Positions 1-64,000 of a DNA stretch of 64,000 nucleotides are shown piece after piece. The notes below the pieces were generated by a model. The model made no database searches and was not told where the DNA came from. It saw only the letters and a program-made list of their open reading frames with translations. This DNA is from Sinosporangium siamense. Its GTDB lineage: Bacteria; Actinomycetota; Actinomycetes; Streptosporangiales; Streptosporangiaceae. Numbering within the stretch: the stretch's first letter is position 1; every line of letters begins with the position of its first letter. The stretch is from NCBI RefSeq assembly GCF_016863435.1, contig NZ_BOOW01000037.1, forward strand, positions 1-64,000, read 5' to 3'. The position numbers were made by a program, and so were the translations under genes.

Positions 1-17
1 CCACCTCCACCGCCAGC

Positions 18-61
18 AAAAAGAGCCGCTGACCTGCGTGAACAGGTCGGTGGCTCTTTTT
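18..61. terminator. Bidirectional rho-independent terminator-like hairpin
   Basis: AAAAAGAGCC (18-27) pairs with GGCTCTTTTT (52-61), with inner pairing GACCTG/CAGGTC. The A-tract before and T-tract after make it terminator-like on both strands. It precedes the integrase remnant and may terminate a gene lying left of the window. Confidence 0.75.
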
Positions 62-69
62 GTTTGGCG

Positions 70-93
70 ATTTGGGGGCACATTTGGGGGCAC
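70..93. repeat. Perfect 12-bp tandem repeat ATTTGGGGGCAC x2
   Basis: Two adjacent identical copies, 70-81 and 82-93, lie about 35 bp before the integrase start. Such G-rich repeats are common just upstream of actinobacterial integrase genes, but a function as attachment or regulatory site is only inferred. Confidence 0.6.
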
Positions 94-128
94 GGCCCTC
101 CCGGCGCGCCACGTCACAAGGAGGTTCC

Positions 129-712
129 ATGGCAGGGATCGAGACGAGGAAGGGCCCCCGGGGCACCACTTTCCGGGTCTACTGGCGGGAGGGCGGCGGC
201 CGCGACGGGGCGCGCGACAGCGAGACCTGCGACACCAAGGCCACCGCCAAGCGGTTCAAGGCCCTCGTCGAGGCGGCCGGTGAGCGGCGGCCAGACGGCT
301 ACCCCAAGGGCTGCAGGGGCATGGGGATCGGCACACGCGGCACCCGCGCCGGCAACGGCCAGGCGGCCGACCCCGCCGGCGCCCCGACCTGCGCATGCTG
401 GAGCAGCGCATCGAGCTCCTGCCGCCCAAGGCGCTGATCTTCACCGGGGCCCGCAGCGGCATCCTCAACAGCTCGGGCCGGCACCAGACCCACTGGCGCA
501 AGGTCGTCCGGCTGGCCCGCGAGCACGAGGTGGCGACCCGCACCCCCCTTCACAAACTCAGGCACGCCCACGCCGTCGACCTGCTGGGCAGCCTGTCGCT
601 GGACACCGTCTCCAAGCGACCTCCTGAACGACGCCGAGGCGATGGAGGCACAGATAGAGGCGGCTGAGGCGGCGGCCGCCGAGAAGGTGGCCGTGATGCG
701 TGCGGCGGTCAG
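129..712 (+). pseudogene. Tyrosine-recombinase (integrase) remnant, internally deleted and frameshifted
   Basis: An ATG at 129 preceded by AAGGAGG opens a reading frame typical of the N-terminal arm/SAM-like domain of actinobacterial phage-type integrases (RVYWREGGGRDG, then RFKALVEAAGE). The frame loses similarity after about 300. A second piece in another frame (about 395-620) has the catalytic-domain signature HKLRHAHAVDLL, which corresponds to the H-x-x-R-H motif of tyrosine recombinases. A third frame (about 616-700) reads as a charged helical tail (LLNDAEAMEAQIEAAEA). The middle of the catalytic domain and the nucleophile tyrosine are missing, so the gene cannot be active. It probably marks a decayed integrated element whose other debris fills the next 4-5 kb. 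Confidence 0.7.
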
Positions 713-1177
713 ATCGTGCACCCCGCCCGGCAGCGCCCCCGACGTCCACAGCGGCGTCCCCTCGGGAGAGGCGACGACCTGCACGTTTACCCCGTGGGTG
801 CGGTGGTTCGAGGAGAAGTACGGCCGGTCGGCCCGCACCCGGTCGGTGCGGACGAGCGTTCCGTCCAGCACCAGGTGGCGCGGCCCCGCCCTCTTCGCCG
901 CGTCCAGCGCCCGCCCGAGTTTCGGGGAGCGCGCCGACAGCAGCACCACGGTCTCCTCCACGTAGCGCCACGCGGTGGCCGCCGACACCCCGAAACCGGC
1001 TCCGAGCTCGGCGAAAGTCTCTCCCTTGCGCAGGTGGACCAGCACCAGTAGCGCCTGCTGCCCCGGGTTGAGCAGCCGCCATGCCGACCGTACGGCCTTG
1101 CGTCGGCGGCGGATCAGCCCGGCGACGTAGTTCAGCGTTGAACGCGACAAATCGACGGCGGCACGCTAGAAAAGCAC
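705..1177 (-). pseudogene. DDE transposase fragment (IS5-like, DDE_Tnp_4 type), nonsense codon and C-terminal truncation
   Basis: On the minus strand a frame from GTG at 1177 shows the helix-turn-helix region (GETFAELGAGFGVSAATAWRY), the first catalytic Asp (LVLDGTLVRTDR) and the second (GVHDLTAAR), typical of the 'transposase family protein' group of actinobacterial IS elements. Codon 4 is TAG (1168-1166), where relatives usually carry an aromatic residue, so translation from the normal start is blocked; a TTG at 1150 is the next start. Similarity stops near 705 before the third acidic residue, and the frame then merely runs antisense through the integrase remnant. The element is therefore doubly broken and was truncated at, or inserted next to, the integrase. 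Confidence 0.72.
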
Positions 1178-1180
1178 CTG

Positions 1181-1235
1181 AAGCTCCTGGCTCGACGGGT
1201 GTGGTTGTGGTGATCAACCCGTCTACCAGGAGCTT
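1181..1235. repeat. Inverted repeat at the outer end of the truncated IS
   Basis: The arm at 1181-1200 (AAGCTCCTGGCTCGACGGGT) pairs with 1217-1235 (ACCCGTCTACCAGGAGCTT) around a 16-nt loop. It lies just upstream of the transposase start, as expected for the subterminal structure of this IS type. The matching opposite end of the element is not visible, consistent with truncation. Confidence 0.6.
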
Positions 1236-1489
1236 TCCTACGTCATGGGGTGAACGCCGGATCCGCGATCAGGCTGTGACCAGTGAACTGGCATCAGAGG
1301 ATGAAAAAGGTTCAATGTTGGGTGAGGCGTCGAGCCACCACATTTCGTGCGGCAGAAAAGCGGCGACAATCAGACAGGCGGGTACGGCGCCGAGGGCCAT
1401 CGCCCGCACTTATGGGAGCTCCGGTGGCGAGCAACCTCACATTGAACTGGAGTGCGGCCCGTTGGCCGTGTGCAGCACCCCGGAGGAAC

Positions 1490-2074
1490 TCACCTGCTCG
1501 CCAGGTTGACGACCGCCTCCCAACCGTCGAGGTAGGGCCCGATCGGCGCGGCCTTGAGCACGAGGTCGGACGTGGGCGGCGGGAGTCTGTGCGCGGTCAG
1601 GGTGACACCGACGGTCCCACTCCGGCCGAGGCTCTCTCCTGGGACGGGAAACTGCGCGATGGTCCACTGGTCGCGGTCGACGGTGATGGGCGACTCCAGG
1701 CTCGCGCCACCGGGGAGGACGAGGCGTGCCGTCCGTTCGGTGGAGGGGGCGGCGGCCACTACGGAGTCGTCTTGCAATTCTGCTTCGACATAGCCGAAGT
1801 CAAAAGAGGAAGGATCGCCGAATTCCTTTACGGCTGTCGTCGTGTGGAGGAGGCAAATGCACCTCTCCTCACGCCGCACATGTTCAAAACCACCATCTGC
1901 CAGCGGCAGAGTATGCCCCGACCGGCGATTCGACATGTGCTTGAGATAACGGTGGCCGTTTCCATGTGGCGGCGGCAAAACGGTCTCGATCACCATCGGC
2001 CACATAGCGGCTACGCGCCCCCGTGACCGCTGGACGCCGACATCGAGCGGGACACGGTTTTCCTGCCACCACAT
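1490..2074 (-). CDS. Hypothetical protein, 194 aa
   Basis: The start ATG at 2074 was chosen because GGAGGAG sits 5-6 nt before it; longer upstream reading has no ribosome site. The product has no signal peptide or membrane segment that I can see, and I recognise no family. It contains a central Cys (RCICLLHTTT) and a C-terminal part rich in short beta-like stretches (WTIAQFPVPGES, GTVGVTLTAHRL). Similar two-layer sequences occur as unnamed actinobacterial proteins. It lies among decayed genes, so it may be a surviving passenger of the same acquired island. Confidence 0.6.
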   Translation of the reverse strand: MWWQENRVPLDVGVQRSRGRVAAMWPMVIETVLPPPHGNGHRYLKHMSNRRSGHTLPLADGGFEHVRREERCICLLHTTTAVKEFGDPSSFDFGYVEAELQDDSVVAAAPSTERTARLVLPGGASLESPITVDRDQWTIAQFPVPGESLGRSGTVGVTLTAHRLPPPTSDLVLKAAPIGPYLDGWEAVVNLASR

Positions 2075-2175
2075 GATTACTCCTCCGTGCGTAGGCATGT
2101 TTAGGCGGCAACCCCACCTTGAGGCCGCCGCCAAACATGTGTTATTCGAGTCCGAAAACCATTTCTGTCTTCAGG

Positions 2176-2859
2176 TCACAAGACGTTTGCGCTGTCCGAG
2201 GGGCCACCTGAATAGCATACTGCGCCGCTTGTGAGGATGGCATGGCTACCGGAGCGCACATATCCAAGGTGGGTACCGTTGATCGGTGACCTGTCGACTA
2301 CGGTCGGACTCGACCAGGTGGCGGAGGGCCATTGAGGGCCGTTATCGCTCCATGACCTTGAGTAACCGCCTCCCACAAGGTCCTGGATGTAGACTCGCCA
2401 TTGGAAGTCGTAGGCTTCGCCCCCGGTAAGGCGGAACCCCGTGTACCACTGGTAGAGGTCTCTACCAGGTGCGTTCATGATGTAGAACCACGAGCTTCCG
2501 CAGTTGCCCACGACCTCGTCTTCGGGTGTCACTCCCGCACTGGCGGCACTTTTCTCGACCGCCTCCTCCTGCGCCCGCTGGGAATCCGCGGGCACCCTCG
2601 CGAGCTCCTGGCCGCTCTTGCCGTCGACCAGGATTTTCATGTCGCCTTCAAGGCGTACGATGTTGCCTACTTACTTGGCCTGCGTCTCGTCTATGCCGCC
2701 GACGAACATGGCGAGTTCCTGTGCGATCTGCCGCTGAGCAGGGGAGGGTTCCGCGGCGGCGGACCCTGCGGTAACCATTGTTGCGCCGACTGCACATACG
2801 GCGGCAATGCCTAGCGTAACGATACGATGGCAGGCGGATGATTCCAGATATGGCTTTAC
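2176..2859 (-). pseudogene. Secreted hypothetical protein gene with lost start codon and in-frame nonsense codon
   Basis: A clear Sec signal peptide (HRIVTLGIAAVCAVG... ending in AGSAAA) is encoded downstream of an excellent ribosome site (GGAGATGGAGGA, 2862-2873). The codon in start position, 2859-2857, is GTA rather than GTG. The frame then hits TAA at 2673-2671 after IDETQAK and continues in the same frame, open for another 165 codons, to 2176. The downstream part begins VGNIVRLEGDM and contains a Cys pair (VVGNCGSSWFY, SGAVCYSG) with many aromatic and Gly residues, compatible with an exported beta-rich fold. A 154-aa product from ATG 2640 is possible but would lack the export signal. Either this is a pseudogene or two sequencing errors coincide. 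No known function. Confidence 0.6.
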
Positions 2860-3249
2860 AAATCCTCCATCTCCCTGTGACGAGAATTGCCTTGTCGCGA
2901 AGCTAACACGACCATTTCGCCAGGCTCAATATTCTCATTTCATTACTTTCCGTGGTGCCAGGCCTGCCTATACCGCCACACGTGGCCTAACTGCGGCGCG
3001 TACTGTCAGCACTACAGCGGGAATTATCTCCTGACGAATTCAGCAGGCCCGCCTTTCAAATTGCAGGACTGAATGGGCGGTGCCGGTGCCGCGACCCAAC
3101 CCGCACGGTTAGCAGCGGTCGACTCGGGGAGCGTGAAGGCTTTGCGTGCACGCCACCTCGTCAAGAGCTTCGAAGGTGTGGATGTGCTCCTGCTGATCTC
3201 CGCAGGCTACGGCGAGGACGACACAGTGAACCCAACGAGTGGGGTGGGC
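2860..3249. other. Intergenic stretch, no gene seen
   Basis: Apart from the ribosome site of the preceding minus-strand gene, the segment is less GC-rich than its surroundings near 2880-3070 and contains no convincing coding frame. It separates the broken secreted gene from the GntR fragment. Confidence 0.5.
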
Positions 3250-3480
3250 AGCTCAGCGTTCTACCTGGCGCCTCGCGACAAGGGCGATGCCTGGTCTGAG
3301 GAACTCGCTGCAAGTGGCCAACAAGGTGCGCAACGCCTTCTGGGGGTCAGCCAAGTCATCCCTCCGCGGGAGAAGGGCCTGGCACTCAACTTGGCGGATG
3401 AGCCTGTGGTGCTGAGACGTCGGCTCATGTTGGCCGGTGATCGTCCTGTGGAGGTGACTGATTCGTACTACCCTGCCTCG
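3250..3480 (+). pseudogene. GntR-family regulator fragment (UTRA effector domain)
   Basis: The frame reads YLAPRDKGDAW, then GAQRLLGVSQVIPP, then EPVVLRRRLMLAGDRPVEV followed by DSYYPA. That succession is the hallmark of UTRA ligand-binding domains of GntR regulators, including the R-x-R and SYYP motifs. No winged-helix domain precedes it and the frame changes immediately after the SYYP motif, so only the middle of the effector domain survives. It probably belonged to the same lost locus as the adjacent kinase fragment. Confidence 0.6.
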
Positions 3481-3559
3481 TGTCACGGTCGAGGCGATGC
3501 GTGCGGCCGGACTACCGGTCATCGTCGAGTTGTGGATCCCGGGGAGCGAGTGCAGTCAG

Positions 3560-3923
3560 TGCCATCACGCGCTGGCCGGGGACACACTCCTGCACTACGA
3601 CCTGCACCCCGGTAACCTCCACGTCACCCCGGAGCGGGTTGAGGTCATTGACGGGGGTTCGCGGCGCGTGGCGCCACCTGGATCGACGCCTTCATGTTCG
3701 GCCCCGCCTCATCGAGGCGGGGCACACACCTCCACAGGCCGAGGGCCTCCTCGCAAGGGTTCCCGTGTGGCAGAACGCTCCCGCCAACGCGGTGACCGGT
3801 CTAGCTGCCCTGTGGACCTTGTTCCGCGTTTACAAGGCGATGTATGGCCCCAGCGAAGACCGGGAGTTTCGGGCACGTGCTGCCGAGGCTGGCCGGGTTT
3901 GGGTGGATCACCGTACTCGCTGA
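3560..3923 (+). pseudogene. Aminoglycoside/choline-kinase-like phosphotransferase fragment with at least two frameshifts
   Basis: One frame gives GDTLLHYDLHPGNLHVTPER, the catalytic loop of APH-fold kinases (H-x-D-x-x-x-x-N), then EVIDGG, matching the metal-binding D. The following part of the domain (ATWIDAFMFGP, then RLIEAGHTPPQAE and a C-terminal helical part ending VWVDHRTR) is read in two other frames. The N-lobe is absent. The gene is thus a non-functional C-lobe remnant. Stop at 3921-3923. Confidence 0.65.
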
Positions 3924-4114
3924 TCACGACGGCGGGGGGTGCTGCTCCCACTTCCAGGTCTACTGCGGTGCTTCAAGATCGAAAGGTGATCTGGGAAGCG
4001 GGTGACAGAGGCGTGCCGGCTATCCGTGGGTTCGAGTCCTGCCTCCATGACCGTGTGATGTCTCAGGACATTGGAAACCCGTGCATCTCGGCTGGCGGTG
4101 TCGAAGTCCATCAT

Positions 4115-4280
4115 GCGTACGGCGAAGGCCTTGCTCATCAGGCGGTCGAACTGCTCTGCGTCGTGGGGGGCTACGGGTTCAGGTAGGACCAGCCGCCATT
4201 GTGCGTACGGCGAAGGCGTTGCTCGCCAGGCGGTCGAACTGCTCGTCGTGGGGCTTACGTGTTCAAGTAAGACCAGCCGC
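4115..4280. repeat. Imperfect tandem duplication, unit about 88 bp
   Basis: 4115-4197 and 4203-4280 share long blocks: GCGTACGGCGAAGGC, CAGGCGGTCGAACTGCTC and a shared GACCAGCCGC end. The right copy includes the last codons of the following minus-strand oxidoreductase gene (GWSYLNT and stop); the left copy carries a duplicate of that tail (GWSYLNP and stop). It looks like a local duplication of the gene's 3' end. Confidence 0.75.
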
Positions 4281-4680
4281 TCCAGCGGCTCACGGCGATA
4301 TCGATCACCGGGCCTTGCGGGACACGGTCCTGGTACTGGGGGTATTTGAGGGCGAGCAGGTGGAGAGCGGGTAGGCGGTCCTCGTATTCGCGGATGGTGG
4401 CTCGTCCGTCGGCTCTGGCCCACCACAGCTGGGTCCAGTCCTCGGTGTACTCGTCGGCGAGTAGACACACCTTGGGGTTCGCCCGGATGTTCTGGAGCCT
4501 TCGCAGGTTGTGGGTGGTTTTGGATTTGTGGTCAATGGCGATGACCACGTGGTCGCCGTCGACGGCGAAGGTGACGGGGACGAGGTGGGGCGTGAGGTCA
4601 GCCGATGCCGTGGCCAGCCGAGCTACGCGGGACTGGCTCAGTCTCTCGCGTGCTTGGTCTTCCTTCATTGGTTCCCCCAT
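4255..4680 (-). CDS. PPOX-class F420-dependent oxidoreductase-like protein (TIGR03668/Rv0121c type), 141 aa
   Basis: The sequence follows the split-barrel flavin/F420-binding family closely: ARLATASADLTPHLVPVTFA at the N-terminus, IAIDHKSKTTHNLRRLQNI, NPKVCLLADEYTEDWTQLWW and the terminal GPVIDIAVSRWSGWSYL. These are the conserved blocks of the Rv0121c-like subfamily, thought to bind coenzyme F420. The substrate is unknown. Length matches the family. An alternative start at ATG 4668 (MKEDQ) has a better spaced GGGGG ribosome site and may be the real one. It is intact while its neighbours are decayed, and its 3' end was duplicated downstream. Confidence 0.8.
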   Translation of the reverse strand: MGEPMKEDQARERLSQSRVARLATASADLTPHLVPVTFAVDGDHVVIAIDHKSKTTHNLRRLQNIRANPKVCLLADEYTEDWTQLWWARADGRATIREYEDRLPALHLLALKYPQYQDRVPQGPVIDIAVSRWSGWSYLNT

Positions 4681-4739
4681 CTCCGGCCCGCACCGAGGTA
4701 GCTGATCGTGGCGGGGACGCCGTGTACGGCCTGCCGGCG

Positions 4740-4920
4740 CTAAGGCCGCGGGTTGTCGAGAAGTAGCAGTGTGTATGCGGCCAGCACGATTACACCCGTT
4801 CGGATCATGTGCTCGACCTGTGCCCGAGGGAACCAGCGGTGGCGCAGGTCTTGCTCCTCGACTTCCAGCTCCGCGTTGCCAGGTGTCAGCTCTATCGACA
4901 GGAACGGTGGTCCTTGCGAT
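4740..4920 (-). pseudogene. NUDIX hydrolase C-terminal fragment
   Basis: The minus strand between a stop codon near 4920 and TAG at 4742-4740 reads ELTPGNAELEVEEQDLRHRW, then FPRAQVEHMIRTG and AAYTLLLLDN. This resembles the C-terminal helix region of actinobacterial NUDIX proteins (E-x-DLR-x-RWF...; AAYxLLLL). No start codon and no Nudix box are present, so only the tail remains. The assignment rests on a short stretch and is moderate. Confidence 0.5.
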
Positions 4921-5025
4921 CAGTCTCTTGCCCAGATCGGCGTGCTGATATCAATGCGTGTTGCCTGCCGGATTCGACAGCCGAGTCGATGAGACAGTCG
5001 CCTGGCCAACGCCCATCCTCGTGAG

Positions 5026-5065
5026 CAAGGGCCTCTGACCCGGCCGAATGGGGAAGAGGCCCTTG
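5026..5065. terminator. Strong hairpin, terminator candidate
   Basis: CAAGGGCCTCT (5026-5036) pairs perfectly with AGAGGCCCTTG (5055-5065), followed on the plus strand by TGTTT. It lies 136 bp beyond the 3' end of the minus-strand TPR/protease gene, so it may end that transcript or rightward transcription from the decayed region. Confidence 0.55.
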
Positions 5066-5106
5066 TGTTTCGCGATTGTCGTGGGGAACACGTTCCGTGC
5101 GAGAGG

Positions 5107-5136
5107 AAGGTTCGCCCGCCAGTGGCGGTGAACCTT
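5107..5136. other. Second hairpin between the decayed region and the next gene
   Basis: AAGGTTCGCCCGCC pairs with GGCGGTGAACCTT around a short loop. It is closer to the stop of the minus-strand gene at 5201 and may be its actual terminator, though no T-tract follows. Confidence 0.4.
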
Positions 5137-5200
5137 GGTTGATCTTGCCTTCCGCCGCGAATGTGGTCCCGTCATTCGCTGTGATCGCGGATAGAAGCTG

Positions 5201-6541
5201 TTACCGGAGTGACTTGCCCGCGATGTAAAGGTGCATGTTGGTGTAGTCGAAGGTGATGGCGTACGGCTTGAAGAACTCGTGGGTGAAGTTGGCGATCAGG
5301 TCGAAGCCGAACTGGGCGGATTGGCCCGGGCCGGGGAAACCGGGGAAGACCTTGTCAGCCACGCGGCCGCGGACGTTGCGTTGGACGGCCTTGCCGAGGC
5401 TGATGCGATCGCCCTTGGCCCAGTAAAGCTTGTTGTTGCCGGGCTGGGGGATCGGGTTTTTGAGGTCCACCTCGAAGCCGACCTGTTTGGCGATTTCCAC
5501 CGTGCTGTCGAAAGCAGCGCCGATGCCGCCGGTGTCGACGGTGACCATCCGGGGGCCGTAGTCACCGAGGCTGCCCATGCTGCACGGGAAGTGGTCGCCC
5601 GCCAGCCACAGGGGTAGCCGGTCGTAGCCGGTGCGTGCGGCCTCCGCGCGGAACCTCCGCAGCTGGGACTCCGTTTTGCGGCGCAGGATGAGGGCCTTGC
5701 CTGCATAATCCATCGTGGTGAGGAAGTGGTAGAAGATCGTCGTGCCGAACGCCCCCGCGGCCGCTGAGCCGTCAGGGAGGGGCGGCCTTTGCACGTCGCT
5801 CCACTGCACCGGGATGTTGCGCATCTCGATGTCACCGATCCGGAACGACTCCAGGACACCAAGGTAGATGTTGATCGGACGGTTGTTGGCGAACCCGCCC
5901 TCCATGGTGGCCACGGCGCGAATTCCAGCCGCCTCAGCCACCTCCGGAGACAGGTCGAGTGTGCCGTAGGTGTCGAGCCAGAACTTCTGCGGCTTGCCAC
6001 CGTTGAGTGTGGCTTCGACGGAGGGAACGGGGTCCAGGGTGTGGAAGGGCACTCTGGTGCTTTGCGGACCCGACAATTGCCAGGCCTCGCCCTTGATGTG
6101 GGAAAACATCTCGGCGAACGACTTGTCGCGGGGGCGGCCGGTGCCCTGCAGAAGCGGCACCGCACGGGCGAATTGATCGCGCCGTACATAAGACTCAGCG
6201 AGTCGCTGGGCGGAGGCAATGTCGGTGGGTTGCAGGGCGACGGCCTTGGACAAGTATGTCTCGGCGTCGCGGAACCGGTTGGACAGCAGCGCCATGTAGC
6301 CCAGCTGGGCGAGGGCGCGCGCGTTTCGCCGATCCTTGTGCAGAAGGCGTCGGTAGCCGCGCTCGGCTGCGGAGAACTTGCCCTGCTTGAAGAGCTGATC
6401 CGGGTCCCCGCTGACGGCGGCGAAGGCCGGGCTCGCGGTGGAACTCAGCAGGGGGAGAGCGGCGCCCGCGGCGGCGGCCAGGCCCGCTCGCTGGAGGAAT
6501 GCCCGCCGGCCGGGGTTGTGGATATCGTTGGGGAGGGTCAT
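5201..6541 (-). CDS. Tat-exported TPR / aspartyl-protease-like protein, 446 aa
   Basis: ATG 6541 has GAGGACACGACGG upstream and directly begins a twin-arginine signal: GRRAFLQRAG (11-20) and a hydrophobic run to about 42. Residues 45-135 form tetratricopeptide-like helices (QLFKQGKFSAAERGYRRLL; ALAQLGYMALLSNRFRDAE). The rest resembles a bilobed retropepsin/pepsin-like fold: FWLDTYGTLDL (Asp190) and MVTVDTGGIGAAF (Asp336) occupy the positions of the two D-T-G motifs, the first altered to D-T-Y-G. Known bacterial relatives are annotated only as 'putative aspartyl protease'; activity is unproven. A role outside the membrane, as protease or peptide-binding scaffold, is inferred. It is transcribed away from the gene at 7012 and appears to be a single gene. 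Confidence 0.7.
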   Translation of the reverse strand: MTLPNDIHNPGRRAFLQRAGLAAAAGAALPLLSSTASPAFAAVSGDPDQLFKQGKFSAAERGYRRLLHKDRRNARALAQLGYMALLSNRFRDAETYLSKAVALQPTDIASAQRLAESYVRRDQFARAVPLLQGTGRPRDKSFAEMFSHIKGEAWQLSGPQSTRVPFHTLDPVPSVEATLNGGKPQKFWLDTYGTLDLSPEVAEAAGIRAVATMEGGFANNRPINIYLGVLESFRIGDIEMRNIPVQWSDVQRPPLPDGSAAAGAFGTTIFYHFLTTMDYAGKALILRRKTESQLRRFRAEAARTGYDRLPLWLAGDHFPCSMGSLGDYGPRMVTVDTGGIGAAFDSTVEIAKQVGFEVDLKNPIPQPGNNKLYWAKGDRISLGKAVQRNVRGRVADKVFPGFPGPGQSAQFGFDLIANFTHEFFKPYAITFDYTNMHLYIAGKSLR

Positions 6542-7011
6542 CCGTCGTGTCCTCGTGTTGTGGTTGAGCGCACCGCCGAGACGATCGAAGCGGAGCGCAC
6601 GGTAATACAACAAAGCGACACGTTTCACCAGCGTTAACTCACTAGTGGCACCCCCTCTCGCTTCCTGTGGCGGGTCACAGGCACAGGCCGGCCGGCACGC
6701 CTGTCGGCAACCGGAAGGCCGCCCGCGGGGGGCACAGCATAAGGGGCACCAGCACAGGTCGGCATGCACGTTGGCGACCCCACGGCGATCCCCAGCCGAC
6801 CGGTTCGATTGCTCTCCTTCACGTGCTTATCCCCCATGGAATCTGCGGCCAGAAGTATGGAGATCCTCCCTGGGGGTCATAGGGCTCGGCACACGACGTA
6901 CGGAAGTCGTCCGCGATCGCCAAAGCCCGCGCATGATGAACGCGTTCGATCCTGTCGATCCGTGGTGAGGCAACAGTGAAGAACCCAGCGATCAGGTGGA
7001 GGAGGGTGAAG
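6542..7011. other. Divergent intergenic region
   Basis: The 470 bp between the two divergent genes hold no coding frame I trust. They must contain both promoters; I could not assign clear -35/-10 pairs. The only firm elements are the ribosome sites next to each start (GAGGA before 6541; GGAGGAGG at 6998-7005). Confidence 0.5.
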
Positions 7012-8001
7012 GTGGAGGTTGGAGCGGTGCTTTCGCTGTCGGGGAGGTATGCCCGGTTCGGGACGCAGGCTCGGTTTGGCCTGGAGGTGTGGCGGTCGTT
7101 CAACGGCACTGTGGGGCTCGTCATCGAGGACGACGAGAGTGACCCTCGGGGGGTTGAGATCGCCTTGCGGAGGGTCGCGGCGCGGTGTGACATCCTGCTT
7201 GGTCCCTATTCCACCCACCTGATGCGCAGGGCCGGGGATGTCGCGGCTGACCTGGGTCGTCTCATCTGGAACCATGGTGGTTCAGGGGATGACGTGCAGA
7301 TCGCCCATCCGGGACACGTGGTGTCGGTGCTCACGCCTGCCAGCCGATATGCGGAGCCATTTCTCGGATATCTGTCGGCTTCTGGGGATATGTCGCCGCT
7401 TTGGCTCTATAGAGGCAAGGGGCGTTTCGCGGAGCAGGTCACCGCGGGAGCCGCAGCCATCGCGCGCTCTGTCGGTATTCGGGTCGTCGAGGACGAGCCG
7501 CCCCCACACCTCGAAAGCGGCTGGAACCTTTTCTGCGCCGGCTCCTTTGAGGAGGATGTGGACAGAGTGCGGCAGGCGTTGGCTCTACCACACCCTCCTG
7601 CGACCCTGTGTGCTGTGGCGGCCGGCGTCCGCGAGTTCGGTGCGGCGGTTGACAGGGCCGACGGCGTCTACGGGGTCGGGCAGTGGTTCCCCGGGGCCGG
7701 GCACGAGGTTCAGGTCGGAGTCTCGGAGTCCGACTTTGTCCGTGCTTACGTTGATCGTGTTGGACATTTGCCCGACTACCCGGTCGTCCAAGCGGCTGCC
7801 GCCGCCACGATCGCCACTCACTGCGCGCAGCTCGCGGGTAGCACCGAGCGCACGGCACTGTGGGCGGCGGCCACGGCGTTGGAGACGCCCACGCTGTTCG
7901 GTGGTTTCCGGGTCGATCCGGTGACCGGAGCACAGGCCGGTCACGCCGCGACACTCGTGAGATGGGGATCCGGCGGCCTGGCAGCGGCCCGGCCAAGATG
8001 A
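7012..8001 (+). CDS. Periplasmic-binding-protein-like (type 1, LivK/AmiC fold) protein without signal peptide, 329 aa
   Basis: The start GTG 7012 is placed 6 nt after GGAGGAGG; earlier in-frame GTGs at 6976 and 7006 are poorly spaced. The N-terminus VGAVLSLSGRYARFG is the classic first strand and phosphate-type loop of branched-chain amino acid binding proteins; DILLGPYSTHLMRRAGDVA and GRLIWNHGG follow the same fold, as does the late YPVVQAAAAATIATHCAQL helix. There is no signal peptide or lipobox, so the protein should stay in the cytoplasm, as do AmiC-type ligand sensors. No ABC transporter genes are adjacent. I infer a small-molecule sensor or sequestering protein; the ligand is unknown. 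Confidence 0.65.
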   Translation: MEVGAVLSLSGRYARFGTQARFGLEVWRSFNGTVGLVIEDDESDPRGVEIALRRVAARCDILLGPYSTHLMRRAGDVAADLGRLIWNHGGSGDDVQIAHPGHVVSVLTPASRYAEPFLGYLSASGDMSPLWLYRGKGRFAEQVTAGAAAIARSVGIRVVEDEPPPHLESGWNLFCAGSFEEDVDRVRQALALPHPPATLCAVAAGVREFGAAVDRADGVYGVGQWFPGAGHEVQVGVSESDFVRAYVDRVGHLPDYPVVQAAAAATIATHCAQLAGSTERTALWAAATALETPTLFGGFRVDPVTGAQAGHAATLVRWGSGGLAAARPR

Positions 8002-8079
8002 TCTCACGCTAGGGGACGAGGCTCTCGCCGTACGGCGCAGCCAAGGGAACGCTCTGCCGTACGGTCTCGTCGGCGGAGC

Positions 8080-8127
8080 GTTGTCCACAAGGTCGGTTGT
8101 CCGCGAGGTTGGTTGTCCACAAGGTCA
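8080..8127. repeat. Three tandem 16-bp repeats
   Basis: GTTGTCCACAAGGTCG, GTTGTCCGCGAGGTTG and GTTGTCCACAAGGTCA follow each other at 8080, 8096 and 8112. The last copy ends on the stop codon of the minus-strand DUF4239 gene. Function unknown; they sit between convergent genes. Confidence 0.75.
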
Positions 8128-8898
8128 GTTGTTGGCGGTGGTGACCACCGGGAACTGCGCGTCGATGCGGTTGTACTGCTGCTGGGCCGACTCGAAGGCG
8201 GTGGGCTCCACGGCGCTGGCGCCGCTGTAGGGATGGCTGATCATCTGGATGAAGACGATGCCAAACAACACCACGGTCATCCGGACGACGTCGCCGACAA
8301 CCGACGCACCTGAGGGTTTCGCACCGTTGAACCATGGAAGTGCGATGACGAACATTCCGGATAGGAGCATGGCCACCACGAAGATGCTTTCCAAGTGGGT
8401 GCCGGCGTCTTCGGCGCGGATGGTGCGGGCGTGGCTGACCTGGGAGGCCAGGGAAAGGGCGTCCTTGTGGAGGTCGCGCATGTCCTCTTGCTTGGGGCTG
8501 AGGCGGAGCAGCGACGCGCGGAGGCCTTCCAGCGTGGTGTCGGGCACGGGGGAGAGCTTGTCCTCGGGCATCAGGGGCCAGTCGAGGGTGATGCTCTGCG
8601 AGGTGTACGTCTTGATCTGGTTTCTGATCTCACCCGAGCCGGGTATGGGCGCGACCGTCCAGTAGAGCTCGGTAAGGGTTTCGGCCTCGGCGGTGGCGTC
8701 GGTGCTGGCGGCGGTGATGGCGTCGCGGCAGAGTACGGCGGCGTAGGCGAGGACGAGAAGGTATACGGCCAATGCCAGGTTTGCGGCGAAATCCAGGGCG
8801 ATGGGACCGTGTTCATGGTTATCTGCGCCTTTTCGCCGCAAAATCAGAAGTACGATGAGCAGTACGGCAACAGCCACTCCGATGGTTAGCGCGATCAA
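8125..8898 (-). CDS. DUF4239 (bestrophin-like) membrane protein, 257 aa
   Basis: TTG 8898 is chosen because GAGGAGGGACCACGG gives an ideal ribosome site; longer reading to 8979 lacks one. Membrane segments are visible at the extreme N-terminus (LIALTIGVAVAVLLIVLLIL), at about residues 42-60 (ALDFAANLALAVYLLVLAYA) and as two near the C-terminus (IFVVAMLLSGMFVIALPWF; VVRMTVVLFGIVFIQM). The long middle loop is soluble and helical (DLHKDALSLASQVSHARTIR). This topology and the terminal HPYSGA motif fit the DUF4239 family, distantly related to bestrophin channels. Substrate and role are unknown. It converges with the binding-protein-like gene. Confidence 0.7.
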   Translation of the reverse strand: MIALTIGVAVAVLLIVLLILRRKGADNHEHGPIALDFAANLALAVYLLVLAYAAVLCRDAITAASTDATAEAETLTELYWTVAPIPGSGEIRNQIKTYTSQSITLDWPLMPEDKLSPVPDTTLEGLRASLLRLSPKQEDMRDLHKDALSLASQVSHARTIRAEDAGTHLESIFVVAMLLSGMFVIALPWFNGAKPSGASVVGDVVRMTVVLFGIVFIQMISHPYSGASAVEPTAFESAQQQYNRIDAQFPVVTTANN

Positions 8899-9430
8899 CC
8901 GTGGTCCCTCCTCAGTTTGTTCATCACTGAGAGTAAGGGGACGGCGCGCCACACACGAGCTTTCCACCGTGTTTCCCAAAGAAATCCAGCTCTGAGTGGA
9001 AATTGTTACACACCGCCCGCTAGCCGATCAGGCACATGCGGCCACCAAAGCTTGATATATGGGGCTTTCAGATAATTTTTCGGGTCATATGGTGACAAGT
9101 CGGCTGGCGTCCGACCCGGCGGGGCGCCGCCGAGGAGCTGCGGCTTCGCCGCGGGACGACGAGCCGCCCTGCGACGCGATACCCCGACAAATCCCAATCT
9201 TTCCTACGAGCTGCCGCTTAATGCGCAAGCGCGGGCATAAATAACCACGCTCCTCACATAGCCAAGACAAGCACCCGAATCTACCACCGCAAAGAGTGAC
9301 GCGCCGAGCCAAAAATAAAGGCTCAGTCACGTATCCGCTCCATGATTGCCGACATCATGTAAAGACTCCCACCAGACAGGGATCATCCACGCGAAATCGT
9401 GGGATTGAACGTCTTGGCGGAAGGGCACCC
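8899..9430. other. Intergenic region, no gene seen
   Basis: About 530 bp between two divergent genes. It is less GC-rich than the coding regions (for example 9040-9095 and 9295-9370) and contains no frame with convincing codon use. It should hold the promoters of both flanking genes. Confidence 0.5.
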
Positions 9431-10381
9431 GTGAAAAGAGATCATATGTGGATACGTCCCTGCAGTCGGGGGGCTGTGCGGCTGACCATGGCCACACTGT
9501 TCGCCACGCAGATATCGATCATTGTTATCGCCTCAACCGGCCATCCGGCCACGGCGAAGACACCCGCGGACTCGCCGCCGATCAGGCTTGACCTCGCACC
9601 GCCGGCAGCCGCGCACACACCGCTCACCGTCTCATCGGCACCCGCACAGTCCACAAAACCGGACCGGCCAAGCATGCAGCACCAGCTGGTCATGCTGACC
9701 TACGGCCTGGACGGACTCATCGAAAGCGCCCAGCCCGACGACACAAGCGCCGCCGAGAAGATCCCGGTCATCATCTACACCACCGAAGCCGACGAGGCCG
9801 CCACAAAGGCCAAGGCAGCCCGAGAGGCTGACAAGCACCACGACACCCGCAAAGTCAGCCGAACCGCCTCAGGCGACACCCAGGATGCCGACAGCCAGGA
9901 CACAGCGGGTACGGCAGAAGCCGTCGAAGGCATCGCCGTACTCAAACGTGCCATTCCCCGCCGCGCGGCGCGGGCCGCCCGGGCGGGGGCGCGGATGGCG
10001 CATTCGGCGGCGATGTTCCGGCTGCGCCGGGCCGGGCTGGGATGGCGGTCGTCCCGGGGGTGTTCCCACCGCTGGCTGCGGTGGTGCACCTCGCTGGAGA
10101 CGATGCGCCGCGGCACCCTGACGGAGGTCATCCGTCTCAAACGGCGCAGCGGGTGTCCGATCATCGTCACCGGGGGCACCGAGGTGGGCCACGCACCGGG
10201 GCCCTTCAGCCACGGCGCGGGGTACAAGGTGGACATTGCCCAGGGCAAGTGCATCAACCGCTACATCAACCGGAAGTACCGCTATATCCGCACCCGTGGT
10301 GACGGCGCCCGCCTCTACCGCGACCGCGACGGCGACATCTACGCGAGGGAACCCTCCCACTGGGACATCCTCGTCACCTAG
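9431..10381 (+). CDS. Secreted LAS/M15-type zinc peptidase (D-Ala-D-Ala carboxypeptidase-like), 316 aa
   Basis: GTG 9431 follows GCGGAAGGG; the N-terminus carries basic residues and a hydrophobic stretch (MATLFATQISIIVIAS) suited to export. Residues 45-190 are a low-complexity Ala/Thr/Asp-rich linker with a basic segment (RRAARAARAGARM). The C-terminal domain has the LAS metallopeptidase pattern: SHGAGYKVDI (zinc ligands His261 and Asp268) and EPSHWDI (catalytic Glu307, zinc ligand His310), preceded by CPIIVTGGTEVGHA. Such domains cleave peptidoglycan cross-bridges or D-Ala-D-Ala ends. I infer a cell-wall hydrolase. It ends just before a repeat array and a bidirectional terminator. Confidence 0.75.
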   Translation: MKRDHMWIRPCSRGAVRLTMATLFATQISIIVIASTGHPATAKTPADSPPIRLDLAPPAAAHTPLTVSSAPAQSTKPDRPSMQHQLVMLTYGLDGLIESAQPDDTSAAEKIPVIIYTTEADEAATKAKAAREADKHHDTRKVSRTASGDTQDADSQDTAGTAEAVEGIAVLKRAIPRRAARAARAGARMAHSAAMFRLRRAGLGWRSSRGCSHRWLRWCTSLETMRRGTLTEVIRLKRRSGCPIIVTGGTEVGHAPGPFSHGAGYKVDIAQGKCINRYINRKYRYIRTRGDGARLYRDRDGDIYAREPSHWDILVT

Positions 10382-10405
10382 GAAGCCGCTCAGCGCGGAT
10401 CAAAC

Positions 10406-10465
10406 GGTGCCGCGCAAAACAGTGCCGCGCAAAACAGTGCCGCGCAAAACAGTGCCGCGCAAAAA
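10406..10465. repeat. Four tandem copies of a 15-bp repeat
   Basis: The unit is approximately AGTGCCGCGCAAAAC, the first copy starting GGTGCC. The array lies 25 bp after the peptidase stop and directly before the shared terminator. It could be a slipped-strand expansion; no function is evident. Confidence 0.85.
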
Positions 10466-10507
10466 CTGAGTGCCGCCGCCCCGGCAAACAAGGGCGGCGG
10501 CACTCAG
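10466..10507. terminator. Bidirectional terminator between convergent genes
   Basis: CTGAGTGCCGCCGCC (10466-10480) pairs perfectly with GGCGGCGGCACTCAG (10493-10507) around a 12-nt loop. It separates the rightward peptidase gene from the leftward asd gene. No T-tract, as is usual for actinobacterial terminators. Confidence 0.85.
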
Positions 10508-10527
10508 CGTGCAGCGTGTATCAAACC

Positions 10528-12872
<2,345 letters not shown>

Positions 12873-12982
12873 GAGATGTCTCCCCACTCAGAGATGTGGA
12901 GCTCACAGTCTAACGGCGCTCGAATATGCCACTTGAGTGAGACCACAATGTGGACATTTCATGCTCAGAGGACGTCTTCCCG

Positions 12983-13513
12983 TCAGGCAGTCGTGCGCTC
13001 CTCCACCACGTCGAGTCGGGTATGCGCGACAAGTGCCTGAAGCGCCCGCAGAGCGGCACCCGCGTGATTGCCCCAGGTGTTGAAATAGGAGTATTGCCAC
13101 CACCACAGCGCCTCCAGCGGACGACCCGCCTGGAAGTGCCGCAACCCGTGGATCAAGTCCGCCGCCACCGCCGCGAGATCATCCGAAAGCCGGTACGGCG
13201 TGACCGACGTGTCCTTGTACGGATCGAACACCTCGGCATAGTCGTCGACCGGGCCAAGCCGCTCGGCGAGAGCCGTACGAATCTCGTCGAGATCGGGATC
13301 CTCGCTGAGATGCGGCTCCCAGTTGCCGGAAAGAATCACGTCCTGGCTCGCTCCCAACTGGGCACCGGCCAGACTGACCTGGGAAACCTCCATAAGCAGC
13401 AGCGGCAGGGTGGCGTCACCCCCTTCCCCACGGGCAAGGCGGGTCAACCCGTCCAGATAGTTCTGTGCGTGCCCGGCGACACTCTCCGCGAGGGCACTCC
13501 ACTCGTCAGACAT
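12983..13513 (-). CDS. DUF5063 family protein, 176 aa
   Basis: ATG 13513 overlaps the end of recR by 8 nt. The sequence is acidic and helical, with characteristic blocks [39 protein letters not shown] and a Trp/Tyr-rich [19 protein letters not shown]. This matches the small actinobacterial family annotated DUF5063, usually encoded directly after recR. The function is unknown; conserved linkage to RecR suggests a role near recombinational repair, but that is inference. Confidence 0.8.
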
Positions 13514-14105
13514 CCAGCAGCCTCCGTCCTTCGAACGCGCGGCCCAAAGTGACCTCGTCGGCGTATTCGAGATCACCGCCCACCGGCAGGCCGCTGGCGA
13601 GCCTGGTCACTTTCAGGCCCATCGGCTTGACGAGCCTCGCGAGGTAGGTGGCTGTCGCCTCCCCCTCCAGATTGGGATCGGTGGCGAGGATCAGCTCCGT
13701 CACCACCCCGTCCGCCAAGCGGGTCATGAGCTCACGCACCCGCAGGTCGTCGGGGCCGACGCCGTCGATCGGGCTGATCGCCCCACCGAGCACGTGGTAG
13801 CGGCCCCGGAACTCGCGCGTCTTCTCGATCGCGACGACGTCCTTGGACTCCTCCACCACGCAGATGACATGCGGATCGCGGCGGGCGTCCCGGCAGATCC
13901 GGCACTCCTCCTCCGCCGCCACATTTCCACATGTACGGCAGAAGCGGACCTTGGCCTTCACCTCCAGCAGCACGTGAGCCAGCCGCTTGACATCGGCGGG
14001 ATCGGCCGCGAGCAGGTGGAACGCGATCCGCTGCGCGCTCTTGGGACCGACGCCGGGAAGCATCCCGAGCTCGTCGATCAGGTTCTGCACGACCCCTTCG
14101 TACAT
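13506..14105 (-). CDS. recR: Recombination mediator RecR, 199 aa
   Basis: RecR forms a clamp with RecO to load RecA at single-stranded gaps. Visible features are the helix-hairpin-helix region [20 protein letters not shown], the four-Cys zinc finger (FCRTCGNVA...[10 protein letters not shown]), the Toprim core [14 protein letters not shown] and the C-terminal Walker-like [12 protein letters not shown]. Length is exactly typical. The ATG at 14105 directly abuts the stop of ybaB, the classical dnaX-ybaB-recR order being kept here except that the GAF regulator lies between ybaB and dnaX. Confidence 0.97.
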
Positions 14106-14453
14106 CTAGAATCCCGGCAACTGTCCGAGCCCGCCGCCGAGTCCCTGGGCGAGCGGGCCGAGTTTCTCCTGCTGAAGGTCGGCCGCCGCGCGCACTGCGT
14201 CGCGCACGGCCGCGATGACCAGATCCGCGATCGTGTCCGCCGTCTCCTGGGCGTCGCCGGAGTCGACGACCTCTGGACTGATCTTGAGTTCGAGCAGCTC
14301 GCCCGAGCCGTTCACCGTGGCCACCACAAGGCCACCGCCCGCGGTGCCCTTGACCTCGGCATCGCTGAGCTCCTGCTGGGCGCTGACGAGCTGCTGCTGC
14401 ATGAGCTGCGCTTGCTCCAGCAACTGCTGCAGGTTGACATCCCCTGGGTTCAC
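14106..14453 (-). CDS. ybaB: YbaB/EbfC nucleoid-associated protein, 115 aa
   Basis: A small DNA-binding protein of the EbfC family that forms dimers and binds DNA. The signature is the Gln/Leu-rich N-terminal helix ([19 protein letters not shown]), then [20 protein letters not shown] and ISPEVVDS. The C-terminus is Gly-rich. It starts with GTG 14453 and is followed without a gap by recR, so the two and the DUF5063 gene form an operon. Confidence 0.92.
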
Positions 14454-14557
14454 CGTCGTGCGCTCCTCGTGACTCCGTGTCCGTGACTTTCCCGAGCCTA
14501 CGGGGTTTGGGTCGGCAGTTGCACTGAGCGGTCACGTGTTCCCGCGAGGGAGGGGTG

Positions 14558-14599
14558 AAGGCCGGGCCCCGGCCCCCTCTACCGGAAGGGCCCGGCCTT
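14558..14599. other. Very stable hairpin in a divergent promoter region
   Basis: AAGGCCGGGCCC (14558-14569) pairs with GGGCCCGGCCTT (14588-14599). It looks like a terminator, yet it lies upstream of both flanking genes, which are transcribed away from it. It might insulate the two promoters or end an unannotated short transcript. Confidence 0.6.
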
Positions 14600-14769
14600 T
14601 GACGCTAGCCGCAGCGGCCGCACTACGGCAGCGCGCCGAGTGAAAACTAGCCGGAGCGAGGTTGCGCACACGTTGCATGCGTTCGATCACTCTTCGTACA
14701 CGTCGGATCGGCGGAATCGGTTGCGAGAAGGGGTGCATAACCCGGATGCTTCGCCCAAGTAGCCAAGAA

Positions 14770-16254
14770 ATGGGGGTGGCGGTGAGCACGGGCCACCTGC
14801 ACAGTGGAACAATCCAAGATCTAGAAGCGTACGGCGAACGAGTTCGGACGGCGCACGACATGATGGCCGCGGGTGACGGGCACCACTCCGCCGATCCGCC
14901 CCGAGGAGTGATCTCCGCCTCGTGGCGGCGCTCCCTGGCCGCCGGTGTCGACCCCGACACCCAGTCCGCCACCCAGGTCTGCGATCACCGCGACCTCGGC
15001 ACCGTGCGCTCCTCCCACCCGCTGCAGCCCCTGCTTCCCATGCTGGCCCACACCCTGCTCGCTGTGGCCGACGAAACCGCCCACATCATGATCGTGACCG
15101 ATGCGCGGGGGCTCGTCCTGTGGCGCGACGGCAACCACGGAGCCATGCGCAGCGCGGACCGGGTCGGGCTCGCCGACGGCTTCGACTGGGGGGAGCAGGC
15201 CATCGGGACGAACGGCATGGGCACGGCTCTTGCCGTACGACGGCCTGTTCACGTCTATTCCACCGAGCATCTCGTCCGGGCGTTGCACGTGTGGTCGTGC
15301 AGTGCGGCCCCCATCACCGATCCTGATACCGGTGACCTGCTGGGATGTGTCGACATCAGTGGGCCTATGCACAGCATGCACCCGGCCACCGTCGCTCTGG
15401 TCGGGGCGGCCGCGCATCTCGCGGAGAGCCATCTCGAACTCAGGATGCGCGAGCGGGACGATCGGCTCAGGGTGCGTTATGAGGCCTATGTTCGCTCGCG
15501 TCAGGGGGAAATTGCGGCACTTGTCACCCGAACCGGGCGTGTCATCGCGGGGGATCCAGCGGGCACCTGGGGGAATCGTGTCCATATGCCCGTCGTCGGC
15601 GACCACGTCACCCGCCTCGACGGTGGGGCCGGTGTGCTTGAGCCTCTGGGCGAAGGTTTCATTCTGCGCACTCCCGACCGTCCCGGCACCACACCTGCTC
15701 TGCGGCTCGCCTTCCTCGGCACCGAACCGCCTCAGGCGAATGTGGACGGCAGGTGCATCGTGCTTTCCCTCCGCCATGCGGAGATCCTCGCTCTTCTCGC
15801 GCTCAACCCGCGGGGATTGACGGCGGAACAGCTCTCATTTCACCTCTATGGCGATGATGGCAACCCTGTCACCATCCGTGCGGAGATCCATCGGTTACGG
15901 GCACAGCTGGGGGGCATGGTGGTGGCCAAGCCGTACCGGCTGGCCGCTCCCGTCTATGCGGACTTTCTCGATCTTCAGCGGCTTTTGTCCAACATGGACA
16001 CTATGGCGGTTGCGCGTGCCTATACCGGGCCGTTGTTGCCGCGCTCGGAGGCCCCTGAGATCCGCAGGGAACGTGAACAGCTCGAAGGTCAGGTCCGGGC
16101 CCGGCTGTTGCTCAGCGGCTCGGCCGAGGCCCTCTGGGCTTATGTTCAGACCGAGGGCGGGCGTGAGGACTATGAGGTGCTGGAACGTGTCAACGCCATG
16201 TTGCCGCCCGACGACCACCGCGCGGTGGCGGCCCGGCTGCGGTTGCGCGGGTAG
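14770..16254 (+). CDS. GAF-domain transcriptional regulator (sigma-54-activator-like N-terminus), 494 aa
   Basis: ATG 14770 (or GTG 14782) starts the protein. The first 250 residues match the N-terminus of actinobacterial GAF regulators: VISASWRRSLAAGVDPDTQ, then a GAF domain (HIMIVTDARGLVLWRDG; WGEQAIGTNGMGTALAVRRP; GCVDISGPMHSMHP). There is no AAA+ domain and no Fis helix-turn-helix. The C-terminal third looks like a winged helix (HAEILALLALNPRGLTAEQL; TIRAEIHRLRAQLGG), typical of this shorter group. Members are often next to aldehyde dehydrogenase genes, but none is here. Ligand and targets unknown. Confidence 0.75.
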   Translation: MGVAVSTGHLHSGTIQDLEAYGERVRTAHDMMAAGDGHHSADPPRGVISASWRRSLAAGVDPDTQSATQVCDHRDLGTVRSSHPLQPLLPMLAHTLLAVADETAHIMIVTDARGLVLWRDGNHGAMRSADRVGLADGFDWGEQAIGTNGMGTALAVRRPVHVYSTEHLVRALHVWSCSAAPITDPDTGDLLGCVDISGPMHSMHPATVALVGAAAHLAESHLELRMRERDDRLRVRYEAYVRSRQGEIAALVTRTGRVIAGDPAGTWGNRVHMPVVGDHVTRLDGGAGVLEPLGEGFILRTPDRPGTTPALRLAFLGTEPPQANVDGRCIVLSLRHAEILALLALNPRGLTAEQLSFHLYGDDGNPVTIRAEIHRLRAQLGGMVVAKPYRLAAPVYADFLDLQRLLSNMDTMAVARAYTGPLLPRSEAPEIRREREQLEGQVRARLLLSGSAEALWAYVQTEGGREDYEVLERVNAMLPPDDHRAVAARLRLRG

Positions 16255-16292
16255 CCGTTCGCCGTTTGCGAGCCTTGGCGGCGCCTGCTCCG

Positions 16293-18470
16293 CTAGCTGT
16301 GGTCGATCTCCCCGATGACCTTCGCGCCCAGCATGCGCTCAAGCAGCGCCATGCCGCTGACCGTGTCGACATCCGCGTCGGCGTCGTTGAGCGGGTCGAC
16401 CTCGTCGGCCTCCGGCCTGGCCGGCTGCCGCGACGGCACCGACTCCGGCCAGCCCGCGGAACCCGCCTGCCGGGGACCACTCTGCGCCGCCGCCCTCGCC
16501 GCGGACCGCGCCGCCGCCAGCCCCGAACCGGGCGGGGGGGAGTCCGGCGGGGGCGCGCCGACATCCTCGGGAGGTGGGGCGGTCGGCCATGACTCGTCGG
16601 TGACCTGCGGGGCCGGCCTGGCAGGCGGGCCCTGCTGCGGCTGCGGGGCGGGCGGCTGGGGTTGTGACTGGGCTTGTGGCTGGGTTTGTGGCTGGGTTTG
16701 TGACTGCGGGGCCTGCGGGGCCGCGGGTTCCGGCCGGCGCGGTGGCGCCTGGCGTACGGTGGCCGCGTGCGGAGGTCCCCCCGGAGACCCGCCGACGACC
16801 GCCTCGACCCGCCAGTGGCCGCCGAGCACCTCGGTCAGCACACCGGCCACCACGGAGTCCTTGCCGCCGCCCATGAAGTTCTTCATCGCCCCGACCTGGG
16901 CGAAGCCGAGGGTCACCGTGTTGCCCTCGACCCCCACGACCTGGGCGTTGGTGTTGACGTTGGCCCAGACGACGATGCTGCGCTGCTTAAGCGCGGCCAG
17001 CACCGACGGCCACGCCTGCTGCACCCCGCCCACCGCACCGGACAGCGCGGCCGCGGGCGTGTCGGGCCGGGCCTGAGCCTGGGCTGCGGCCTGGGAGTGG
17101 GCCGGGGACGGCGGTTGTGAGCCCGGGCGTGTCGCCGCGGGCCAGTCGCCCTCTCCTCCGGAGGGCTGCGGCGCCGGGGCCTGGGGCTGGGCTTGTGGAG
17201 CTGTGCCGTATGAGACCGGGGGGGCAGGAGGTGCCGAGGGCGGGGCCGCCATCACGGGGGGTGCGCTCGGAACCGGCGCCGGGGCCGGGGCTGCGGAGGC
17301 GGCGAGCGACGGCGGCGCGCCGCGCTCAAGGCGCTCAAGCCGCGCCAAAAGCGCGGTCTCCCCCTGATCAGCCGCAGGCAGCAACACCCGTGCACACGTC
17401 AACTCAAGGACCAACCGGGGCGAAGCCGCCCCACGCATCTCCGTCAGCCCCGCGTTGAACAACTCAGCCGCCCGCGTCAGCTCGGCCGACCCCATGGACG
17501 CGGCCTGCTGGACAAGCCGCTCAAGCTCGTCACCCGGCCGATCGAGCAGCCCGCTCGACGCCGCCTCAGGCACATTCGCCAAGATCACCAGGTCGCGGAA
17601 ACGTTCCAACATGTCCATGGTGAAACGCCGGGGGTCATGTCCCCCCTCGATCACCCGGTTGACCGCCTGGAACACCAGGCCGCCGTCGCGGGCCGCGAAC
17701 GCTCCGACCATCTCGTCAAGAAGATCGCCGTCGGTGTAACCGAGCAGCGAAACCGCCCGCGCGTAAGTGATGCCGGCCTCGTCGGCCCCCGCCAGCAACT
17801 GGTCGAGAATCGACAACGAATCGCGCGCCGACCCCGCCCCGGCCCGCACCACCAGCGGCAGCGCCGCGGGCTCGAACGGCACGTTCTCCGAGACCAGGAT
17901 CTCCTCCAGCAGCGCCCGCAGCGTCGCGGGCGGCATCAGCCGGAACGGATAGTGGTGCGTGCGCGACTTGATGGTGCCGATGACCTTTTCCGGCTCGGTC
18001 GTCGCGAACACGAACTTCAGGTGCGGCGGAGGCTCCTCGACCAGTTTGAGCAGCGCATTGAACCCCTCGCGGGTCACCATGTGCGCCTCGTCGATGATGT
18101 AGATCTTGAACCGCGCCGACACGGGCGCGAAGAACGCCCGCTCACGCAGATCACGCGCGTCGTCCACACCACCGTGCGACGCCGCGTCGATCTCGATCAC
18201 ATCAAGGTGGCCCGGCCCCGTCGGCGCCAGCGCCACACAGGACTCACATTCCCCACAGGGATCGGGCGTCGGCCCCTTCTCGCAGTTGAGCGACCGGGCG
18301 AGGATGCGCGCGCTGGACGTCTTGCCGCAACCACGCGGGCCGCTGAACAGATATGCGTGGTTGATGCGCCCGCTCCGCAAGGCCTGCCGCAGCGGATCGG
18401 TCACATGCTCTTGGCCCTTGACCTCTGCGAACGTCCCGGGCCGATACTTGCGGTACAGCGCGAGGCTCAT
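16293..18470 (-). CDS. dnaX: DNA polymerase III subunit gamma/tau, 725 aa
   Basis: Clamp-loader ATPase. Key motifs are YRKYRPGTFAEVKGQ, the Walker A FSGPRGCGKTSSARILA, the zinc module (CEKGPTPDPCGECESC), the Walker B IYIIDEAHM and the SRC-type sensor motif GTIKSRTHHYPFR. Residues 1-370 are the conserved ATPase and collar; the remaining half is an unusually long Pro/Ala/Gln-rich tail with a small conserved island (VLAALKQRSIVVWANVN) resembling the tau C-terminal domain. No programmed frameshift signal is apparent. The SRP RNA gene lies immediately upstream on the same strand. Confidence 0.96.
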   Translation of the reverse strand: MSLALYRKYRPGTFAEVKGQEHVTDPLRQALRSGRINHAYLFSGPRGCGKTSSARILARSLNCEKGPTPDPCGECESCVALAPTGPGHLDVIEIDAASHGGVDDARDLRERAFFAPVSARFKIYIIDEAHMVTREGFNALLKLVEEPPPHLKFVFATTEPEKVIGTIKSRTHHYPFRLMPPATLRALLEEILVSENVPFEPAALPLVVRAGAGSARDSLSILDQLLAGADEAGITYARAVSLLGYTDGDLLDEMVGAFAARDGGLVFQAVNRVIEGGHDPRRFTMDMLERFRDLVILANVPEAASSGLLDRPGDELERLVQQAASMGSAELTRAAELFNAGLTEMRGAASPRLVLELTCARVLLPAADQGETALLARLERLERGAPPSLAASAAPAPAPVPSAPPVMAAPPSAPPAPPVSYGTAPQAQPQAPAPQPSGGEGDWPAATRPGSQPPSPAHSQAAAQAQARPDTPAAALSGAVGGVQQAWPSVLAALKQRSIVVWANVNTNAQVVGVEGNTVTLGFAQVGAMKNFMGGGKDSVVAGVLTEVLGGHWRVEAVVGGSPGGPPHAATVRQAPPRRPEPAAPQAPQSQTQPQTQPQAQSQPQPPAPQPQQGPPARPAPQVTDESWPTAPPPEDVGAPPPDSPPPGSGLAAARSAARAAAQSGPRQAGSAGWPESVPSRQPARPEADEVDPLNDADADVDTVSGMALLERMLGAKVIGEIDHS

Positions 18471-18491
18471 GGGGCTGCCCTCCGACTAAGA

Positions 18492-18583
18492 GACCCCCCG
18501 CACACCCGCCAGAGCCCGCTTATCCTTGCTGCCTTCCGGCCCTGGGGAGGTTCACAGGATGACGCCGCGCGAGGGGTCCTGAC
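18492..18583 (-). ncRNA. ffs: Signal recognition particle RNA, bacterial small type (4.5S)
   Basis: The minus strand contains the universally conserved SRP core GTGAACCTCCCCAGG, CCGGAAGGCAGCAAGG (with the GGAA tetraloop) and complementary ends GTCAGGACCCCTC / GGGGGGTC. Ends are approximate. Location directly before dnaX is the usual actinobacterial arrangement. Confidence 0.93.
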
Positions 18584-18664
18584 ACATTCTAGCGCTGTAC
18601 GGCACCGCCTCGACCCATGTTTTTCCCGTCACACCGACTCCAGAAGTCCGGTAAGCTTCTCGAC

Positions 18665-18750
18665 GGAGGATTCGCCTAGTTGGCCTAGGGCGCACGCTTG
18701 GAAAGCGTGTTGGGGGCAACCCCTCGCGAGTTCGAATCTCGCATCCTCCG
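18665..18750 (+). tRNA. tRNA-Ser (GGA)
   Basis: The acceptor stem GGAGGAT (18665-18671) pairs with ATCCTCC (18743-18749), discriminator G. The anticodon stem CACGC/GCGTG encloses TTGGAAA, anticodon GGA at 18700-18702. A long class II variable arm and a T-arm with GTTCGAATC are present. CCA is not encoded. Confidence 0.96.
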
Positions 18751-18770
18751 CGCTTGGTTGAGGCAGCTCG

Positions 18771-18798
18771 AAGCCCGGTCCCTACCCAGACCGGGCTT
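18771..18798 (+). terminator. Terminator after tRNA-Ser
   Basis: AAGCCCGGTC (18771-18780) pairs with GACCGGGCTT (18789-18798) followed by CTCGCTTTCC. It lies 20 bp after the tRNA and probably ends its transcript. Confidence 0.8.
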
Positions 18799-18862
18799 CT
18801 CGCTTTCCAGGCTTCAGGGACGTCCCTGTCCTGGGGATGCGGTCAGTCGTTGACGTCAAGCG

Positions 18863-19756
18863 TCAGTACGGCAGGCCGGGCCGATCACTCGTGGCCTGGC
18901 CGGCGATCCCCCTCTGAAGCCCCAGCACTGCCTGGGCGATCTGCTCAGGCTGCTCGGCGACCATGTTGTGGCCGGCGGCCAGTTCGAGCACCTGCAGATG
19001 CGGCCGGTGGGCGGTGACGGCCAGCAGATCCCGGCGGATTCCCGCACGCAGCGCCTGCATGAGCTCGCCGACTCGGCCCGGCATGCCAGGCAGATCCCGC
19101 GTGGCTAGGACAAACAGGGCGGGACACTGGATATCGGCCACCGCCGCGACGCTGTCCTGGAAGTACGCGTCGTACCTGATCTGCCCGGCCAGCGCGGCGT
19201 CCGGACGCAAATACACGCCCTCGTCCGTGGTGCGCAGTGCACGCTGGGGATACATCACGGCGTGGGCCTCGGGCAGTGGCCGCGCCATCGCCTCGGCCTG
19301 GGCGTCGAAGACGGCCTTCATCTCCGCCAGTAGCGCGGTCAGTTCCTCTTGCCCGATGCCGGCGTAGTGCCGCGGCGAGGTCTCGGCCGAGCGCAGCCCG
19401 TCGAGGTTGACGATCCCGGGACCGCCAGGATGACGCAGCGCCCACCGCACCGCGACCATGCCGCCGAGGGAGTGTCCCACCACGAGGGGAGTGTCCAGGC
19501 CGAGGTGGTCGACGACCGCCTCTATGTCGTCGAGCACCGCCTCCCATTCCCACGCCCCGTCGCCGGACAACCCGTGGCCGCGCAGGTCCATGGAGACGAC
19601 CTGGTGCGCGCCGGTAAGCAGCGGCGCGACCGCGTCCCAGTGCTGAAGGGTGCCGCCCAGGCCGTGGAGCAGCAGCACAGGAGTCCCTTGGCCCCCATGA
19701 TCGCGGACTGCCAGGTGGACGGGACGGTTGTCAATGAGGAGATCGTGCGGTGCCAC
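18863..19756 (-). CDS. Alpha/beta hydrolase, 297 aa
   Basis: GTG 19756 has AGGAGAGCACCC before it and overlaps the upstream regulator gene by 26 nt. The fold signatures are clear: LLLHGLGGTLQHW (oxyanion loop), VSMDLRGHGLSGDG, the nucleophile elbow VVGHSLGGMVA (Ser), FVLATRDLPG (acid region) and ELAAGHNMVAEQP (catalytic His). The lid between about 150 and 220 is helical. Substrate cannot be read from sequence. Coupling to an HTH protein suggests inducible control by its substrate or by the HTH partner. Confidence 0.85.
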   Translation of the reverse strand: MAPHDLLIDNRPVHLAVRDHGGQGTPVLLLHGLGGTLQHWDAVAPLLTGAHQVVSMDLRGHGLSGDGAWEWEAVLDDIEAVVDHLGLDTPLVVGHSLGGMVAVRWALRHPGGPGIVNLDGLRSAETSPRHYAGIGQEELTALLAEMKAVFDAQAEAMARPLPEAHAVMYPQRALRTTDEGVYLRPDAALAGQIRYDAYFQDSVAAVADIQCPALFVLATRDLPGMPGRVGELMQALRAGIRRDLLAVTAHRPHLQVLELAAGHNMVAEQPEQIAQAVLGLQRGIAGQATSDRPGLPY

Positions 19757-20225
19757 GGGTGCTCTCCTGAGGTCGGTTGAGCCGGTCGCGAATGGATGAG
19801 GTGGTGACGCCGCCATCGGGATGTTTGGCGAGCTTGCCGCGTTTGACCAGATCATGGACACCCTGGCGGGTGATGCCGAGCATCGCGCCGGCCGTGGCAT
19901 ACGACACCGTCACGGCCGCGGGATGACCGACAGAGCGGGCCACGGCCCGCCCCAGCGCGGTGCGCCACCACGACTCGGGCGGATCGAAGGGCCCGTCCCC
20001 GGGAAACAACGTCCCGATGAGCCGGCCCGCGGTCAGGGCGGCGCGTTGCCGGTCGGCACCGAGCAACTGAGCGGCCCAAACCTCGGCCTCCACGTGCAAC
20101 CGTGCCCTGATCGGGCGAAGGAGCTCGTCGGAGGTCAACAGGATCTCCAGCGGGTCGAGGATCCGCGTCTCCAACAGCCGGACCAACTCGGCCACCAGCT
20201 CGACATGCTCTTCAGTGGTCGTCAC
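19731..20225 (-). CDS. Helix-turn-helix DNA-binding protein, 164 aa
   Basis: GTG 20225 has no ribosome site and lies only about ten bases from a possible -10 element, suggesting a leaderless transcript. The N-terminal 100 residues are helical (VELVAELVRLLETRILDPLE). A helix-turn-helix of the excisionase/MerR-like or resolvase type follows: SYATAGAMLGITRQGVHDLV then KRGKLAKHPDGGVTTSS. The protein is the first gene of a two-gene unit with the hydrolase. A perfect palindrome CAAGTACTTG lies in its promoter, so autoregulation is likely. Confidence 0.7.
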   Translation of the reverse strand: MTTTEEHVELVAELVRLLETRILDPLEILLTSDELLRPIRARLHVEAEVWAAQLLGADRQRAALTAGRLIGTLFPGDGPFDPPESWWRTALGRAVARSVGHPAAVTVSYATAGAMLGITRQGVHDLVKRGKLAKHPDGGVTTSSIRDRLNRPQESTRGTARSPH

Positions 20226-20235
20226 TTGACGGACG

Positions 20236-20266
20236 ATAGCAAGTACTTGTCGGCTGGTGTCAAGTA
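20236..20266 (-). promoter_or_regulatory. Promoter with palindromic operator upstream of the HTH/hydrolase pair
   Basis: On the minus strand TTGACA (20263-20258) is followed after 16 nt by TGCTAT (20241-20236), a weak -10. The palindrome CAAGTACTTG occupies 20240-20249 between them, and further CAAGT/ACTTG half-sites lie at 20261-20265 and 20224-20228. A repressor bound there would block the polymerase. Confidence 0.5.
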
Positions 20267-20589
20267 GTCAGGCTTGCAAGGCTCCTGCCGTACCCTGACG
20301 CGGCCGGGCGTGTCGATCGCATGCGGGTATGGCTTCGCCGTACCCGTGCTTGACCAGCCCAGGGTGAGTGTGTCGGGCATCGTGAAGCCCCGCGGCCTTT
20401 AGAAGATCTTTCCGCTGGCGGTAGTCGGTGTTAGGGCCGACAGACCGTGATCGCCCCGGAGGCCCATACGACTGGGGTAGCCACTTTTTTGTGGGTACTT
20501 GTCGCCCCGATCGGGGGGGCCTGAAGCTTGGTTGTGCCGGCCGGGGTGCCTGCAGAACCCAGAGATGAGATGGGGAGGTTGGCTGTGTT
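20267..20589. other. Intergenic region, no gene seen
   Basis: About 320 bp between a leftward promoter and the 3' end of the HxlR gene. No coding frame or RNA structure could be supported. Confidence 0.45.
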
Positions 20590-20940
20590 TCAGGAGACAG
20601 GCTGGGACTCCGCCAGCTTCCCCAGGCGTCGATGGCCCCAGTCGGAAAGCGGTGCCAGCGCTTCGGAGAGCTCGCGGCCGAAGTCGGTAAGGGAGTAAAC
20701 GGTCTTCAGCGGCAACACATCATGCACCTCGCGGTGGACCAGCCCGTCGGCTTCCATTTCGCGTAGCGCCTGAGTCAGCACCTTCTCGGTCAGTTTCGGC
20801 AGTCGCCGGCGCAGCTCGCCCGGGCGCTGCGGGCCTGATTCCAGGGCCCACAGCAGAGCCGTCTTCCATTTGCCGTGGATTACGGCGATCGCGGCTGTCA
20901 CTCCGCAGACGTTCAGGTCTTGGGTACGGCTGTGCGTCAT
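20590..20940 (-). CDS. HxlR-family transcriptional regulator, 116 aa
   Basis: ATG 20940 starts MTHSRTQDLNVCG. The winged helix follows the family closely: AAIAVIHGKWKTALLWALE, RPGELRRRLPKLTEKVLTQ, LREMEADGLVHREVH and VYSLTDFGRELSEAL. One Cys near the N-terminus (NVCG) is the position used for thiol or aldehyde sensing in several HxlR proteins. It is divergent from the reductase gene at 20984 with only 43 bp between the starts, so it most likely controls that gene and itself. Confidence 0.88.
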   Translation of the reverse strand: MTHSRTQDLNVCGVTAAIAVIHGKWKTALLWALESGPQRPGELRRRLPKLTEKVLTQALREMEADGLVHREVHDVLPLKTVYSLTDFGRELSEALAPLSDWGHRRLGKLAESQPVS

Positions 20941-20983
20941 CTTTCCCCCATTCACCCGTTTTACATCTCCGAGGAGTTGAGGC

Positions 20984-21871
20984 ATGGCCTCGCACACTGA
21001 ACAGTCTGCCGTCACCGTGCTCGGCCTGGGGCCGATGGGGCGTGCCCTGGCCGGCGCCTTCCTGGATGCCGGGGTGAGGACCACGATCTGGAACCGCACG
21101 CCGGGCAAGGACCGGGAGCTGGTCGAGCGCGGTGCGGTCAGCGTTCCGTCGCCCGAAGAGGCGGTCGCCGCCGGTGGGCTGACCGTGATCTGCGTGGTGA
21201 ACTACGACGCGGTGGACGCCGTCCTCCGCCGTGACGCGGTCACCGGCGCGCTCAAGGGCCGCACGGTCGCCAACCTGAGCGCCGACACCCCAGACCGGGC
21301 CCGGGACACCGCGTCCTGGGCGGCCGAACACGGCATCGGCTACCTGGACGGTGCCATCATGACGCCGACCCCGACCATCGGAACCCTGGCCGGAGTGTTC
21401 CTCCACAGTGGCCCGGAGCAGCTGTACCGCGAACACAAGCCGGTGCTGGACACCCTGGGAGGCACCCAAACCCACCTCGGCGAGGACACCGGCAGGGCAG
21501 CCGCATATGACCTCGCCTTGCTCGACATCTTCTGGACGGCGATGGCGGGCTACGCACACGCGCTGGCGATGGCCCGAGCCGAGGGCATCACCGCACGTGA
21601 ACTGGTCCCGTTCGCCAAGGGAATCAGCGAGATCCTGCCCTGGGTCTTCGAGGTGTCCGCCGAGGGAGTGGACAGTGGCGACTACACCGACAGCAACAAC
21701 CCGATCACCTCGGCGGCGTCGTCGATGTCCCACATCGTCCACGTATCTGAATCACATGGCATCGATGCGAGCGTGATGCGCGCGGCAGAAGGCTTGGCCC
21801 GCCAAGTCATCGGGCAGGGCCATGGCGGCTCCGGATTCCTTCGGGTCACCGAGCTCCTCAACCCTCGGTGA
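20984..21871 (+). CDS. NAD(P)-dependent beta-hydroxyacid dehydrogenase/imine-reductase-like protein, 295 aa
   Basis: GAGGAGTTGAGGC precedes ATG 20984. The N-terminal Rossmann motif is VTVLGLGPMGRALAGAFLDAG, followed by WNRTPGK, which favours NADPH. The C-terminal domain YDLALLDIFWTAMAGYAHAL then IPxx-type helices resembles imine reductases more than 6-phosphogluconate dehydrogenases, and the catalytic Lys of hydroxyacid dehydrogenases is not evident. Imine reductases reduce cyclic imines; native substrates are seldom known. Paired divergently with HxlR. A terminator hairpin follows at 21971. Confidence 0.82.
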   Translation: MASHTEQSAVTVLGLGPMGRALAGAFLDAGVRTTIWNRTPGKDRELVERGAVSVPSPEEAVAAGGLTVICVVNYDAVDAVLRRDAVTGALKGRTVANLSADTPDRARDTASWAAEHGIGYLDGAIMTPTPTIGTLAGVFLHSGPEQLYREHKPVLDTLGGTQTHLGEDTGRAAAYDLALLDIFWTAMAGYAHALAMARAEGITARELVPFAKGISEILPWVFEVSAEGVDSGDYTDSNNPITSAASSMSHIVHVSESHGIDASVMRAAEGLARQVIGQGHGGSGFLRVTELLNPR

Positions 21872-21970
21872 GAACGGCTCCCGTGCTGGTTCGGCGTCGT
21901 CGCGTCATCCGGGGGGCCGGCTCCGAACCCTTTGAAGGCTGCTGCTGAGTGCGCCGATGGCCCATCTCAG

Positions 21971-22007
21971 GACGAACCCCTCCTGGCAGGCCTGGGCGGG
22001 GTTCGTC
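21971..22007 (+). terminator. Terminator hairpin after the imine-reductase-like gene
   Basis: GACGAACCCC (21971-21980) pairs with GGGGTTCGTC (21998-22007). It lies 100 bp beyond the stop codon at 21871. Confidence 0.75.
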
Positions 22008-22330
22008 TGCTGAGGTTCGCGACTACAGGCCGAATTTCTGCGCCTACCCAATGGCGGAGGCGTCGTTGCCCCGGACCCCAATAATTACAAACGCGGCCCG
22101 CCTTGCCGATTTAGATAACTGTTCTACGCGGTCTCTGCTACATTCTCGCTGCGAAAACGACGTTGCCATGCCTTTGCTATTCAGTTCTATGGCAGGAGTT
22201 TCACGTGGTCGCCCCGCAGTGCACTCACCGGCTGGAGCGGCGGCACATGCGTGGAGGCCCGGCACGTCGCGGCCCGGTTTGATGACGGCCCCGCGGCGTT
22301 CACCCCCTTGTGCAGCCGCTTGGAGGAGAT
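22008..22330. other. Intergenic region upstream of the lipoprotein gene
   Basis: No gene seen. The part 22075-22190 is less GC-rich than its surroundings and probably contains the promoter of the following gene; no convincing -35/-10 pair could be fixed. Confidence 0.45.
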
Positions 22331-23189
22331 GTGCTGAGGAGCGCAGTGTTCGCTGGGTCGTTGGCTTGTATCGTTCTTCTGTCCGGATGTGCAGGTGAGT
22401 ACATCGCTCCCGTGGCGGCGGGGTAACCAGGACAATGCACTGGAAAAGGCGCGCTCCATTGAGGCGCTACGGGCCGACTGCATGAAGCAGAAGGGGTTTA
22501 AATATCTACCGAGCCTGCCACCTGCCACGATACTCAGGAATCGGGTAAGGCCCGGAGACTACGCTACCCTAAAGGCATATAGGCAAAAGTATGGTTACGG
22601 GGTGTTCTCGCAAATCATGTACCCCAGCGACCCCAAAGCCATGGGGCCCGCCTCCTCATGGGATAACCCGAACAACGCCAACATGATGCGGCTGGGGAAG
22701 AGCCAGCTCGCCGCCTACAAGGTGGCCGACAAGGCCTGCTACCGCAGCGCCTCCGGCTCTGTGCTGGGCAAGGAGATCGACTCCGACGAGACGCTCTACT
22801 CACAGTCCTCCGAGGCCATGAGGTCAAGGGAAGATCGAGCCTTGAACGGTGACGCCAAGCTGCTGGAGCTGGCCCAGCCCTTCGGCGACTGCCTCACCGG
22901 CAAGGGATACTCCGTCAAGGCGACGAACCCCACCTCCCTGGCCGCACGGGGGAGGGAGCTCTACATGAAGAAGATGCGGGACTTCCAGCAGACGCAGTCC
23001 GCCCGTCAAGGGGGAGACGGCGGCGAGGGCGGAGTGCGGCTGCGACCGGAGGACGCCCGCCCACTGCACCAGGCCGAGGTAAAGGATGCCCTCGACGACC
23101 TCACGTGTGGCAAGGATTTCTATTCGGCCTACCAGCCGAAGTGGATGGAGATCAACACAAAGGTCCGGGAGGAGTTCGGGATGCCGTAA
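22331..23189 (+). pseudogene. Lipoprotein gene with a one-base frameshift after the lipobox
   Basis: GTG 22331, preceded by GGAGGAGAT, encodes a lipoprotein signal (VFAGSLACIVLLSGCAG, lipobox LLSGC) and then stops at TAA 22424 just after VAAG. If one G is removed from the GGGG run at 22420-22423, the frame continues without break as NQDNALEKARSIEALRADC to 23189. The body is about 255 residues with four Cys (ADCMKQKGF, KACYRSAS, FGDCLTGKGY, LTCGKDF), suggesting two disulfides in an exported helical protein. The function is unknown. It could be a genuine mutation, phase variation at the G-run or a sequencing error. Confidence 0.65.
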
Positions 23190-23232
23190 GCCTTCCGAAG
23201 AGGTTCAGACGCCCTGCCTCCCCGGTCGCCGG

Positions 23233-23820
23233 CTACTTGCCGACCGTGCACTTGTGAATCTCCCCGTAACGCTTCTGAGCAATGCGCATCAGGTCGATCA
23301 TGTCTCGCACCGCGTCCCTGCCCTTGGCAAATCGTGCGATGTTCAGGTCGAGAATACGATCTTTCCCACTACAAGCGAACCTAGAGGTGACCTGGTAGTT
23401 CTGCGCGTCTACCTGAACGACGGGGATGTAGGCGGCGTAGCCCTCACCGAGCTCTGTGGGTAGCTTGGTTGCCCCATGGCGGGTGAAGACGGCTCTCCTG
23501 TCATCCATGAGGAAATCTATGTGCTCGGGTGATCTTTCCGGCTGATCCTGGTCCCAGACCGTATCCAGTGCTCTGGGCACTGAACCGGCGATGCCGCAAC
23601 CCCCGGACTCATGGTTACCTCTCTTCTCCTCGACCAAGGAGAGATTGAGGCCGCTTATCATCTGAAAAGCCTTCTGTGGCACCAAGCCGCAAATATAAGG
23701 TGCAGAGTCAATTACCATTGATACTGGCGCTGGAGGCGGGGCGGGTTCCTGCTTCGCGTTGCAAGATGCCGTGAGGAGCATCAGCACGCCAAGAAAGAGG
23801 GGTGCCCGAGCTTGCCTCAC
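23233..23820 (-). CDS. Exported lipoprotein, DUF3558-like, 195 aa
   Basis: The N-terminus LFLGVLMLLTASCNAK is a lipoprotein signal with lipobox LTASC. A Pro-rich spacer is followed by YICGLVPQKAFQMISG and GCGIAG, then paired Cys to the C-terminus (RFACSGKD, HKCTVGK). This layout resembles DUF3558 lipoproteins of Actinobacteria. ATG 23820 overlaps the stop of the large upstream gene by 4 nt (ATGA), so it is the third cistron of the WXG/EF-hand operon. I infer an outer-face partner of the exported large protein; no enzymatic motif is visible. Confidence 0.7.
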   Translation of the reverse strand: MRQARAPLFLGVLMLLTASCNAKQEPAPPPAPVSMVIDSAPYICGLVPQKAFQMISGLNLSLVEEKRGNHESGGCGIAGSVPRALDTVWDQDQPERSPEHIDFLMDDRRAVFTRHGATKLPTELGEGYAAYIPVVQVDAQNYQVTSRFACSGKDRILDLNIARFAKGRDAVRDMIDLMRIAQKRYGEIHKCTVGK

Positions 23821-26027
23821 TTCCCGCCTCCGGGTTGACTGATGCGAAGATCCAATAGGTCGTTGACATCGCTGGTTCTGCGGTAGGTATTGCTGAACCG
23901 GTCGAACAGATCCCTGGAGCCGACATTGTTCCGTGCAAGCTCAAGGAAGGATTTATACTCCGCAGGGCTCATGGCGGCAAATGGCTTCATTTGTGGAGGA
24001 TCCCCTATTAAAAAACCCGCGTCCTTCAGGGCGTCATCCTCAAGCATTCCCTTCATCAACATGGCCGTGCCGATCGTTTGCTCCATGATCCGCTCCACGC
24101 CTGTACGGTCGTCGGCCAGTGTCCGGTAAGCCTGGTCCAAGCTTAGATTGTGTGCGGCGGTCTGTTTGGCGACCTGCTTGGCGATCTCGTCGTAGCCGAC
24201 ACCAGCCAGTTTCTCATAGCCATTTACGACCAGTTTTCCAAAAACGTTGTCGAACGCCGTGCCGACCCGGTCGGCATACGGAACCGGGAGAAGGCCGATG
24301 GTGTCCCGCACCATAATGCGAACCTCCTCGCTGGCCGTCTTATGGTCTAGGCCGGCCGCTATCAGGCTTTGACGGCGAATTTCTACGATATGACTGAAAG
24401 GTCGGGCTTCTGCTACCGCGTTGTCGATGAGGAATTGTTTGACGTCGGTTCTATCCACTCTCCCGTCCTCGTCGAAGTCAAACTTCTTGAGGTCGGCCAT
24501 GGTGAAGCCGAATTCCTTCAGGTTCGACTTGTCAAGCCCGACCGGGGGGACGCCGTTGAGCGCCGCCTTCATATGTTCAGTCTGTGCTCTGATCAACGCG
24601 TCGTAGGCGACGTCATCCCGGGTGGCCAGCACCAGGGCATAGGACATGTCGGTGGCGTCGACCTTGCCGAAGGTGTCCCGGAGGTGCAGCAGGCGGGACA
24701 GTTGGTCGATGTTGGCGGCGAGGGCCATGCCGAGGGGGCGGCCGAGATGTTCAAGGCGCTCGAAGACAGCCCGGTTGGTGATTCTGAGGTTGCCGTTCTC
24801 ATCTCTGCCCACTGCTCCTCGGATTTGATCGGCTACCGCCTTGGTCAGATCGGAGGCGAGGTTCCTCGAGATCTGGTCCTGTCCGGTGAGGCCGGTTGTC
24901 AGCAGGTCGCTGAAGGGGCCGCGTTCGCCGGCGTATTCGAAGGCGCCCAGGCGGGTTGTGAGCATGTGGGTGAGGACGGTCTCCTTCCAGCCGGGTGGGG
25001 TGAAGGAGAGGAGTGCGCGGGTGGCGTCCTTGCTGGAGCCGGCGGCGTGGAGGAGGTCTGCGATGACGGAGCTGCGGACCGGGGCGCCGGGTCTGGTGGC
25101 GATCGCGCCTGGTCGCATCAGGGTGCCTAGGCCGAGGGCGCCGGCCAGGTTGTAGAGGGGGACTTGGCGGCCGTTGAACACCTGGCCGAGGGGGTCCTTG
25201 CTTGCGTCCCACCTGCCCTTGTACTCCTCCTTTTCGTAGGCGACCGCGTCCGCGCCGACGACCTGCATGAACTTCTCGGAGAAGGGGGGCTTTCCGTCGT
25301 GGGCGCGCCAGATCAGGGCTTGGGCCTGATAGCCCGCGTATTTCGTGGGACCGGCTGAGTGTTCGGCTCTGCCTTGTCTGGCGAGGTCTCGTAGGAAGTC
25401 GTCGCCCATGTAGCTCTTGTTTTTGGGGTCGGTTCCGGCGGCCAGGGCCTTGCTGAGCATGGTGAGGGCTCGTTTGCTCTGGGGGGAGAGGTGTTCCTTC
25501 GTTTTGGTGTCTCCCTCGTTCAATGCCTGGCGGAGGCGGGCGGCCATGGCGGCGGGGAGTTGGGTTATGCCTTTGGCGCCCAGCCTTTGCAGGAACACCT
25601 TGGTGAAGTCCGGGTCGTTGACGCGGTCGGCGTATTTCTCCAGGAGGGCCAGCGCCTTGCCGTCCCCGGCGTTGAACTTGAAGGCTGCGCCGGCGGCCAG
25701 GGAGGCGTCCAGTAGGCCTTGGGAGGCGTTCAGGGTGTCCGGCATCTCCAGGAAAGATCCCTCGGCTCGGGAGGTCCCGAAGGTGATCTTCTCCCGTTCG
25801 AGTTCTCGGATCAATGTCTGCCTGCGTCGTAGGTCCGCGGCCTGTTTTCCGACCCGGGCGGCCAGCTCGCGGATGCGTAGCGCGGGGGAGGTGTCGAGGC
25901 CGGCGTTCTGGAGTTCGCCATATAGCGTCTGGGCCAGTTGTTCGAGGCGGCCGGCGGCTTCGGTGTGTTTGCCGGTCATAGTGTCGAAGTCGGGCTGCTT
26001 GACCCCTGAGAACTCCGGGCTTGTCAT
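23817..26027 (-). CDS. Large EF-hand protein, possible type VII secretion substrate, 736 aa
   Basis: ATG 26027 overlaps the stop of the WXG-like gene (ATGA), which fixes the start. The first 100 residues are a helical hairpin-like segment (FDTMTGKHTEAAGRLEQLAQ; IRELAARVGKQAADLRRR), comparable to WXG/LXG N-termini. The rest is mostly helical with recurrent blocks such as ALLEKYADRVNDPDFTKVFL and LGRPLGMALAANIDQLSRL. Residues 517-528 (24479-24444) form a perfect EF-hand loop, DFDEDGRVDRTD, with acidic residues at positions 1, 3, 5, 9 and 12 and Gly at 6. No signal peptide, transmembrane segment or catalytic motif was recognised. It resembles the large actinobacterial proteins annotated DUF6571, but I could not check. 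Export with the small partner is inferred. Confidence 0.65.
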   Translation of the reverse strand: MTSPEFSGVKQPDFDTMTGKHTEAAGRLEQLAQTLYGELQNAGLDTSPALRIRELAARVGKQAADLRRRQTLIRELEREKITFGTSRAEGSFLEMPDTLNASQGLLDASLAAGAAFKFNAGDGKALALLEKYADRVNDPDFTKVFLQRLGAKGITQLPAAMAARLRQALNEGDTKTKEHLSPQSKRALTMLSKALAAGTDPKNKSYMGDDFLRDLARQGRAEHSAGPTKYAGYQAQALIWRAHDGKPPFSEKFMQVVGADAVAYEKEEYKGRWDASKDPLGQVFNGRQVPLYNLAGALGLGTLMRPGAIATRPGAPVRSSVIADLLHAAGSSKDATRALLSFTPPGWKETVLTHMLTTRLGAFEYAGERGPFSDLLTTGLTGQDQISRNLASDLTKAVADQIRGAVGRDENGNLRITNRAVFERLEHLGRPLGMALAANIDQLSRLLHLRDTFGKVDATDMSYALVLATRDDVAYDALIRAQTEHMKAALNGVPPVGLDKSNLKEFGFTMADLKKFDFDEDGRVDRTDVKQFLIDNAVAEARPFSHIVEIRRQSLIAAGLDHKTASEEVRIMVRDTIGLLPVPYADRVGTAFDNVFGKLVVNGYEKLAGVGYDEIAKQVAKQTAAHNLSLDQAYRTLADDRTGVERIMEQTIGTAMLMKGMLEDDALKDAGFLIGDPPQMKPFAAMSPAEYKSFLELARNNVGSRDLFDRFSNTYRRTSDVNDLLDLRISQPGGGK

Positions 26028-26266
26028 GCTTTGTCGGGCAGGGTGGCCAGTTTGTTGCGGGCGCTGTGCACTGCCTTGGCGAGGAGGTCGCGGAGTTCGC
26101 GCTGGTCGCCGTGGACGTCGGTGCCGAAGCGGGTGCCGGTGGGGCCCATCCAGGCGTTGTTCTGCATCAAGCGGCAGGATGGGTCGAGAGCCCACCAGTG
26201 GTCGTCGGACAGCCGCTGAATCCGGTCCGCTGCCGCCTGCATCGCCTCGCGGTCCATATTGGCCAC
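26024..26266 (-). CDS. WXG100-like small protein, 80 aa
   Basis: GTG 26266 follows a GAGGGG site. The product is an alpha-helical hairpin: helix 1 MDREAMQAAADRIQRLSDD, a turn containing W-M-G (NNAWMGPTG), then helix 2 DQRELRDLLAKAVHSARNKL. The W-x-G turn between two helices and the size are the marks of ESAT-6/WXG100 proteins, which travel through type VII secretion, often as partners of larger substrates. It is the first gene of a coupled three-gene operon. The helices are short for the family, so assignment is good but not certain. No secretion machinery genes are in the window. Confidence 0.65.
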   Translation of the reverse strand: MANMDREAMQAAADRIQRLSDDHWWALDPSCRLMQNNAWMGPTGTRFGTDVHGDQRELRDLLAKAVHSARNKLATLPDKA

Positions 26267-26683
26267 AACGATCCCCTCGTTGGTTTGCCGAAGAGGAAAT
26301 GGGTGGGGAGGCGGCCCCCGTCCACGACATAGGTTAAACGACGTCTACTGGACCGAACAAGATCTTATCGTTCTCGATATCGATATTCCGATGTCAGTGT
26401 CATGTAGGTAAGTCAGTGCAAATCGCGACTCCCTCGGGTGGGCGATCGGCGGCGTCCGAATTTGAGTATCGGGTCTGGTGTTGTTGTCATGACGATGAGG
26501 AGGAAAGTGGCTAATAGTGGGGCGAAGCGCTCTTAAGGGCATCACCCCAGTACAGCCGTCGAACCGCCGCGCAACTTTCATCGCCAGACCCATCATCGAA
26601 GCGCCCCCGAACAGCAAATATAACTGTGAGTAGCGGTCTCGTCGCAGGGAATGATCCCCCCGATCAACCGGGGGGCGTTTCAC

Positions 26684-27616
26684 ATGCAGTTCGACGACGA
26701 GGCCAAACTCGACCCTTCGCAAGTGGAGGACGTCCGGGCGACAGGGCCCAAGCGTGGGGGCGGCGGGATGCCGGGCTGCGGGACGGTGCCTTTCACCGGA
26801 AAGGGAGGCGGATGCCTGCTGGGACTCTTCGCCTTGGCCGCCGTGTTCGTCTTCACAGTGGACCCCCTGCGATTCCTGGGCGACGACCCCACATCGTCAC
26901 CCTCCCCGGCGAGGCCGAGCACGCCCGTGCATTCGACCGGTGACCTGGCCTCGCGTTGCCGTACCGGTGCCGACGCGGATCAGTCGGAGGACTGCCGTGC
27001 CGTAGGGGTCGTCAACAGTGTGCAGGCCTACTGGAACCGGTTGTTCAATGAGCGCGGGCAGGCGTACTCGCCGGCGAAGACGGTGTTGTTCTCCCGGTCG
27101 GTGAACACCGCGTGTGGTTATGCGGACGCTTCCGTGGGGCCGTTCTACTGCCCGGGCGATCAAAGGGTCTACCTGGATCTCTTGTTCTTCAACACCTTGC
27201 AGCGCGACTTCGGCGCCGCGGGCGGGCCTTTCGCGCAGGCATATGTGATCGCCCATGAATACGGGCACCACATTCAGAATCTGACCGGCACGATGAACCG
27301 CGTCGGCGGTGATCGCCAAGGGGCGACGAGCGGGTCGGTGCGGCTGGAGTTGCAGGCCGACTGCTACGCCGGCGTGTGGGCGAAGAAGGCGGTGGACACC
27401 GGTTTCTACCGTGTGCCGTTCACCCGGGAGGACATCGCCGAGGCGCTCAACGCGGCCTCCGCCGTGGGGGACGACACGATCCAGGAACGTGTCCAGGGCC
27501 GAGTGGATCCGGAGGGTTTCACCCACGGTACGTCGGCGCAGCGGGAAAGGTGGTTCAGCACCGGCTATGAGACAGGTGATCCACGGCGCTGCGACACCTT
27601 CTCCGGTGTAATCTAA
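26684..27616 (+). CDS. Putative neutral zinc metallopeptidase (YpfJ type), 310 aa
   Basis: ATG 26684 lies 8 nt after a GGGGGG site. A Gly-rich cytoplasmic stretch precedes one membrane segment (CLLGLFALAAVFVFTVDPL, 44-62), then a Ser/Pro linker and the extracellular domain. The zinc motif HEYGHHIQNL is at 191-200 and the third-ligand region is RLELQADCYAGVW. FYCPGDQRVYLDLLFF and FTREDIAEALNAAS complete the PF04228 pattern. Membrane-anchored, with the protease outside. Substrates unknown. The gene is divergent from the WXG operon and appears monocistronic. Confidence 0.9.
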   Translation: MQFDDEAKLDPSQVEDVRATGPKRGGGGMPGCGTVPFTGKGGGCLLGLFALAAVFVFTVDPLRFLGDDPTSSPSPARPSTPVHSTGDLASRCRTGADADQSEDCRAVGVVNSVQAYWNRLFNERGQAYSPAKTVLFSRSVNTACGYADASVGPFYCPGDQRVYLDLLFFNTLQRDFGAAGGPFAQAYVIAHEYGHHIQNLTGTMNRVGGDRQGATSGSVRLELQADCYAGVWAKKAVDTGFYRVPFTREDIAEALNAASAVGDDTIQERVQGRVDPEGFTHGTSAQRERWFSTGYETGDPRRCDTFSGVI

Positions 27617-27696
27617 CAACAGGACACTCCACCCCTGACCTGCACTAAGAGCGGTGAAGAAGACGAAAGTCCGGTTATTGTCCTAAAATTCGCAGG

Positions 27697-28014
27697 GTGA
27701 TCTTTAAGCTGGTCGGCGACGGACGGCCTTATCCGGAACACGGCCTCACTCACCGCGAGTGGGCGCAGATACCGCCCCGCCAGGTCAGACTGGACTCACT
27801 GGTCACCACGAAGGCGGTGCTCGACCTCCACTCGCTCCTCGCCAAGGACTCCACCTTTTACGGCGACCTGTTCCCCCATGTCGTCCACTGGCAGGGCGAG
27901 TATTACCTCGAAGACGGCCTCCACCGGGCGCTGCGGGCCGCGCTGCACCAGCGGTCCGTGCTCCATGCGCGCGTGTTGTCGGTTCCGGATCAGGGCAAGC
28001 CAAGCCTGCGCTGA
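27697..28014 (+). CDS. Conserved small actinobacterial protein, 105 aa
   Basis: GTG 27697 starts MIFKLVGDGRPYPEHGLTHR. The sequence is compact, with PPRQVRLDSLVTTKAVLDL, FYGDLFPHVVHWQGEYY and LEDGLHRALRAALHQR. The last block resembles the G-x-H-R segment of ParB N-terminal domains, in which a short helix holds nucleotide, but the similarity is weak. Proteins of this kind are widespread in Actinobacteria without assigned function. Codon use is fully normal and the gene is intact. Confidence 0.65.
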   Translation: MIFKLVGDGRPYPEHGLTHREWAQIPPRQVRLDSLVTTKAVLDLHSLLAKDSTFYGDLFPHVVHWQGEYYLEDGLHRALRAALHQRSVLHARVLSVPDQGKPSLR

Positions 28015-28038
28015 CGTACGGCAGAGCCGCCGCAGAAT

Positions 28039-28602
28039 TCAGTTCACCGGCCTGCGCGACAACACGGGCGGGATTTCGGGGACGGTGTCGAGCCACGCCT
28101 CCACGACCCTGATGGTCTGGGGGCGGTTGAGCCGTGCGGCTTCCACGATGGTGCAGAAGTCGGCCCTGATGATCGGCAGAAGCGTCTCGCGTTGCCGATT
28201 GAAGATCTTCAACCACTCGGAAACGACGGCCTGGAGCAACGACGGATTCCTGCACGCCCCTCCGACCGGGATATCCCGGCCGGCGTTGGTGAACGCCGCT
28301 CTCACCGAGGCGAGGAGTTCCGCCGGGATGGTGCCGCGCCACACCTCGGTGAGCTGGTCGCGCAGTGCCAGCACCTGCTCCGCCGTCGGTATCTTCCGCC
28401 CCGTGGCGCTCGCACAGGCCCGCTTGTGCGCGTCGAAATATCTCCTGGCCTCCAAGAGCAGTTGCAGCGCACTGCATTCGGCTGTGGCCGCCGCGCACGC
28501 CGGCCGGTTGGCCGCGGCGTGAGCGGTGCCGGTGGCCGTTCCGGGGGTGAGCAGGGCCATTCCGGCGATCGCGGTGGCGGCGAGGACTCGTGAAACAGGC
28601 AT
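28039..28602 (-). CDS. Secreted hypothetical protein, 187 aa
   Basis: ATG 28602 follows GGGAGAGAGC. The first 30 residues are a Sec signal (VLAATAIAGMALLTPGTATG...AHA). The mature part is helical with six Cys (PACAAATAEC, KRACASATG, GGACRNP, ADFCTIV), suggesting a disulfide-stapled helical bundle. I recognise no family. It converges with the preceding 105-residue gene with a 24-bp gap. Confidence 0.65.
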   Translation of the reverse strand: MPVSRVLAATAIAGMALLTPGTATGTAHAAANRPACAAATAECSALQLLLEARRYFDAHKRACASATGRKIPTAEQVLALRDQLTEVWRGTIPAELLASVRAAFTNAGRDIPVGGACRNPSLLQAVVSEWLKIFNRQRETLLPIIRADFCTIVEAARLNRPQTIRVVEAWLDTVPEIPPVLSRRPVN

Positions 28603-28755
28603 GCTCTCTCCCGATCGTCGACCGGCCCGGGTGCGGCCCGGCCCTCGGAACTGGTTACCTTCAGGGTTGTCGACCTGCCTGAACACGCCTATCGGCACGC
28701 CGGGGGCTTTGCCGGATGCGCACGGAATCCAGGAAGCCCCCTCATAGGCGTTACG

Positions 28756-29064
28756 GTGGAGGGCATGGGGTCTCAGGGCGTTCACGTGGTCGGCATCGAA
28801 ACGGCGGCCGGGAGCAAAGTCAGCCTGCCTTTTCTCACCCGTGAGCAGGCCAACGCCGTGCACGCCGGTTTCGCCGATCTGAACCGGCCCATGGAGCCTC
28901 GGCCGACCTCGCCCGGCAATCCGCCGTGTGAGCTCTGCGACGGCACCGGCGCGTGGGAGGAACGGCGTGGAAGCGCCACCGCCTCGGGCGGTGTGGTGAT
29001 CACCAACATTCTCGTGCCGTGTGAGCTCTGCGCCGGCACCGGCCAGATGCCGGATGTGAACTGA
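28756..29064 (+). CDS. DnaJ-type zinc-finger small protein, 102 aa
   Basis: Two C-x-x-C-x-G-x-G repeats, PCELCDGTGAWEE and PCELCAGTGQMP, lie in the second half and match half of the DnaJ cysteine-rich zinc-binding domain. The N-terminal half has VGIETAAGSKVSLPFLTREQ. The start may be GTG 28756 or ATG 28765. Such stand-alone zinc ribbons are usually protein-interaction modules. Function unknown. It is divergent from the secreted protein gene upstream. Confidence 0.7.
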   Translation: MEGMGSQGVHVVGIETAAGSKVSLPFLTREQANAVHAGFADLNRPMEPRPTSPGNPPCELCDGTGAWEERRGSATASGGVVITNILVPCELCAGTGQMPDVN

Positions 29065-29166
29065 CTCCGAAGGCGTTAGCCGTATCAAAAGTCCGCGGAC
29101 GGGGCTCTGTCATTACGTCACCGCGTACGGGTGACATGACATGGCCCCGGCTGCGAAAGGACGACG

Positions 29167-29565
29167 ATGACCGGCGATGCCGTTCCCCGCGAAGTCGAAC
29201 TGCTTTTTCGCGTGAACGCCCAGCTCAATCAGCACGGCCTGCAAACGACCCTCGGACGGGATCACCAGGGCCGCCCCCACGTGAAGGTGTGCGACTGCCA
29301 CGGCGTCGTCCGCCGTGTCTATGTGCATCTGGCGTTCCGCTGGTTCTACTGGGGTGATCAGCCCGACGAACGTATTCCCATCGAGACCGTCGACCTGGCC
29401 GCGCTCGCCATCGGCCGGGCGGCCGAGCAGGGATGGCGGCGCGGCGAACAGGGTGAGCTCCGGCACGACATCCCCCGGCCCCGCCGGGCGCCGCGCCCGT
29501 GGCAGGCCCCCCGGGACACGGCGGACGACGATCACCACCCCTGGGACACGCCGCTCCTACCGTGA
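29167..29565 (+). CDS. Hypothetical protein, 132 aa
   Basis: ATG 29167 has AAAGGACGACG upstream. The product is soluble, with VELLFRVNAQLNQHGLQTTL, HVKVCDCHGVVRRVYVHLAF and RWFYWGDQ, and a charged Pro/Arg-rich tail. It resembles unnamed actinobacterial proteins with no assigned role. Its last 34 bases overlap the end of the convergent reductase gene. The spacer before it holds an imperfect dyad (TGTCAT...GTCAC / GTGAC...ATGACA) that may be an operator. Confidence 0.6.
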   Translation: MTGDAVPREVELLFRVNAQLNQHGLQTTLGRDHQGRPHVKVCDCHGVVRRVYVHLAFRWFYWGDQPDERIPIETVDLAALAIGRAAEQGWRRGEQGELRHDIPRPRRAPRPWQAPRDTADDDHHPWDTPLLP

Positions 29566-30620
29566 TCGGCGACCACTCCGGACGCCGTCCACCAGGGGCG
29601 GCGAAGGCTGAGTGCCCCTTTCTGGATGGATGAGGGAGAGTGACCGGCCCCGATGGGTGAAGGGCGGTTGAGGGCACGGTGGGTCTCTTCGGCGATCAAA
29701 TGCGTGTTGATGGCCATCGCGGCACGGGAGCCCGCCGCGGCGGCGGCGATCAGCTGGTCGAGGGGACTGGTGACGTTGCCGGCCACCCACACCCCGCGGG
29801 CGCCGGTCGCGCCCGCCTCGTCGGCGGCGATGTGGCGGCCGATGACCTGCCCGCCGGAGATGAAGTCTGCCGGTTTCACCCCCAAGGGGGCGAGGAAGTC
29901 GGCACGTGGGCGAAACCACGGCGCGATCACCAGGGCCCGGCACGGGTAGGCGGTGCCTCCGTCGCTCAGGCGCAGGTGGGAGAGGCGGCCACCGGTGGTG
30001 TCGAGCCTCGCCACGGTCCCCCGCACGACGGGGATGCCCCGGGCGGCGAGCTGGAGGTGTTCCTCTTTGGTGGGTTCCGGGCCGGTGTGCTGGAAGAGCG
30101 TGATGTGGGTGGTCCACTGTCGCCAATGCAGGGCTTGGTGCACAGCCCGCCCGTCGGTGGCCAAGACCCCGATGGTTTCATCCCGCACTTCCCACCCATG
30201 GCAATAAGGGCAGTAGAGCACGTCCTTTCCCCATAGCTGGGCGATGCCCGGAACGTCCGGTAGTTCGTCGGTCAGCCCCGTGGTGACCAGCAATCGCCGA
30301 GCATGAACCACGCTTGTATCGGCAAGCACGACATGAAAGCTCTTGTCCCGGCTTACCTCGACAACCGTCCCCTCCCGCACCATTACGCCGTATCGCCGTA
30401 CCTCGTCCCGTGCGATACGCAGCATCTCTCCAGGGGCCGTGCCGTCCCGGCCGAGGTAGGTGTGCAGGTTCTCCGCGTGCATATTGCGCGGTCCACCCGA
30501 GTCGATCACCAGCACCGAACGCCGGGCCCGCCCCAGGGCCAACGCGCCGCTCAGCCCGGCGACCCCACCCCCGATCACCACGACGTCGTAGTGCTGCTCC
30601 TGCATATGCCGTTCGCTCAT
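29532..30620 (-). CDS. Thioredoxin-reductase-like FAD-dependent oxidoreductase, 362 aa
   Basis: ATG 30620 (or 30605) precedes YDVVVIGGGVAGLSGALALG, the FAD-binding motif. VLYCPYCHGWEVRDE holds the redox CxxC of thioredoxin-reductase-like enzymes. GVWVAGNVTSPLDQLIAAAAAG is the C-terminal FAD motif. The central NADPH motif G-x-G-x-x-A is poorly conserved (IGVLATDGRAVHQALHW), as in the group of homologues used with small-molecule dithiols or unknown partners. No thioredoxin gene is adjacent. About 30 C-terminal residues extend beyond the usual end. Electron donor and substrate unknown. Confidence 0.82.
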   Translation of the reverse strand: MSERHMQEQHYDVVVIGGGVAGLSGALALGRARRSVLVIDSGGPRNMHAENLHTYLGRDGTAPGEMLRIARDEVRRYGVMVREGTVVEVSRDKSFHVVLADTSVVHARRLLVTTGLTDELPDVPGIAQLWGKDVLYCPYCHGWEVRDETIGVLATDGRAVHQALHWRQWTTHITLFQHTGPEPTKEEHLQLAARGIPVVRGTVARLDTTGGRLSHLRLSDGGTAYPCRALVIAPWFRPRADFLAPLGVKPADFISGGQVIGRHIAADEAGATGARGVWVAGNVTSPLDQLIAAAAAGSRAAMAINTHLIAEETHRALNRPSPIGAGHSPSSIQKGALSLRRPWWTASGVVADHGRSGVSQGW

Positions 30621-30700
30621 AGGTGCACCGCATTCCCCAAGCCGGCGCACCTAGCCCCCCACCGGGGACAAAGATCCCCGGCGGTACGGCAAAGCCTTGT

Positions 30701-31780
30701 TCAGCGCCCACTTCTGGAAAACGACGACACGGTCACTACCGCCACGATCCCCGTAAGCAGGACGACGAGCAAGGTCCGGTCCATGCCCTTCCTTCGATCC
30801 CCGAACCGGTTGAGCACCACCGGCCGGTCCAAGGCGCGATATTCCTCGGTTTTTGTGGGCGTCGGTTTCGGGCGGGGACTGGGCCGCTGCGACGGGCGCG
30901 CCGGCCGGGGCGGCGCGGGCCTGGCGATCGGCACGGGGGCGGGCTGCGGACGCGGTTCGGCCCTCGGCGGATCGGGCACTCGCGGCGGCTCCGGCGGAGG
31001 CGGAGGATCCGGAAGCGGCGGCGGCTCCGGCGGGTCGGGTACGGCAGGAGCCTCCATAGGCGGATTAGCCGGCATGTCGGGAAAGGACGGAGGCTCTGGG
31101 CGCGGCGGGGCAGGCCGTTCCGCGGGTTGCTGCGCTGGCGGTTGTGCCACCGGCGCGGAGTGTTTGTGCTTGTGCGAGTGGTGATGAGGGACAAGGGGCC
31201 ACAGCAGCCCGGTGACCCCGGAAAGCAGCCCATCGTCGCCGACCAGGGGGAGGTTCGGCGTCACCGCCTTCACGATCCGCGTGAGGGGCTCGGGTGAGTC
31301 GTCGGGGTGCGGTGCGGGGGACTCCTCTGCTTGAGCCGCTGGTTCCGGTGATTCGTCCGGCAATGGGGCAGGGAATTGCGCCCCTCGAACCGATTGTGTG
31401 ACCGGGGCAGGTGAGTCGTCGGGTTGTGGGGCGGCAGGGGATTCCTTGGCGTGAACGGCTTTCGCACGAGGCTCGGGGGAGTCGTCCGGTTGAGGGGAGG
31501 GGGACTCCTCTACCGGGTCGGGTGCGGTCCTGCCCAGCATGACTTCTGGCTCGGGCGACTCCTCCGTCTCGGGTTCGACCGTGCGCTCCGCCGACCTCTC
31601 GGGGGAATCGTCAAGCAGGCTCTCGCCGTACGAAACGGGGAGTGTGGGCGGGCTTAGCGGCGCTATCGCCTGATCGGTGCCCGCCATCGCTTGAGTCGCA
31701 TGCACGGCGCCGGTGAGGACAGGTGCCAGAAGGCCGCCTGAAAGCACCACCGCGCCCAACCACCCCATGCGCCGCGTCAT
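30701..31780 (-). CDS. Proline-rich repetitive surface protein with C-terminal membrane anchor, 359 aa
   Basis: A signal peptide (WLGAVVLSGGLLAPVLTGAVHA) is followed by about 120 residues of irregular repeats built on DDSPEP / ESPEP / ESPAP units, a short His/Lys-rich stretch (PHHHSHKHKHS), a long Pro-rich region and finally a hydrophobic segment TLLVVLLTGIVAVVTV with a basic tail. The design fits a cell-wall spanning, membrane-anchored stalk. No enzymatic domain or sortase motif is present. Similar low-complexity proteins in Streptosporangiaceae have no assigned function. The Asp/Ser-Pro repeats may be prone to length variation. Confidence 0.65.
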   Translation of the reverse strand: MTRRMGWLGAVVLSGGLLAPVLTGAVHATQAMAGTDQAIAPLSPPTLPVSYGESLLDDSPERSAERTVEPETEESPEPEVMLGRTAPDPVEESPSPQPDDSPEPRAKAVHAKESPAAPQPDDSPAPVTQSVRGAQFPAPLPDESPEPAAQAEESPAPHPDDSPEPLTRIVKAVTPNLPLVGDDGLLSGVTGLLWPLVPHHHSHKHKHSAPVAQPPAQQPAERPAPPRPEPPSFPDMPANPPMEAPAVPDPPEPPPLPDPPPPPEPPRVPDPPRAEPRPQPAPVPIARPAPPRPARPSQRPSPRPKPTPTKTEEYRALDRPVVLNRFGDRRKGMDRTLLVVLLTGIVAVVTVSSFSRSGR

Positions 31781-32029
31781 GCGAAGAGTAATAGCACGTT
31801 ACTTATCGTGATTGTAGGGATCTTCAGCGTGTGGGCAGGAAACAGTCATGGAGTGTTCCACTCTGCGGCACAACATGCCGTTAACGTGAGCTTTTCTCAT
31901 TCATGCCGCCGCGGAGAAGCTCCGGCACGTGGCGCTGGAACCAATGCCGGTGCGTTCCACGTTGACTCAGTGCGGTGGCCGGGTAGATCGCATATGGCAG
32001 CGACCGGACGCGGCAGAGAGGTGCCGGAG

Positions 32030-32410
32030 ATGGGGAAGACAGCTCGCGCGGCGGCGGCCTGGCGCACTTACAAGGAAGTCAACAAGCCGGGAGCCCCGCC
32101 CATCGGTGCGCGGATCCGCGCCGTCCCGAGGCTTGTGCGCGGGGTCGCCAAGGGCGATTACCCACACATGGGGCGTGGCAAGCTCGCGATGATGGCGCTC
32201 GGCGTGCTTTACATCATCTCCCCGATCGACATCATTCCCGACTTCCTCATGCTCATCGGCGTCGCCGACGACTTCGGCCTTCTGCTGTGGCTGACCGGCT
32301 CCCTGCTGGGGGAGAGCGGGCGGTTTGTGCAGTGGGAGGACCAGAGCCGGGTGGCCCCCCACACGGAGAGGGTGTTCCCGCCGCCGGGCGACGGGGCCAC
32401 ACATCACTGA
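32030..32410 (+). CDS. DUF1232/YkvA-family membrane protein, 126 aa
   Basis: ATG 32030 is placed after GAGAGG; ATG 31994 is an alternative. The core MALGVLYIISPIDIIPDFLM then IGVADDFGLLLWLTGSLLG is the characteristic YkvA motif, with S-P-x-D-x-x-P-D-F-x-P-like loop and acidic pair. Small membrane protein of unknown function. It converges with the amidohydrolase gene across a hairpin. Confidence 0.82.
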   Translation: MGKTARAAAAWRTYKEVNKPGAPPIGARIRAVPRLVRGVAKGDYPHMGRGKLAMMALGVLYIISPIDIIPDFLMLIGVADDFGLLLWLTGSLLGESGRFVQWEDQSRVAPHTERVFPPPGDGATHH

Positions 32411-32451
32411 CGGGCTGCGTTAGGCCCGGGCGACCATACGGATCGGCCCAC

Positions 32452-32475
32452 GTCGGCCTGGTGAGCCAGGCCGAC
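32452..32475. terminator. Hairpin between convergent genes
   Basis: GTCGGCCTGG (32452-32461) pairs with CCAGGCCGAC (32466-32475) around TGAG. It separates the YkvA-like gene and the amidohydrolase gene and probably ends both transcripts. Confidence 0.75.
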
Positions 32476-32523
32476 GACCTCCCCGGCGCGAGGGTCGGAG
32501 CTGCGCCGGGCCCCACGCGGGGG

Positions 32524-33744
32524 TCAGAGCTGCTCCATCCTCAGCCAAGCCCGGGAGGGGAGCGGGTGGCCGAACAACCTTGCCGCGTTGCCATAGGCCA
32601 CGCGTGCGATGTCGGCCGGAGGGAGCGTGCCCAGATTGCGCGCGACGCAGCGTTGCGTGTCGGGCCACGTGGAGTCCGAGTGGGGATAGCCGCTCTCCAA
32701 GAGCACCCGCTCAAGACCGACGGCCAGGCGCACCCCGGAGAGGGCGTGGTCGTTGAGCGTGCCGAAGTAGAAGTTGCGGCGCAGCACCTCGCTGGGTTTG
32801 AGGCCGCCGTCCCACGAGGTCTCCTCGGCCACCGGGTGGTCGAGGGCATAGTCCGCACGTTCGGCCAGCATGGGCAGCCAGCCGACGCCGCCTTCCACGA
32901 TGAGGATGCGCAACCCGGGGAATCGCAGCGGCACGCCCGACCAGAGCCAGTCCGCGCAGGCGAACATGGCGCTGGCGGGGATCAGCGTGGTGATCGCCTC
33001 GATGGGGGTGTCGGGCGAGGGCACGGGCGCCCAGGAGGCCGCTCCGGCGTGCAGGCAGACGACCGTGCCGGTCTCCTCGCAGGCCTCGAAGAACGGATCC
33101 CAATATGGCGTGTGAATCGATGGCAGACGCAAGCGTGAGGGGAACTCGGGGAAGAGCACCGCTTTGAAGCCGCGTGAGGCGTTGGCGCGGATCTCCTTCG
33201 CGGCTATCTCGGGGTCGGAGAGCCAGGGCAGTTGCAGCGCGATGATGCGCTCGGGATAGGTGCCCGCCCATACGTCGACATGCCAGTCATTCCACGCCTT
33301 CAGCACGGCAAGGCCAAGATCTTGGTCGCGAGTCTTCGAGAAGAGCATGCCGGCCTGCCCGGCGAGCATGGCGGGGAAGCAGAGCGCGGCCCAGATGCCG
33401 GCGCGGTCCATGTCCTCGATCCGCGCCTCGATGTCGTGGGCACCAGGGCGCATGTTCTCAAACCGCACGGGCTCCAGGGTGCGCTGCTCATGAGGCAGGC
33501 CCGCGCCCACGTCGAGGCCGGCGCACGAGTAGGTGGCTCCGCCGTACCGCCAGACCTGGTGCCCGGCTTCGGTCTCAACCACCTTGGGGGCCAGGTCGAC
33601 ATACTTCTCGGGCAGGCGATCGGTGAACAAGTCCGGCGGCTCGATCAAATGATCGTCAACGGAAATGATCACATAATCCCGCCGCCTCGGTTCGGGGTCA
33701 GCGGGCAGCGGCGTAGTCACAGTAAAACCGTACGACGCTGGCAT
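32524..33744 (-). CDS. Amidohydrolase family 2 metal-dependent hydrolase, 406 aa
   Basis: ATG 33744 begins MPASYGFTVTT; a GTG eight codons later is an alternative. The family-2 amidohydrolase (ACMSD-like TIM barrel) pattern is visible: IISVDDHLIEPPDLFTDRLP at the first strand, RIEDMDRAGIWAALCFP, HTPYWDPFFEACEETGTVVC followed by LHAGA (metal His), and FYFGTLNDHAL then ESGYPHSDSTWPDT (the D-x-P/H-x-D end of the barrel). Such enzymes decarboxylate or hydrolyse small aromatic or lactone substrates. No pathway neighbours help to choose. Confidence 0.85.
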   Translation of the reverse strand: MPASYGFTVTTPLPADPEPRRRDYVIISVDDHLIEPPDLFTDRLPEKYVDLAPKVVETEAGHQVWRYGGATYSCAGLDVGAGLPHEQRTLEPVRFENMRPGAHDIEARIEDMDRAGIWAALCFPAMLAGQAGMLFSKTRDQDLGLAVLKAWNDWHVDVWAGTYPERIIALQLPWLSDPEIAAKEIRANASRGFKAVLFPEFPSRLRLPSIHTPYWDPFFEACEETGTVVCLHAGAASWAPVPSPDTPIEAITTLIPASAMFACADWLWSGVPLRFPGLRILIVEGGVGWLPMLAERADYALDHPVAEETSWDGGLKPSEVLRRNFYFGTLNDHALSGVRLAVGLERVLLESGYPHSDSTWPDTQRCVARNLGTLPPADIARVAYGNAARLFGHPLPSRAWLRMEQL

Positions 33745-33811
33745 AACACCTAACAACCTGCGAGGTCTCCGGTTGGTCTCCGTTACCACACCCTAGCGGA
33801 CCCCCTCCCAC

Positions 33812-34381
33812 TCAAGGGATGGATCTCGCCAAACCCGGATAGTCAATCACGAACCCATCCGAACTGTAGGTCAAGTCCACCTGGAAGCCCTCGCTTTCGT
33901 ACCGCACGACATGCGGTCGGAGATGCGTATACCGCTGCTCATCTCGTACAACAGACAAATACGGCACGCTCACCCAGGCCATGACGAAGTCCACGGTGCC
34001 CGGCACGGTCAGCAGATGGCGGCGGAGCGCAGGCATGGTGTTGGTGAGCGGAGAGAGGCCGAGATCACAGTCGGCGGCGTCGGCCAGACGCAACGGATCA
34101 CCGCCCGGCAGGGGCTCGTCGAGCTCGCCGTCGGCCTGCGCCTCACACGACCACAGGCCGTCGGCGGACCGGCGCAGATCGAGCGAACGCCACCACCCCG
34201 CACCCGACGACTGCACGCTCAACGCCTCGGTCGTAAGGTTGGGGAAGGTCCGCAGCGAATATTCCAGGCGATACGGCACAGGGTCCGCCCCCACGGCCAC
34301 CCCCGTGGCCGTCAGCCCTTCCAGCAGCTCGACATCGGCGTATTCCGCTCCTGCCTCCTTCAACCACACCAGTGACCGCAT
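33812..34381 (-). CDS. Putative glycolipid-binding protein (PF06475), 189 aa
   Basis: ATG 34381 has GGAGGGAGGCGGAC just before it. The sequence follows the family: VTGVAV-like leader ATGVAVGADPVPYRLEYSLR, the central WWRSLDLRRSADGLWS and TNTMPALRRHLLTVPGTVDF, and a C-terminal VRYESEGFQVDLTYSSDGF. The fold is a beta-barrel implicated in binding glycolipid in one characterised relative; the role here is unknown. Intracellular (no signal). Confidence 0.8.
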   Translation of the reverse strand: MRSLVWLKEAGAEYADVELLEGLTATGVAVGADPVPYRLEYSLRTFPNLTTEALSVQSSGAGWWRSLDLRRSADGLWSCEAQADGELDEPLPGGDPLRLADAADCDLGLSPLTNTMPALRRHLLTVPGTVDFVMAWVSVPYLSVVRDEQRYTHLRPHVVRYESEGFQVDLTYSSDGFVIDYPGLARSIP

Positions 34382-34418
34382 GTCCGCCTCCCTCCACAAT
34401 TTCAGCGTAGAAGGCGCT

Positions 34419-35234
34419 TCAGGGGTTGGCAGGGGCCTCCGTGGTGTTCTGCCCTGCGGCGGAGTCTTCCGCCTCCTTGGCGGCGGCCTGCCGGAGATCG
34501 GCTGCCTCCCTGCGAATCAGGATCAGCCAGCCGCCAACCGCGATGCCGATGAAAAGCCACCACTGCACCCCATAAGCGAGGTTCAGCCCCCCGCCGCCAC
34601 CCACATCCGGCGGCGGCACAGGCTCAGGCGCGGCGGCGATGGCCGGGCTCTGCTCGGTCAGATCGACATATCCGACAGGCATCTTGTACGGCATGCGCCC
34701 GCCGATGGCCGGCACATCGATCAGCAGGACCTGCCCCGGCGGCAAGCCGGCGCGGTTTCGGATGCCGCTGCTCTCCTCGGTCTCGCTCAGCCGCAGCCGC
34801 CCGGTGACGGCGACCTGGCCGGCTGGGGGCGGCGGCACGTCGGGGACGGCATCAGCGCTCGCGCCGGCCTTGACCCAGCCCCGGTTCACGAGCACGGCCT
34901 GCCCCTGGCCGGTGATCAGCGGGGTCAGCACGTAGAAGCCGGTCTGGCCGTTTTGCGGACGGCGGCGGACCAGGGTCTGGTTGCTTACGTCGTATGTGCC
35001 GGTCGCCGTCACGGTGCGAAACTTGTCACCGGGCTCCGCCGTACCCCCCTCCGGGAGGAGCGACCCGATCGGCACCGGGGCCGCCGCGAGGTTGCCGGTC
35101 GCCAGGTCGGTGGCGGACGACTGCTCCTCATATCGGCCGAACTGCCACTGCCCGAGCAGCACGAACGCCGGGATGACCAGCAGCACCACGACGTGGAGCA
35201 CCAGCCAGCGCGGAGTCAAGAGGAACCGGTACAC
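34419..35234 (-). CDS. SURF1-family protein, 271 aa
   Basis: SURF1 proteins assist cytochrome c oxidase assembly in the membrane. GTG 35234 follows GGGGAC. Two membrane segments flank the periplasmic part: WLVLHVVVLLVIPAFVLLGQ near the N-terminus and WWLFIGIAVGGWLILI near the C-terminus. Diagnostic blocks are LGQWQFGRYEEQ, VTATGTYD, GFYVLTPLITGQGQAVLVNR then GWV, and NLAYGVQWW. The tail is Glu/Ala-rich. No oxidase genes are nearby. Confidence 0.88.
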   Translation of the reverse strand: MYRFLLTPRWLVLHVVVLLVIPAFVLLGQWQFGRYEEQSSATDLATGNLAAAPVPIGSLLPEGGTAEPGDKFRTVTATGTYDVSNQTLVRRRPQNGQTGFYVLTPLITGQGQAVLVNRGWVKAGASADAVPDVPPPPAGQVAVTGRLRLSETEESSGIRNRAGLPPGQVLLIDVPAIGGRMPYKMPVGYVDLTEQSPAIAAAPEPVPPPDVGGGGGLNLAYGVQWWLFIGIAVGGWLILIRREAADLRQAAAKEAEDSAAGQNTTEAPANP

Positions 35235-35268
35235 GTCCCCAGCGTAGGTGCCGGGGGGACCGGTCCCG

Positions 35269-35757
35269 TCACTGCGTCGGAGGCTTCCGGACCTGCGGGG
35301 TCTTGGGGGAAACAGGATCCCGGACGGGCGTGACCTCGCGCGGACCGGCGAGCTCGTGGCCCTCGGCACAGCGGAACTGCTGGTGGATCGGCGCGCCGCA
35401 GCCCCGGTGAGTGAGCACCATGGGCGGACCGTTCTGCTCCGCGAGGTGACGATCACCCCAATGCATAAGCGCGACCATGATCGGATAGAGGTCCAGCCCC
35501 TTTTGGGTCAGCCGGTATTCGTCGCGCTTGCGTTGCCCCGGCTCGCGGTACGGCTCCTTGGCCAGCAACCCCTCGTCGACCAGGCGGGCCAGCCTCGCGC
35601 TCAGCACCTGTCGGGGGGCTCCTGTGCCCTGGTGGAGATCGGCGAAACGGCGCACCCCGTTGAACGCTTCGCGCAACACGAGGAAGGTCCACTTCTCGCC
35701 AACGATGCCCAGAGTGCGCTGAATCGAACAGCCCTGCACCTGGTGAGGCCCGGTCAT
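35269..35757 (-). CDS. HxlR-family regulator, 162 aa
   Basis: ATG 35757 (or 35796) starts the protein. The winged helix is GCSIQRTLGIVGEKWTFLVL, FADLHQGTGAPRQVLSARL and DEYRLTQKGLDLYPIMVAL, with the N-terminal Cys typical of HxlR sensors. A C-terminal extension contains a zinc-like C...H...C arrangement (HRGCGAPIHQQFRCAEGHEL), which occurs in a subset of longer HxlR proteins. It ends 34 bp from the SURF1 start on the same strand, but control of SURF1 is not implied. Target unknown. Confidence 0.85.
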   Translation of the reverse strand: MTGPHQVQGCSIQRTLGIVGEKWTFLVLREAFNGVRRFADLHQGTGAPRQVLSARLARLVDEGLLAKEPYREPGQRKRDEYRLTQKGLDLYPIMVALMHWGDRHLAEQNGPPMVLTHRGCGAPIHQQFRCAEGHELAGPREVTPVRDPVSPKTPQVRKPPTQ

Positions 35758-35950
35758 GTCCGAATGGTAGGTCGTTCTTCGGGGGTGTTCGGTCATGTGG
35801 GTAAGATCTTGTGGGCTTTCCTTCCCGATCACAATCCGGCAAGGTGGTTTGTCGCCATGAGATCCAGGGTGATCTTCAGAAAGCCACACATGGTAGGCAA
35901 AACCAGCTTATGTTTGCGGAACAACGTTCTGTTAGCTCACCATTGAGTGT

Positions 35951-36556
35951 GTGAAGAGTGTCAAGAACGGACGCGATGGGCGAAGCCGCATCATAGAAGG
36001 TGCACTCCGGCGTTTCAGTCAAGACGGTGTTTCGGCCACGACCCTGGCCAGCCTCCGAGAGGAGAGCGGCGTCAGCGTCGGCAGTTTCTACCACCACTTT
36101 GCCAGCAAAGAACACGTCTACGGCGTGCTCTACGCGGAGACCCAGGCGATGTACCAAAGCGCCTTCGTCACAGAGCTGGAAAAGCACGCGAGCGCCCGCG
36201 ACGGCATCCGCGCCATCGTGGCCCTCCACATGGCCTGGTGCGGCGAACACCCCGAACGTGCCCGCCTGCTTATCAGCGAACGCCCGCCCCGCCGCCACGA
36301 GCCGGGCGGCACCGAGGTCTCCGAACAACGCCGCGCCTTCTTCCGCCAGGTATCGGAGTGGTGGCTGCCCCACACCGAGGCCAGGCTGCTCCCGCCCATC
36401 CACGCGACCATGTGTTATGTGCTCTGGCTCGGCCCCGCTCAGGAGATGTGCCGCCTGTGGTTCGCCGGCGCACACCAGCCCACCCCCGAGGAGATCGAGT
36501 CCCTCTGCGACGCCGCCTGGCTCAGCCTGCGCGTCCCCGGTGCCCCTGGCGAGTAA
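35951..36556 (+). CDS. TetR-family regulator, 201 aa
   Basis: GTG 35951 starts a DNA-binding domain of standard form: RSRIIEGALRRFSQDGVSAT, LASLREESGVSVGSFYHHFA, SKEHVYGVLYAETQAMYQ. The C-terminal ligand domain is helical with AIVALHMAWCGEHPERARLL and a Trp/His-rich VSEWWLPHTEARL. It is divergent from the HxlR gene across 193 bp, a possible shared regulatory region. No enzyme or efflux gene is adjacent in the same direction, so its target is not evident. Confidence 0.88.
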   Translation: MKSVKNGRDGRSRIIEGALRRFSQDGVSATTLASLREESGVSVGSFYHHFASKEHVYGVLYAETQAMYQSAFVTELEKHASARDGIRAIVALHMAWCGEHPERARLLISERPPRRHEPGGTEVSEQRRAFFRQVSEWWLPHTEARLLPPIHATMCYVLWLGPAQEMCRLWFAGAHQPTPEEIESLCDAAWLSLRVPGAPGE

Positions 36557-37168
36557 GTCACCCCCCGGCCCGCCGGCGATCCCGGTGCTGCCGCTCACAG
36601 CGCCGCCGCCGACAACCCCTCCCACGTCAACGAGGTGACCGCCAAGCGGGCTCGCACCGCCGCCCGCCCCCTACGGCACAGCCGGCCCCACCCCGGCACC
36701 GCCCGCTCACCACGCCGATGTGTGGCTACCCCGGCGCTCCACCCCCCACGGTTCCGTACGGCAAAGCCAGTGCACCCGCGACCTTGATCGGTGGCCGCGC
36801 GCGGCCCACTCCTGCACGTAGCACCCGGTCGCGGCGTCCATCCCGCTCAAGCGTCCGCTGCGGTGCCCTAGCCGCGAGGTGCCTTGTGTATGTGAACAAT
36901 TCCCTCGCCAGAACGTGTCCTGCTCTCGGCCGCTCAATTCACCACTGAGCCCACCAGCGAAGGGCTTCCCCGCCGCGTCGCCCCGGAACTGCGCAAATCA
37001 GGACCCAACGCCCGTCGGTATGTAGCGCGGTGTGCCGATTCCACTACCCCGGCCGACATGACTTTCCCACCACGTCGGCGGAAGACCGCTCCCTCACTCC
37101 GCACCCGTGGCATGATTATCACTTCCACAAGACCGTAATGGTTTTCATAGTCAGATTGGAATCCAGTC
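36557..37168 (+). other. Intergenic region, no gene seen
   Basis: About 610 bp of Pro/Arg-codon-like GC-rich sequence (36560-36850) without a coding frame I trust, then a lower-GC part (37080-37160) next to the following gene that probably holds its promoter. No repeats or RNA structures were recognised. Confidence 0.45.
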
Positions 37169-38131
37169 GTGAGGGTTGCGTTCGTCGGCAAGGGCGGTAG
37201 CGGCAAGACGACCATGTCCGCGCTGTTCGCCAGGTATACGGCGCTCCGGGGTGGTCCCGTCGTCGCGATCGACGCGGACATCAACCAGCATCTCGGCATG
37301 GTCCTAGGAGTCGCAGACAACGAGATGCCGAAGCCGCTCGGCAGCCATCTCACCGAGATCAAAGACTTCCTCCGGGGCGACAACCCGCTCATCGAGAGTG
37401 CCGCCGCCATGGTGAAGACCACCCCGCCCGGCCGCGGCTCCCGGCTGCTCCGGCTCGACGGGGACGACTCCGTCCACGAGCGGTTCGCCGTCACCACCGC
37501 CGAGGGGGTGCGGCTCATGGTCACCGGCCCCTTCGCCGAGTCCGACCTAGGCGTGTCCTGCTATCACTCGAAGGTCGGCGCGGTCGAGCTCTACCTCAAC
37601 CACCTGGTCGACGGTCCGGGCGAATACGCCGTGATCGACATGACCGCGGGGGCCGACTCCTTCGCGTCGGGGTTGTTCACCCGGTTCGACCTCACGGTGC
37701 TCGTCGCCGAGCCCAGCCGCCAGGGCGTCGGCGTCTACCGGCAATACCGCGACTACGCCGCCGACTTCGGGGTGTCCATCGTGGTCGTCGGCAACAAGGT
37801 GCAGGGGCCGGACGACGTGGCCTTCCTCCGGGACCAGGTGGGCGACGACCTGTTCGCCTGCTTCGAGCACTCGGCCGCGGTCCGCGCCATGGAGCAGGGC
37901 CGCCCGTTCACCCTGAGCGACCTGGAGCCCGCCAACCTCGACGGCCTGGCCCGGCTGCTGGACCGCGTGGACACCCAGCCGAAGGACTGGGAGACCTTCG
38001 GCCGCCAGACCGTGGAGTTCCACCTGCGCAACGCCGAGGCATGGGCCAACCGCGCCACCGGCGCCGACCTGAAGTCCCAGATCGACCCCTCGTTCGTCTA
38101 CGGCCCCGCCGCCTTGGCCCTCACCGGCTGA
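37169..38131 (+). CDS. CooC/MinD-like P-loop ATPase, 320 aa
   Basis: GTG 37169 starts directly with the deviant Walker A VAFVGKGGSGKTTMSALFA. Next come the switch region VVAIDADINQHLGMVLG, the Walker B-like YAVIDMTAGADSFASGLF and the base-binding VVVGNKVQGPDD. This matches CooC-type nickel-insertion ATPases and related MinD/Mrp proteins, where the ATPase drives metal insertion into a target enzyme. The CooC metal-binding C-x-C motif is not evident; the only Cys residues are isolated (GVSCYHSK, LFACFEH). No CO dehydrogenase or hydrogenase gene is in the window, so the client is unknown. Its end coincides with a 41-bp repeat array. Confidence 0.75.
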   Translation: MRVAFVGKGGSGKTTMSALFARYTALRGGPVVAIDADINQHLGMVLGVADNEMPKPLGSHLTEIKDFLRGDNPLIESAAAMVKTTPPGRGSRLLRLDGDDSVHERFAVTTAEGVRLMVTGPFAESDLGVSCYHSKVGAVELYLNHLVDGPGEYAVIDMTAGADSFASGLFTRFDLTVLVAEPSRQGVGVYRQYRDYAADFGVSIVVVGNKVQGPDDVAFLRDQVGDDLFACFEHSAAVRAMEQGRPFTLSDLEPANLDGLARLLDRVDTQPKDWETFGRQTVEFHLRNAEAWANRATGADLKSQIDPSFVYGPAALALTG

Positions 38132-38332
38132 CCACCCCTCCGAGCCCCTCGGCCCCGCACCCCACCGGCCGACCACCCCTCCGAGACGCCCGGCATCGCG
38201 CCTCACAGGCTGACCATGCCTCCGAGACACCCGGCCCCGCACCCCACCGGCCGACCACCCCTCCGAGACACCCGGCATCGCGCCTCACAGGCTGACCACC
38301 CCTCCGGAGACACCCGGCCCCGCCGCCTCCCG
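38126..38332. repeat. Five tandem 41-bp repeats of two alternating types
   Basis: The array starts inside the last codons of the ATPase gene (GGC TGA). Each unit begins GGC(T/C)GACCACCCCTCCGAG. Units 1, 3 and 5 share an ending CGGCCCCGC, and units 2 and 4 end CGGCATCGCGCCTCACA, so the array is a series of alternating A/B units with an 82-bp superperiod. No hairpin is obvious. It separates the ATPase gene from rnhB and is not coding in a credible frame. Confidence 0.85.
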
Positions 38333-38614
38333 GCACGCACAACCTCGGCACCATGACCGCCGCCCCTGCGAGGCGGCGACCGCCCCTGCCGAGCCGGACC
38401 GAAAACTGTGACGCTCGCGGAGGCCGGCGGTGGCTGGGCCTAGCGCTCGTCCGAGGAGGGGTCGTCCACCGTGACGCTCACGGAGGTCGAAGGTGTCCTA
38501 TTTCCCGGCCGTATGGTGCACCGCTCGTCCATGGAAAGTCTTTGCCGCGCTTGCTCCACCACCGTCCGGCACCTTGATGACTCCCCGAAACTGACTCCCC
38601 GAACGCCGGGTGTC
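38333..38614. other. Intergenic region, no gene seen
   Basis: 280 bp between the repeat array and the end of rnhB. It contains a short repeated motif (GTGACGCTC-CGGAGG at about 38409 and 38470) but no coding frame or clear terminator. Confidence 0.45.
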
Positions 38615-39283
38615 CTACCCGAACAGTGAAAGTTGTCCCTCCCCGGCAAGGCTGTTGCGGTGTTTCTTGAGGTGGCGCCACTGGGGAAGGTCGTCGAGAT
38701 ATGACCACGAAAGTCGATGATGCGGCGTAGGCCCGAGTTCGGCCAGTGCTGCCTGGTGGACAGGGGAGGGGTAGCCCGCGTTGTCGGCGAAGCCGTACTC
38801 CTCGTGGCCGAGGGTGGCCATGTGCGTGTCGCGGCGCACCTTGGCGACCACCGAGGCCGCGGACACGGACACGCAGGTGAGGTCGGCCTTGATCTCGGTG
38901 CGCACGGCCCACGGGGAGCCGAGGTAGTCGTGTTTGCCGTCGAGGATCACGACGTCCGGCCGCACCGGGAGGGCCTCAAGCGCTCGGCGTGCGGCGCGGC
39001 GCAGGGCCTCGGTCATGCCGAGTTCGTCGATCTCGGCCGGGGAGGCGTCGCCGCAGGCGTGGGCGACGGCCCAGGCGGCCACCTCGGCGGCGAGGGAGAC
39101 ACGGCGCGCGGGGGAGAGCAGTTTCGAGTCGGTGAGCCCGGCCGGCGGTTCGGACAGGTCGGTCACGACAGCGCAGACGGTGACGGGGCCCGCCCAAGCG
39201 CCGCGGCCGACCTCGTCGACTCCGGCGATCACCGTGGACGGGTTGGACCGGAGGAGATGCTCAATGGCGTAGGTGGGGGCCAC
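38615..39283 (-). CDS. rnhB: Ribonuclease HII, 222 aa
   Basis: It removes ribonucleotides and RNA primers from DNA. The conserved catalytic signature is [17 protein letters not shown], followed by [41 protein letters not shown] and [10 protein letters not shown]. Start GTG 39283. The C-terminal HRLSW... and LSLFG tail are typical. Single-copy housekeeping gene; its neighbour, a LysR regulator, ends 11 bp upstream of its start on the same strand. Confidence 0.96.
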
Positions 39284-39294
39284 GAGCGCAGACC

Positions 39295-40236
39295 CTAGCG
39301 GAAGCCCAGGCTCACCGAGTCGATGTCGCCGGCAAGCCCGTGAGCGGCCATGTGGAGGGCGCGCAAGGTGACCGAGACGGAGGGCCGGTTGATGCTGGAA
39401 CGCCGGGCGACGGCCAAGATGACGCGGCCCGAGTGGTTGCTGGGCAAATGCCGTACGGTGATCCCGCGCACGCCGGCGGCGAGCACCAGGCCGGGCACGG
39501 CGGCGATGCCGAGCCCCTTGGCGACGAGGACGAGCAGCGTGCCGAGTCCCTCGAACTCCCAGGGAACGGGCGGTGTGCCGCCGACTTCGGCGAGGAGCCG
39601 GTCGAAGTTGGAGCGGGAGGGTTCGCCCGCGGGGGCGGCCATCCAGGGTTCGTTGCGCAGGGTGGTGATGTCGACGAGTCCCTCACCTTTCGCCAGCGGA
39701 TGCTTGTTGGGGACGACCAACACAAGCGGGTCATGCAAGAGTGGGAACACGCGAAGCGTGGAGGAATGCCGGTCCGGCCGGTCGCCATCCCATATGTCAA
39801 CTAAGGCAATGTCGGCTTCGCCGGATTGCACCTCCCGGATCGCCTGTTGTGATCGACCTTGCCGCATGCTCAAGGTAAGGGAATCGTGGCGCCGCAGGGC
39901 ACGCGCCACCAAGGGGGCAAAGGCGACGGCGCCGGTGGGAAAGGCGGTGATGACGACCCGTCCGCTGGGCGTGCTGACATGAGAGGTCAGATCGTATTCA
40001 GCTTCTTCCACCATCGACAGGATGGTTTCCGCGTGCTTCACCAGCCTGCGCCCGGCGTCGGTGAGCTCGGCACTGCGTGCGGTGCGGTCGAGCAAAGCCG
40101 CGCCTGTCTCGCGTTCCAGCTCGGCCAATTGCTGGGATACGGCCGAGGCACTATACCCCAGTGCCGCGGCCGTCGCCGCGATACTTCCACGACGGGCAAA
40201 TTCGCAGATCAGGGCGAGTCTACGTAAATCTAGCAT
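39295..40236 (-). CDS. LysR-family transcriptional regulator, 313 aa
   Basis: ATG 40236 follows GGAGAACCG. The winged helix is [40 protein letters not shown], followed by the linker helix and the periplasmic-binding-like effector domain ([46 protein letters not shown]). It is divergent from the aminotransferase gene at 40907 across 670 bp, the usual arrangement for LysR proteins and their target, so it may control that gene. Confidence 0.93.
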
Positions 40237-40574
40237 CGGTTCTCCTTATGCCTACCCCCGAAAACCCTCGCTTGCGATGATGCCGGTCGGCCCTCACTCT
40301 TGGTCGTGTCCGACGTAACAATGTTCAGCTGCAAACGACGCCAACAATGCACTGCGAAGTGAGGGCCGCGTGGCTGATTGCTTTGTCGTCGTCCCGGGGC
40401 CCGCATGGGGTGGGGCTTGGTTCACGACCGACACTCCGTTTCCGATCGCAGGTCACGCGAGGTGGCATGTGCTGACGGATCCGAGGTTAAGCAGTCCACC
40501 GGGCGGCAGGCAATCGGTGCGCTGATCAGGCGGCGGCCGGCCGGACAGGCGTTGAACAACTCAAGCGATGAGCA
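40237..40574. other. Divergent region, left part, no gene seen
   Basis: No supported coding frame. This part presumably contains the LysR promoter and binding site; a T-N11-A motif scan by eye gave no unique candidate. Confidence 0.4.
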
Positions 40575-40624
40575 CTTCTCATAAACGAGAACCTTCTCAT
40601 TAAACGAGAACCTTCTCATAAAAC
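40575..40624. promoter_or_regulatory. Tandem 19-bp units forming two perfect GAGAACCTTCTC palindromes
   Basis: CTTCTCAT(T)AAACGAGAAC occurs twice in tandem plus a partial third copy. The junctions make two perfect 12-bp palindromes, GAGAACCTTCTC at 40587-40598 and 40606-40617, spaced by 19 bp (about two DNA turns). They lie between the divergent LysR and aminotransferase genes, about 290 bp before the latter. This geometry fits two dimers on one face of the helix. Confidence 0.6.
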
Positions 40625-40906
40625 AATCCCTCGCCGAACCCGGCACCCAACCTGCCGGGCCCGGCGAACCTGCACGGTGAATGAGCACGGTGAACAAGCA
40701 GAGGGCGAACAGCCCACCGGTGAACAGAGCGACCACCGGTAGAGCTGAGCCGAAGGTTCAAAAGACATCCGATGAACCATGTTCTGTGAACCATGCCGGA
40801 GAAACGTGTGTAAAGCGTGCCCTGCAAACGTGCGCGGCAAAATGGGAAGAATGAGAAGTCTGTTCGCAGAATAAGGATGTTACCGGTAGAAGCAAGGGGT
40901 TGCCCG
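40625..40906. other. Divergent region, right part, no gene seen
   Basis: No coding frame is supported. Several GTGAAC(A/C) words recur (about 40675, 40689, 40721, 40785) without strict spacing. The 3' portion (40840-40900) is less GC-rich and probably carries the aminotransferase promoter. Confidence 0.4.
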
Positions 40907-42205
40907 ATGAATGTCTCCCACTCCGCCACTCTTGCGGCCAACGAGGAGCTCCAACGAAGACGAGGATCCGGGGAGCGGGTGCTCAATCTCGCCTTCGGTG
41001 AGGCCGGCCTACCCGTCCACCCGGCGCTCCGGGAGCGTCTATCGGAGGCCTCCGGACACAACGGCTACGGCCCCGTAGCCGGAATCCCCGCCCTGCGGGA
41101 GGCCGCGGCGGGTTACTGGGAGCGCAGAGGGCTGTCCACGGATCCCGAGTTAGTGGTGTGTGGCCCGGGCAGCAAGTCCCTGCTCTACGGGCTGCTCCTC
41201 GCGATCGGCGGCGACGTCGTGCTGCCCAAGCCGAGCTGGGTGAGCTACGCGGCGCAGGCGGAGATGGTGAGGGCACGCCCGATATTGCTTCCGGCGCCCC
41301 CGGGCGAAGGGGGGGCGCCGGAGCCCGACCGCGTGGCCGAGGCGGTGCTCGCCGCGCGTGCGCAGGGCCGCACCGTCGGCTCCCTGCTCATCACGCTGCC
41401 CGACAACCCCAGCGGCACGCTGGTGCGCCCGGGCACGGTGAAGCGGCTGGTCCAGGTCGCACGCGAGCTCGACCTCGTCATCATCTCCGACGAGATCTAC
41501 CGCGACCTGGTGCACGACAACCTGGCGGGCTACCTGAGCCCGGCCGATCTGGCCCCTGAGCGCACGGTGGTCACCACCGGCCTCAGCAAGAACCTCGCCC
41601 TCGGCGGCTGGCGCATCGGCGCCGCCAGGCTTCCCGACCGCGCCCACGAGCTGCGCACCAAGCTGCTCGGCGTGGCCAGCGAGATCTGGTCGTGCCCGGC
41701 GACACCCGTGCAGGAGGTGGCGGCCTACGCCTTCACCGAGCCGCCGGAGCTGCGCGAGCGGGTGGTCGAAAGCCGCAGGCTGCACGGGACGGTGGCCCGC
41801 GCGGTGCACGCGAGGTGCATCCGGGCCGGCGCGGCGGTGGCGCCACCACAGGGAGGTTTCTACCTCTATCCCGACTTCGGCCCGCTCCGTGCCCGGTCCG
41901 ATCTGCGCACCAACGCCGACCTCGCGGCCATGCTGCTGGAGAAGCACGGCGTCGGTGTGCTGCCGGGGCACGTCTTCGGCGACGATCCGGCCGCGATGCG
42001 GGTGCGGCTGGCCACGAGTCTGCTGTACGGCGAGACCAGCGAGCGTCGCCTGACCGCGCTCGCGAGCAGCGACCCTTTGTCGCTGCCCTGGATTTCCGAC
42101 GCGCTCGACCACCTGACCGAGGCGCTGTCGGATCTGGTTGTACCAAGGCCGGGGGGAACACGGCTTCGGCACCACTCGCTGGTGTCCGACGTCGCCTCCG
42201 GTTGA
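40907..42205 (+). CDS. Class I/II PLP-dependent aminotransferase, 432 aa
   Basis: ATG 40907 follows AAGGGG by 7 nt. The fold type I pattern is complete: NLAFGEAGLPVHPAL, YGPVAGIPALREAAAGYW, the PLP phosphate contact region VCGPGSKSLLYGLLLA, LPDNPSGTLVRPG (substrate Asn), IISDEIYRDLVHD (Asp/Tyr on PLP) and the Schiff-base lysine in TTGLSKNLALGGWRIG. The C-terminal substrate Arg region is MRVRLATSLL. It resembles aspartate/aromatic aminotransferases; exact substrate is unclear. Divergent LysR suggests inducible control. Confidence 0.88.
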   Translation: MNVSHSATLAANEELQRRRGSGERVLNLAFGEAGLPVHPALRERLSEASGHNGYGPVAGIPALREAAAGYWERRGLSTDPELVVCGPGSKSLLYGLLLAIGGDVVLPKPSWVSYAAQAEMVRARPILLPAPPGEGGAPEPDRVAEAVLAARAQGRTVGSLLITLPDNPSGTLVRPGTVKRLVQVARELDLVIISDEIYRDLVHDNLAGYLSPADLAPERTVVTTGLSKNLALGGWRIGAARLPDRAHELRTKLLGVASEIWSCPATPVQEVAAYAFTEPPELRERVVESRRLHGTVARAVHARCIRAGAAVAPPQGGFYLYPDFGPLRARSDLRTNADLAAMLLEKHGVGVLPGHVFGDDPAAMRVRLATSLLYGETSERRLTALASSDPLSLPWISDALDHLTEALSDLVVPRPGGTRLRHHSLVSDVASG

Positions 42206-42769
42206 TCGGGGGCCCACCCGGCGTTCGGCGTCGTTCTGAGGGGGAGCTTCGCAAAGACGCCGGGTGGCCTAATCGCCGCTCCCCGGGGCCGCTCCCCGGC
42301 GGGGCGGCGATCCCCAGGAAGATCGACAGCCCGGCCGGTCGAACCGGCCGGGCTGTCTTCTGGCTGGCTTGTGGATGGTGCGTGTACCGCCCGGGGAAGA
42401 ATTGCGGCTTCGACCGGCGGAACGGTGGCGTCGACGCTGACGCTCGGTTACCGACCTCTTACGCCGAAGGGACGAGCCTTCGGCGTTTCGACGTGCTACG
42501 GTCACGACCGCCCCCGCAGTCCTGGGGCCATGCCCGCTGGTTATGGCCAGCATGGCCCCCGGCGTTCAACAGGGGATCAACGGCGAATAAATGCCCTGTA
42601 ACCCATCTAGGTGGGCGGCTACCAGGACAAGCGATCGGTCACGCGTGTCCGTCGCCGTCCGGCTGCATCGGGGGGCGTACGGGCGGTGTACGAGCACGTC
42701 TTTGGAGTAACCACGGTTGGATCTACAATTTAGCTACAAAATTTCCCATTGGTAGTGGAGAAAATAGGA
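42206..42769. other. Intergenic region with terminator and SARP promoter area
   Basis: The left third carries the terminator listed separately. The remainder to 42769 has no supported gene. The last 60 bp are AT-rich (AATTTAGCTACAAAATTTCCC) and probably contain the promoter of the regulator that follows. Confidence 0.45.
42327..42354 (+). terminator. Terminator after the aminotransferase
   Basis: CAGCCCGGCCGGT (42327-42339) pairs perfectly with ACCGGCCGGGCTG (42342-42354), followed by TCTTCTGG. It is 120 bp after the aminotransferase stop. Confidence 0.85.
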
Positions 42770-45763
42770 ATGGCTGGTCAGGGCAGCGAAGCCGGGCTGC
42801 GCTTCGCCGTACTAGGCCCTGTCCAGGCGTGGCGGGACGGGAGAGAGCTGGATCTCGGCACACCGCTCCAGCGCTCGATTCTCGCGATGCTGCTCCTGAA
42901 GGAAGGCCGCGCCGTCTCCCCATCGGAGATGATCGACGCGGTGTGGGGGGAGGACGCCCCGCCACGAGCACTCGGCGCGTTGCGCACATATGTGTCCCGT
43001 CTCCGTGCCGTTCTTGAACCGGATCGTTCGCCCCGCTCCCGGCCCGAGCTCCTTACCTCCGTCGGCCGCGGTTACGCGCTCCGGGTGGGCGACGACTCCC
43101 TCGACCTCACCCGTTTCGAACGCGGCGTCGGCGTCGCCGAGAACGCGCGCCGCGACGGCGACCTCGCGGGCGCCGCGGTGAACCTGCGTGAGGCGCTGGA
43201 CCTCTGCGGCGGCGAGCCGCTGGCGGGCGCGGTCGGCCCCTATGCCGACCACCAGCGCGAACGGCTGGCCGAGCGCCGCGTCAACGTCGTCGAGACCCTG
43301 ATGGACCTCGACCTCGAACTCGGCCGCCACACCGAGGTCGTCGCCGAACTCCTCGTGCTCACCGCCGAACACCCCCTGCGTGAGCGGCTGCGCGCCCAGC
43401 TCATGCGCGCGCTCTACCGCTGCGGCAGGCAGGCCGAGGCACTGGCCGTCTTCACCGACACGCGCAAAGCGCTCATCGAAGAGCTCGGCATCGAGCCGGG
43501 CCCGGAGCTGACCTCGCTCCACCAGCGCATCCTCGCCGCCGACCCCACACTCGCCCACCAGGAGCAGCCGCGGCCGGCCGCCCACGAGGAGATCACGCTC
43601 ACCGCGGCTCCGGCCAAGGCCGAGGCCGACGCCGTGCCCGATATGCCGCGCCCGGCGCAGCTGCCCGCGGCGGTGACCGACTTCACCGGCCGCCAGGCCA
43701 TCATCGGCCACCTGATCAAGCTTCTGTCGTCCGGCGAGGCCGAGGGGGTGCCGGTCGCGGCGATCTCCGGCATAGGCGGGGTGGGCAAGACCACGCTCGC
43801 CGTGCACGTCGCGCACGCCCTGCACGCCCGGTTCCCCGACGGACAGCTCTACGCTGACCTGCGGGGATATGCCCAGGAGCCGGCCGCGCCCGAGTCGGTG
43901 CTCGCCGGGTTCCTCCGGGCGCTCGGCATGCCCGCCGACCTGGTGCCCGAGGGGCTGGCCGAGCGGTCGGCGCTGTTCCGCTCGCTGCTCGCCGACCGGC
44001 GCATCCTGCTGCTGCTCGACAACGCCAAGGACACCGAGCAGGTGCACATGCTGCTCCCCGGCACCCCGGGATGCGCCGCCATCGTCACCAGCCGCGGCAA
44101 ACTCGCCGACCTGACCGCGGCCCGGCTGGTCGACCTCGACGTGATGAAGCCCGACGAGGCGCTGTCGCTGTTCACCGCCGTGGCCGGGCCCGAGCGTGTG
44201 GGGGCCGAGCGCGCCGCCGCGATGGACGCGGTCGCGGCGTGCGGTTTCCTGCCGCTGGCCGTGCGCATCCTGGCGGCCAGGCTGACCGCGCGGCCGGCGT
44301 GGACGGTGGCGTCCCTGCTCGGCCGGCTCGCCGACGAGCGCCGCCGGCTCGACGAGTTCAAGGTCGGTAATCTCGCGGTGGACGCGACCTTCGCCCTCGG
44401 ATATGGGCAGCTGGATCCGTTGCAGGCCCGCGCGTTCCGGCTGCTCTCCCTGCCGAACGGGCCGGACATCTCGGTGGGGGCGGCGGCCGCGGTGTTGTCG
44501 CTCAGCCAGTTCGAGGCCGAGGACGTGCTTGAGTCGCTCGTCGACACCAGCCTGCTTGAGGCGTCCGCGCCCGGACGTTACCGCTTCCACGATCTGCTGC
44601 GGCTCTTCGCCCGGCGCAAGGCCGAGCACACCGAGTCGCCGCCGATGGTCGAGCGGGCCATGCGCGGACTGCTCGGCTACTATCTCGCCTCGGCGCGCTC
44701 GGCGCACCGGCTGGCCTACGAGGGCAGCATCATCGCCGACCGCCTCGCCGTCGTCGGCACCGGCCGCGCGTTCCTGTCGGCCGACGAGTCCATGGCGTGG
44801 CTCACCGACGAGGCCGAGTCGCTGTTCGCCGCCATCGGCCACACCGTGTCGGCCGCCACCACCCCCGAGACGCTGCTGCCCACGGCCGATCTGCTGCTCG
44901 CGATGGAGCCGCTGCTTGAGTCCGGCACGCACCTGCACGAGTTCGACCGGCTCGCCCGGCAGGTCATGACGGTCTCGCACCGCCTCAAGGCACCCGCGAG
45001 CGAGCTGCGCGCCCGCTATGTGCTGGCGCGCGTGTTGTTCGGCGTCAACCAGCTCGCCGAGGCCGGCGACCACTTCCAGGCGGCCTACGACCTCGCCGGC
45101 GAGATCGGCGACAACATCATCACAGGTGAGCTGCTCAGCGGCATGGCCGTCGTCGCCGGCCGGCAGCGGCGCCACCACGAGGCGCTGGTGCTGTGGGACC
45201 GCGCCGCCACTGCCTACCGTGAGCAGGGGGTGCCCGCCGGCGAGGCGCTCGTGCTCAGCTACTCGGTGCGCGACCACCTCGGGCTCGGTCACGCCATCGA
45301 CGCCATCACCGCGGCCGAGCGGGGCCTTGCCATCTTCACGGAGTTCGGCAGCGGCGCCGGCACCGCGCGAGCCCGCTACCACCTCGGCATCGTGCTGTCC
45401 CGCGTCGGCCGCCTCAACGAGGCCGTGCACCACCACGCCGAGTGTCTCGCCTTCTTCCGTGCCAGCAATCAGCGTGTGTGGGAGCAGCGGGTGTGCTTCC
45501 GGCTCGCGGAGACCTTCCTCGCCGCGGAGCGTTTCTCCGACGCCGTGCGCCACGCCGAGCAGGCGCTGGCGGTCAGCCATGAGATCGGTCATCCGTACGG
45601 CGAGGCCCAGGCCCTAGGAGTGCTCGGGCGGGCTTACGCCGGCCTCGGCAGCACCACGCGAAGCAGAGAGTGCCTCAGACGCGCCTACGACATATTTGCT
45701 CGAATCGGCGCCCCAGAGGCAGAGGATCTCAGGGTCCTCCTCAATCTCGGCGTAGGCGACTGA
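42770..45763 (+). CDS. AfsR/SARP-family regulator with BTAD, NB-ARC and TPR domains, 997 aa
   Basis: ATG 42770 (a TTG at 42749 is an alternative) starts LRFAVLGPVQAWRDGRELDL. Residues 10-95 are the OmpR-like winged helix, 100-250 the bacterial transcriptional activation domain (RERLRAQLMRALYRCGRQAE; ALIEELGIEPGPEL). An NB-ARC ATPase follows: Walker A AISGIGGVGKTTLAVHVA, Walker B ILLLLDNAKD, GxP-type CGFLPLAVRILAARL. The C-terminal 350 residues are TPR-like helices (AGDHFQAAYDLAGEIGDN). This is the AfsR architecture, controlling secondary metabolism or development in actinomycetes. No biosynthetic cluster is adjacent, so targets may be elsewhere. A hairpin terminator follows. Confidence 0.92.
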   Translation: MAGQGSEAGLRFAVLGPVQAWRDGRELDLGTPLQRSILAMLLLKEGRAVSPSEMIDAVWGEDAPPRALGALRTYVSRLRAVLEPDRSPRSRPELLTSVGRGYALRVGDDSLDLTRFERGVGVAENARRDGDLAGAAVNLREALDLCGGEPLAGAVGPYADHQRERLAERRVNVVETLMDLDLELGRHTEVVAELLVLTAEHPLRERLRAQLMRALYRCGRQAEALAVFTDTRKALIEELGIEPGPELTSLHQRILAADPTLAHQEQPRPAAHEEITLTAAPAKAEADAVPDMPRPAQLPAAVTDFTGRQAIIGHLIKLLSSGEAEGVPVAAISGIGGVGKTTLAVHVAHALHARFPDGQLYADLRGYAQEPAAPESVLAGFLRALGMPADLVPEGLAERSALFRSLLADRRILLLLDNAKDTEQVHMLLPGTPGCAAIVTSRGKLADLTAARLVDLDVMKPDEALSLFTAVAGPERVGAERAAAMDAVAACGFLPLAVRILAARLTARPAWTVASLLGRLADERRRLDEFKVGNLAVDATFALGYGQLDPLQARAFRLLSLPNGPDISVGAAAAVLSLSQFEAEDVLESLVDTSLLEASAPGRYRFHDLLRLFARRKAEHTESPPMVERAMRGLLGYYLASARSAHRLAYEGSIIADRLAVVGTGRAFLSADESMAWLTDEAESLFAAIGHTVSAATTPETLLPTADLLLAMEPLLESGTHLHEFDRLARQVMTVSHRLKAPASELRARYVLARVLFGVNQLAEAGDHFQAAYDLAGEIGDNIITGELLSGMAVVAGRQRRHHEALVLWDRAATAYREQGVPAGEALVLSYSVRDHLGLGHAIDAITAAERGLAIFTEFGSGAGTARARYHLGIVLSRVGRLNEAVHHHAECLAFFRASNQRVWEQRVCFRLAETFLAAERFSDAVRHAEQALAVSHEIGHPYGEAQALGVLGRAYAGLGSTTRSRECLRRAYDIFARIGAPEAEDLRVLLNLGVGD

Positions 45764-45911
45764 AACCTGGTACGAACCCTCGATGTCCAGCCCGGAGAAC
45801 AGGTCGTCGTCTATCCGCGTCATCCGTATGTGGTTGATCAACGTCGATCCCCGTTCCATTCGGTGATGGCATTAAATAGAGGCGGCGTTTCAGACGGGAG
45901 AAGTACGGTAG

Positions 45912-45940
45912 TTCAGTGGCGTTCCCCAAACGCCACTGAA
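45912..45940 (+). terminator. Terminator after the SARP gene
   Basis: TTCAGTGGCGTT (45912-45923) pairs with AACGCCACTGAA (45929-45940) around a short loop. It lies 150 bp after the SARP stop and in front of the convergent methyltransferase gene. Confidence 0.8.
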
Positions 45941-46183
45941 CCCCGTCCGTGCATCCGCGGACCCAACCTCCGCGAACGTGGTCCGGCCGATCGTCTGACC
46001 ACCACTTGGCGCCAGGGGGCCCGTGTTACCGGATGCGCCTTGCGGCGGCTAGCCGCCTCACATCGACGACCGGCCGGACTGTGGAACGAGTCCCCGAACC
46101 CCCCGGGCTCGTCTCCACGCTCAGAAGCCTCGCCTAACGCGGTTGACGTCCGATTGACAGATGATTGACGCTGACTGACCTGC
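45941..46183. other. Spacer between convergent genes
   Basis: No gene seen. The segment separates the SARP terminator from the stop of the minus-strand methyltransferase gene. Confidence 0.45.
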
Positions 46184-47602
46184 TCAGATAAGAAATCCCT
46201 CGGCGATCAGCGGGCGGATCGCCGCAGGAGCCGCAGGCTCCCCTTCGGTGAGTTCGGCGATGGCGGCCAGCAGGGGCGCGAGCGGCAATTCACCGTCGCA
46301 CACGCTCGCGAGCGCGGCCTCGACCGTGCCCACCCGGCGTGTACGCCGAAGGCCCCTTGTCTGGTGAAAGATGATATGTGTGGGATCGTCGGCACCGGGC
46401 GGGCCGGTGCGCTCCTCGACGACGCCCTCCGCGACACGCAGGCACGCCGCCATGAGCTCCTCGTCGGACAGGCGATGCGCGGCGCCGACGGCGTCGAGCA
46501 CCTCCTGCACATAAGCGCCGACCGGCAGCTCGACCCGCTGCGTCAGCTCCTCCACCCGCACGACCGGGTCGAGCGTGCCGGAGTCGTGCAGGGTGATCCA
46601 CCCGAACCCCACACCCTCCACCCCAAGCTCCTCAAACCACCCGAGCCACGTGTCATAACGCTCCCGATAGGCAGCTGTGCCCTGCTCGGCGGAGTCCCGC
46701 AGCCACAGCTCCACATACTCCGCGGGGTCCTGCGCGTCCCGTTGTACGGCCCAGCCGTCGAGGCCGGTCTCCGTGAGCCAGCCGCCGACCCGGTCACGCC
46801 AGTCCTCGCCCTTGACGTGCAGCCAGTTGGCGAGGATCGCGGCGTGGCCGCCGGGGGCGAGGTGGCGGGGCGCCAGACGCATCAGGTCGCGGCAGAAGTC
46901 GTCGGCGTGCTCGCCGGTCTCCCTATAGGTGAAGCGGCCGCTCGGCGCGATGACGAACGGCGGGTTGGATACCACCAGGTCGAAACGTTCCCCGGCGACC
47001 GGTTCGAAACCGGAGCCGAGCCGCGCCTCGGCGTTGTTCACGCCGGACAGCCGCCAGCTCAGCTCGGCCAGCTCCAGGGCTCGCGGGTTGACGTCCGTGG
47101 CGGTGATCCGGCCGGTGCGGCCGGCCAGGTGGAGCACCTGCACACCGCATCCGGTGCCGAGGTCGAGCGCCGTGTCGGCCTGCCGCACCGGCACAAGCTG
47201 CGCGAGGTTGGCCGAGGCGCCGCCGGCGCCCACCACGTGGTCGGCGCGCAGCGCGGGGTCGCCGGGCCGCACCTTGGGGTCGGACACCACGTAGCCCCCT
47301 GTCTCCCAGGGGCGCACGTGGACGGTCGCGCGGACCTGTGCCCCTTCCGCCGTCAGCAGGCCGGCGGCCAGCAGATCGGGGAGCAGCGGGCCCACCGCGT
47401 GCCCCTCGACCGGCGCGCCGAGCCACCAGAGGCGGATCAGCGTGGCGAGCGGGTCGCCGTCGCGCGTGGCCCGCAGGGCGGGCACGAGCTCCTCACGGGA
47501 GAGCGCGGTGGCCGCCGTGCGGCCGAGGCGGTCGCGCACGCCGTCGAGGGTGTAGCCGGCTTGCAGGAAGGTCTCACGCAACTGGGCGGGCAAGGAGTTC
47601 AC
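46184..47602 (-). CDS. Class I SAM-dependent methyltransferase (HemK/PrmC-like), 472 aa
   Basis: GTG 47602 was chosen from codon use. Residues 1-150 are an N-terminal region of a type often found before such domains (VRDRLGRTAATALSREELVP; TLIRLWWLGAPVEGH). The methyltransferase core has motif I ALDLGTGCGVQVLHLAG, ITATDVNPRALELAEL and motif IV DLVVSNPPFV, the N-P-P-[FY] signature used to methylate amide or base nitrogens. A C-terminal 170-residue domain follows (GVEGVGFGWITLHDSG). Substrate unknown; it could be a protein glutamine or a nucleic acid. Confidence 0.8.
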   Translation of the reverse strand: MNSLPAQLRETFLQAGYTLDGVRDRLGRTAATALSREELVPALRATRDGDPLATLIRLWWLGAPVEGHAVGPLLPDLLAAGLLTAEGAQVRATVHVRPWETGGYVVSDPKVRPGDPALRADHVVGAGGASANLAQLVPVRQADTALDLGTGCGVQVLHLAGRTGRITATDVNPRALELAELSWRLSGVNNAEARLGSGFEPVAGERFDLVVSNPPFVIAPSGRFTYRETGEHADDFCRDLMRLAPRHLAPGGHAAILANWLHVKGEDWRDRVGGWLTETGLDGWAVQRDAQDPAEYVELWLRDSAEQGTAAYRERYDTWLGWFEELGVEGVGFGWITLHDSGTLDPVVRVEELTQRVELPVGAYVQEVLDAVGAAHRLSDEELMAACLRVAEGVVEERTGPPGADDPTHIIFHQTRGLRRTRRVGTVEAALASVCDGELPLAPLLAAIAELTEGEPAAPAAIRPLIAEGFLI

Positions 47603-47985
47603 CCGGCCATCCTGACATCGGCGTGCGGGTGTCCGTGCTGGTGGTGCGCGGTTCACCGACTTGCGTGGAAAAAACATCACACATGACTCGATATGGTCAT
47701 TGGCACGGTCCAAGAGGGGTGCGCGTGCGGTGTCGTATTTGGTGATGTTTGATGCTCTTTGGGGTATTTTTCGGACCCCTCCGGCGTGTCTCCGCAATGC
47801 CCACGCATACCCATTGATGTGGATAATTCGGACCGATTTTTGTAACGGTCCAATCGCTATTCGGCTGTGAACCGATAGTAATCACTCTGTTACCTTGCGG
47901 CGTAAGCGTTCTGCAAGCGGCGCTCAAGTGCGTCGCGCACAATCTGTGATGTGCCGCCCCGTCCCCCTTTAGGAGCGGATCCACC
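47603..47985. other. Divergent intergenic region, no gene seen
   Basis: 380 bp, AT-richer than average between 47680 and 47890 (for example GATATGGTCATTGGCACGG, ATTTTTGTAACGGTCCAA). It should hold the promoters for the methyltransferase and the zinc-ribbon gene. No structured element was identified. Confidence 0.45.
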
Positions 47986-48297
47986 ATGATGATCCCTTGC
48001 CTCGCCTGCGAGTCCAGGTTCCGGCCTGACGAATATTTCCGTGCCTGCCACGACTACAACCGGAGTATGGACCTCGTCGCATGGACCTGCCCCTGCTGCG
48101 GCAACCGTGACGACCTCCGGGTTCTCCCCGGAGAGCTTGGTTTCGGCTATCCCCGCAAAGGGCGTTTCGACGTCCACGACCGCATCCGCGTCCCCGGTCT
48201 CCGCCGGCACCGCAAGGAGCTCCGACTCGACATCACCCTGGACACCAATGTCTGGCGTGTCCCCACCCGGCTCCGCCAACTGGTAGGAGCCCGCTGA
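47986..48297 (+). CDS. Small zinc-ribbon-like protein, 103 aa
   Basis: ATG 47986 follows AGGAGCGGATCCACC. Two Cys pairs (PCLACES near the N-terminus, WTCPCCGNRD) suggest one structural zinc. The C-terminal half is basic (VHDRIRVPGLRRHRKELRL). No family was recognised. The layout would suit a nucleic-acid-binding or regulatory role, which is only a guess. Confidence 0.6.
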   Translation: MMIPCLACESRFRPDEYFRACHDYNRSMDLVAWTCPCCGNRDDLRVLPGELGFGYPRKGRFDVHDRIRVPGLRRHRKELRLDITLDTNVWRVPTRLRQLVGAR

Positions 48298-48509
48298 ACG
48301 TGACCACCCGCCCCCGAGGGCTGCCCCCGCACCTCGGGCCGGGTGGTCACCCCATGTTCTTGATCCTCCGCGAGAACGGCCGGACGAGTGACGTGAGTGC
48401 CCCGATGGCGAACCCTCCCGATGGCGAACCCCCAGTCCCGGCCGGCGGAACTCCCCCGAGGGGACGCCGTGAAGCTGCGCCGGCAGACGACGGTGCCCGG
48501 GTCCTCTGA

Positions 48510-48695
48510 TTGAGGGGTTGGCGATGGCTCAGCATTGAGACCCTGCCCGCGCAGACCGTGGCCTCGGTGCGCCGCCACACCGGCCTGGCCGGCATTGGCG
48601 CGGCGGCCGGTCCGCCGCGGGAGACCTACCTCAACGACCCGGCCGTGACCCCGGAGGCCGAGCTGCTCACCCAGGTGGCCTATCCCATCCGGTGA
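48510..48695 (+). pseudogene. GyrI-like (AraC effector-binding) domain remnant
   Basis: The frame reads IETLPAQTVASVRRHTGLAG, then directly AAAGPPRETYLNDPAVTP and ELLTQVAYPIR. In GyrI-like proteins the L-P-A-x-x-x-A-x-x-x-H-x-G strand and the G-P-P-R-E-x-Y-L-N-D-P motif are separated by about 35-40 residues and preceded by 80 more. Here the intervening part and the whole N-terminus are missing. No ribosome site or good start is present, so it is a deletion remnant. Confidence 0.6.
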
Positions 48696-48734
48696 TGTAC
48701 GGCATAGCCACCCCGTGACGCGCCGGACGGCGCG

Positions 48735-49388
48735 TCACGCCGGTGGGTCCTCGTCGAAGCGGGAGACGAACCACGCCGTGAAGGAGGCGGTGACCACCCC
48801 GAACAGGCCGATCCCGCTGAGCATGAGCACCGACCCCACCAGGCGGCCCTGCCAGGTGACCGGATAGGTGTCGCCGTAGCCCGTGGTGGTCATGGTGGAG
48901 GCGGTCCACCACAGGGCGTCGCCGAAGGTCGTGATGGTGCTGCCGGGCGCGTTCCGCTCGAAGATCAGGGCGGACAGGGAGGCGCTGAATCCGAGCAGGG
49001 TCGTGGTCAGCATCGCATACCAGGCGGTCTGGGCGCGCACCCCGAGTCGCCGGCCGCGGTGGGCGATGCCGGCCCGGCTGAGCATCCCCACCACCCGCAG
49101 GGGCGCGAGCGGCGGGATCAGGAGGATCGCCAGGTTGAGCACCTGCTTGGCCAGGTAGGCGCCCCGCCGGGGCGCGAGGGCGAACCGTACGGCGAAGTCC
49201 ACGAGGAACAGCGCCCAGGTGATCAGCAGGACGGCCCGGAAGACGGTGTGCCACACGCGGGGGAGGCCGGGGGCGAGGGCGATCACGGTGAAGGCGCCGA
49301 GGAAGAGCAGCGAGAGCACGATCAGCGGCACGTCGGTGCGGCGCTCCCAGGCCGCCAGGCGCGCCACCCGACCCGGGGGAGAGGCCAT
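48735..49388 (-). CDS. Potassium channel, 217 aa
   Basis: ATG 49388 follows GGGGGGAGAC exactly. Membrane helices are at about 20-40 (VPLIVLSLLFLGAFTVIAL), 48-70, 82-100, 122-145 and 185-210. The pore helix and selectivity filter are ALWWTASTMTTTGYGDTYPV, with T-T-G-Y-G-D at 168-173, the hallmark of K+ selectivity. It corresponds to the compact 6-TM Kch-like or ion-transport family; an arginine-rich S4 is weak (HRGRRLGVRAQ), so voltage gating is uncertain. Confidence 0.88.
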   Translation of the reverse strand: MASPPGRVARLAAWERRTDVPLIVLSLLFLGAFTVIALAPGLPRVWHTVFRAVLLITWALFLVDFAVRFALAPRRGAYLAKQVLNLAILLIPPLAPLRVVGMLSRAGIAHRGRRLGVRAQTAWYAMLTTTLLGFSASLSALIFERNAPGSTITTFGDALWWTASTMTTTGYGDTYPVTWQGRLVGSVLMLSGIGLFGVVTASFTAWFVSRFDEDPPA

Positions 49389-49455
49389 GTCTCCCCCCTC
49401 TCCGTGTCGATCGCGCGGTGCTAAGGCGATGTTACGGAGAGTGAGGGGCTGCCGG

Positions 49456-49854
49456 TCACGTGGGGGGCACCGTACCGGCCGCGATGTGCGCGAGGGTGAT
49501 CTCGGTGAGCAGTGTCTCCTCGTGCTCGCGCAGGGCGCTCCACACGTCGGCGAGGGGACGGGCGACGCCGGGATAGCCGCCGTGTTCGCCGTATTCCGGC
49601 GCGCCCTCGACCACCGCGATGACGTCGGCCAGCGTGATCTGATCGGCCGGCCGGGCCAGCCAGTATCCCCCTTCGGGTCCCCGCTGGCTGTGGATAAGTC
49701 CGGCCCGGCGCAACTGGAGCAGGATGTTGTCCAGGAAGCGCCGGGGGATGTTCTGCGTGGAGGCGATTCTCTCTGCGGGCACCGGTCCGGGCGGTGCGAC
49801 GGCCAGTTCGGCGACCGCCCGGAGCGCATATTGGGTTCTCGCGGAGATTCGCAT
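49456..49854 (-). CDS. Rrf2-family transcriptional regulator, 132 aa
   Basis: The sequence MRISARTQYALRAVAELAVA then PVPAERIASTQNIPRRFLDN, ILLQLRRAGLIHSQRGPEGG and YWLARPADQITLADVIAVVEG is the Rrf2 winged-helix consensus. The three Cys of iron-sulfur Rrf2 proteins (IscR, NsrR) are absent, so no cluster is bound; this resembles CymR-type sulfur regulators. It is the last gene of the ssu operon, 9 bp after the permease, supporting a role in sulfur control. Confidence 0.88.
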   Translation of the reverse strand: MRISARTQYALRAVAELAVAPPGPVPAERIASTQNIPRRFLDNILLQLRRAGLIHSQRGPEGGYWLARPADQITLADVIAVVEGAPEYGEHGGYPGVARPLADVWSALREHEETLLTEITLAHIAAGTVPPT

Positions 49855-49863
49855 GACCGCCTT

Positions 49864-50748
49864 TCAGTTGCGGACCTGGTGCAGGCCCCATCGGCGGCGC
49901 AGTGAGTTGTCCGCCGCCTCGAAGACCATGTCCACCACGATCCCGATGAACAGGATGACGATCATCATGGCCAGCAGTGCCGCCGAGTCCGACAGCTCAC
50001 GGGCGAAGTGGAGCTGCTCCCCGATGGACGCCTGGTTGGCGATGATGACCAGGAGTTCGCCCGCCATGAGCGAACGCCAGGCGAAGGCCCAGCCCTGCTT
50101 GAGCCCGGCGAGGAACGACGGGAGCGACGCTGGCAGGATCACGTGCCGATAGAGCTGGAGCCGCCTGAACCCCAGCATGTGGCCGGCGCGTAGCAGGATC
50201 GGCGGCGTGTAGTCGACCCCGGCGATGAGGCCGTTGGCGATGGACGGCGCCGCGCCGAGGACGACCACGAACAGGATCGCCGTCTCGGTCAGGCCGAACA
50301 GCAGGATGGACAGCGGGAACCACGCGATCGACGGCATGGTCTGCAGACCGGTGATCAGCGATCCGACGCCGGCCCGCAGCGGCTTGATGCGGGAGACGAG
50401 CGCCCCGATGACGAGGCCGATCCCGACCGCGAGGGCGAACCCCGTGAGTGCCCGGCGCATCGTGACGGCGATCGCGCCGTAGAATTCGGGGTCGCCGAGG
50501 CGGGCGCCCAGCTCGCCGATGACGGTGAAGGGCCCCGCGAGCACATATTCCGGCCAGCGCCCGCTGAGCACGACGAGCTCCCAGACCGCGAGCACGATGA
50601 GCACGGCGATGCTCATCGGCCAGACGCGCCCCCACAGCCGGGCGGCGAGGCTTTTGCGCTGCCCGCCGGCGAGCTCGAGGGCGTCAAGGCCGGCGATCTC
50701 CGCCGACAGGCGGTCGGAGCCCTTGGTGGTGGTGGTCTCAACGGTCAC
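49864..50748 (-). CDS. ssuC: Sulfonate/taurine ABC transporter permease, 294 aa
   Basis: Inner-membrane subunit of a sulfonate-type importer. Six hydrophobic segments are visible, including AVLIVLAVWELVVLSGRWPE and GFALAVGIGLVIGALVS. The EAA loop for the ATPase is GRLWG-distal RHVILPASLPSFLAGLKQGW. TMPSIAWFPLSILLFGLTET is the classical SsuC/TauC signature. It sits between the ATPase and Rrf2 genes. Symbol given by family; taurine or other sulfonates are also possible. Confidence 0.85.
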   Translation of the reverse strand: MTVETTTTKGSDRLSAEIAGLDALELAGGQRKSLAARLWGRVWPMSIAVLIVLAVWELVVLSGRWPEYVLAGPFTVIGELGARLGDPEFYGAIAVTMRRALTGFALAVGIGLVIGALVSRIKPLRAGVGSLITGLQTMPSIAWFPLSILLFGLTETAILFVVVLGAAPSIANGLIAGVDYTPPILLRAGHMLGFRRLQLYRHVILPASLPSFLAGLKQGWAFAWRSLMAGELLVIIANQASIGEQLHFARELSDSAALLAMMIVILFIGIVVDMVFEAADNSLRRRWGLHQVRN

Positions 50749-50780
50749 GGCGGACCTCCTCTAAGGAACCGGAGGGTGGC

Positions 50781-51568
<788 letters not shown>

Positions 51569-51572
<4 letters not shown>

Positions 51573-52642
51573 TTGTCGGCGACTCCCTGCTGTCCCTTTG
51601 CGGTGAGGATTTCGTTCAGAACCTTCAGGTCGTAGATGCCGTTGAGGTCGACCGGCTCAAGCAGGCCCACCTTGACGGCGTGGTCGGCGCTTCCCACGAG
51701 GGAGGAGGCGATCGGGTCGTTGGTGAAGGTGATGTTCTTGAAGGCGGCGTCTAGGACGTCGGCCTTGAGCGGCTTGCCGGTCAGCTTCTCCAGGGCGGCG
51801 TTGACGGTCTGGGCGGAGCCCGCGGGGTCGGCGGCGATCTGGGCGTTGGCCTCGACGTGGGCCTCAAGCAGCTTCTTGACGGTCTCCGGGTGTTGCTTGG
51901 CGAACTCCTGGCGCACGATCAGGTGCGTGATCACGAACTGCTTGTTGGGCCACAGGTCGCGCTCGTCGATGAGGACCTCGCCCTTGCTCTCCTTGATGAG
52001 GCGGCTGGCGAAGGGCTCGGGCACCCAGGCGCCGTCGATGTCGCCGGTGGCGAAGGTCTGGATGGTCTGCGAGTTCTCCTGCGGGACGATCGAGACGTCG
52101 CCGCCGCCCTGGGTGGTGGTCTTGAGGCCCTTCTCCTGGAGGAGGTAGCGCAGTGCGACGTCCTGGGTGTTGCCGAGCTGCGGGGTGGCGATCTTCTTGC
52201 CCTTGAGGTCCTCGATGGACTTGATGCCGGGCTTCACCACTAGGTAGACGCCGCCGGAGGCGGAACCTGCGATGATCTTGATGGCCTGGCCCTTGGACCT
52301 GGCCCAGGCGTTGATCGCCGGGTTGGGGCCGATGTAGGTCGCGTCGATGGCGCCGGAGAACACCGCCTCGATTGCGGCGGGACCGGCGTTGAAGGTGCTC
52401 GTCTTGAGCGCGGTGCCGCTGCCGAGCGCCTTGGTGAACAGCCCCTTCTCCACGCCGACAAGAGCCGTCGAGTGGGTGATGTTGGGGAAGAAGCCGAGTC
52501 TGACCTCTTTGGGGGCGGAAGACGTGGAGCCGCCGCCGGTTGTCGTGGTGTTGGTGCCGTCGCCCCCGCAGGCAGCCGCGAGGGTGGTCACCACGATGGC
52601 GGCCAGCGCGGCTGCTATCCCGCGAACCCTGCGAGCTCTCAT
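51569..52642 (-). CDS. ssuA: Aliphatic sulfonate-binding lipoprotein, 357 aa
   Basis: The substrate receptor of the importer. The signal ends in the lipobox LAAAC (Cys25), so it is anchored to the outer face of the membrane. The mature domain follows TIGR01728: VRLGFFPNITHSTALVGVEK, AIEAVFSGAIDATYIGPNPA, KKIATPQLGNTQDVALRYLL and AWVPEPFASRLI. Sulfonate versus taurine or sulfate ester specificity cannot be decided. First gene of the operon. Confidence 0.85.
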
Positions 52643-52656
52643 GAACTTCCCCTATT

Positions 52657-52712
52657 CCTACTAAATAAGTCGGTTATATGTGTATATACGCCTCCAGCGA
52701 TTGCCTAGTCAA
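52657..52712 (-). promoter_or_regulatory. ssu operon promoter with candidate Rrf2 operator
   Basis: On the minus strand TTGACT (52712-52707) and TATATA (52688-52683) are separated by 18 bp, a good sigma-70-type promoter. Just downstream, overlapping the expected start of transcription, lies CCGACT-TATTT-AGTAGG (52673-52657), an inverted repeat with one mismatch. Rrf2 proteins bind such partial dyads; since the operon encodes one, this is the natural operator candidate. Confidence 0.55.
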
Positions 52713-52795
52713 CCCGTGGGGAATGCCTGTTATCCGTTCGTGCCATACGGATGGCTCCTGAGCTGGTCAAACGTGAGGGGTGCCCATATCGCGAG

Positions 52796-52839
52796 GCCCC
52801 GAGGACGCGAGCGCCCCGGGACGCTGGTGTCCTCGGGGC
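52796..52839 (-). terminator. Terminator after the LCP gene
   Basis: GCCCCGAGGAC (52796-52806) pairs with GTCCTCGGGGC (52829-52839). It lies 14 bp beyond the LCP stop codon on the minus strand. Confidence 0.85.
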
Positions 52840-52852
52840 GCAGGGAGGGGGC

Positions 52853-54235
52853 TTAGCGGCAGATCGCGTCGAGCGGCACGGGATCGTGCGGGTCGGCCGC
52901 CGTGCCGGGGGACCTCCGCACACCGCGGTCGGTCAGGGCGACGGCGACCTTGTCCTTGATCAGGTAGTAGTCGGGCTCGCCGGTGTTGATCAGCGGCGGC
53001 ACGAACTGAAGGCTCTTGATCTTGGCCTCCTTGACCCGCTGTGCCAGATCCACCAGGCCCGGCAGGAACTCCTGCGGCAGGTCGGTGGAGATCGCCCCCT
53101 TCGCCGCCCGGGCGAGCTCATCGAAACTCCGCAGCACGGTCAGCGGGTCGGCCTGCCTCACCATCGCGTTGATCAGGCACTTTTGCCGCCCCATCCGCAC
53201 ATAGTCGTCGCTGTATGTGCGGGACCTTCCGTACCAGAGCGCCTGCTCGCCCGACAGCCTGCGTGTGCCCGTCGCGATCAGACCCTCGTTGTGGCGGCCG
53301 TAGATGATCTGCTCCTTGATCGTGACGGTGACGCCGCCCATCGCATCGATGATCCGGGCGAACCCCTTCATATCGATCATCGCGTAGTAGTCGACCGTCA
53401 GACCGAGGATGCCGGCGACGGTGCTCTTGAGGAGCGTCGGCCCGCGCTTGCCGTTGGGCACCCCCGGCACCATGTCCGGGTGGTCCTCGGCGTATTGGTA
53501 GACCTCGTTCAGCAACCCGGGGGTGTGCGTGCCCTCACCCGTGAAGCCGAACGGGAACCACTCGCGCGCGGGCCCCGGCGGCATGGGGACGTTCTGCAGG
53601 TTTCGCGGCAGTCCGAAAAGCACCGTGTGCCCGTTGTGGGGGTCGATGCTGGCCACAGTGATGCTGTCGGTGCGCACGCCGTAACGGCTCGGCGCGGAGT
53701 CCGCGCCGATCAGCAGCAGGTTGACACGCTCGGTGCCCTCCCAGGGGTCGGCCGTGCTCCCGACGGGCACGCCGGGGTTGAAGAGCGAGGTCACAAGGTC
53801 GCGGGACACGTAAGCGAGGTGCGCGCCGTAGGCCAGCGGCGCGAGCACCGCGAGGCAGAGCACTGCGGTCAGCACCACCGCCGAGCCCCGGGCGAACCAC
53901 TTGCGCGCCGGCGGGCGCACGAGCTGGTAGGAGCGGACGATGACCGCGATCCAGATCAACGCGATCACGATCAGCGCGACCATCAGCACGATGAGCCAGC
54001 GCGGCTGCACGATCAAGGTCAGCAGGTTTGAGCGGAACACCGTGATCACCGTGAGGACGACGGCGTTCAGCCCGAGGAACAGCGCCATAAGCGCTAATCC
54101 CACTTTATTGCGACCCACCCAAAGATGAGCGAAGCCCCAGAGCAGAGCCGACCCCAGCGTGAGCGCGAAGCTCGCCGCGAAGCCGTGACCTTCGCCGTTA
54201 TCCCTCATCTCCGAGTCGCTACCTCCGGTCAGCAC
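52853..54235 (-). CDS. LytR-CpsA-Psr (LCP) family protein, 460 aa
   Basis: LCP enzymes attach glycopolymers to peptidoglycan at the outer face of the membrane. Four N-terminal hydrophobic segments (to about residue 150) precede the domain. Conserved blocks are RVNLLLIGADSAPSRYGVRT, DSITVASIDPHNGHTVLFGL, PRNLQNVPMP (phosphate-binding Arg), YYAMIDMKGFARIIDAMGGV and LWYGRSRTYSDDYVRMGRQK. The start is GTG 54235; ATG 54208 is possible. It lies downstream of the ole-like operon on the same strand, separated by 76 bp that look like a fresh promoter region. Confidence 0.9.
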   Translation of the reverse strand: MLTGGSDSEMRDNGEGHGFAASFALTLGSALLWGFAHLWVGRNKVGLALMALFLGLNAVVLTVITVFRSNLLTLIVQPRWLIVLMVALIVIALIWIAVIVRSYQLVRPPARKWFARGSAVVLTAVLCLAVLAPLAYGAHLAYVSRDLVTSLFNPGVPVGSTADPWEGTERVNLLLIGADSAPSRYGVRTDSITVASIDPHNGHTVLFGLPRNLQNVPMPPGPAREWFPFGFTGEGTHTPGLLNEVYQYAEDHPDMVPGVPNGKRGPTLLKSTVAGILGLTVDYYAMIDMKGFARIIDAMGGVTVTIKEQIIYGRHNEGLIATGTRRLSGEQALWYGRSRTYSDDYVRMGRQKCLINAMVRQADPLTVLRSFDELARAAKGAISTDLPQEFLPGLVDLAQRVKEAKIKSLQFVPPLINTGEPDYYLIKDKVAVALTDRGVRRSPGTAADPHDPVPLDAICR

Positions 54236-54311
54236 GCCTGACAGGTTAGTAACTTTTTACGGATGATTAACTCATACCCCATCCCGCGTCGCGTAAATGG
54301 TTCACTAAGAA

Positions 54312-55259
54312 CTACCAGTCGGCCGCCCCGAGAAAAGATGTGGGCTCGGGCTTAAATCCAAGATCTCGCCGTGCGGCGGAAATATCCAGGGTGCGCTCCA
54401 CCGCCAGATGCCCCACCGCATATCGCGTCAACCGCGGCGGACGAGTGGTTCCGAGCCGCTCACACACCGCCTCCACCACTCCGGCCAGCGGCTCCACCAC
54501 CCGCGCCGGCAGATAGTACGGCCTGGCCCGCACACCCCGCTCCCGCAATATGGCCCGGAGCGCCTCGTCCAGCGTGATCGGATCGGCGTCGGTCACGTTG
54601 TAGACCCCGCGGTCCACCGGCCCCGACGCCGCCAGCAGACATGCGCTCACCAGGTTGTCCACCGAGGTCAGGCTGATCCGCTGGCGTCCGCTCCCCACCG
54701 CGGGCAACCACCGGCCCCGCACCGCGCCGAGCACCCGGGGCAGCAGGGTCGTGTCGCCTTTGCCGTACACCGCGTGAGGTCGCAGCACGATGCCCCGGCC
54801 GATCACGAGCTGCTCGGCCCGCGCTTTCGAGGCGCCATAAGCGTTGACATAACGCCGCACCGGCGCGGCGTCCTCCCGCGCCATCACGGTGGGCCGGAAC
54901 GGATCGTAGACACTCGCCGTGCTCACATGCACGAACCGCGCTCCGGGGAAGGCCGCGAGCACCGCGCGGGTGCCGTGCACATTCGCCGCCCAGATGTGGT
55001 GCGGCGGCCCCCAGTCGGTCACGCTCCCCGCACAGTGGACCACCGCGTCCACCCGCGGCAACCCGCGCGGACGCGCGCCCAGCAGATCCCACGAGCGGTA
55101 CGGTGCCCCGCCCACATGGCCGCCCACATGGCCGCCCGCCGGGCCGTCCGTGGGCGACGCGCGGCGGCCGAAGGGGTGCACCGTCCATCCCGCCTCCACC
55201 GCGGCCCGGCACACCGCGCCCCCCACAAACCCCGACGCCCCGGTCACCGCGATCCTCAT
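54312..55259 (-). CDS. Extended SDR, OleD-like NADPH-dependent 2-alkyl-3-oxoacid reductase, 315 aa
   Basis: RIAVTGASGFVGGAVCRAAV is the Rossmann motif; VHVSTASVYDPF and YGASKARAEQLV hold the catalytic Ser and the Y-x-x-x-K pair. The block following it, RGIVLRPHAVYGKGDTTLLP then RISLTSVDNLVSACLLAA, is characteristic of the 3-beta-HSD/OleD subgroup (compare R-P-R-x-I-W-G-P-G-D-N-x-L-L-P). OleD reduces the beta-ketoacid made by OleA to the beta-hydroxy acid. ATG 55259 overlaps the ligase stop (ATGA). Last gene of the operon. An unrelated sugar epimerase is possible but less likely in this context. Confidence 0.75.
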   Translation of the reverse strand: MRIAVTGASGFVGGAVCRAAVEAGWTVHPFGRRASPTDGPAGGHVGGHVGGAPYRSWDLLGARPRGLPRVDAVVHCAGSVTDWGPPHHIWAANVHGTRAVLAAFPGARFVHVSTASVYDPFRPTVMAREDAAPVRRYVNAYGASKARAEQLVIGRGIVLRPHAVYGKGDTTLLPRVLGAVRGRWLPAVGSGRQRISLTSVDNLVSACLLAASGPVDRGVYNVTDADPITLDEALRAILRERGVRARPYYLPARVVEPLAGVVEAVCERLGTTRPPRLTRYAVGHLAVERTLDISAARRDLGFKPEPTSFLGAADW

Positions 55260-56728
55260 CGCGCCACCTCCGCGCGAAGCGCGGCACGGTCGAGCTTGTC
55301 GGTGCGGCCGGCGCGCGGCAGCGCGGTCAGCACCTCGACCCGGTCGGGCAGCGCCCAGGCGTCCACGACCTCGGGGAGGGCGGCCAGCACATGCGCCACG
55401 TCGAGTGCGGGGGAGTCAGGCACCAGGGCGAGGACGACCTCCTCGTCCCCGGTCTCGGGGTCGGCGAGACCGACGATCGCGGCCTCGGCGACGTCGGGGA
55501 GGGCGGCGACGGCCGGCTCATACAGGCCTGGATAAATGTTCACACCGTTGCGCAGAATCATGTCCTTTTTTCGGCCTAGCAGGATAAGTCGTCCGTCGTC
55601 GTCAATAAAGCCTAAATCTCCGGTCGCGACCTCGGTGAGGGGGTCGCCCCCGAGATAACCCTGAGCGAGATTCGGCCCCGACACAAAGAACTCCCCGTCC
55701 TCCGCCACCCTCACGTTCACCATCGGCTTTCCCAGCGAACCGGGATTGTCGAGTTTCTCCTGAGCCGTAGTGATCGCAATGGGAAGTGCCTCGGTCATGG
55801 CATAAACGGAGAGCACAGTGGCCTCCGGCGCGGCGGCCAGCGCCCGGCGCAACACCGCGGGCGGCGCCGGAGCCGCCCCCAAGAGCAGATAACGCAAGGT
55901 GCCCGGCAGATCCGGCGTCTCCCGCAGAATCCTGTCCAGCCGGACCGGCACACAGAACGCGTGCGTCGCCCCCCGCTCCGCCAGTTCGGCGGCGAGCGGC
56001 CCGCCACCGGGCAACGACCACGCCGCCCCGGCCAGCAGCGCGGGCAACCCCAGCATCAGCTGATCGGTGTGCACCACGTCCCCTGGCTCGATCGGTACGG
56101 CACCGCCGAACAGGCCGACCCCCGCCGTCAACGACGCCCGCGTGTGCACCACCCCGCGCGGCAGCCCGGTCGTGCCCGAGGTGAAGATGACCACGGCAGG
56201 CGTATCCCCCGTGACCGGATCAAGCCCCCGTCCCGGAACACCGCCCCCGTAGACGCGGGCCAGGCTGAACGCCCCCCGCGGCACCCCGGGCAACCACGGT
56301 CCCGCCCGCAGGTGTCGCACCCGGTGGCCGGGCGCGGGATCGGCGAGGCGGGGGAGCAGCAGGCCGCGGCGGCGGGCGACGCCACGCAGGGGGCCGCTCA
56401 GCGTGTAGAGCAGCGACTCGGCCACCACCCACGCGGGGCGGGTCAAGGCGATCCGCCCGGCGAACACACCGGGCGCGACTCCGGGGTCGGCCAGCACCAG
56501 CGTCCGGCCCGCCAGCACCGCCCCGAGGGCCGTGGCCACCGCATCGGGGCCTGGCCGTACCGCGAACAACACGGCCCCCTCCTCCCCGCCGGACAGAGCG
56601 GCGGCGACGGAGAGCACACGTGTGCGCAGATCGCCATAGGTGAGGGCACGGCCGCGGCCGTCGCGGATCGCGACGCGCGAGGGATGGCGGGCGGCGGTCT
56701 CAAGGATGCCGGTGACGAGATCGTTCAA
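55256..56728 (-). CDS. AMP-dependent ligase, OleC-like beta-lactone synthetase or acyl-CoA ligase, 490 aa
   Basis: TTG 56728 is preceded by GGGAAAG and is the best start (no ATG/GTG fits). Adenylating motifs are clear: IFTSGTTGLPRGVVHTR (183-200), VYAMTEALPI, VATGDLGFIDDDGRLILLGR and KKDMILRNGVNIYPG, and a C-terminal lysine in GRTDKLDRAAL. In the ole context the enzyme would adenylate the beta-hydroxy acid and close a beta-lactone, as OleC does. The C-terminal D-K-L-D-R motif also fits ordinary acyl-CoA ligases, so this remains open. 40-bp gap to the P450 upstream, 4-nt overlap with the reductase downstream. Confidence 0.7.
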   Translation of the reverse strand: MNDLVTGILETAARHPSRVAIRDGRGRALTYGDLRTRVLSVAAALSGGEEGAVLFAVRPGPDAVATALGAVLAGRTLVLADPGVAPGVFAGRIALTRPAWVVAESLLYTLSGPLRGVARRRGLLLPRLADPAPGHRVRHLRAGPWLPGVPRGAFSLARVYGGGVPGRGLDPVTGDTPAVVIFTSGTTGLPRGVVHTRASLTAGVGLFGGAVPIEPGDVVHTDQLMLGLPALLAGAAWSLPGGGPLAAELAERGATHAFCVPVRLDRILRETPDLPGTLRYLLLGAAPAPPAVLRRALAAAPEATVLSVYAMTEALPIAITTAQEKLDNPGSLGKPMVNVRVAEDGEFFVSGPNLAQGYLGGDPLTEVATGDLGFIDDDGRLILLGRKKDMILRNGVNIYPGLYEPAVAALPDVAEAAIVGLADPETGDEEVVLALVPDSPALDVAHVLAALPEVVDAWALPDRVEVLTALPRAGRTDKLDRAALRAEVAR

Positions 56729-56768
56729 CGGTCTTTCCCGTTCGGGGTCGGGCAAGGGGTCGGCCGGC

Positions 56769-57908
56769 TCATGGTTCCTTCCGGATCCACAGTTCGCGGT
56801 AGGCGGGGATGAGCACCCGGCGAGCCGCACGTCGCCGTACGACACGCACGGCCGGGTCGGCCACCACGTCGGCGATGGCGCGGATCTCGGCCATGGCGAG
56901 CGGATAGCCGATGCAGAAGTGCGGCCCGGCGCCGAACCAGAGGCGCCGCAGCTCGGGCGGATGGACGAAGTCCGGGTCGAAGGGGCCGTGAGCGCGGGTG
57001 CAGGTGTGGGTGACGATGACGACCCGGTCGCCTGGCCGCACCCGCACCCCGCCCACCTCGGCGGGCGCCGACACCGACCGGAGCATGACCGGGGTCGGGG
57101 TGGTGACCCGCATGGCCTCGTCGACCAGCCTGTCGTCGACGGAGGGAGAGGAGGCAGCTCGTGCCCGATGGTCGTGCAGCAGCGCCACCAGCCGGGGCAC
57201 GAAGGTCGCGACCGTCTCGGTGCCGGTGAGGAAGAACGCCCCCGCGGCCCCCCGGGCCTCGTCCGCGGAAAGGCCGAGCGCCCGCATGCGCCCGGTGACG
57301 GTGCTCTCGTCGCCCGCCGTATACGCGGCTTCCGCGATGTCGCCGATGCCGGACAACACGCGCCGCGCGACCACCACCTGCCGGGGGGACAACCGCCGCG
57401 ACCGCAGCGACACCATGGACACGACCCGCTCCCCGGCCTCGAACAACTCGCGCGCCCGCACCGGTGTGACCTCGCCCAGCCCGATGACTCGGCAGATGAC
57501 CGCCCCGGCCATGACGCGTACGGCGTCGGCCAGCTCGACGAGCTCCCCGCGGTCGAGCCGGGCCCTGAGGTCGTCCAGCGGGCCTTTGAGCACCTCGGCG
57601 ACGAGCCTGCCGACATAGCCGGGGGTGAACAACGAGGACAGCCGCGCCCGGAGCTCGGCGTGCGCGGGTCCCTCCATGTTGAGCAGGACCGAAGGGCCGA
57701 GCACGGGGGTCCACAGATCGCCCGGAGACCCCGGGCCGTCCTTGCGGAAGCGCGGGTCCATGAGCACCGAGCGGGCGGTCGCGGCGTCGTTCACCACCAC
57801 CCCGACGCCGGGCAGCCGCACCACGGGGCCGCACATGGCGAGCAGCCGCAGGAGCGGGTAGACGATCGGGTGGGCGGCGAGGTAGAGCCGCGTCTCGTGG
57901 TCGATCAA
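56769..57908 (-). CDS. Cytochrome P450, 379 aa
   Basis: The start is TTG 57908, whose TTGA overlaps the glycosyltransferase stop; no better start exists. P450 signatures: I-helix AGAFFLTGTETVATF (Thr230-Glu231-Thr232), K-helix ExxR in VDEAMRV (Glu264, Arg267), RP(V)M-like MLRSVSAPAEVGG and the heme loop FGAGPHFCIGYPLAM (axial Cys332). It is short for the superfamily, as bacterial class I P450s often are. Being inside the ole-like operon, it probably hydroxylates or oxidises the acyl product or precursor. No ferredoxin gene is adjacent. Confidence 0.9.
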   Translation of the reverse strand: MIDHETRLYLAAHPIVYPLLRLLAMCGPVVRLPGVGVVVNDAATARSVLMDPRFRKDGPGSPGDLWTPVLGPSVLLNMEGPAHAELRARLSSLFTPGYVGRLVAEVLKGPLDDLRARLDRGELVELADAVRVMAGAVICRVIGLGEVTPVRARELFEAGERVVSMVSLRSRRLSPRQVVVARRVLSGIGDIAEAAYTAGDESTVTGRMRALGLSADEARGAAGAFFLTGTETVATFVPRLVALLHDHRARAASSPSVDDRLVDEAMRVTTPTPVMLRSVSAPAEVGGVRVRPGDRVVIVTHTCTRAHGPFDPDFVHPPELRRLWFGAGPHFCIGYPLAMAEIRAIADVVADPAVRVVRRRAARRVLIPAYRELWIRKEP

Positions 57909-58660
57909 CGGACGTCGACCACCTCGGGGCGGTAGTGGTGGTCCATGTACCACGCCAGTGTGCCGATCAGGCCGTATGCGCGCAGCCGCCGCACAGAGCC
58001 GTAGACGACGACGTCGCGGCGGGAGCCGTACGCTCCGGTGAGGCGCCGCACCTTGTTGACGAGCGCGCGGTCCTCGTGCACCTCTTCGATCGCGGTCCTC
58101 GGGAACCCGCCGCACCGCTGATAGAGCGCGGCCGTGATGGCGAGGGTGGCCCCCGGCATCATCACGTAGGGTCCGCGGAACTCCGGATCGCGGTTGCCCG
58201 GCCGCAGTTTGCCGAAAAACGCCGCCGTCTCCACCACAAGGGGGATGAACCGCCGCTCCCAGAACTTCAGCTTGAACTGGTCGGTGCGCGGCCGGAGTTT
58301 GCCGCCGATCAGCTCCAGGCCGTCGGCGAAGGCCCTGCGGATGTTGCGCGTCCAGTCGGCGCGAGGCAGGCAGTCGGCGTCTGTCCTGGCCAGGTGGGTC
58401 GCGCCGCGGGCGATGGCGTGGCGGACGCCGGTGTCGGACGCGGCGCCGGTGCCCTTGCGCGACTCCTCGATCACCTCGATGCGCAGGGACGAGGTCTTCG
58501 CGTAGTCCCGCACCACTTGAGCGGTGCCGTCTGTGCTGACGTTGTCGACCACGACGACGGTGAAGTCCCGGTCGAGCTGCGCCTCAAGCGCGCGGAGCGT
58601 GCCGGCGACGCCGTTCGCCTCGTTGTAGGCCGGGATCACCACCCAGAGGTTCATCGTCAC
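57905..58660 (-). CDS. Glycosyltransferase family 2, 251 aa
   Basis: GTG 58660 overlaps the upstream thiolase stop (GTGA). The GT-A fold motifs are LWVVIPAYNEANGVAGTLRA, VVVVDNVSTDGTAQVVRDY and the D-x-D-type HLARTDADCLPRADW, followed by EVHEDRALVNKV (the catalytic E-D region). The C-terminus is basic and amphipathic (GLIGTLAWYMDHHYRP), suitable for membrane contact, but there is no true transmembrane segment. In this operon it may glycosylate the lipid made by the thiolase/ligase/reductase enzymes; donor unknown. Confidence 0.85.
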   Translation of the reverse strand: MTMNLWVVIPAYNEANGVAGTLRALEAQLDRDFTVVVVDNVSTDGTAQVVRDYAKTSSLRIEVIEESRKGTGAASDTGVRHAIARGATHLARTDADCLPRADWTRNIRRAFADGLELIGGKLRPRTDQFKLKFWERRFIPLVVETAAFFGKLRPGNRDPEFRGPYVMMPGATLAITAALYQRCGGFPRTAIEEVHEDRALVNKVRRLTGAYGSRRDVVVYGSVRRLRAYGLIGTLAWYMDHHYRPEVVDVR

Positions 58661-59625
58661 ATCTCCGCCAACATGATGCCGAGGCTGATGCCGCCGCCGA
58701 GCCCCAGCATGGCCACGCGGTCGCCGGGCCGCCAGTCGCCCGCCGTCAACTGGAGCGGCAACGTTGCCGAGGCGCAGTTGCCGTGCTCCGGCAGCGTGAC
58801 GACCAGCCTCTCCTCGGGGATGCCGAGCGCCCCCGCCAGCACCGAGAGGTACGGCAGAGCCACCTGATGCACCGCCACAACCGCGAAGTCGTCCCAGCTC
58901 AGCCCGGTCCGCTTGAGCGCGTTGAGGAAGATGTCGGGCCCGGCCAGCTCGAACGCCTCCTTCAGCCTGCGCCCGTCGCCGCGGAAGTAGGAGAACTCGG
59001 GGTCACGGGGATGTGCAGAACCGCCACCCGGGAGCGTGCCAATCGCCCATGCAGTCGATTCGGCCGAGAAGTCACGGTAAAAGATGCCGCGCCGGGGGTC
59101 GGCGGTCACCAACATCGCCGCCCCCGCGTCCGACAGCGTGTAGCCCGCGAACGCGTCCACGAACTGCCGGCGGTCCGCGACCCGCCACCGCACCGCCCGC
59201 GACGGCATCTCGCCGGTGCACACCACCACCCTGCGGTGCGCCCCCGTCGCGATCAGCGCCTCGGCCACCTGTAACCCGTTGAGCACACTGTTGCACGCGT
59301 TCTTCACGTCGAACACCGGGCACGCCACCCCGAGCTTGGCCGCCACGATGTGGGCCGTGGCGGGCTCCACCATGTCCTGGGAGGCGGACGCGAAGATCAG
59401 CAGATCGGCGTCGGCGGGGTCGAACCCGTCGAGCCGCCGCACGGCCTCCACCGCCAGGTCGGACGCCTGCTGATCGTCCCGGGCCACGTGCCGCCGCCGG
59501 ATGCCGGTCATCCGCTCGACGATGCCGGGGTTCGGCTTGTAGCCCTCGATCCGGAGCTCAACCTCGCGACTTGTCACCGTCTGTTCGGGCAGGTAAGAAG
59601 CCACGCCCGATATCTTCGCTTTCAT
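58657..59625 (-). CDS. OleA-like thiolase (non-decarboxylative Claisen condensation), 322 aa
   Basis: ATG 59625 is the preferred start; a TTG at 59655 is possible. The thiolase triad is Cys111 (DVKNACNSVLNGL), His253 (VVAVHQVALPYL) and Asn283 (LPEHGNCASATLP). FabH-type enzymes share this, but the segment LIFASASQDMVEPATAHIVA carries Glu87 at the position equivalent to the catalytic base Glu117 of Xanthomonas OleA (24 residues before the Cys here, 26 there). FabH proteins lack this Glu. RRRHVARDDQQASDLAVEA is also OleA-like. The inferred reaction joins two acyl-CoAs to a 2-alkyl-3-ketoacid. First gene of the operon. Confidence 0.78.
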   Translation of the reverse strand: MKAKISGVASYLPEQTVTSREVELRIEGYKPNPGIVERMTGIRRRHVARDDQQASDLAVEAVRRLDGFDPADADLLIFASASQDMVEPATAHIVAAKLGVACPVFDVKNACNSVLNGLQVAEALIATGAHRRVVVCTGEMPSRAVRWRVADRRQFVDAFAGYTLSDAGAAMLVTADPRRGIFYRDFSAESTAWAIGTLPGGGSAHPRDPEFSYFRGDGRRLKEAFELAGPDIFLNALKRTGLSWDDFAVVAVHQVALPYLSVLAGALGIPEERLVVTLPEHGNCASATLPLQLTAGDWRPGDRVAMLGLGGGISLGIMLAEM

Positions 59626-59678
59626 CCCGGGCAATGTAGCGTCGCCGAGTTGCAAGTTTCTTGAAGGGGGGCCGATCC

Positions 59679-59694
59679 GCGGGGTTAACCCCGC
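59679..59694. promoter_or_regulatory. Perfect 16-bp palindrome between the response regulator and the ole-like operon
   Basis: GCGGGGTTAACCCCGC directly abuts the response-regulator stop and lies 54 bp before the oleA-like start. It could terminate the two-component transcript or, being a perfect dyad without loop, act as an operator for the operon. A further CAAG-AAA-CTTG dyad lies at about 59653-59663 nearer the start. Confidence 0.5.
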
Positions 59695-60363
59695 TCACGG
59701 CCCCGGCAGCAACCCCGCGTCGTGGGCGAGGATGGCGGCCTGCACGCGGTTCGCGCAGTCGAGCTTGGTGAGGATCCTGCTCACATGCGCCTTCACGGTG
59801 CTCTCCCCCAGGAAGAGTTCCTTGCTGATCTCCACGTTGGACAACCCGGCCCCCAGCTTGACCAGCACGTCCCGCTCACGCTCGGTCAACGTCGTCAACC
59901 GCCGCGACGCCTGCGCGGCCCGCCCGTCGTCCGCCATGACGTATTGATCGATGATCTGCCGCGTGATGCGCGGCGACAGGATCGACTGGCCCCCCGCCGC
60001 CGTCCGCACCGCCTGGATCAGCTCCTCCGGCCCGGTGTCCTTGAGCAGAAACCCCGCGGCCCCCGCCCGCAGCGCCCGCGCCACGTAGTCCTCCTCGCCG
60101 AACGTCGTCAGCATCACGACCTGCACCTGCGGCGACACCCGCGCCATCTCCGCCACCGCCGCCAGGCCGTCCATCCCCGGCATACGGATGTCCATCAAGG
60201 CCACGTCGATGTTGTGCCTGCGGGTCATCTCCACCGCCTCGGACCCGTTTCCGGCCTCGGCGACGACCTCGATGTCGTCGGCGTGGCGGAGGATCAGCTT
60301 CACCCCCGCCCGCAGCAGGGACTCGTCGTCGACGAGAAGCACTCGGATCGCCATGTCAGTCAT
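59695..60363 (-). CDS. NarL/LuxR-family response regulator, 222 aa
   Basis: ATG 60363 (MTDMAIRV) or ATG 60354 begins the receiver domain: VLLVDDESLLRAGVKLIL, phosphoacceptor Asp58 in ALMDIRMPGMDG, and Lys in FLLKDTGPEE. The output domain is a LuxR helix-turn-helix: LTERERDVLVKLGAGLSNVE and LFLGESTVKAHVSRILTKLD. It is encoded 17 bp after its kinase, the typical NarL-type pair. It points toward, and may control, the ole-like operon immediately downstream. Confidence 0.93.
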   Translation of the reverse strand: MTDMAIRVLLVDDESLLRAGVKLILRHADDIEVVAEAGNGSEAVEMTRRHNIDVALMDIRMPGMDGLAAVAEMARVSPQVQVVMLTTFGEEDYVARALRAGAAGFLLKDTGPEELIQAVRTAAGGQSILSPRITRQIIDQYVMADDGRAAQASRRLTTLTERERDVLVKLGAGLSNVEISKELFLGESTVKAHVSRILTKLDCANRVQAAILAHDAGLLPGP

Positions 60364-60380
60364 CGTCCTCAAGTAGTAAA

Positions 60381-62006
60381 TCAATCCCGCGCATACACCC
60401 GGAGGGCCTTCTTCTCCGCCAGATAGCCGTCCCTGAAGCAGTAGCGGTGGACCTCGATCGGGATATCGGTATAAAGCGTGCCGGTGAAGATATAGCTGCA
60501 CGTGGTGCCCGCGGGGCGCGGCGGCTCGACGTGCCGCACCGCGAGCTCGCTGATCAGCTCCGACGAGCCCGCCACGCCGCGCACCGCGCCCTCCGTCATG
60601 CCCACCTCGATCGGCTGGGTCCGCCCCGGCAGCGGCACATAGATCAAAGTGCCCAGCAGCAGCACCGCGACGGAGAACAGCCCCGCCCCCTTCAACGCCG
60701 CCATCGCAGTGCGCGTCCCCAGGGTCTCCTGCCGCTCCGCCGGAGGCTGCTCAGGCGGCTCCGGCCGCGGCCGCTCGGCCAGCGGCAACGTCGCGCGTAC
60801 GGCGAAGCCCCCCGAAGCCGTGCGATCGGCGCTGAACGTGCCCCCGAGCAGCCTCACCCGCTCACGCAGCCCGATCAGCCCCTTGCCTGTGCCCTGCCCT
60901 CCAAGCCCGCCGCCCGGACCGCCGGCCTGGCCGCCACCTGCCGCGTGCGGGCCGTTGGCCACGGTGACGCGGACGGTGTCGGCGGCGCGGCCGACGTCGA
61001 TCTGGACGGCGGCGCCGGGGGCGTATCTGTGGACGTTGGTCAGCGACTCCTGCACCACGCGGTGCAGCGCCGCCCGGACCGCCGACTCGACGCCGGCGAG
61101 GTCCTCGCCCGACCAGGTCAGGGTCGCGGCGATGCCCGCCGCGGTCGACTCGCCCACCAGCCTGCGCATGTCGGCGCGGGTGCCGGTGGCGTCGGTGATC
61201 TCGGTGGGCCCGGCCGGATCGGCGCGGCGGTCGCCCGGGTCGCCGCGCAGGATCCCGAGCACGGTGCGCAGCTCCTGCATCGCGGTCTGCGCGGTGTTCC
61301 TGATCAGCTTGACCTGCGGAGTGTTCTCCCTGGCCTCAAGCTCAAGGCCGCCGGCGTAGAGCGAGATCAGGCTGAGCCTGTGGCCCAGCACGTCGTGCAT
61401 CTCCCTGGCCACCCGCGAACGCTCCTGCAACCTGGCCTCGGAGGCGGCGAGCGTGGAGCGTTCCCGCAACGTCACGAGGAGCTGCTCACGCTGCTCAAGC
61501 AGGATGGCGACCATGGCGGGCACCACGACGCACACCACGGCCGCGATGACGAGCACGGCCACCGTGCGGCGCCAGTCGTACAACTGCCGGTCGGCCAGCG
61601 CGGTGAGCGCCGGCAGCAGCGTGGCCGCGGCGAGCACGGGCAGGCGGAGCCTCGGCCGCACCACCCCGGCCGCGTTGTAGGCGAGCGCGGCCACCGCCAC
61701 GCCCATCTCCAGGTGGCGGCTGAACACCACCGCCGCCGCCAGGAGCGTGAGGATCGGGAACCTCCCGCGCAGCAGCACGAGCACGGCGCCGGTGCCGGCG
61801 ACCATGAGCATCGTCGGCGTGTCCTCCGCCGCGGTGTTCGTCACCCAGGCCAGCCACTCCATCGTCTCGGTCATCAACAGGGTGAGCACCACGATCAGCA
61901 GCACTAGCCCGATCTCACCGGCCAGCCGGGCCCACCCGCGGTTCCCGCCGGAACCGGAGCGCTGCGGAAGCTCCCCGGCGCTCCGCATCCATCCGAAAAC
62001 CTTCAC
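60381..62006 (-). CDS. NarL-type sensor histidine kinase with unusual C-terminal extracellular domain, 541 aa
   Basis: GTG 62006 or ATG 61988 starts the protein. Five or six hydrophobic segments fill the first 170 residues (GLVLLIVVLTLLMTETMEWL and others). The phosphoacceptor helix is SRVAREMHDVLGHRLSLISL (HisKA_3), and the ATPase has GKGLIGLRERVRLLGG. After the kinase a Pro/Glu linker leads to a further hydrophobic segment (AMAALKGAGLFSVAVLLLGT) and an extracytoplasmic domain of about 75 residues with two Cys (GTTCSYIFTG, HRYCFRDGYL), preceded by VGMTEGAVRGVAG, faintly like BamE/SmpA-type modules. This fused domain is not usual in such kinases and may sense an external signal. Confidence 0.88.
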   Translation of the reverse strand: MKVFGWMRSAGELPQRSGSGGNRGWARLAGEIGLVLLIVVLTLLMTETMEWLAWVTNTAAEDTPTMLMVAGTGAVLVLLRGRFPILTLLAAAVVFSRHLEMGVAVAALAYNAAGVVRPRLRLPVLAAATLLPALTALADRQLYDWRRTVAVLVIAAVVCVVVPAMVAILLEQREQLLVTLRERSTLAASEARLQERSRVAREMHDVLGHRLSLISLYAGGLELEARENTPQVKLIRNTAQTAMQELRTVLGILRGDPGDRRADPAGPTEITDATGTRADMRRLVGESTAAGIAATLTWSGEDLAGVESAVRAALHRVVQESLTNVHRYAPGAAVQIDVGRAADTVRVTVANGPHAAGGGQAGGPGGGLGGQGTGKGLIGLRERVRLLGGTFSADRTASGGFAVRATLPLAERPRPEPPEQPPAERQETLGTRTAMAALKGAGLFSVAVLLLGTLIYVPLPGRTQPIEVGMTEGAVRGVAGSSELISELAVRHVEPPRPAGTTCSYIFTGTLYTDIPIEVHRYCFRDGYLAEKKALRVYARD

Positions 62007-62189
62007 CCGTCTATCGTCGGTCCTGGTCAGGGGTGATTGAGCCCGCCACCCGGACAGGGGGCACCCCACTTTCGTCCTGCTATTACCGGCCGAAGGGAGG
62101 AGACCTGCGGTGAGTCGCGGGAACCGAGCGTTGTGCCCGCCCGTTTCTCTCTGCGATCACTCGATTCCATGTGCAGCAGAAAGGCCGCT

Positions 62190-63257
62190 GTGATCTTCAA
62201 ACGGATGTTGGGAGCCCTGGGCATCGGTGGACCGTCGGTGGACACCGTGCTCGCCGTCCCGTCGGTCGAGCCCGGGCAGCTCTTGGCCGGAGAGGTGCGA
62301 GTGCAAGGGGGTGACCACGAAGTCGAGATCCAATACATCGCGCTCGGCCTGGTGACCCGTGTGGAGGTTGAGCACTCCGAGGGTGAGCACACAGGCACCA
62401 CGGAGTTCGCCCGTCTTGACGTCTCAGGGCCGTTCAGGCTCGCGGCCGGGGAGAACCGGGTCGTGCCGTTCCAGTTCCCCGTGCCCTTCGAGGCCCCGAT
62501 CACCGAGTTCTACGGGCAGCATCTCCACGGCATGTCCCTTGGAGTGCGCACCGAGCTCGCCGTCGCCAAGGCGGTCGACAAGGGCGACCTCGACCAGGTG
62601 TCCATCCGCCCGCTGCCCTCCCAGACCCGTGTGCTTGAGGCTTTCGGCCAGCTTGGGTTCCAGTTCAGGAAGGCCGACCTGGAGGTCGGCAGGCTCGCTG
62701 GGGTCGTCCAGCAGCTTCCGTTCTTCCAGGAGATCGAGTTCTACCCGCCGCCCGCTTACGCCGGGCGGATCAACGAGGTGGAGCTGACCTTCGTCGCGAG
62801 CCCCCACGGGCTTGAGATCATCCTGGAGGCCGACAAGCGCGGCGGCATGTTCGGGGGCGGCGGCGACAGCTTCGCCCGCTTCCAGGTGAGCCACGACCAG
62901 GCCCTGCACATGGACTGGGCCAATGAGATCCGCACCTGGCTCGACGGCCTGATCTCGCGCCACGGCCAGGCGCCCGGTTATGCGAGCCACGACCCTTACG
63001 CCTCCCCCGGGCACCACGACCCCTACGGCCAGGCACCGCATGGGCAGCCCGGCCCCTACGGCCAGCCCGGCGCCTACGGCCACCCCGGCTCCCACGGGCA
63101 CCACGACCCGCACCACCACGGCTCGCACCACGGGAGCAGCGGCCCGGGCGTCGGCGGCATGGTCGTCGCGGGCGCGGCGGGCGTCGCCGCCGGGTTCGTC
63201 GCCGCGGAGATCATCGACGAGGTGGGCGACTTCCTTGAGGGCGACGACGAAGAATAG
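62190..63257 (+). CDS. Spo0M-like sporulation-control protein, 355 aa
   Basis: GTG 62190 lies after AGAAAGG. The sequence VIFKRMLGALGIGGPSVDTV then VEPGQLLAGEVRVQGGDHEV and FPVPFEAPITEFYGQHLHGM is the arrestin-like Spo0M family, which affects sporulation in Bacillus and is common in sporulating actinomycetes. The last 110 residues are a His/Gly/Pro/Tyr-rich repeat (DPYGQAPHGQPGPYGQPGAY) followed by a Gly/Ala-rich hydrophobic stretch (GGMVVAGAAGVAAGFVAAEI) and an acidic end, as in Streptomyces relatives. Divergent from the histidine kinase gene across 183 bp. Confidence 0.88.
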   Translation: MIFKRMLGALGIGGPSVDTVLAVPSVEPGQLLAGEVRVQGGDHEVEIQYIALGLVTRVEVEHSEGEHTGTTEFARLDVSGPFRLAAGENRVVPFQFPVPFEAPITEFYGQHLHGMSLGVRTELAVAKAVDKGDLDQVSIRPLPSQTRVLEAFGQLGFQFRKADLEVGRLAGVVQQLPFFQEIEFYPPPAYAGRINEVELTFVASPHGLEIILEADKRGGMFGGGGDSFARFQVSHDQALHMDWANEIRTWLDGLISRHGQAPGYASHDPYASPGHHDPYGQAPHGQPGPYGQPGAYGHPGSHGHHDPHHHGSHHGSSGPGVGGMVVAGAAGVAAGFVAAEIIDEVGDFLEGDDEE

Positions 63258-63269
63258 CCCTGATTTATG

Positions 63270-63315
63270 ACAAGGACGGCGGTGGTTTCGCTCGGATGAG
63301 CGCCACCGCCGTTAT
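63270..63315 (+). terminator. Terminator after the Spo0M gene
   Basis: ACGGCGGTGG pairs with CCACCGCCGT around a loop, followed by TATCGTCAAC. It starts about 15 bp after the Spo0M stop and ends its transcript. Confidence 0.8.
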
Positions 63316-63448
63316 CGTCAACAAGTGTTCATCCCCTGATTAAAGCTTTCAAGCAAATTGGCAGCACCCGCGCGTCTGTCTTTCCCTGGCCTGTTGAACG
63401 GCGACTAGAAACGGTAGCCGAAACGGAGTGAAACCAGGGAGACAAATT

Positions 63449-64000
63449 ATGGCTGATATGACGGGACGCGGCGGACGGGCAGTCACGTGGCGGTCGATCG
63501 CCGTGCTCGCCGCCACCCCCGTGCTCGTCGTGGGGCTGGCCGGCACACTCATGCCGGTCCTCGCGAGCAGTCCCGAGCCCGACAGCCTGGCCGCCGAGCT
63601 CGGCCAGAGCAAGGACAACGACCCCGAGCGCGACTCGGCCGTCCTCACCGCCCGGCCGAAGCCGGGGGCGAGCGCTGCCGCCCAGCAGCAGCCGCAGAGC
63701 CCCGCCAACTGCCGCGCCTACATCGACGCGCCCAAGCTCACCTACCGTCCGGCGCGGGTGGTGGTCAAGGCCGAGTCCAGGTGCGCCGACCGCGCCTGGC
63801 TCGAAGTCGTGGCCGTGGTCGAGAGCCAGGAGAGCACCGGCTGGCGCAACCGCGGCCGGGCGAGCGACGCGCGGCGGGCGAAGAGCATCAGCGTCGAGGC
63901 CCTGTCCGACGTGTGCGGGGGGCAGCGCAGATACTGGCGGGGGAGGAGCTTCCACAAGAGCATCGAAGCGGGTACGGAATACGTTGCCCGCCTCAGGACT
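63449..64000 (+). CDS. Secreted hypothetical protein, partial (3' end beyond the window)
   Basis: ATG 63449 follows AGGGAGA. The frame is open to the window edge, giving at least 184 residues. The N-terminus AVTWRSIAVLAATPVLVVGL then AGTLMPVLAS is a membrane anchor or signal peptide. The mature part has a Pro/Gln-rich linker and then a Cys-containing domain (NCRAYIDAPKLTYRPARVVV; ESRCADRAWLEVVAVVESQE; DVCGGQRRYWRGRSFH), suggesting an exported beta-rich domain with disulfides. No family recognised from the visible part. Confidence 0.7.
   Translation, partial: MADMTGRGGRAVTWRSIAVLAATPVLVVGLAGTLMPVLASSPEPDSLAAELGQSKDNDPERDSAVLTARPKPGASAAAQQQPQSPANCRAYIDAPKLTYRPARVVVKAESRCADRAWLEVVAVVESQESTGWRNRGRASDARRAKSISVEALSDVCGGQRRYWRGRSFHKSIEAGTEYVARLRT

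Follow-up and report, generated by a model that had tools for sequence, protein, structure and literature searches.

Which lipid would be made by five adjoining minus-strand genes at positions 59625-54312 of a 64,000-nucleotide stretch of Sinosporangium siamense DNA (contig NZ_BOOW01000037.1; hereafter the window)? The original prediction had read them as an operon of the OleA/OleC/OleD type that lacks OleB and includes a cytochrome P450 and a glycosyltransferase, with a product not yet described. Coordinates and junctions of the five joined genes were as claimed, and each enzyme class was backed by a Pfam match above cut-off. The thiolase gene (58657..59625; 322 aa; ACP_syn_III and ACP_syn_III_C) is followed by a gene for a family 2 glycosyltransferase (GT2; 57905..58660; Glycos_transf_2), whose GTG start at 58660 forms a GTGA overlap with the thiolase stop; an alternative ATG is located at 58654, and the protein comprises 249-251 aa depending on the start. 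The P450 gene (56769..57908; 379 aa; p450) starts with TTG within a TTGA overlap with the GT2 gene. The gene for an AMP-forming ligase (55256..56728; 490 aa; AMP-binding and AMP-binding_C) also has a TTG start, 40 bp downstream of the P450 stop, and is joined by an ATGA overlap to that of an extended SDR reductase (54312..55259; 315 aa; Epimerase). The 40-bp gap appears to stem from an insertion at this place, since in the nearest relative, Sinosporangium album (L055), a by-eye comparison revealed a TTGA overlap at the P450/ligase junction and the same ligase TTG start.

As the original prediction had proposed, the five genes were compared across relatives. Loci were obtained by a thiolase scan of named genomes, homologues were selected for their similarity to the proteins of the window, and of the 132 loci confirmed, the best 80 were used. 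All five genes occurred in the window order on one strand in 71 of these best 80 loci. Short overlaps of 4 to 1 bases recurred in the 71 complete loci between GT2 and P450 (66 loci), ligase and reductase (55), thiolase and GT2 (49), and P450 and ligase (43). The conserved order and the recurring overlaps indicate that the block is more than a chance arrangement. Median identities to the window proteins across the 71 loci were 69% for the thiolase, 66% for GT2, 68% for the P450, 57% for the ligase, and 66% for the reductase. Among the deviating loci, L042, L108, and L116 have no reductase and end 2.8 to 3.9 kb past the thiolase, L066 has an inverted ligase gene, four Nonomuraea loci comprise thiolase, P450, and reductase only, and L080, from a MAG, is a broken block. 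The genera with block loci include Streptosporangium, Planobispora, Actinomadura, Catellatospora, Lentzea, Saccharopolyspora, Pseudonocardia, Catenulispora, Streptomyces, Actinotalea, and Antribacter; the five-gene block is widespread and strictly kept. In a class sample, counting the own genome and pooling all cluster types, 33 of 394 genomes had a thiolase match at E <= 1e-40. At E <= 1e-20, matches occurred in 19 of 60 relatives, about half of them being merely 30-35% identical.

The window order, thiolase-GT2-P450-ligase-reductase, is referred to as type A. In type B the order is thiolase-GT2-ligase-P450-reductase; it was found on plasmid pKVP2 of Streptomyces viridifaciens (L024) and in L189-L196, of which L194 is without a reductase, and a further locus among this type (L201) has two GT2s. 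Type C clusters (L025, L026, L036, L200, L202-L206, and L211) consist of thiolase, ligase, and reductase, and no GT2 or P450 match was obtained in the fetched loci. An OleB match of at least 216 bits was present in all ten, using three queries of which one was taken from L036 itself; the L036 OleB also matches another OleB at 53%. All ten type C ligases carry the OleC motifs. These oleABCD olefin clusters of the Nonomuraea type share the OleD-like reductase and the thiolase subfamily with the block, but have OleC and OleB where the block has another ligase, GT2, and P450. OleC-type ligases were located in separate clusters with OleB in 10 of 10 cases seen, one of which shares its genome with a block: G028 carries a type C cluster in addition to its type A block.

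The window thiolase has the catalytic triad C111, H253, and N283 and the OleA signature Glu87-Pro88. We aligned 131 thiolases (the window protein, 10 of type C, 11 references from ole clusters, and 109 others); as in the ligase, P450, and reductase alignments, the rows include duplicate or near-identical genomes. Cys and Glu-Pro occur in all 131 rows, and 130 rows also have the His and Asn; only L037, a cut remnant, departs from this. According to Smith et al. 2020 (PMC7064751), Glu117 followed by Pro is common to all but two of the OleAs covered there. The Glu is missing in E. coli FabH and in 12 of 16 control loci, 13 FabH-type or other proteins that cluster apart from the OleAs; three further controls have Glu-Pro and resemble OleA, two falling inside the OleA set and one on a long branch beside it, and the remaining one was unalignable. 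Against an OleA assignment, the pyrone synthase PpyS carries a similar Glu as well. In a quick, unrooted tree computed without bootstrap, the FabH set separated with a starred support of 100, and the thiolases of types A, B, and C formed one group at a starred 99, type C lying among type A (89, not starred). The window thiolase is about 30% identical to E. coli FabH; it scored 157 bits with a FabH-like model vs 142 bits with an OleA-like one, and FabHs ranked above OleA in a PDB search. On the Glu-Pro motif and the tree, a housekeeping FabH was nevertheless rejected. We concluded from its sequence that the thiolase is OleA-type, as the triad, the signature, and its place outside the FabH set indicate, with a predicted condensing activity.

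The acyl chains that it would condense are a separate matter. The thiolase shares only 31-33% identity with OleAs from four ole clusters that lie outside its subfamily, and the OleA of Actinoplanes atraurantiacus, which was positive in a p-nitrophenyl hexanoate screen, condensed none of the C8-C16 acyl-CoAs tried, the protein being scarce and precipitating (Smith et al. 2020, PMC7064751). Both points weigh against the OleA reading and are consistent with an enzyme that joins another acyl pair rather than two fatty chains, as pyrone and quinolone enzymes do, with the ligase loading a special acid. The nearest non-block thiolases compared, however, two proteins with 44-46% identity, sit with OleC, OleD, and OleB, and we consider such a deviating pair of substrates improbable.

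The original prediction had assigned the ligase to OleC, and this assignment failed in profile, motif, and tree analyses. Profile likeness was judged with the OleC models NF045786 and NF045785. NF045786 gave 331-496 bits in a scan of four OleC proteins, and real OleCs reached 518 and 496 bits when whole genomes were searched. In G028, 58 bits for the block ligase contrast with 518 bits for the OleC also encoded there. In its own genome, the window ligase was absent from the matches to NF045786 at E <= 1e-12, the top match there being another gene with 103 bits. The protein scan with NF045786 took 3 of the 10 type C ligases, while the motif comparison took all 10. The motif D-x-R-H-x-[SA]-K in A10 occurs in 21 of 21 OleC rows and in none of 100 block ligase rows, the latter including L080, an unrelated ligase beside the broken block. 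Likewise, the hinge residue is His or Glu in all 21 OleCs and Asp in all 100 block rows. A quick, unrooted ligase tree without bootstrap had three sides, with starred supports of 99 for the 21 OleCs, 100 for the block ligases, and 95 for the controls; the window ligase therefore belongs neither with OleC nor with the CoA ligases tested. Clustering with CoA ligases, which the original prediction had named as evidence against its reading, was not observed either, as the block ligases stand apart from all 11 acyl-CoA and related ligases tested. By profile, motif, and tree, the ligase is a lineage separate from OleC.

These data bear on two rival readings of the ligase step. In the first, put forward by the original prediction and by Smith et al. 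2020, the non-OleC ligase would adenylate a 3-hydroxy acid whose hydroxyl then closes the ring, giving a hydroxylated, glycosylated beta-lactone. The enzyme classes match and OleB is lacking, such a product has been predicted in print for a cluster with equal domain content (PMC7064751), and the block ligases keep the A10 lysine in a stretch that ends with K-[LI]-D-R or K-P-D-R in most rows, like many OleCs; given that the enzyme is not OleC and that its Asp hinge departs from the His or Glu of all 21 OleCs, ring closure appears possible but doubtful. If the ligase is a beta-lactone synthetase, genome mining with OleC models would overlook its lineage. In the second reading the ligase acts first, converting a free fatty acid to the CoA ester for the thiolase, so that the product would be a branched hydroxy acid or ketone, oxidised and glycosylated, and no beta-lactone. 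An Asp hinge is usual in acyl-CoA ligases and occurs in 8 of the 11 control ligases, and the best model for the window ligase was the long-chain-fatty-acid-CoA ligase PRK06187; but the score of 151 bits is far below the curated cut-off of 476, and the distance from all tested ligases of this kind also renders this order of events unlikely.

For the reductase, the best-scoring model was OleD NF042422 with 122 bits (cut-off 580), the best non-OleD model reaching 65 bits. The glycine motif is present in the window protein, and Tyr and Lys of YxxxK are kept in 114 of 115 rows. In a quick, unrooted tree without bootstrap and with poor controls, type A (starred 99), type B (starred 99), and type C plus OleD (starred 98) formed separate sets; the control own_L235, a wrong reading frame with a branch of 9.67, was given no weight. 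On this basis the predicted OleD-like reductase was retained as an outlying member of this kind that appears to sit beside rather than in the OleD set. The P450 has its haem ligand at Cys332, a residue kept in 101 of 101 rows, as well as ExxR and the I-helix motif TGTET; the five type B P450s inspected are without the acidic residue of the I-helix pair seen in type A. A role as haem-less glycosyltransferase activator (TIGR04515, 41 bits) was rejected since the haem Cys is retained. The GT2 has a DAD motif within the conserved run ARTDADC.

The predicted lack of OleB was confirmed for the operon, and the genome-wide search that had been suggested yielded nothing above background in the own genome: the best hydrolase matched OleB with 75 bits and 30% identity, a level also reached by unrelated hydrolases of G142. 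The hydrolase encoded from position 18863 onward was excluded as OleB, since it matched generic alpha/beta hydrolase models, none of them naming OleB. Among 96 block-like loci having thiolase and GT2, none contained an OleB match above 70 bits. In the block-bearing genome G031, a hydrolase scored 106 bits at 35% identity, which approaches the 113 bits that a real OleB reaches in G158; for this genome the absence of OleB is therefore less certain.

A cluster of this kind has been published. As described in Smith et al. 2020 (PMC7064751), a region of A. atraurantiacus encodes OleA, a glycosyltransferase, OleC, a P450, and OleD in a genome stated to have no oleB, and condensation, reduction, hydroxylation, glycosylation, and ring closure were predicted to yield a hydroxylated, glycosylated beta-lactone. 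As far as that description goes, it shares with the block the five domain classes, the lack of oleB, and the proposed chemistry, a likeness in domain content only; its gene order is that of type B (L024 and others) and differs from the window order. By analogy to the type B ligases, the A. atraurantiacus ligase is probably not OleC either. The same paper describes the lipstatin and nocardiolactone clusters as combining the OleA, AMP-ligase, and OleD classes and, like the block, lacking OleB, this likeness resting on the description. We found neither later work on this cluster type nor a product of the five-gene block in the open-access literature searched. P450 and GT2 are not known as parts of the lipstatin or nocardiolactone clusters. 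The five-gene block belongs to a published, chemically uncharacterised kind of cluster. The original reading thus stands for the OleA-type thiolase, the OleD-like reductase, and the missing OleB, and falls for the OleC identity and for the claim of an undescribed product, which as an idea had already been put forward for A. atraurantiacus, as the description cited above documents.

With about an even chance of being right, we propose that the operon specifies a pathway of the OleA/OleD type. Its product would be a lipid built on an alpha-branched 3-hydroxy acid, oxidised and in most cases glycosylated, with activation by the separate ligase lineage; substrates, step order, and all chemical products are what we infer. 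In the thiolase, Cys111 would carry a first acyl chain, and Glu87, supplied by the partner subunit as in Xanthomonas campestris OleA, would deprotonate the second acyl thioester to give a 2-alkyl-3-oxo acid. The ketone would be reduced by the OleD-like enzyme to the 2-alkyl-3-hydroxy acid, most likely the one whose carboxylate the ligase would adenylate. The P450 may hydroxylate an alkyl chain and GT2 may add a sugar to a hydroxyl, so that the predicted end product is the lipid named above or a derivative in activated or cyclised form. We further suggest, tentatively, that the ligase arose separately from OleC as a second enzyme for acid activation and fills its position next to OleA and OleD; a single OleA subfamily would then supply two pathways. 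If true, one would lead to olefins via OleC and OleB, the other, via the block ligase, P450, and GT2, to an undescribed family of oxidised glycolipids that is spread across Actinomycetota. Should the ligase not be a beta-lactone synthetase, the structure predicted in print for this cluster type would be wrong in its reactive core.

Genomes with split blocks bear on the proposal of a single pathway. In both of two genomes of another genus, one site encodes thiolase, GT2, and ligase, and a separate site holds P450 and reductase genes whose products are 67-71% identical, along with a further P450 gene. In all four split-block Nonomuraea genomes the ligase is located elsewhere at 56-61% identity, and an initial argument against coupling, a joint loss of ligase and GT2 in Nonomuraea, was dropped on this finding. 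The persistence of separated parts speaks for one pathway. No GT2 was found in these four genomes at E <= 1e-25 in a search run without a positive control. No close reductase was found in G409, G473, G587, and G595, which carry related blocks (best 34-37% identity); this speaks against a strict dependence of the parts on one another, and reduction may therefore not be general. In L159, the one Nonomuraea locus inspected, the separated ligase gene adjoins Acetyltransf_6 and ATP-grasp genes.

A second P450 gene adjoins the five-gene block (thiolase, GT2, P450, ligase and reductase) in 29 of the 80 named loci, the best 80 of 132 confirmed, for example in L068, L093 and L112. In these 29 loci the gene is located either divergently just upstream of the block or downstream of it, and the second P450 is 30–45% identical to the block's own P450. 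The haem motif is present in all 29. In the two split genomes G574 and G466, where P450 and reductase lie at a different place from thiolase, GT2 and ligase, the second P450 accompanies the P450 and the reductase. No second P450 of this kind was found in the Sinosporangium siamense genome at E ≤ 1e-30.

Downstream of the reductase, and on the same (minus) strand, lies a gene at 52853–54235 of the window that, as read from its sequence, encodes a putative LytR-CpsA-Psr-like protein. A homologue of >45% identity occurs ≤3.5 kb downstream of the block in 25 of the 72 loci with enough downstream sequence. At L037 (genome G012), only a remnant of the block, consisting of the first half of the thiolase gene and scraps of the reductase gene, is present at 8443–9200, adjoining the LytR-CpsA-Psr-like gene. 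Directly upstream of the block, window positions 59695–62069 harbor a putative response regulator/sensor kinase pair, likewise assigned by sequence reading and transcribed from the same minus strand. No such pair was detected by tblastn at the block of the close relative Sinosporangium album (L055).

Comparison by eye with L055 suggests that about 44 bases were inserted locally at window positions 56728–56772, an event that seems to have created a new P450 stop and the 40-bp gap before the ligase gene. An ATG frame of 15 codons is left there, joined via ATGA and TTGA overlaps. In Nonomuraea, where the ligase is located away from the block, the relocated gene at locus L159 (5463–10666) is preceded by Acetyltransf_6, ATP-grasp and phosphoglucomutase genes, and ABC transporters lie on its other side; this region is similar across the four Nonomuraea.
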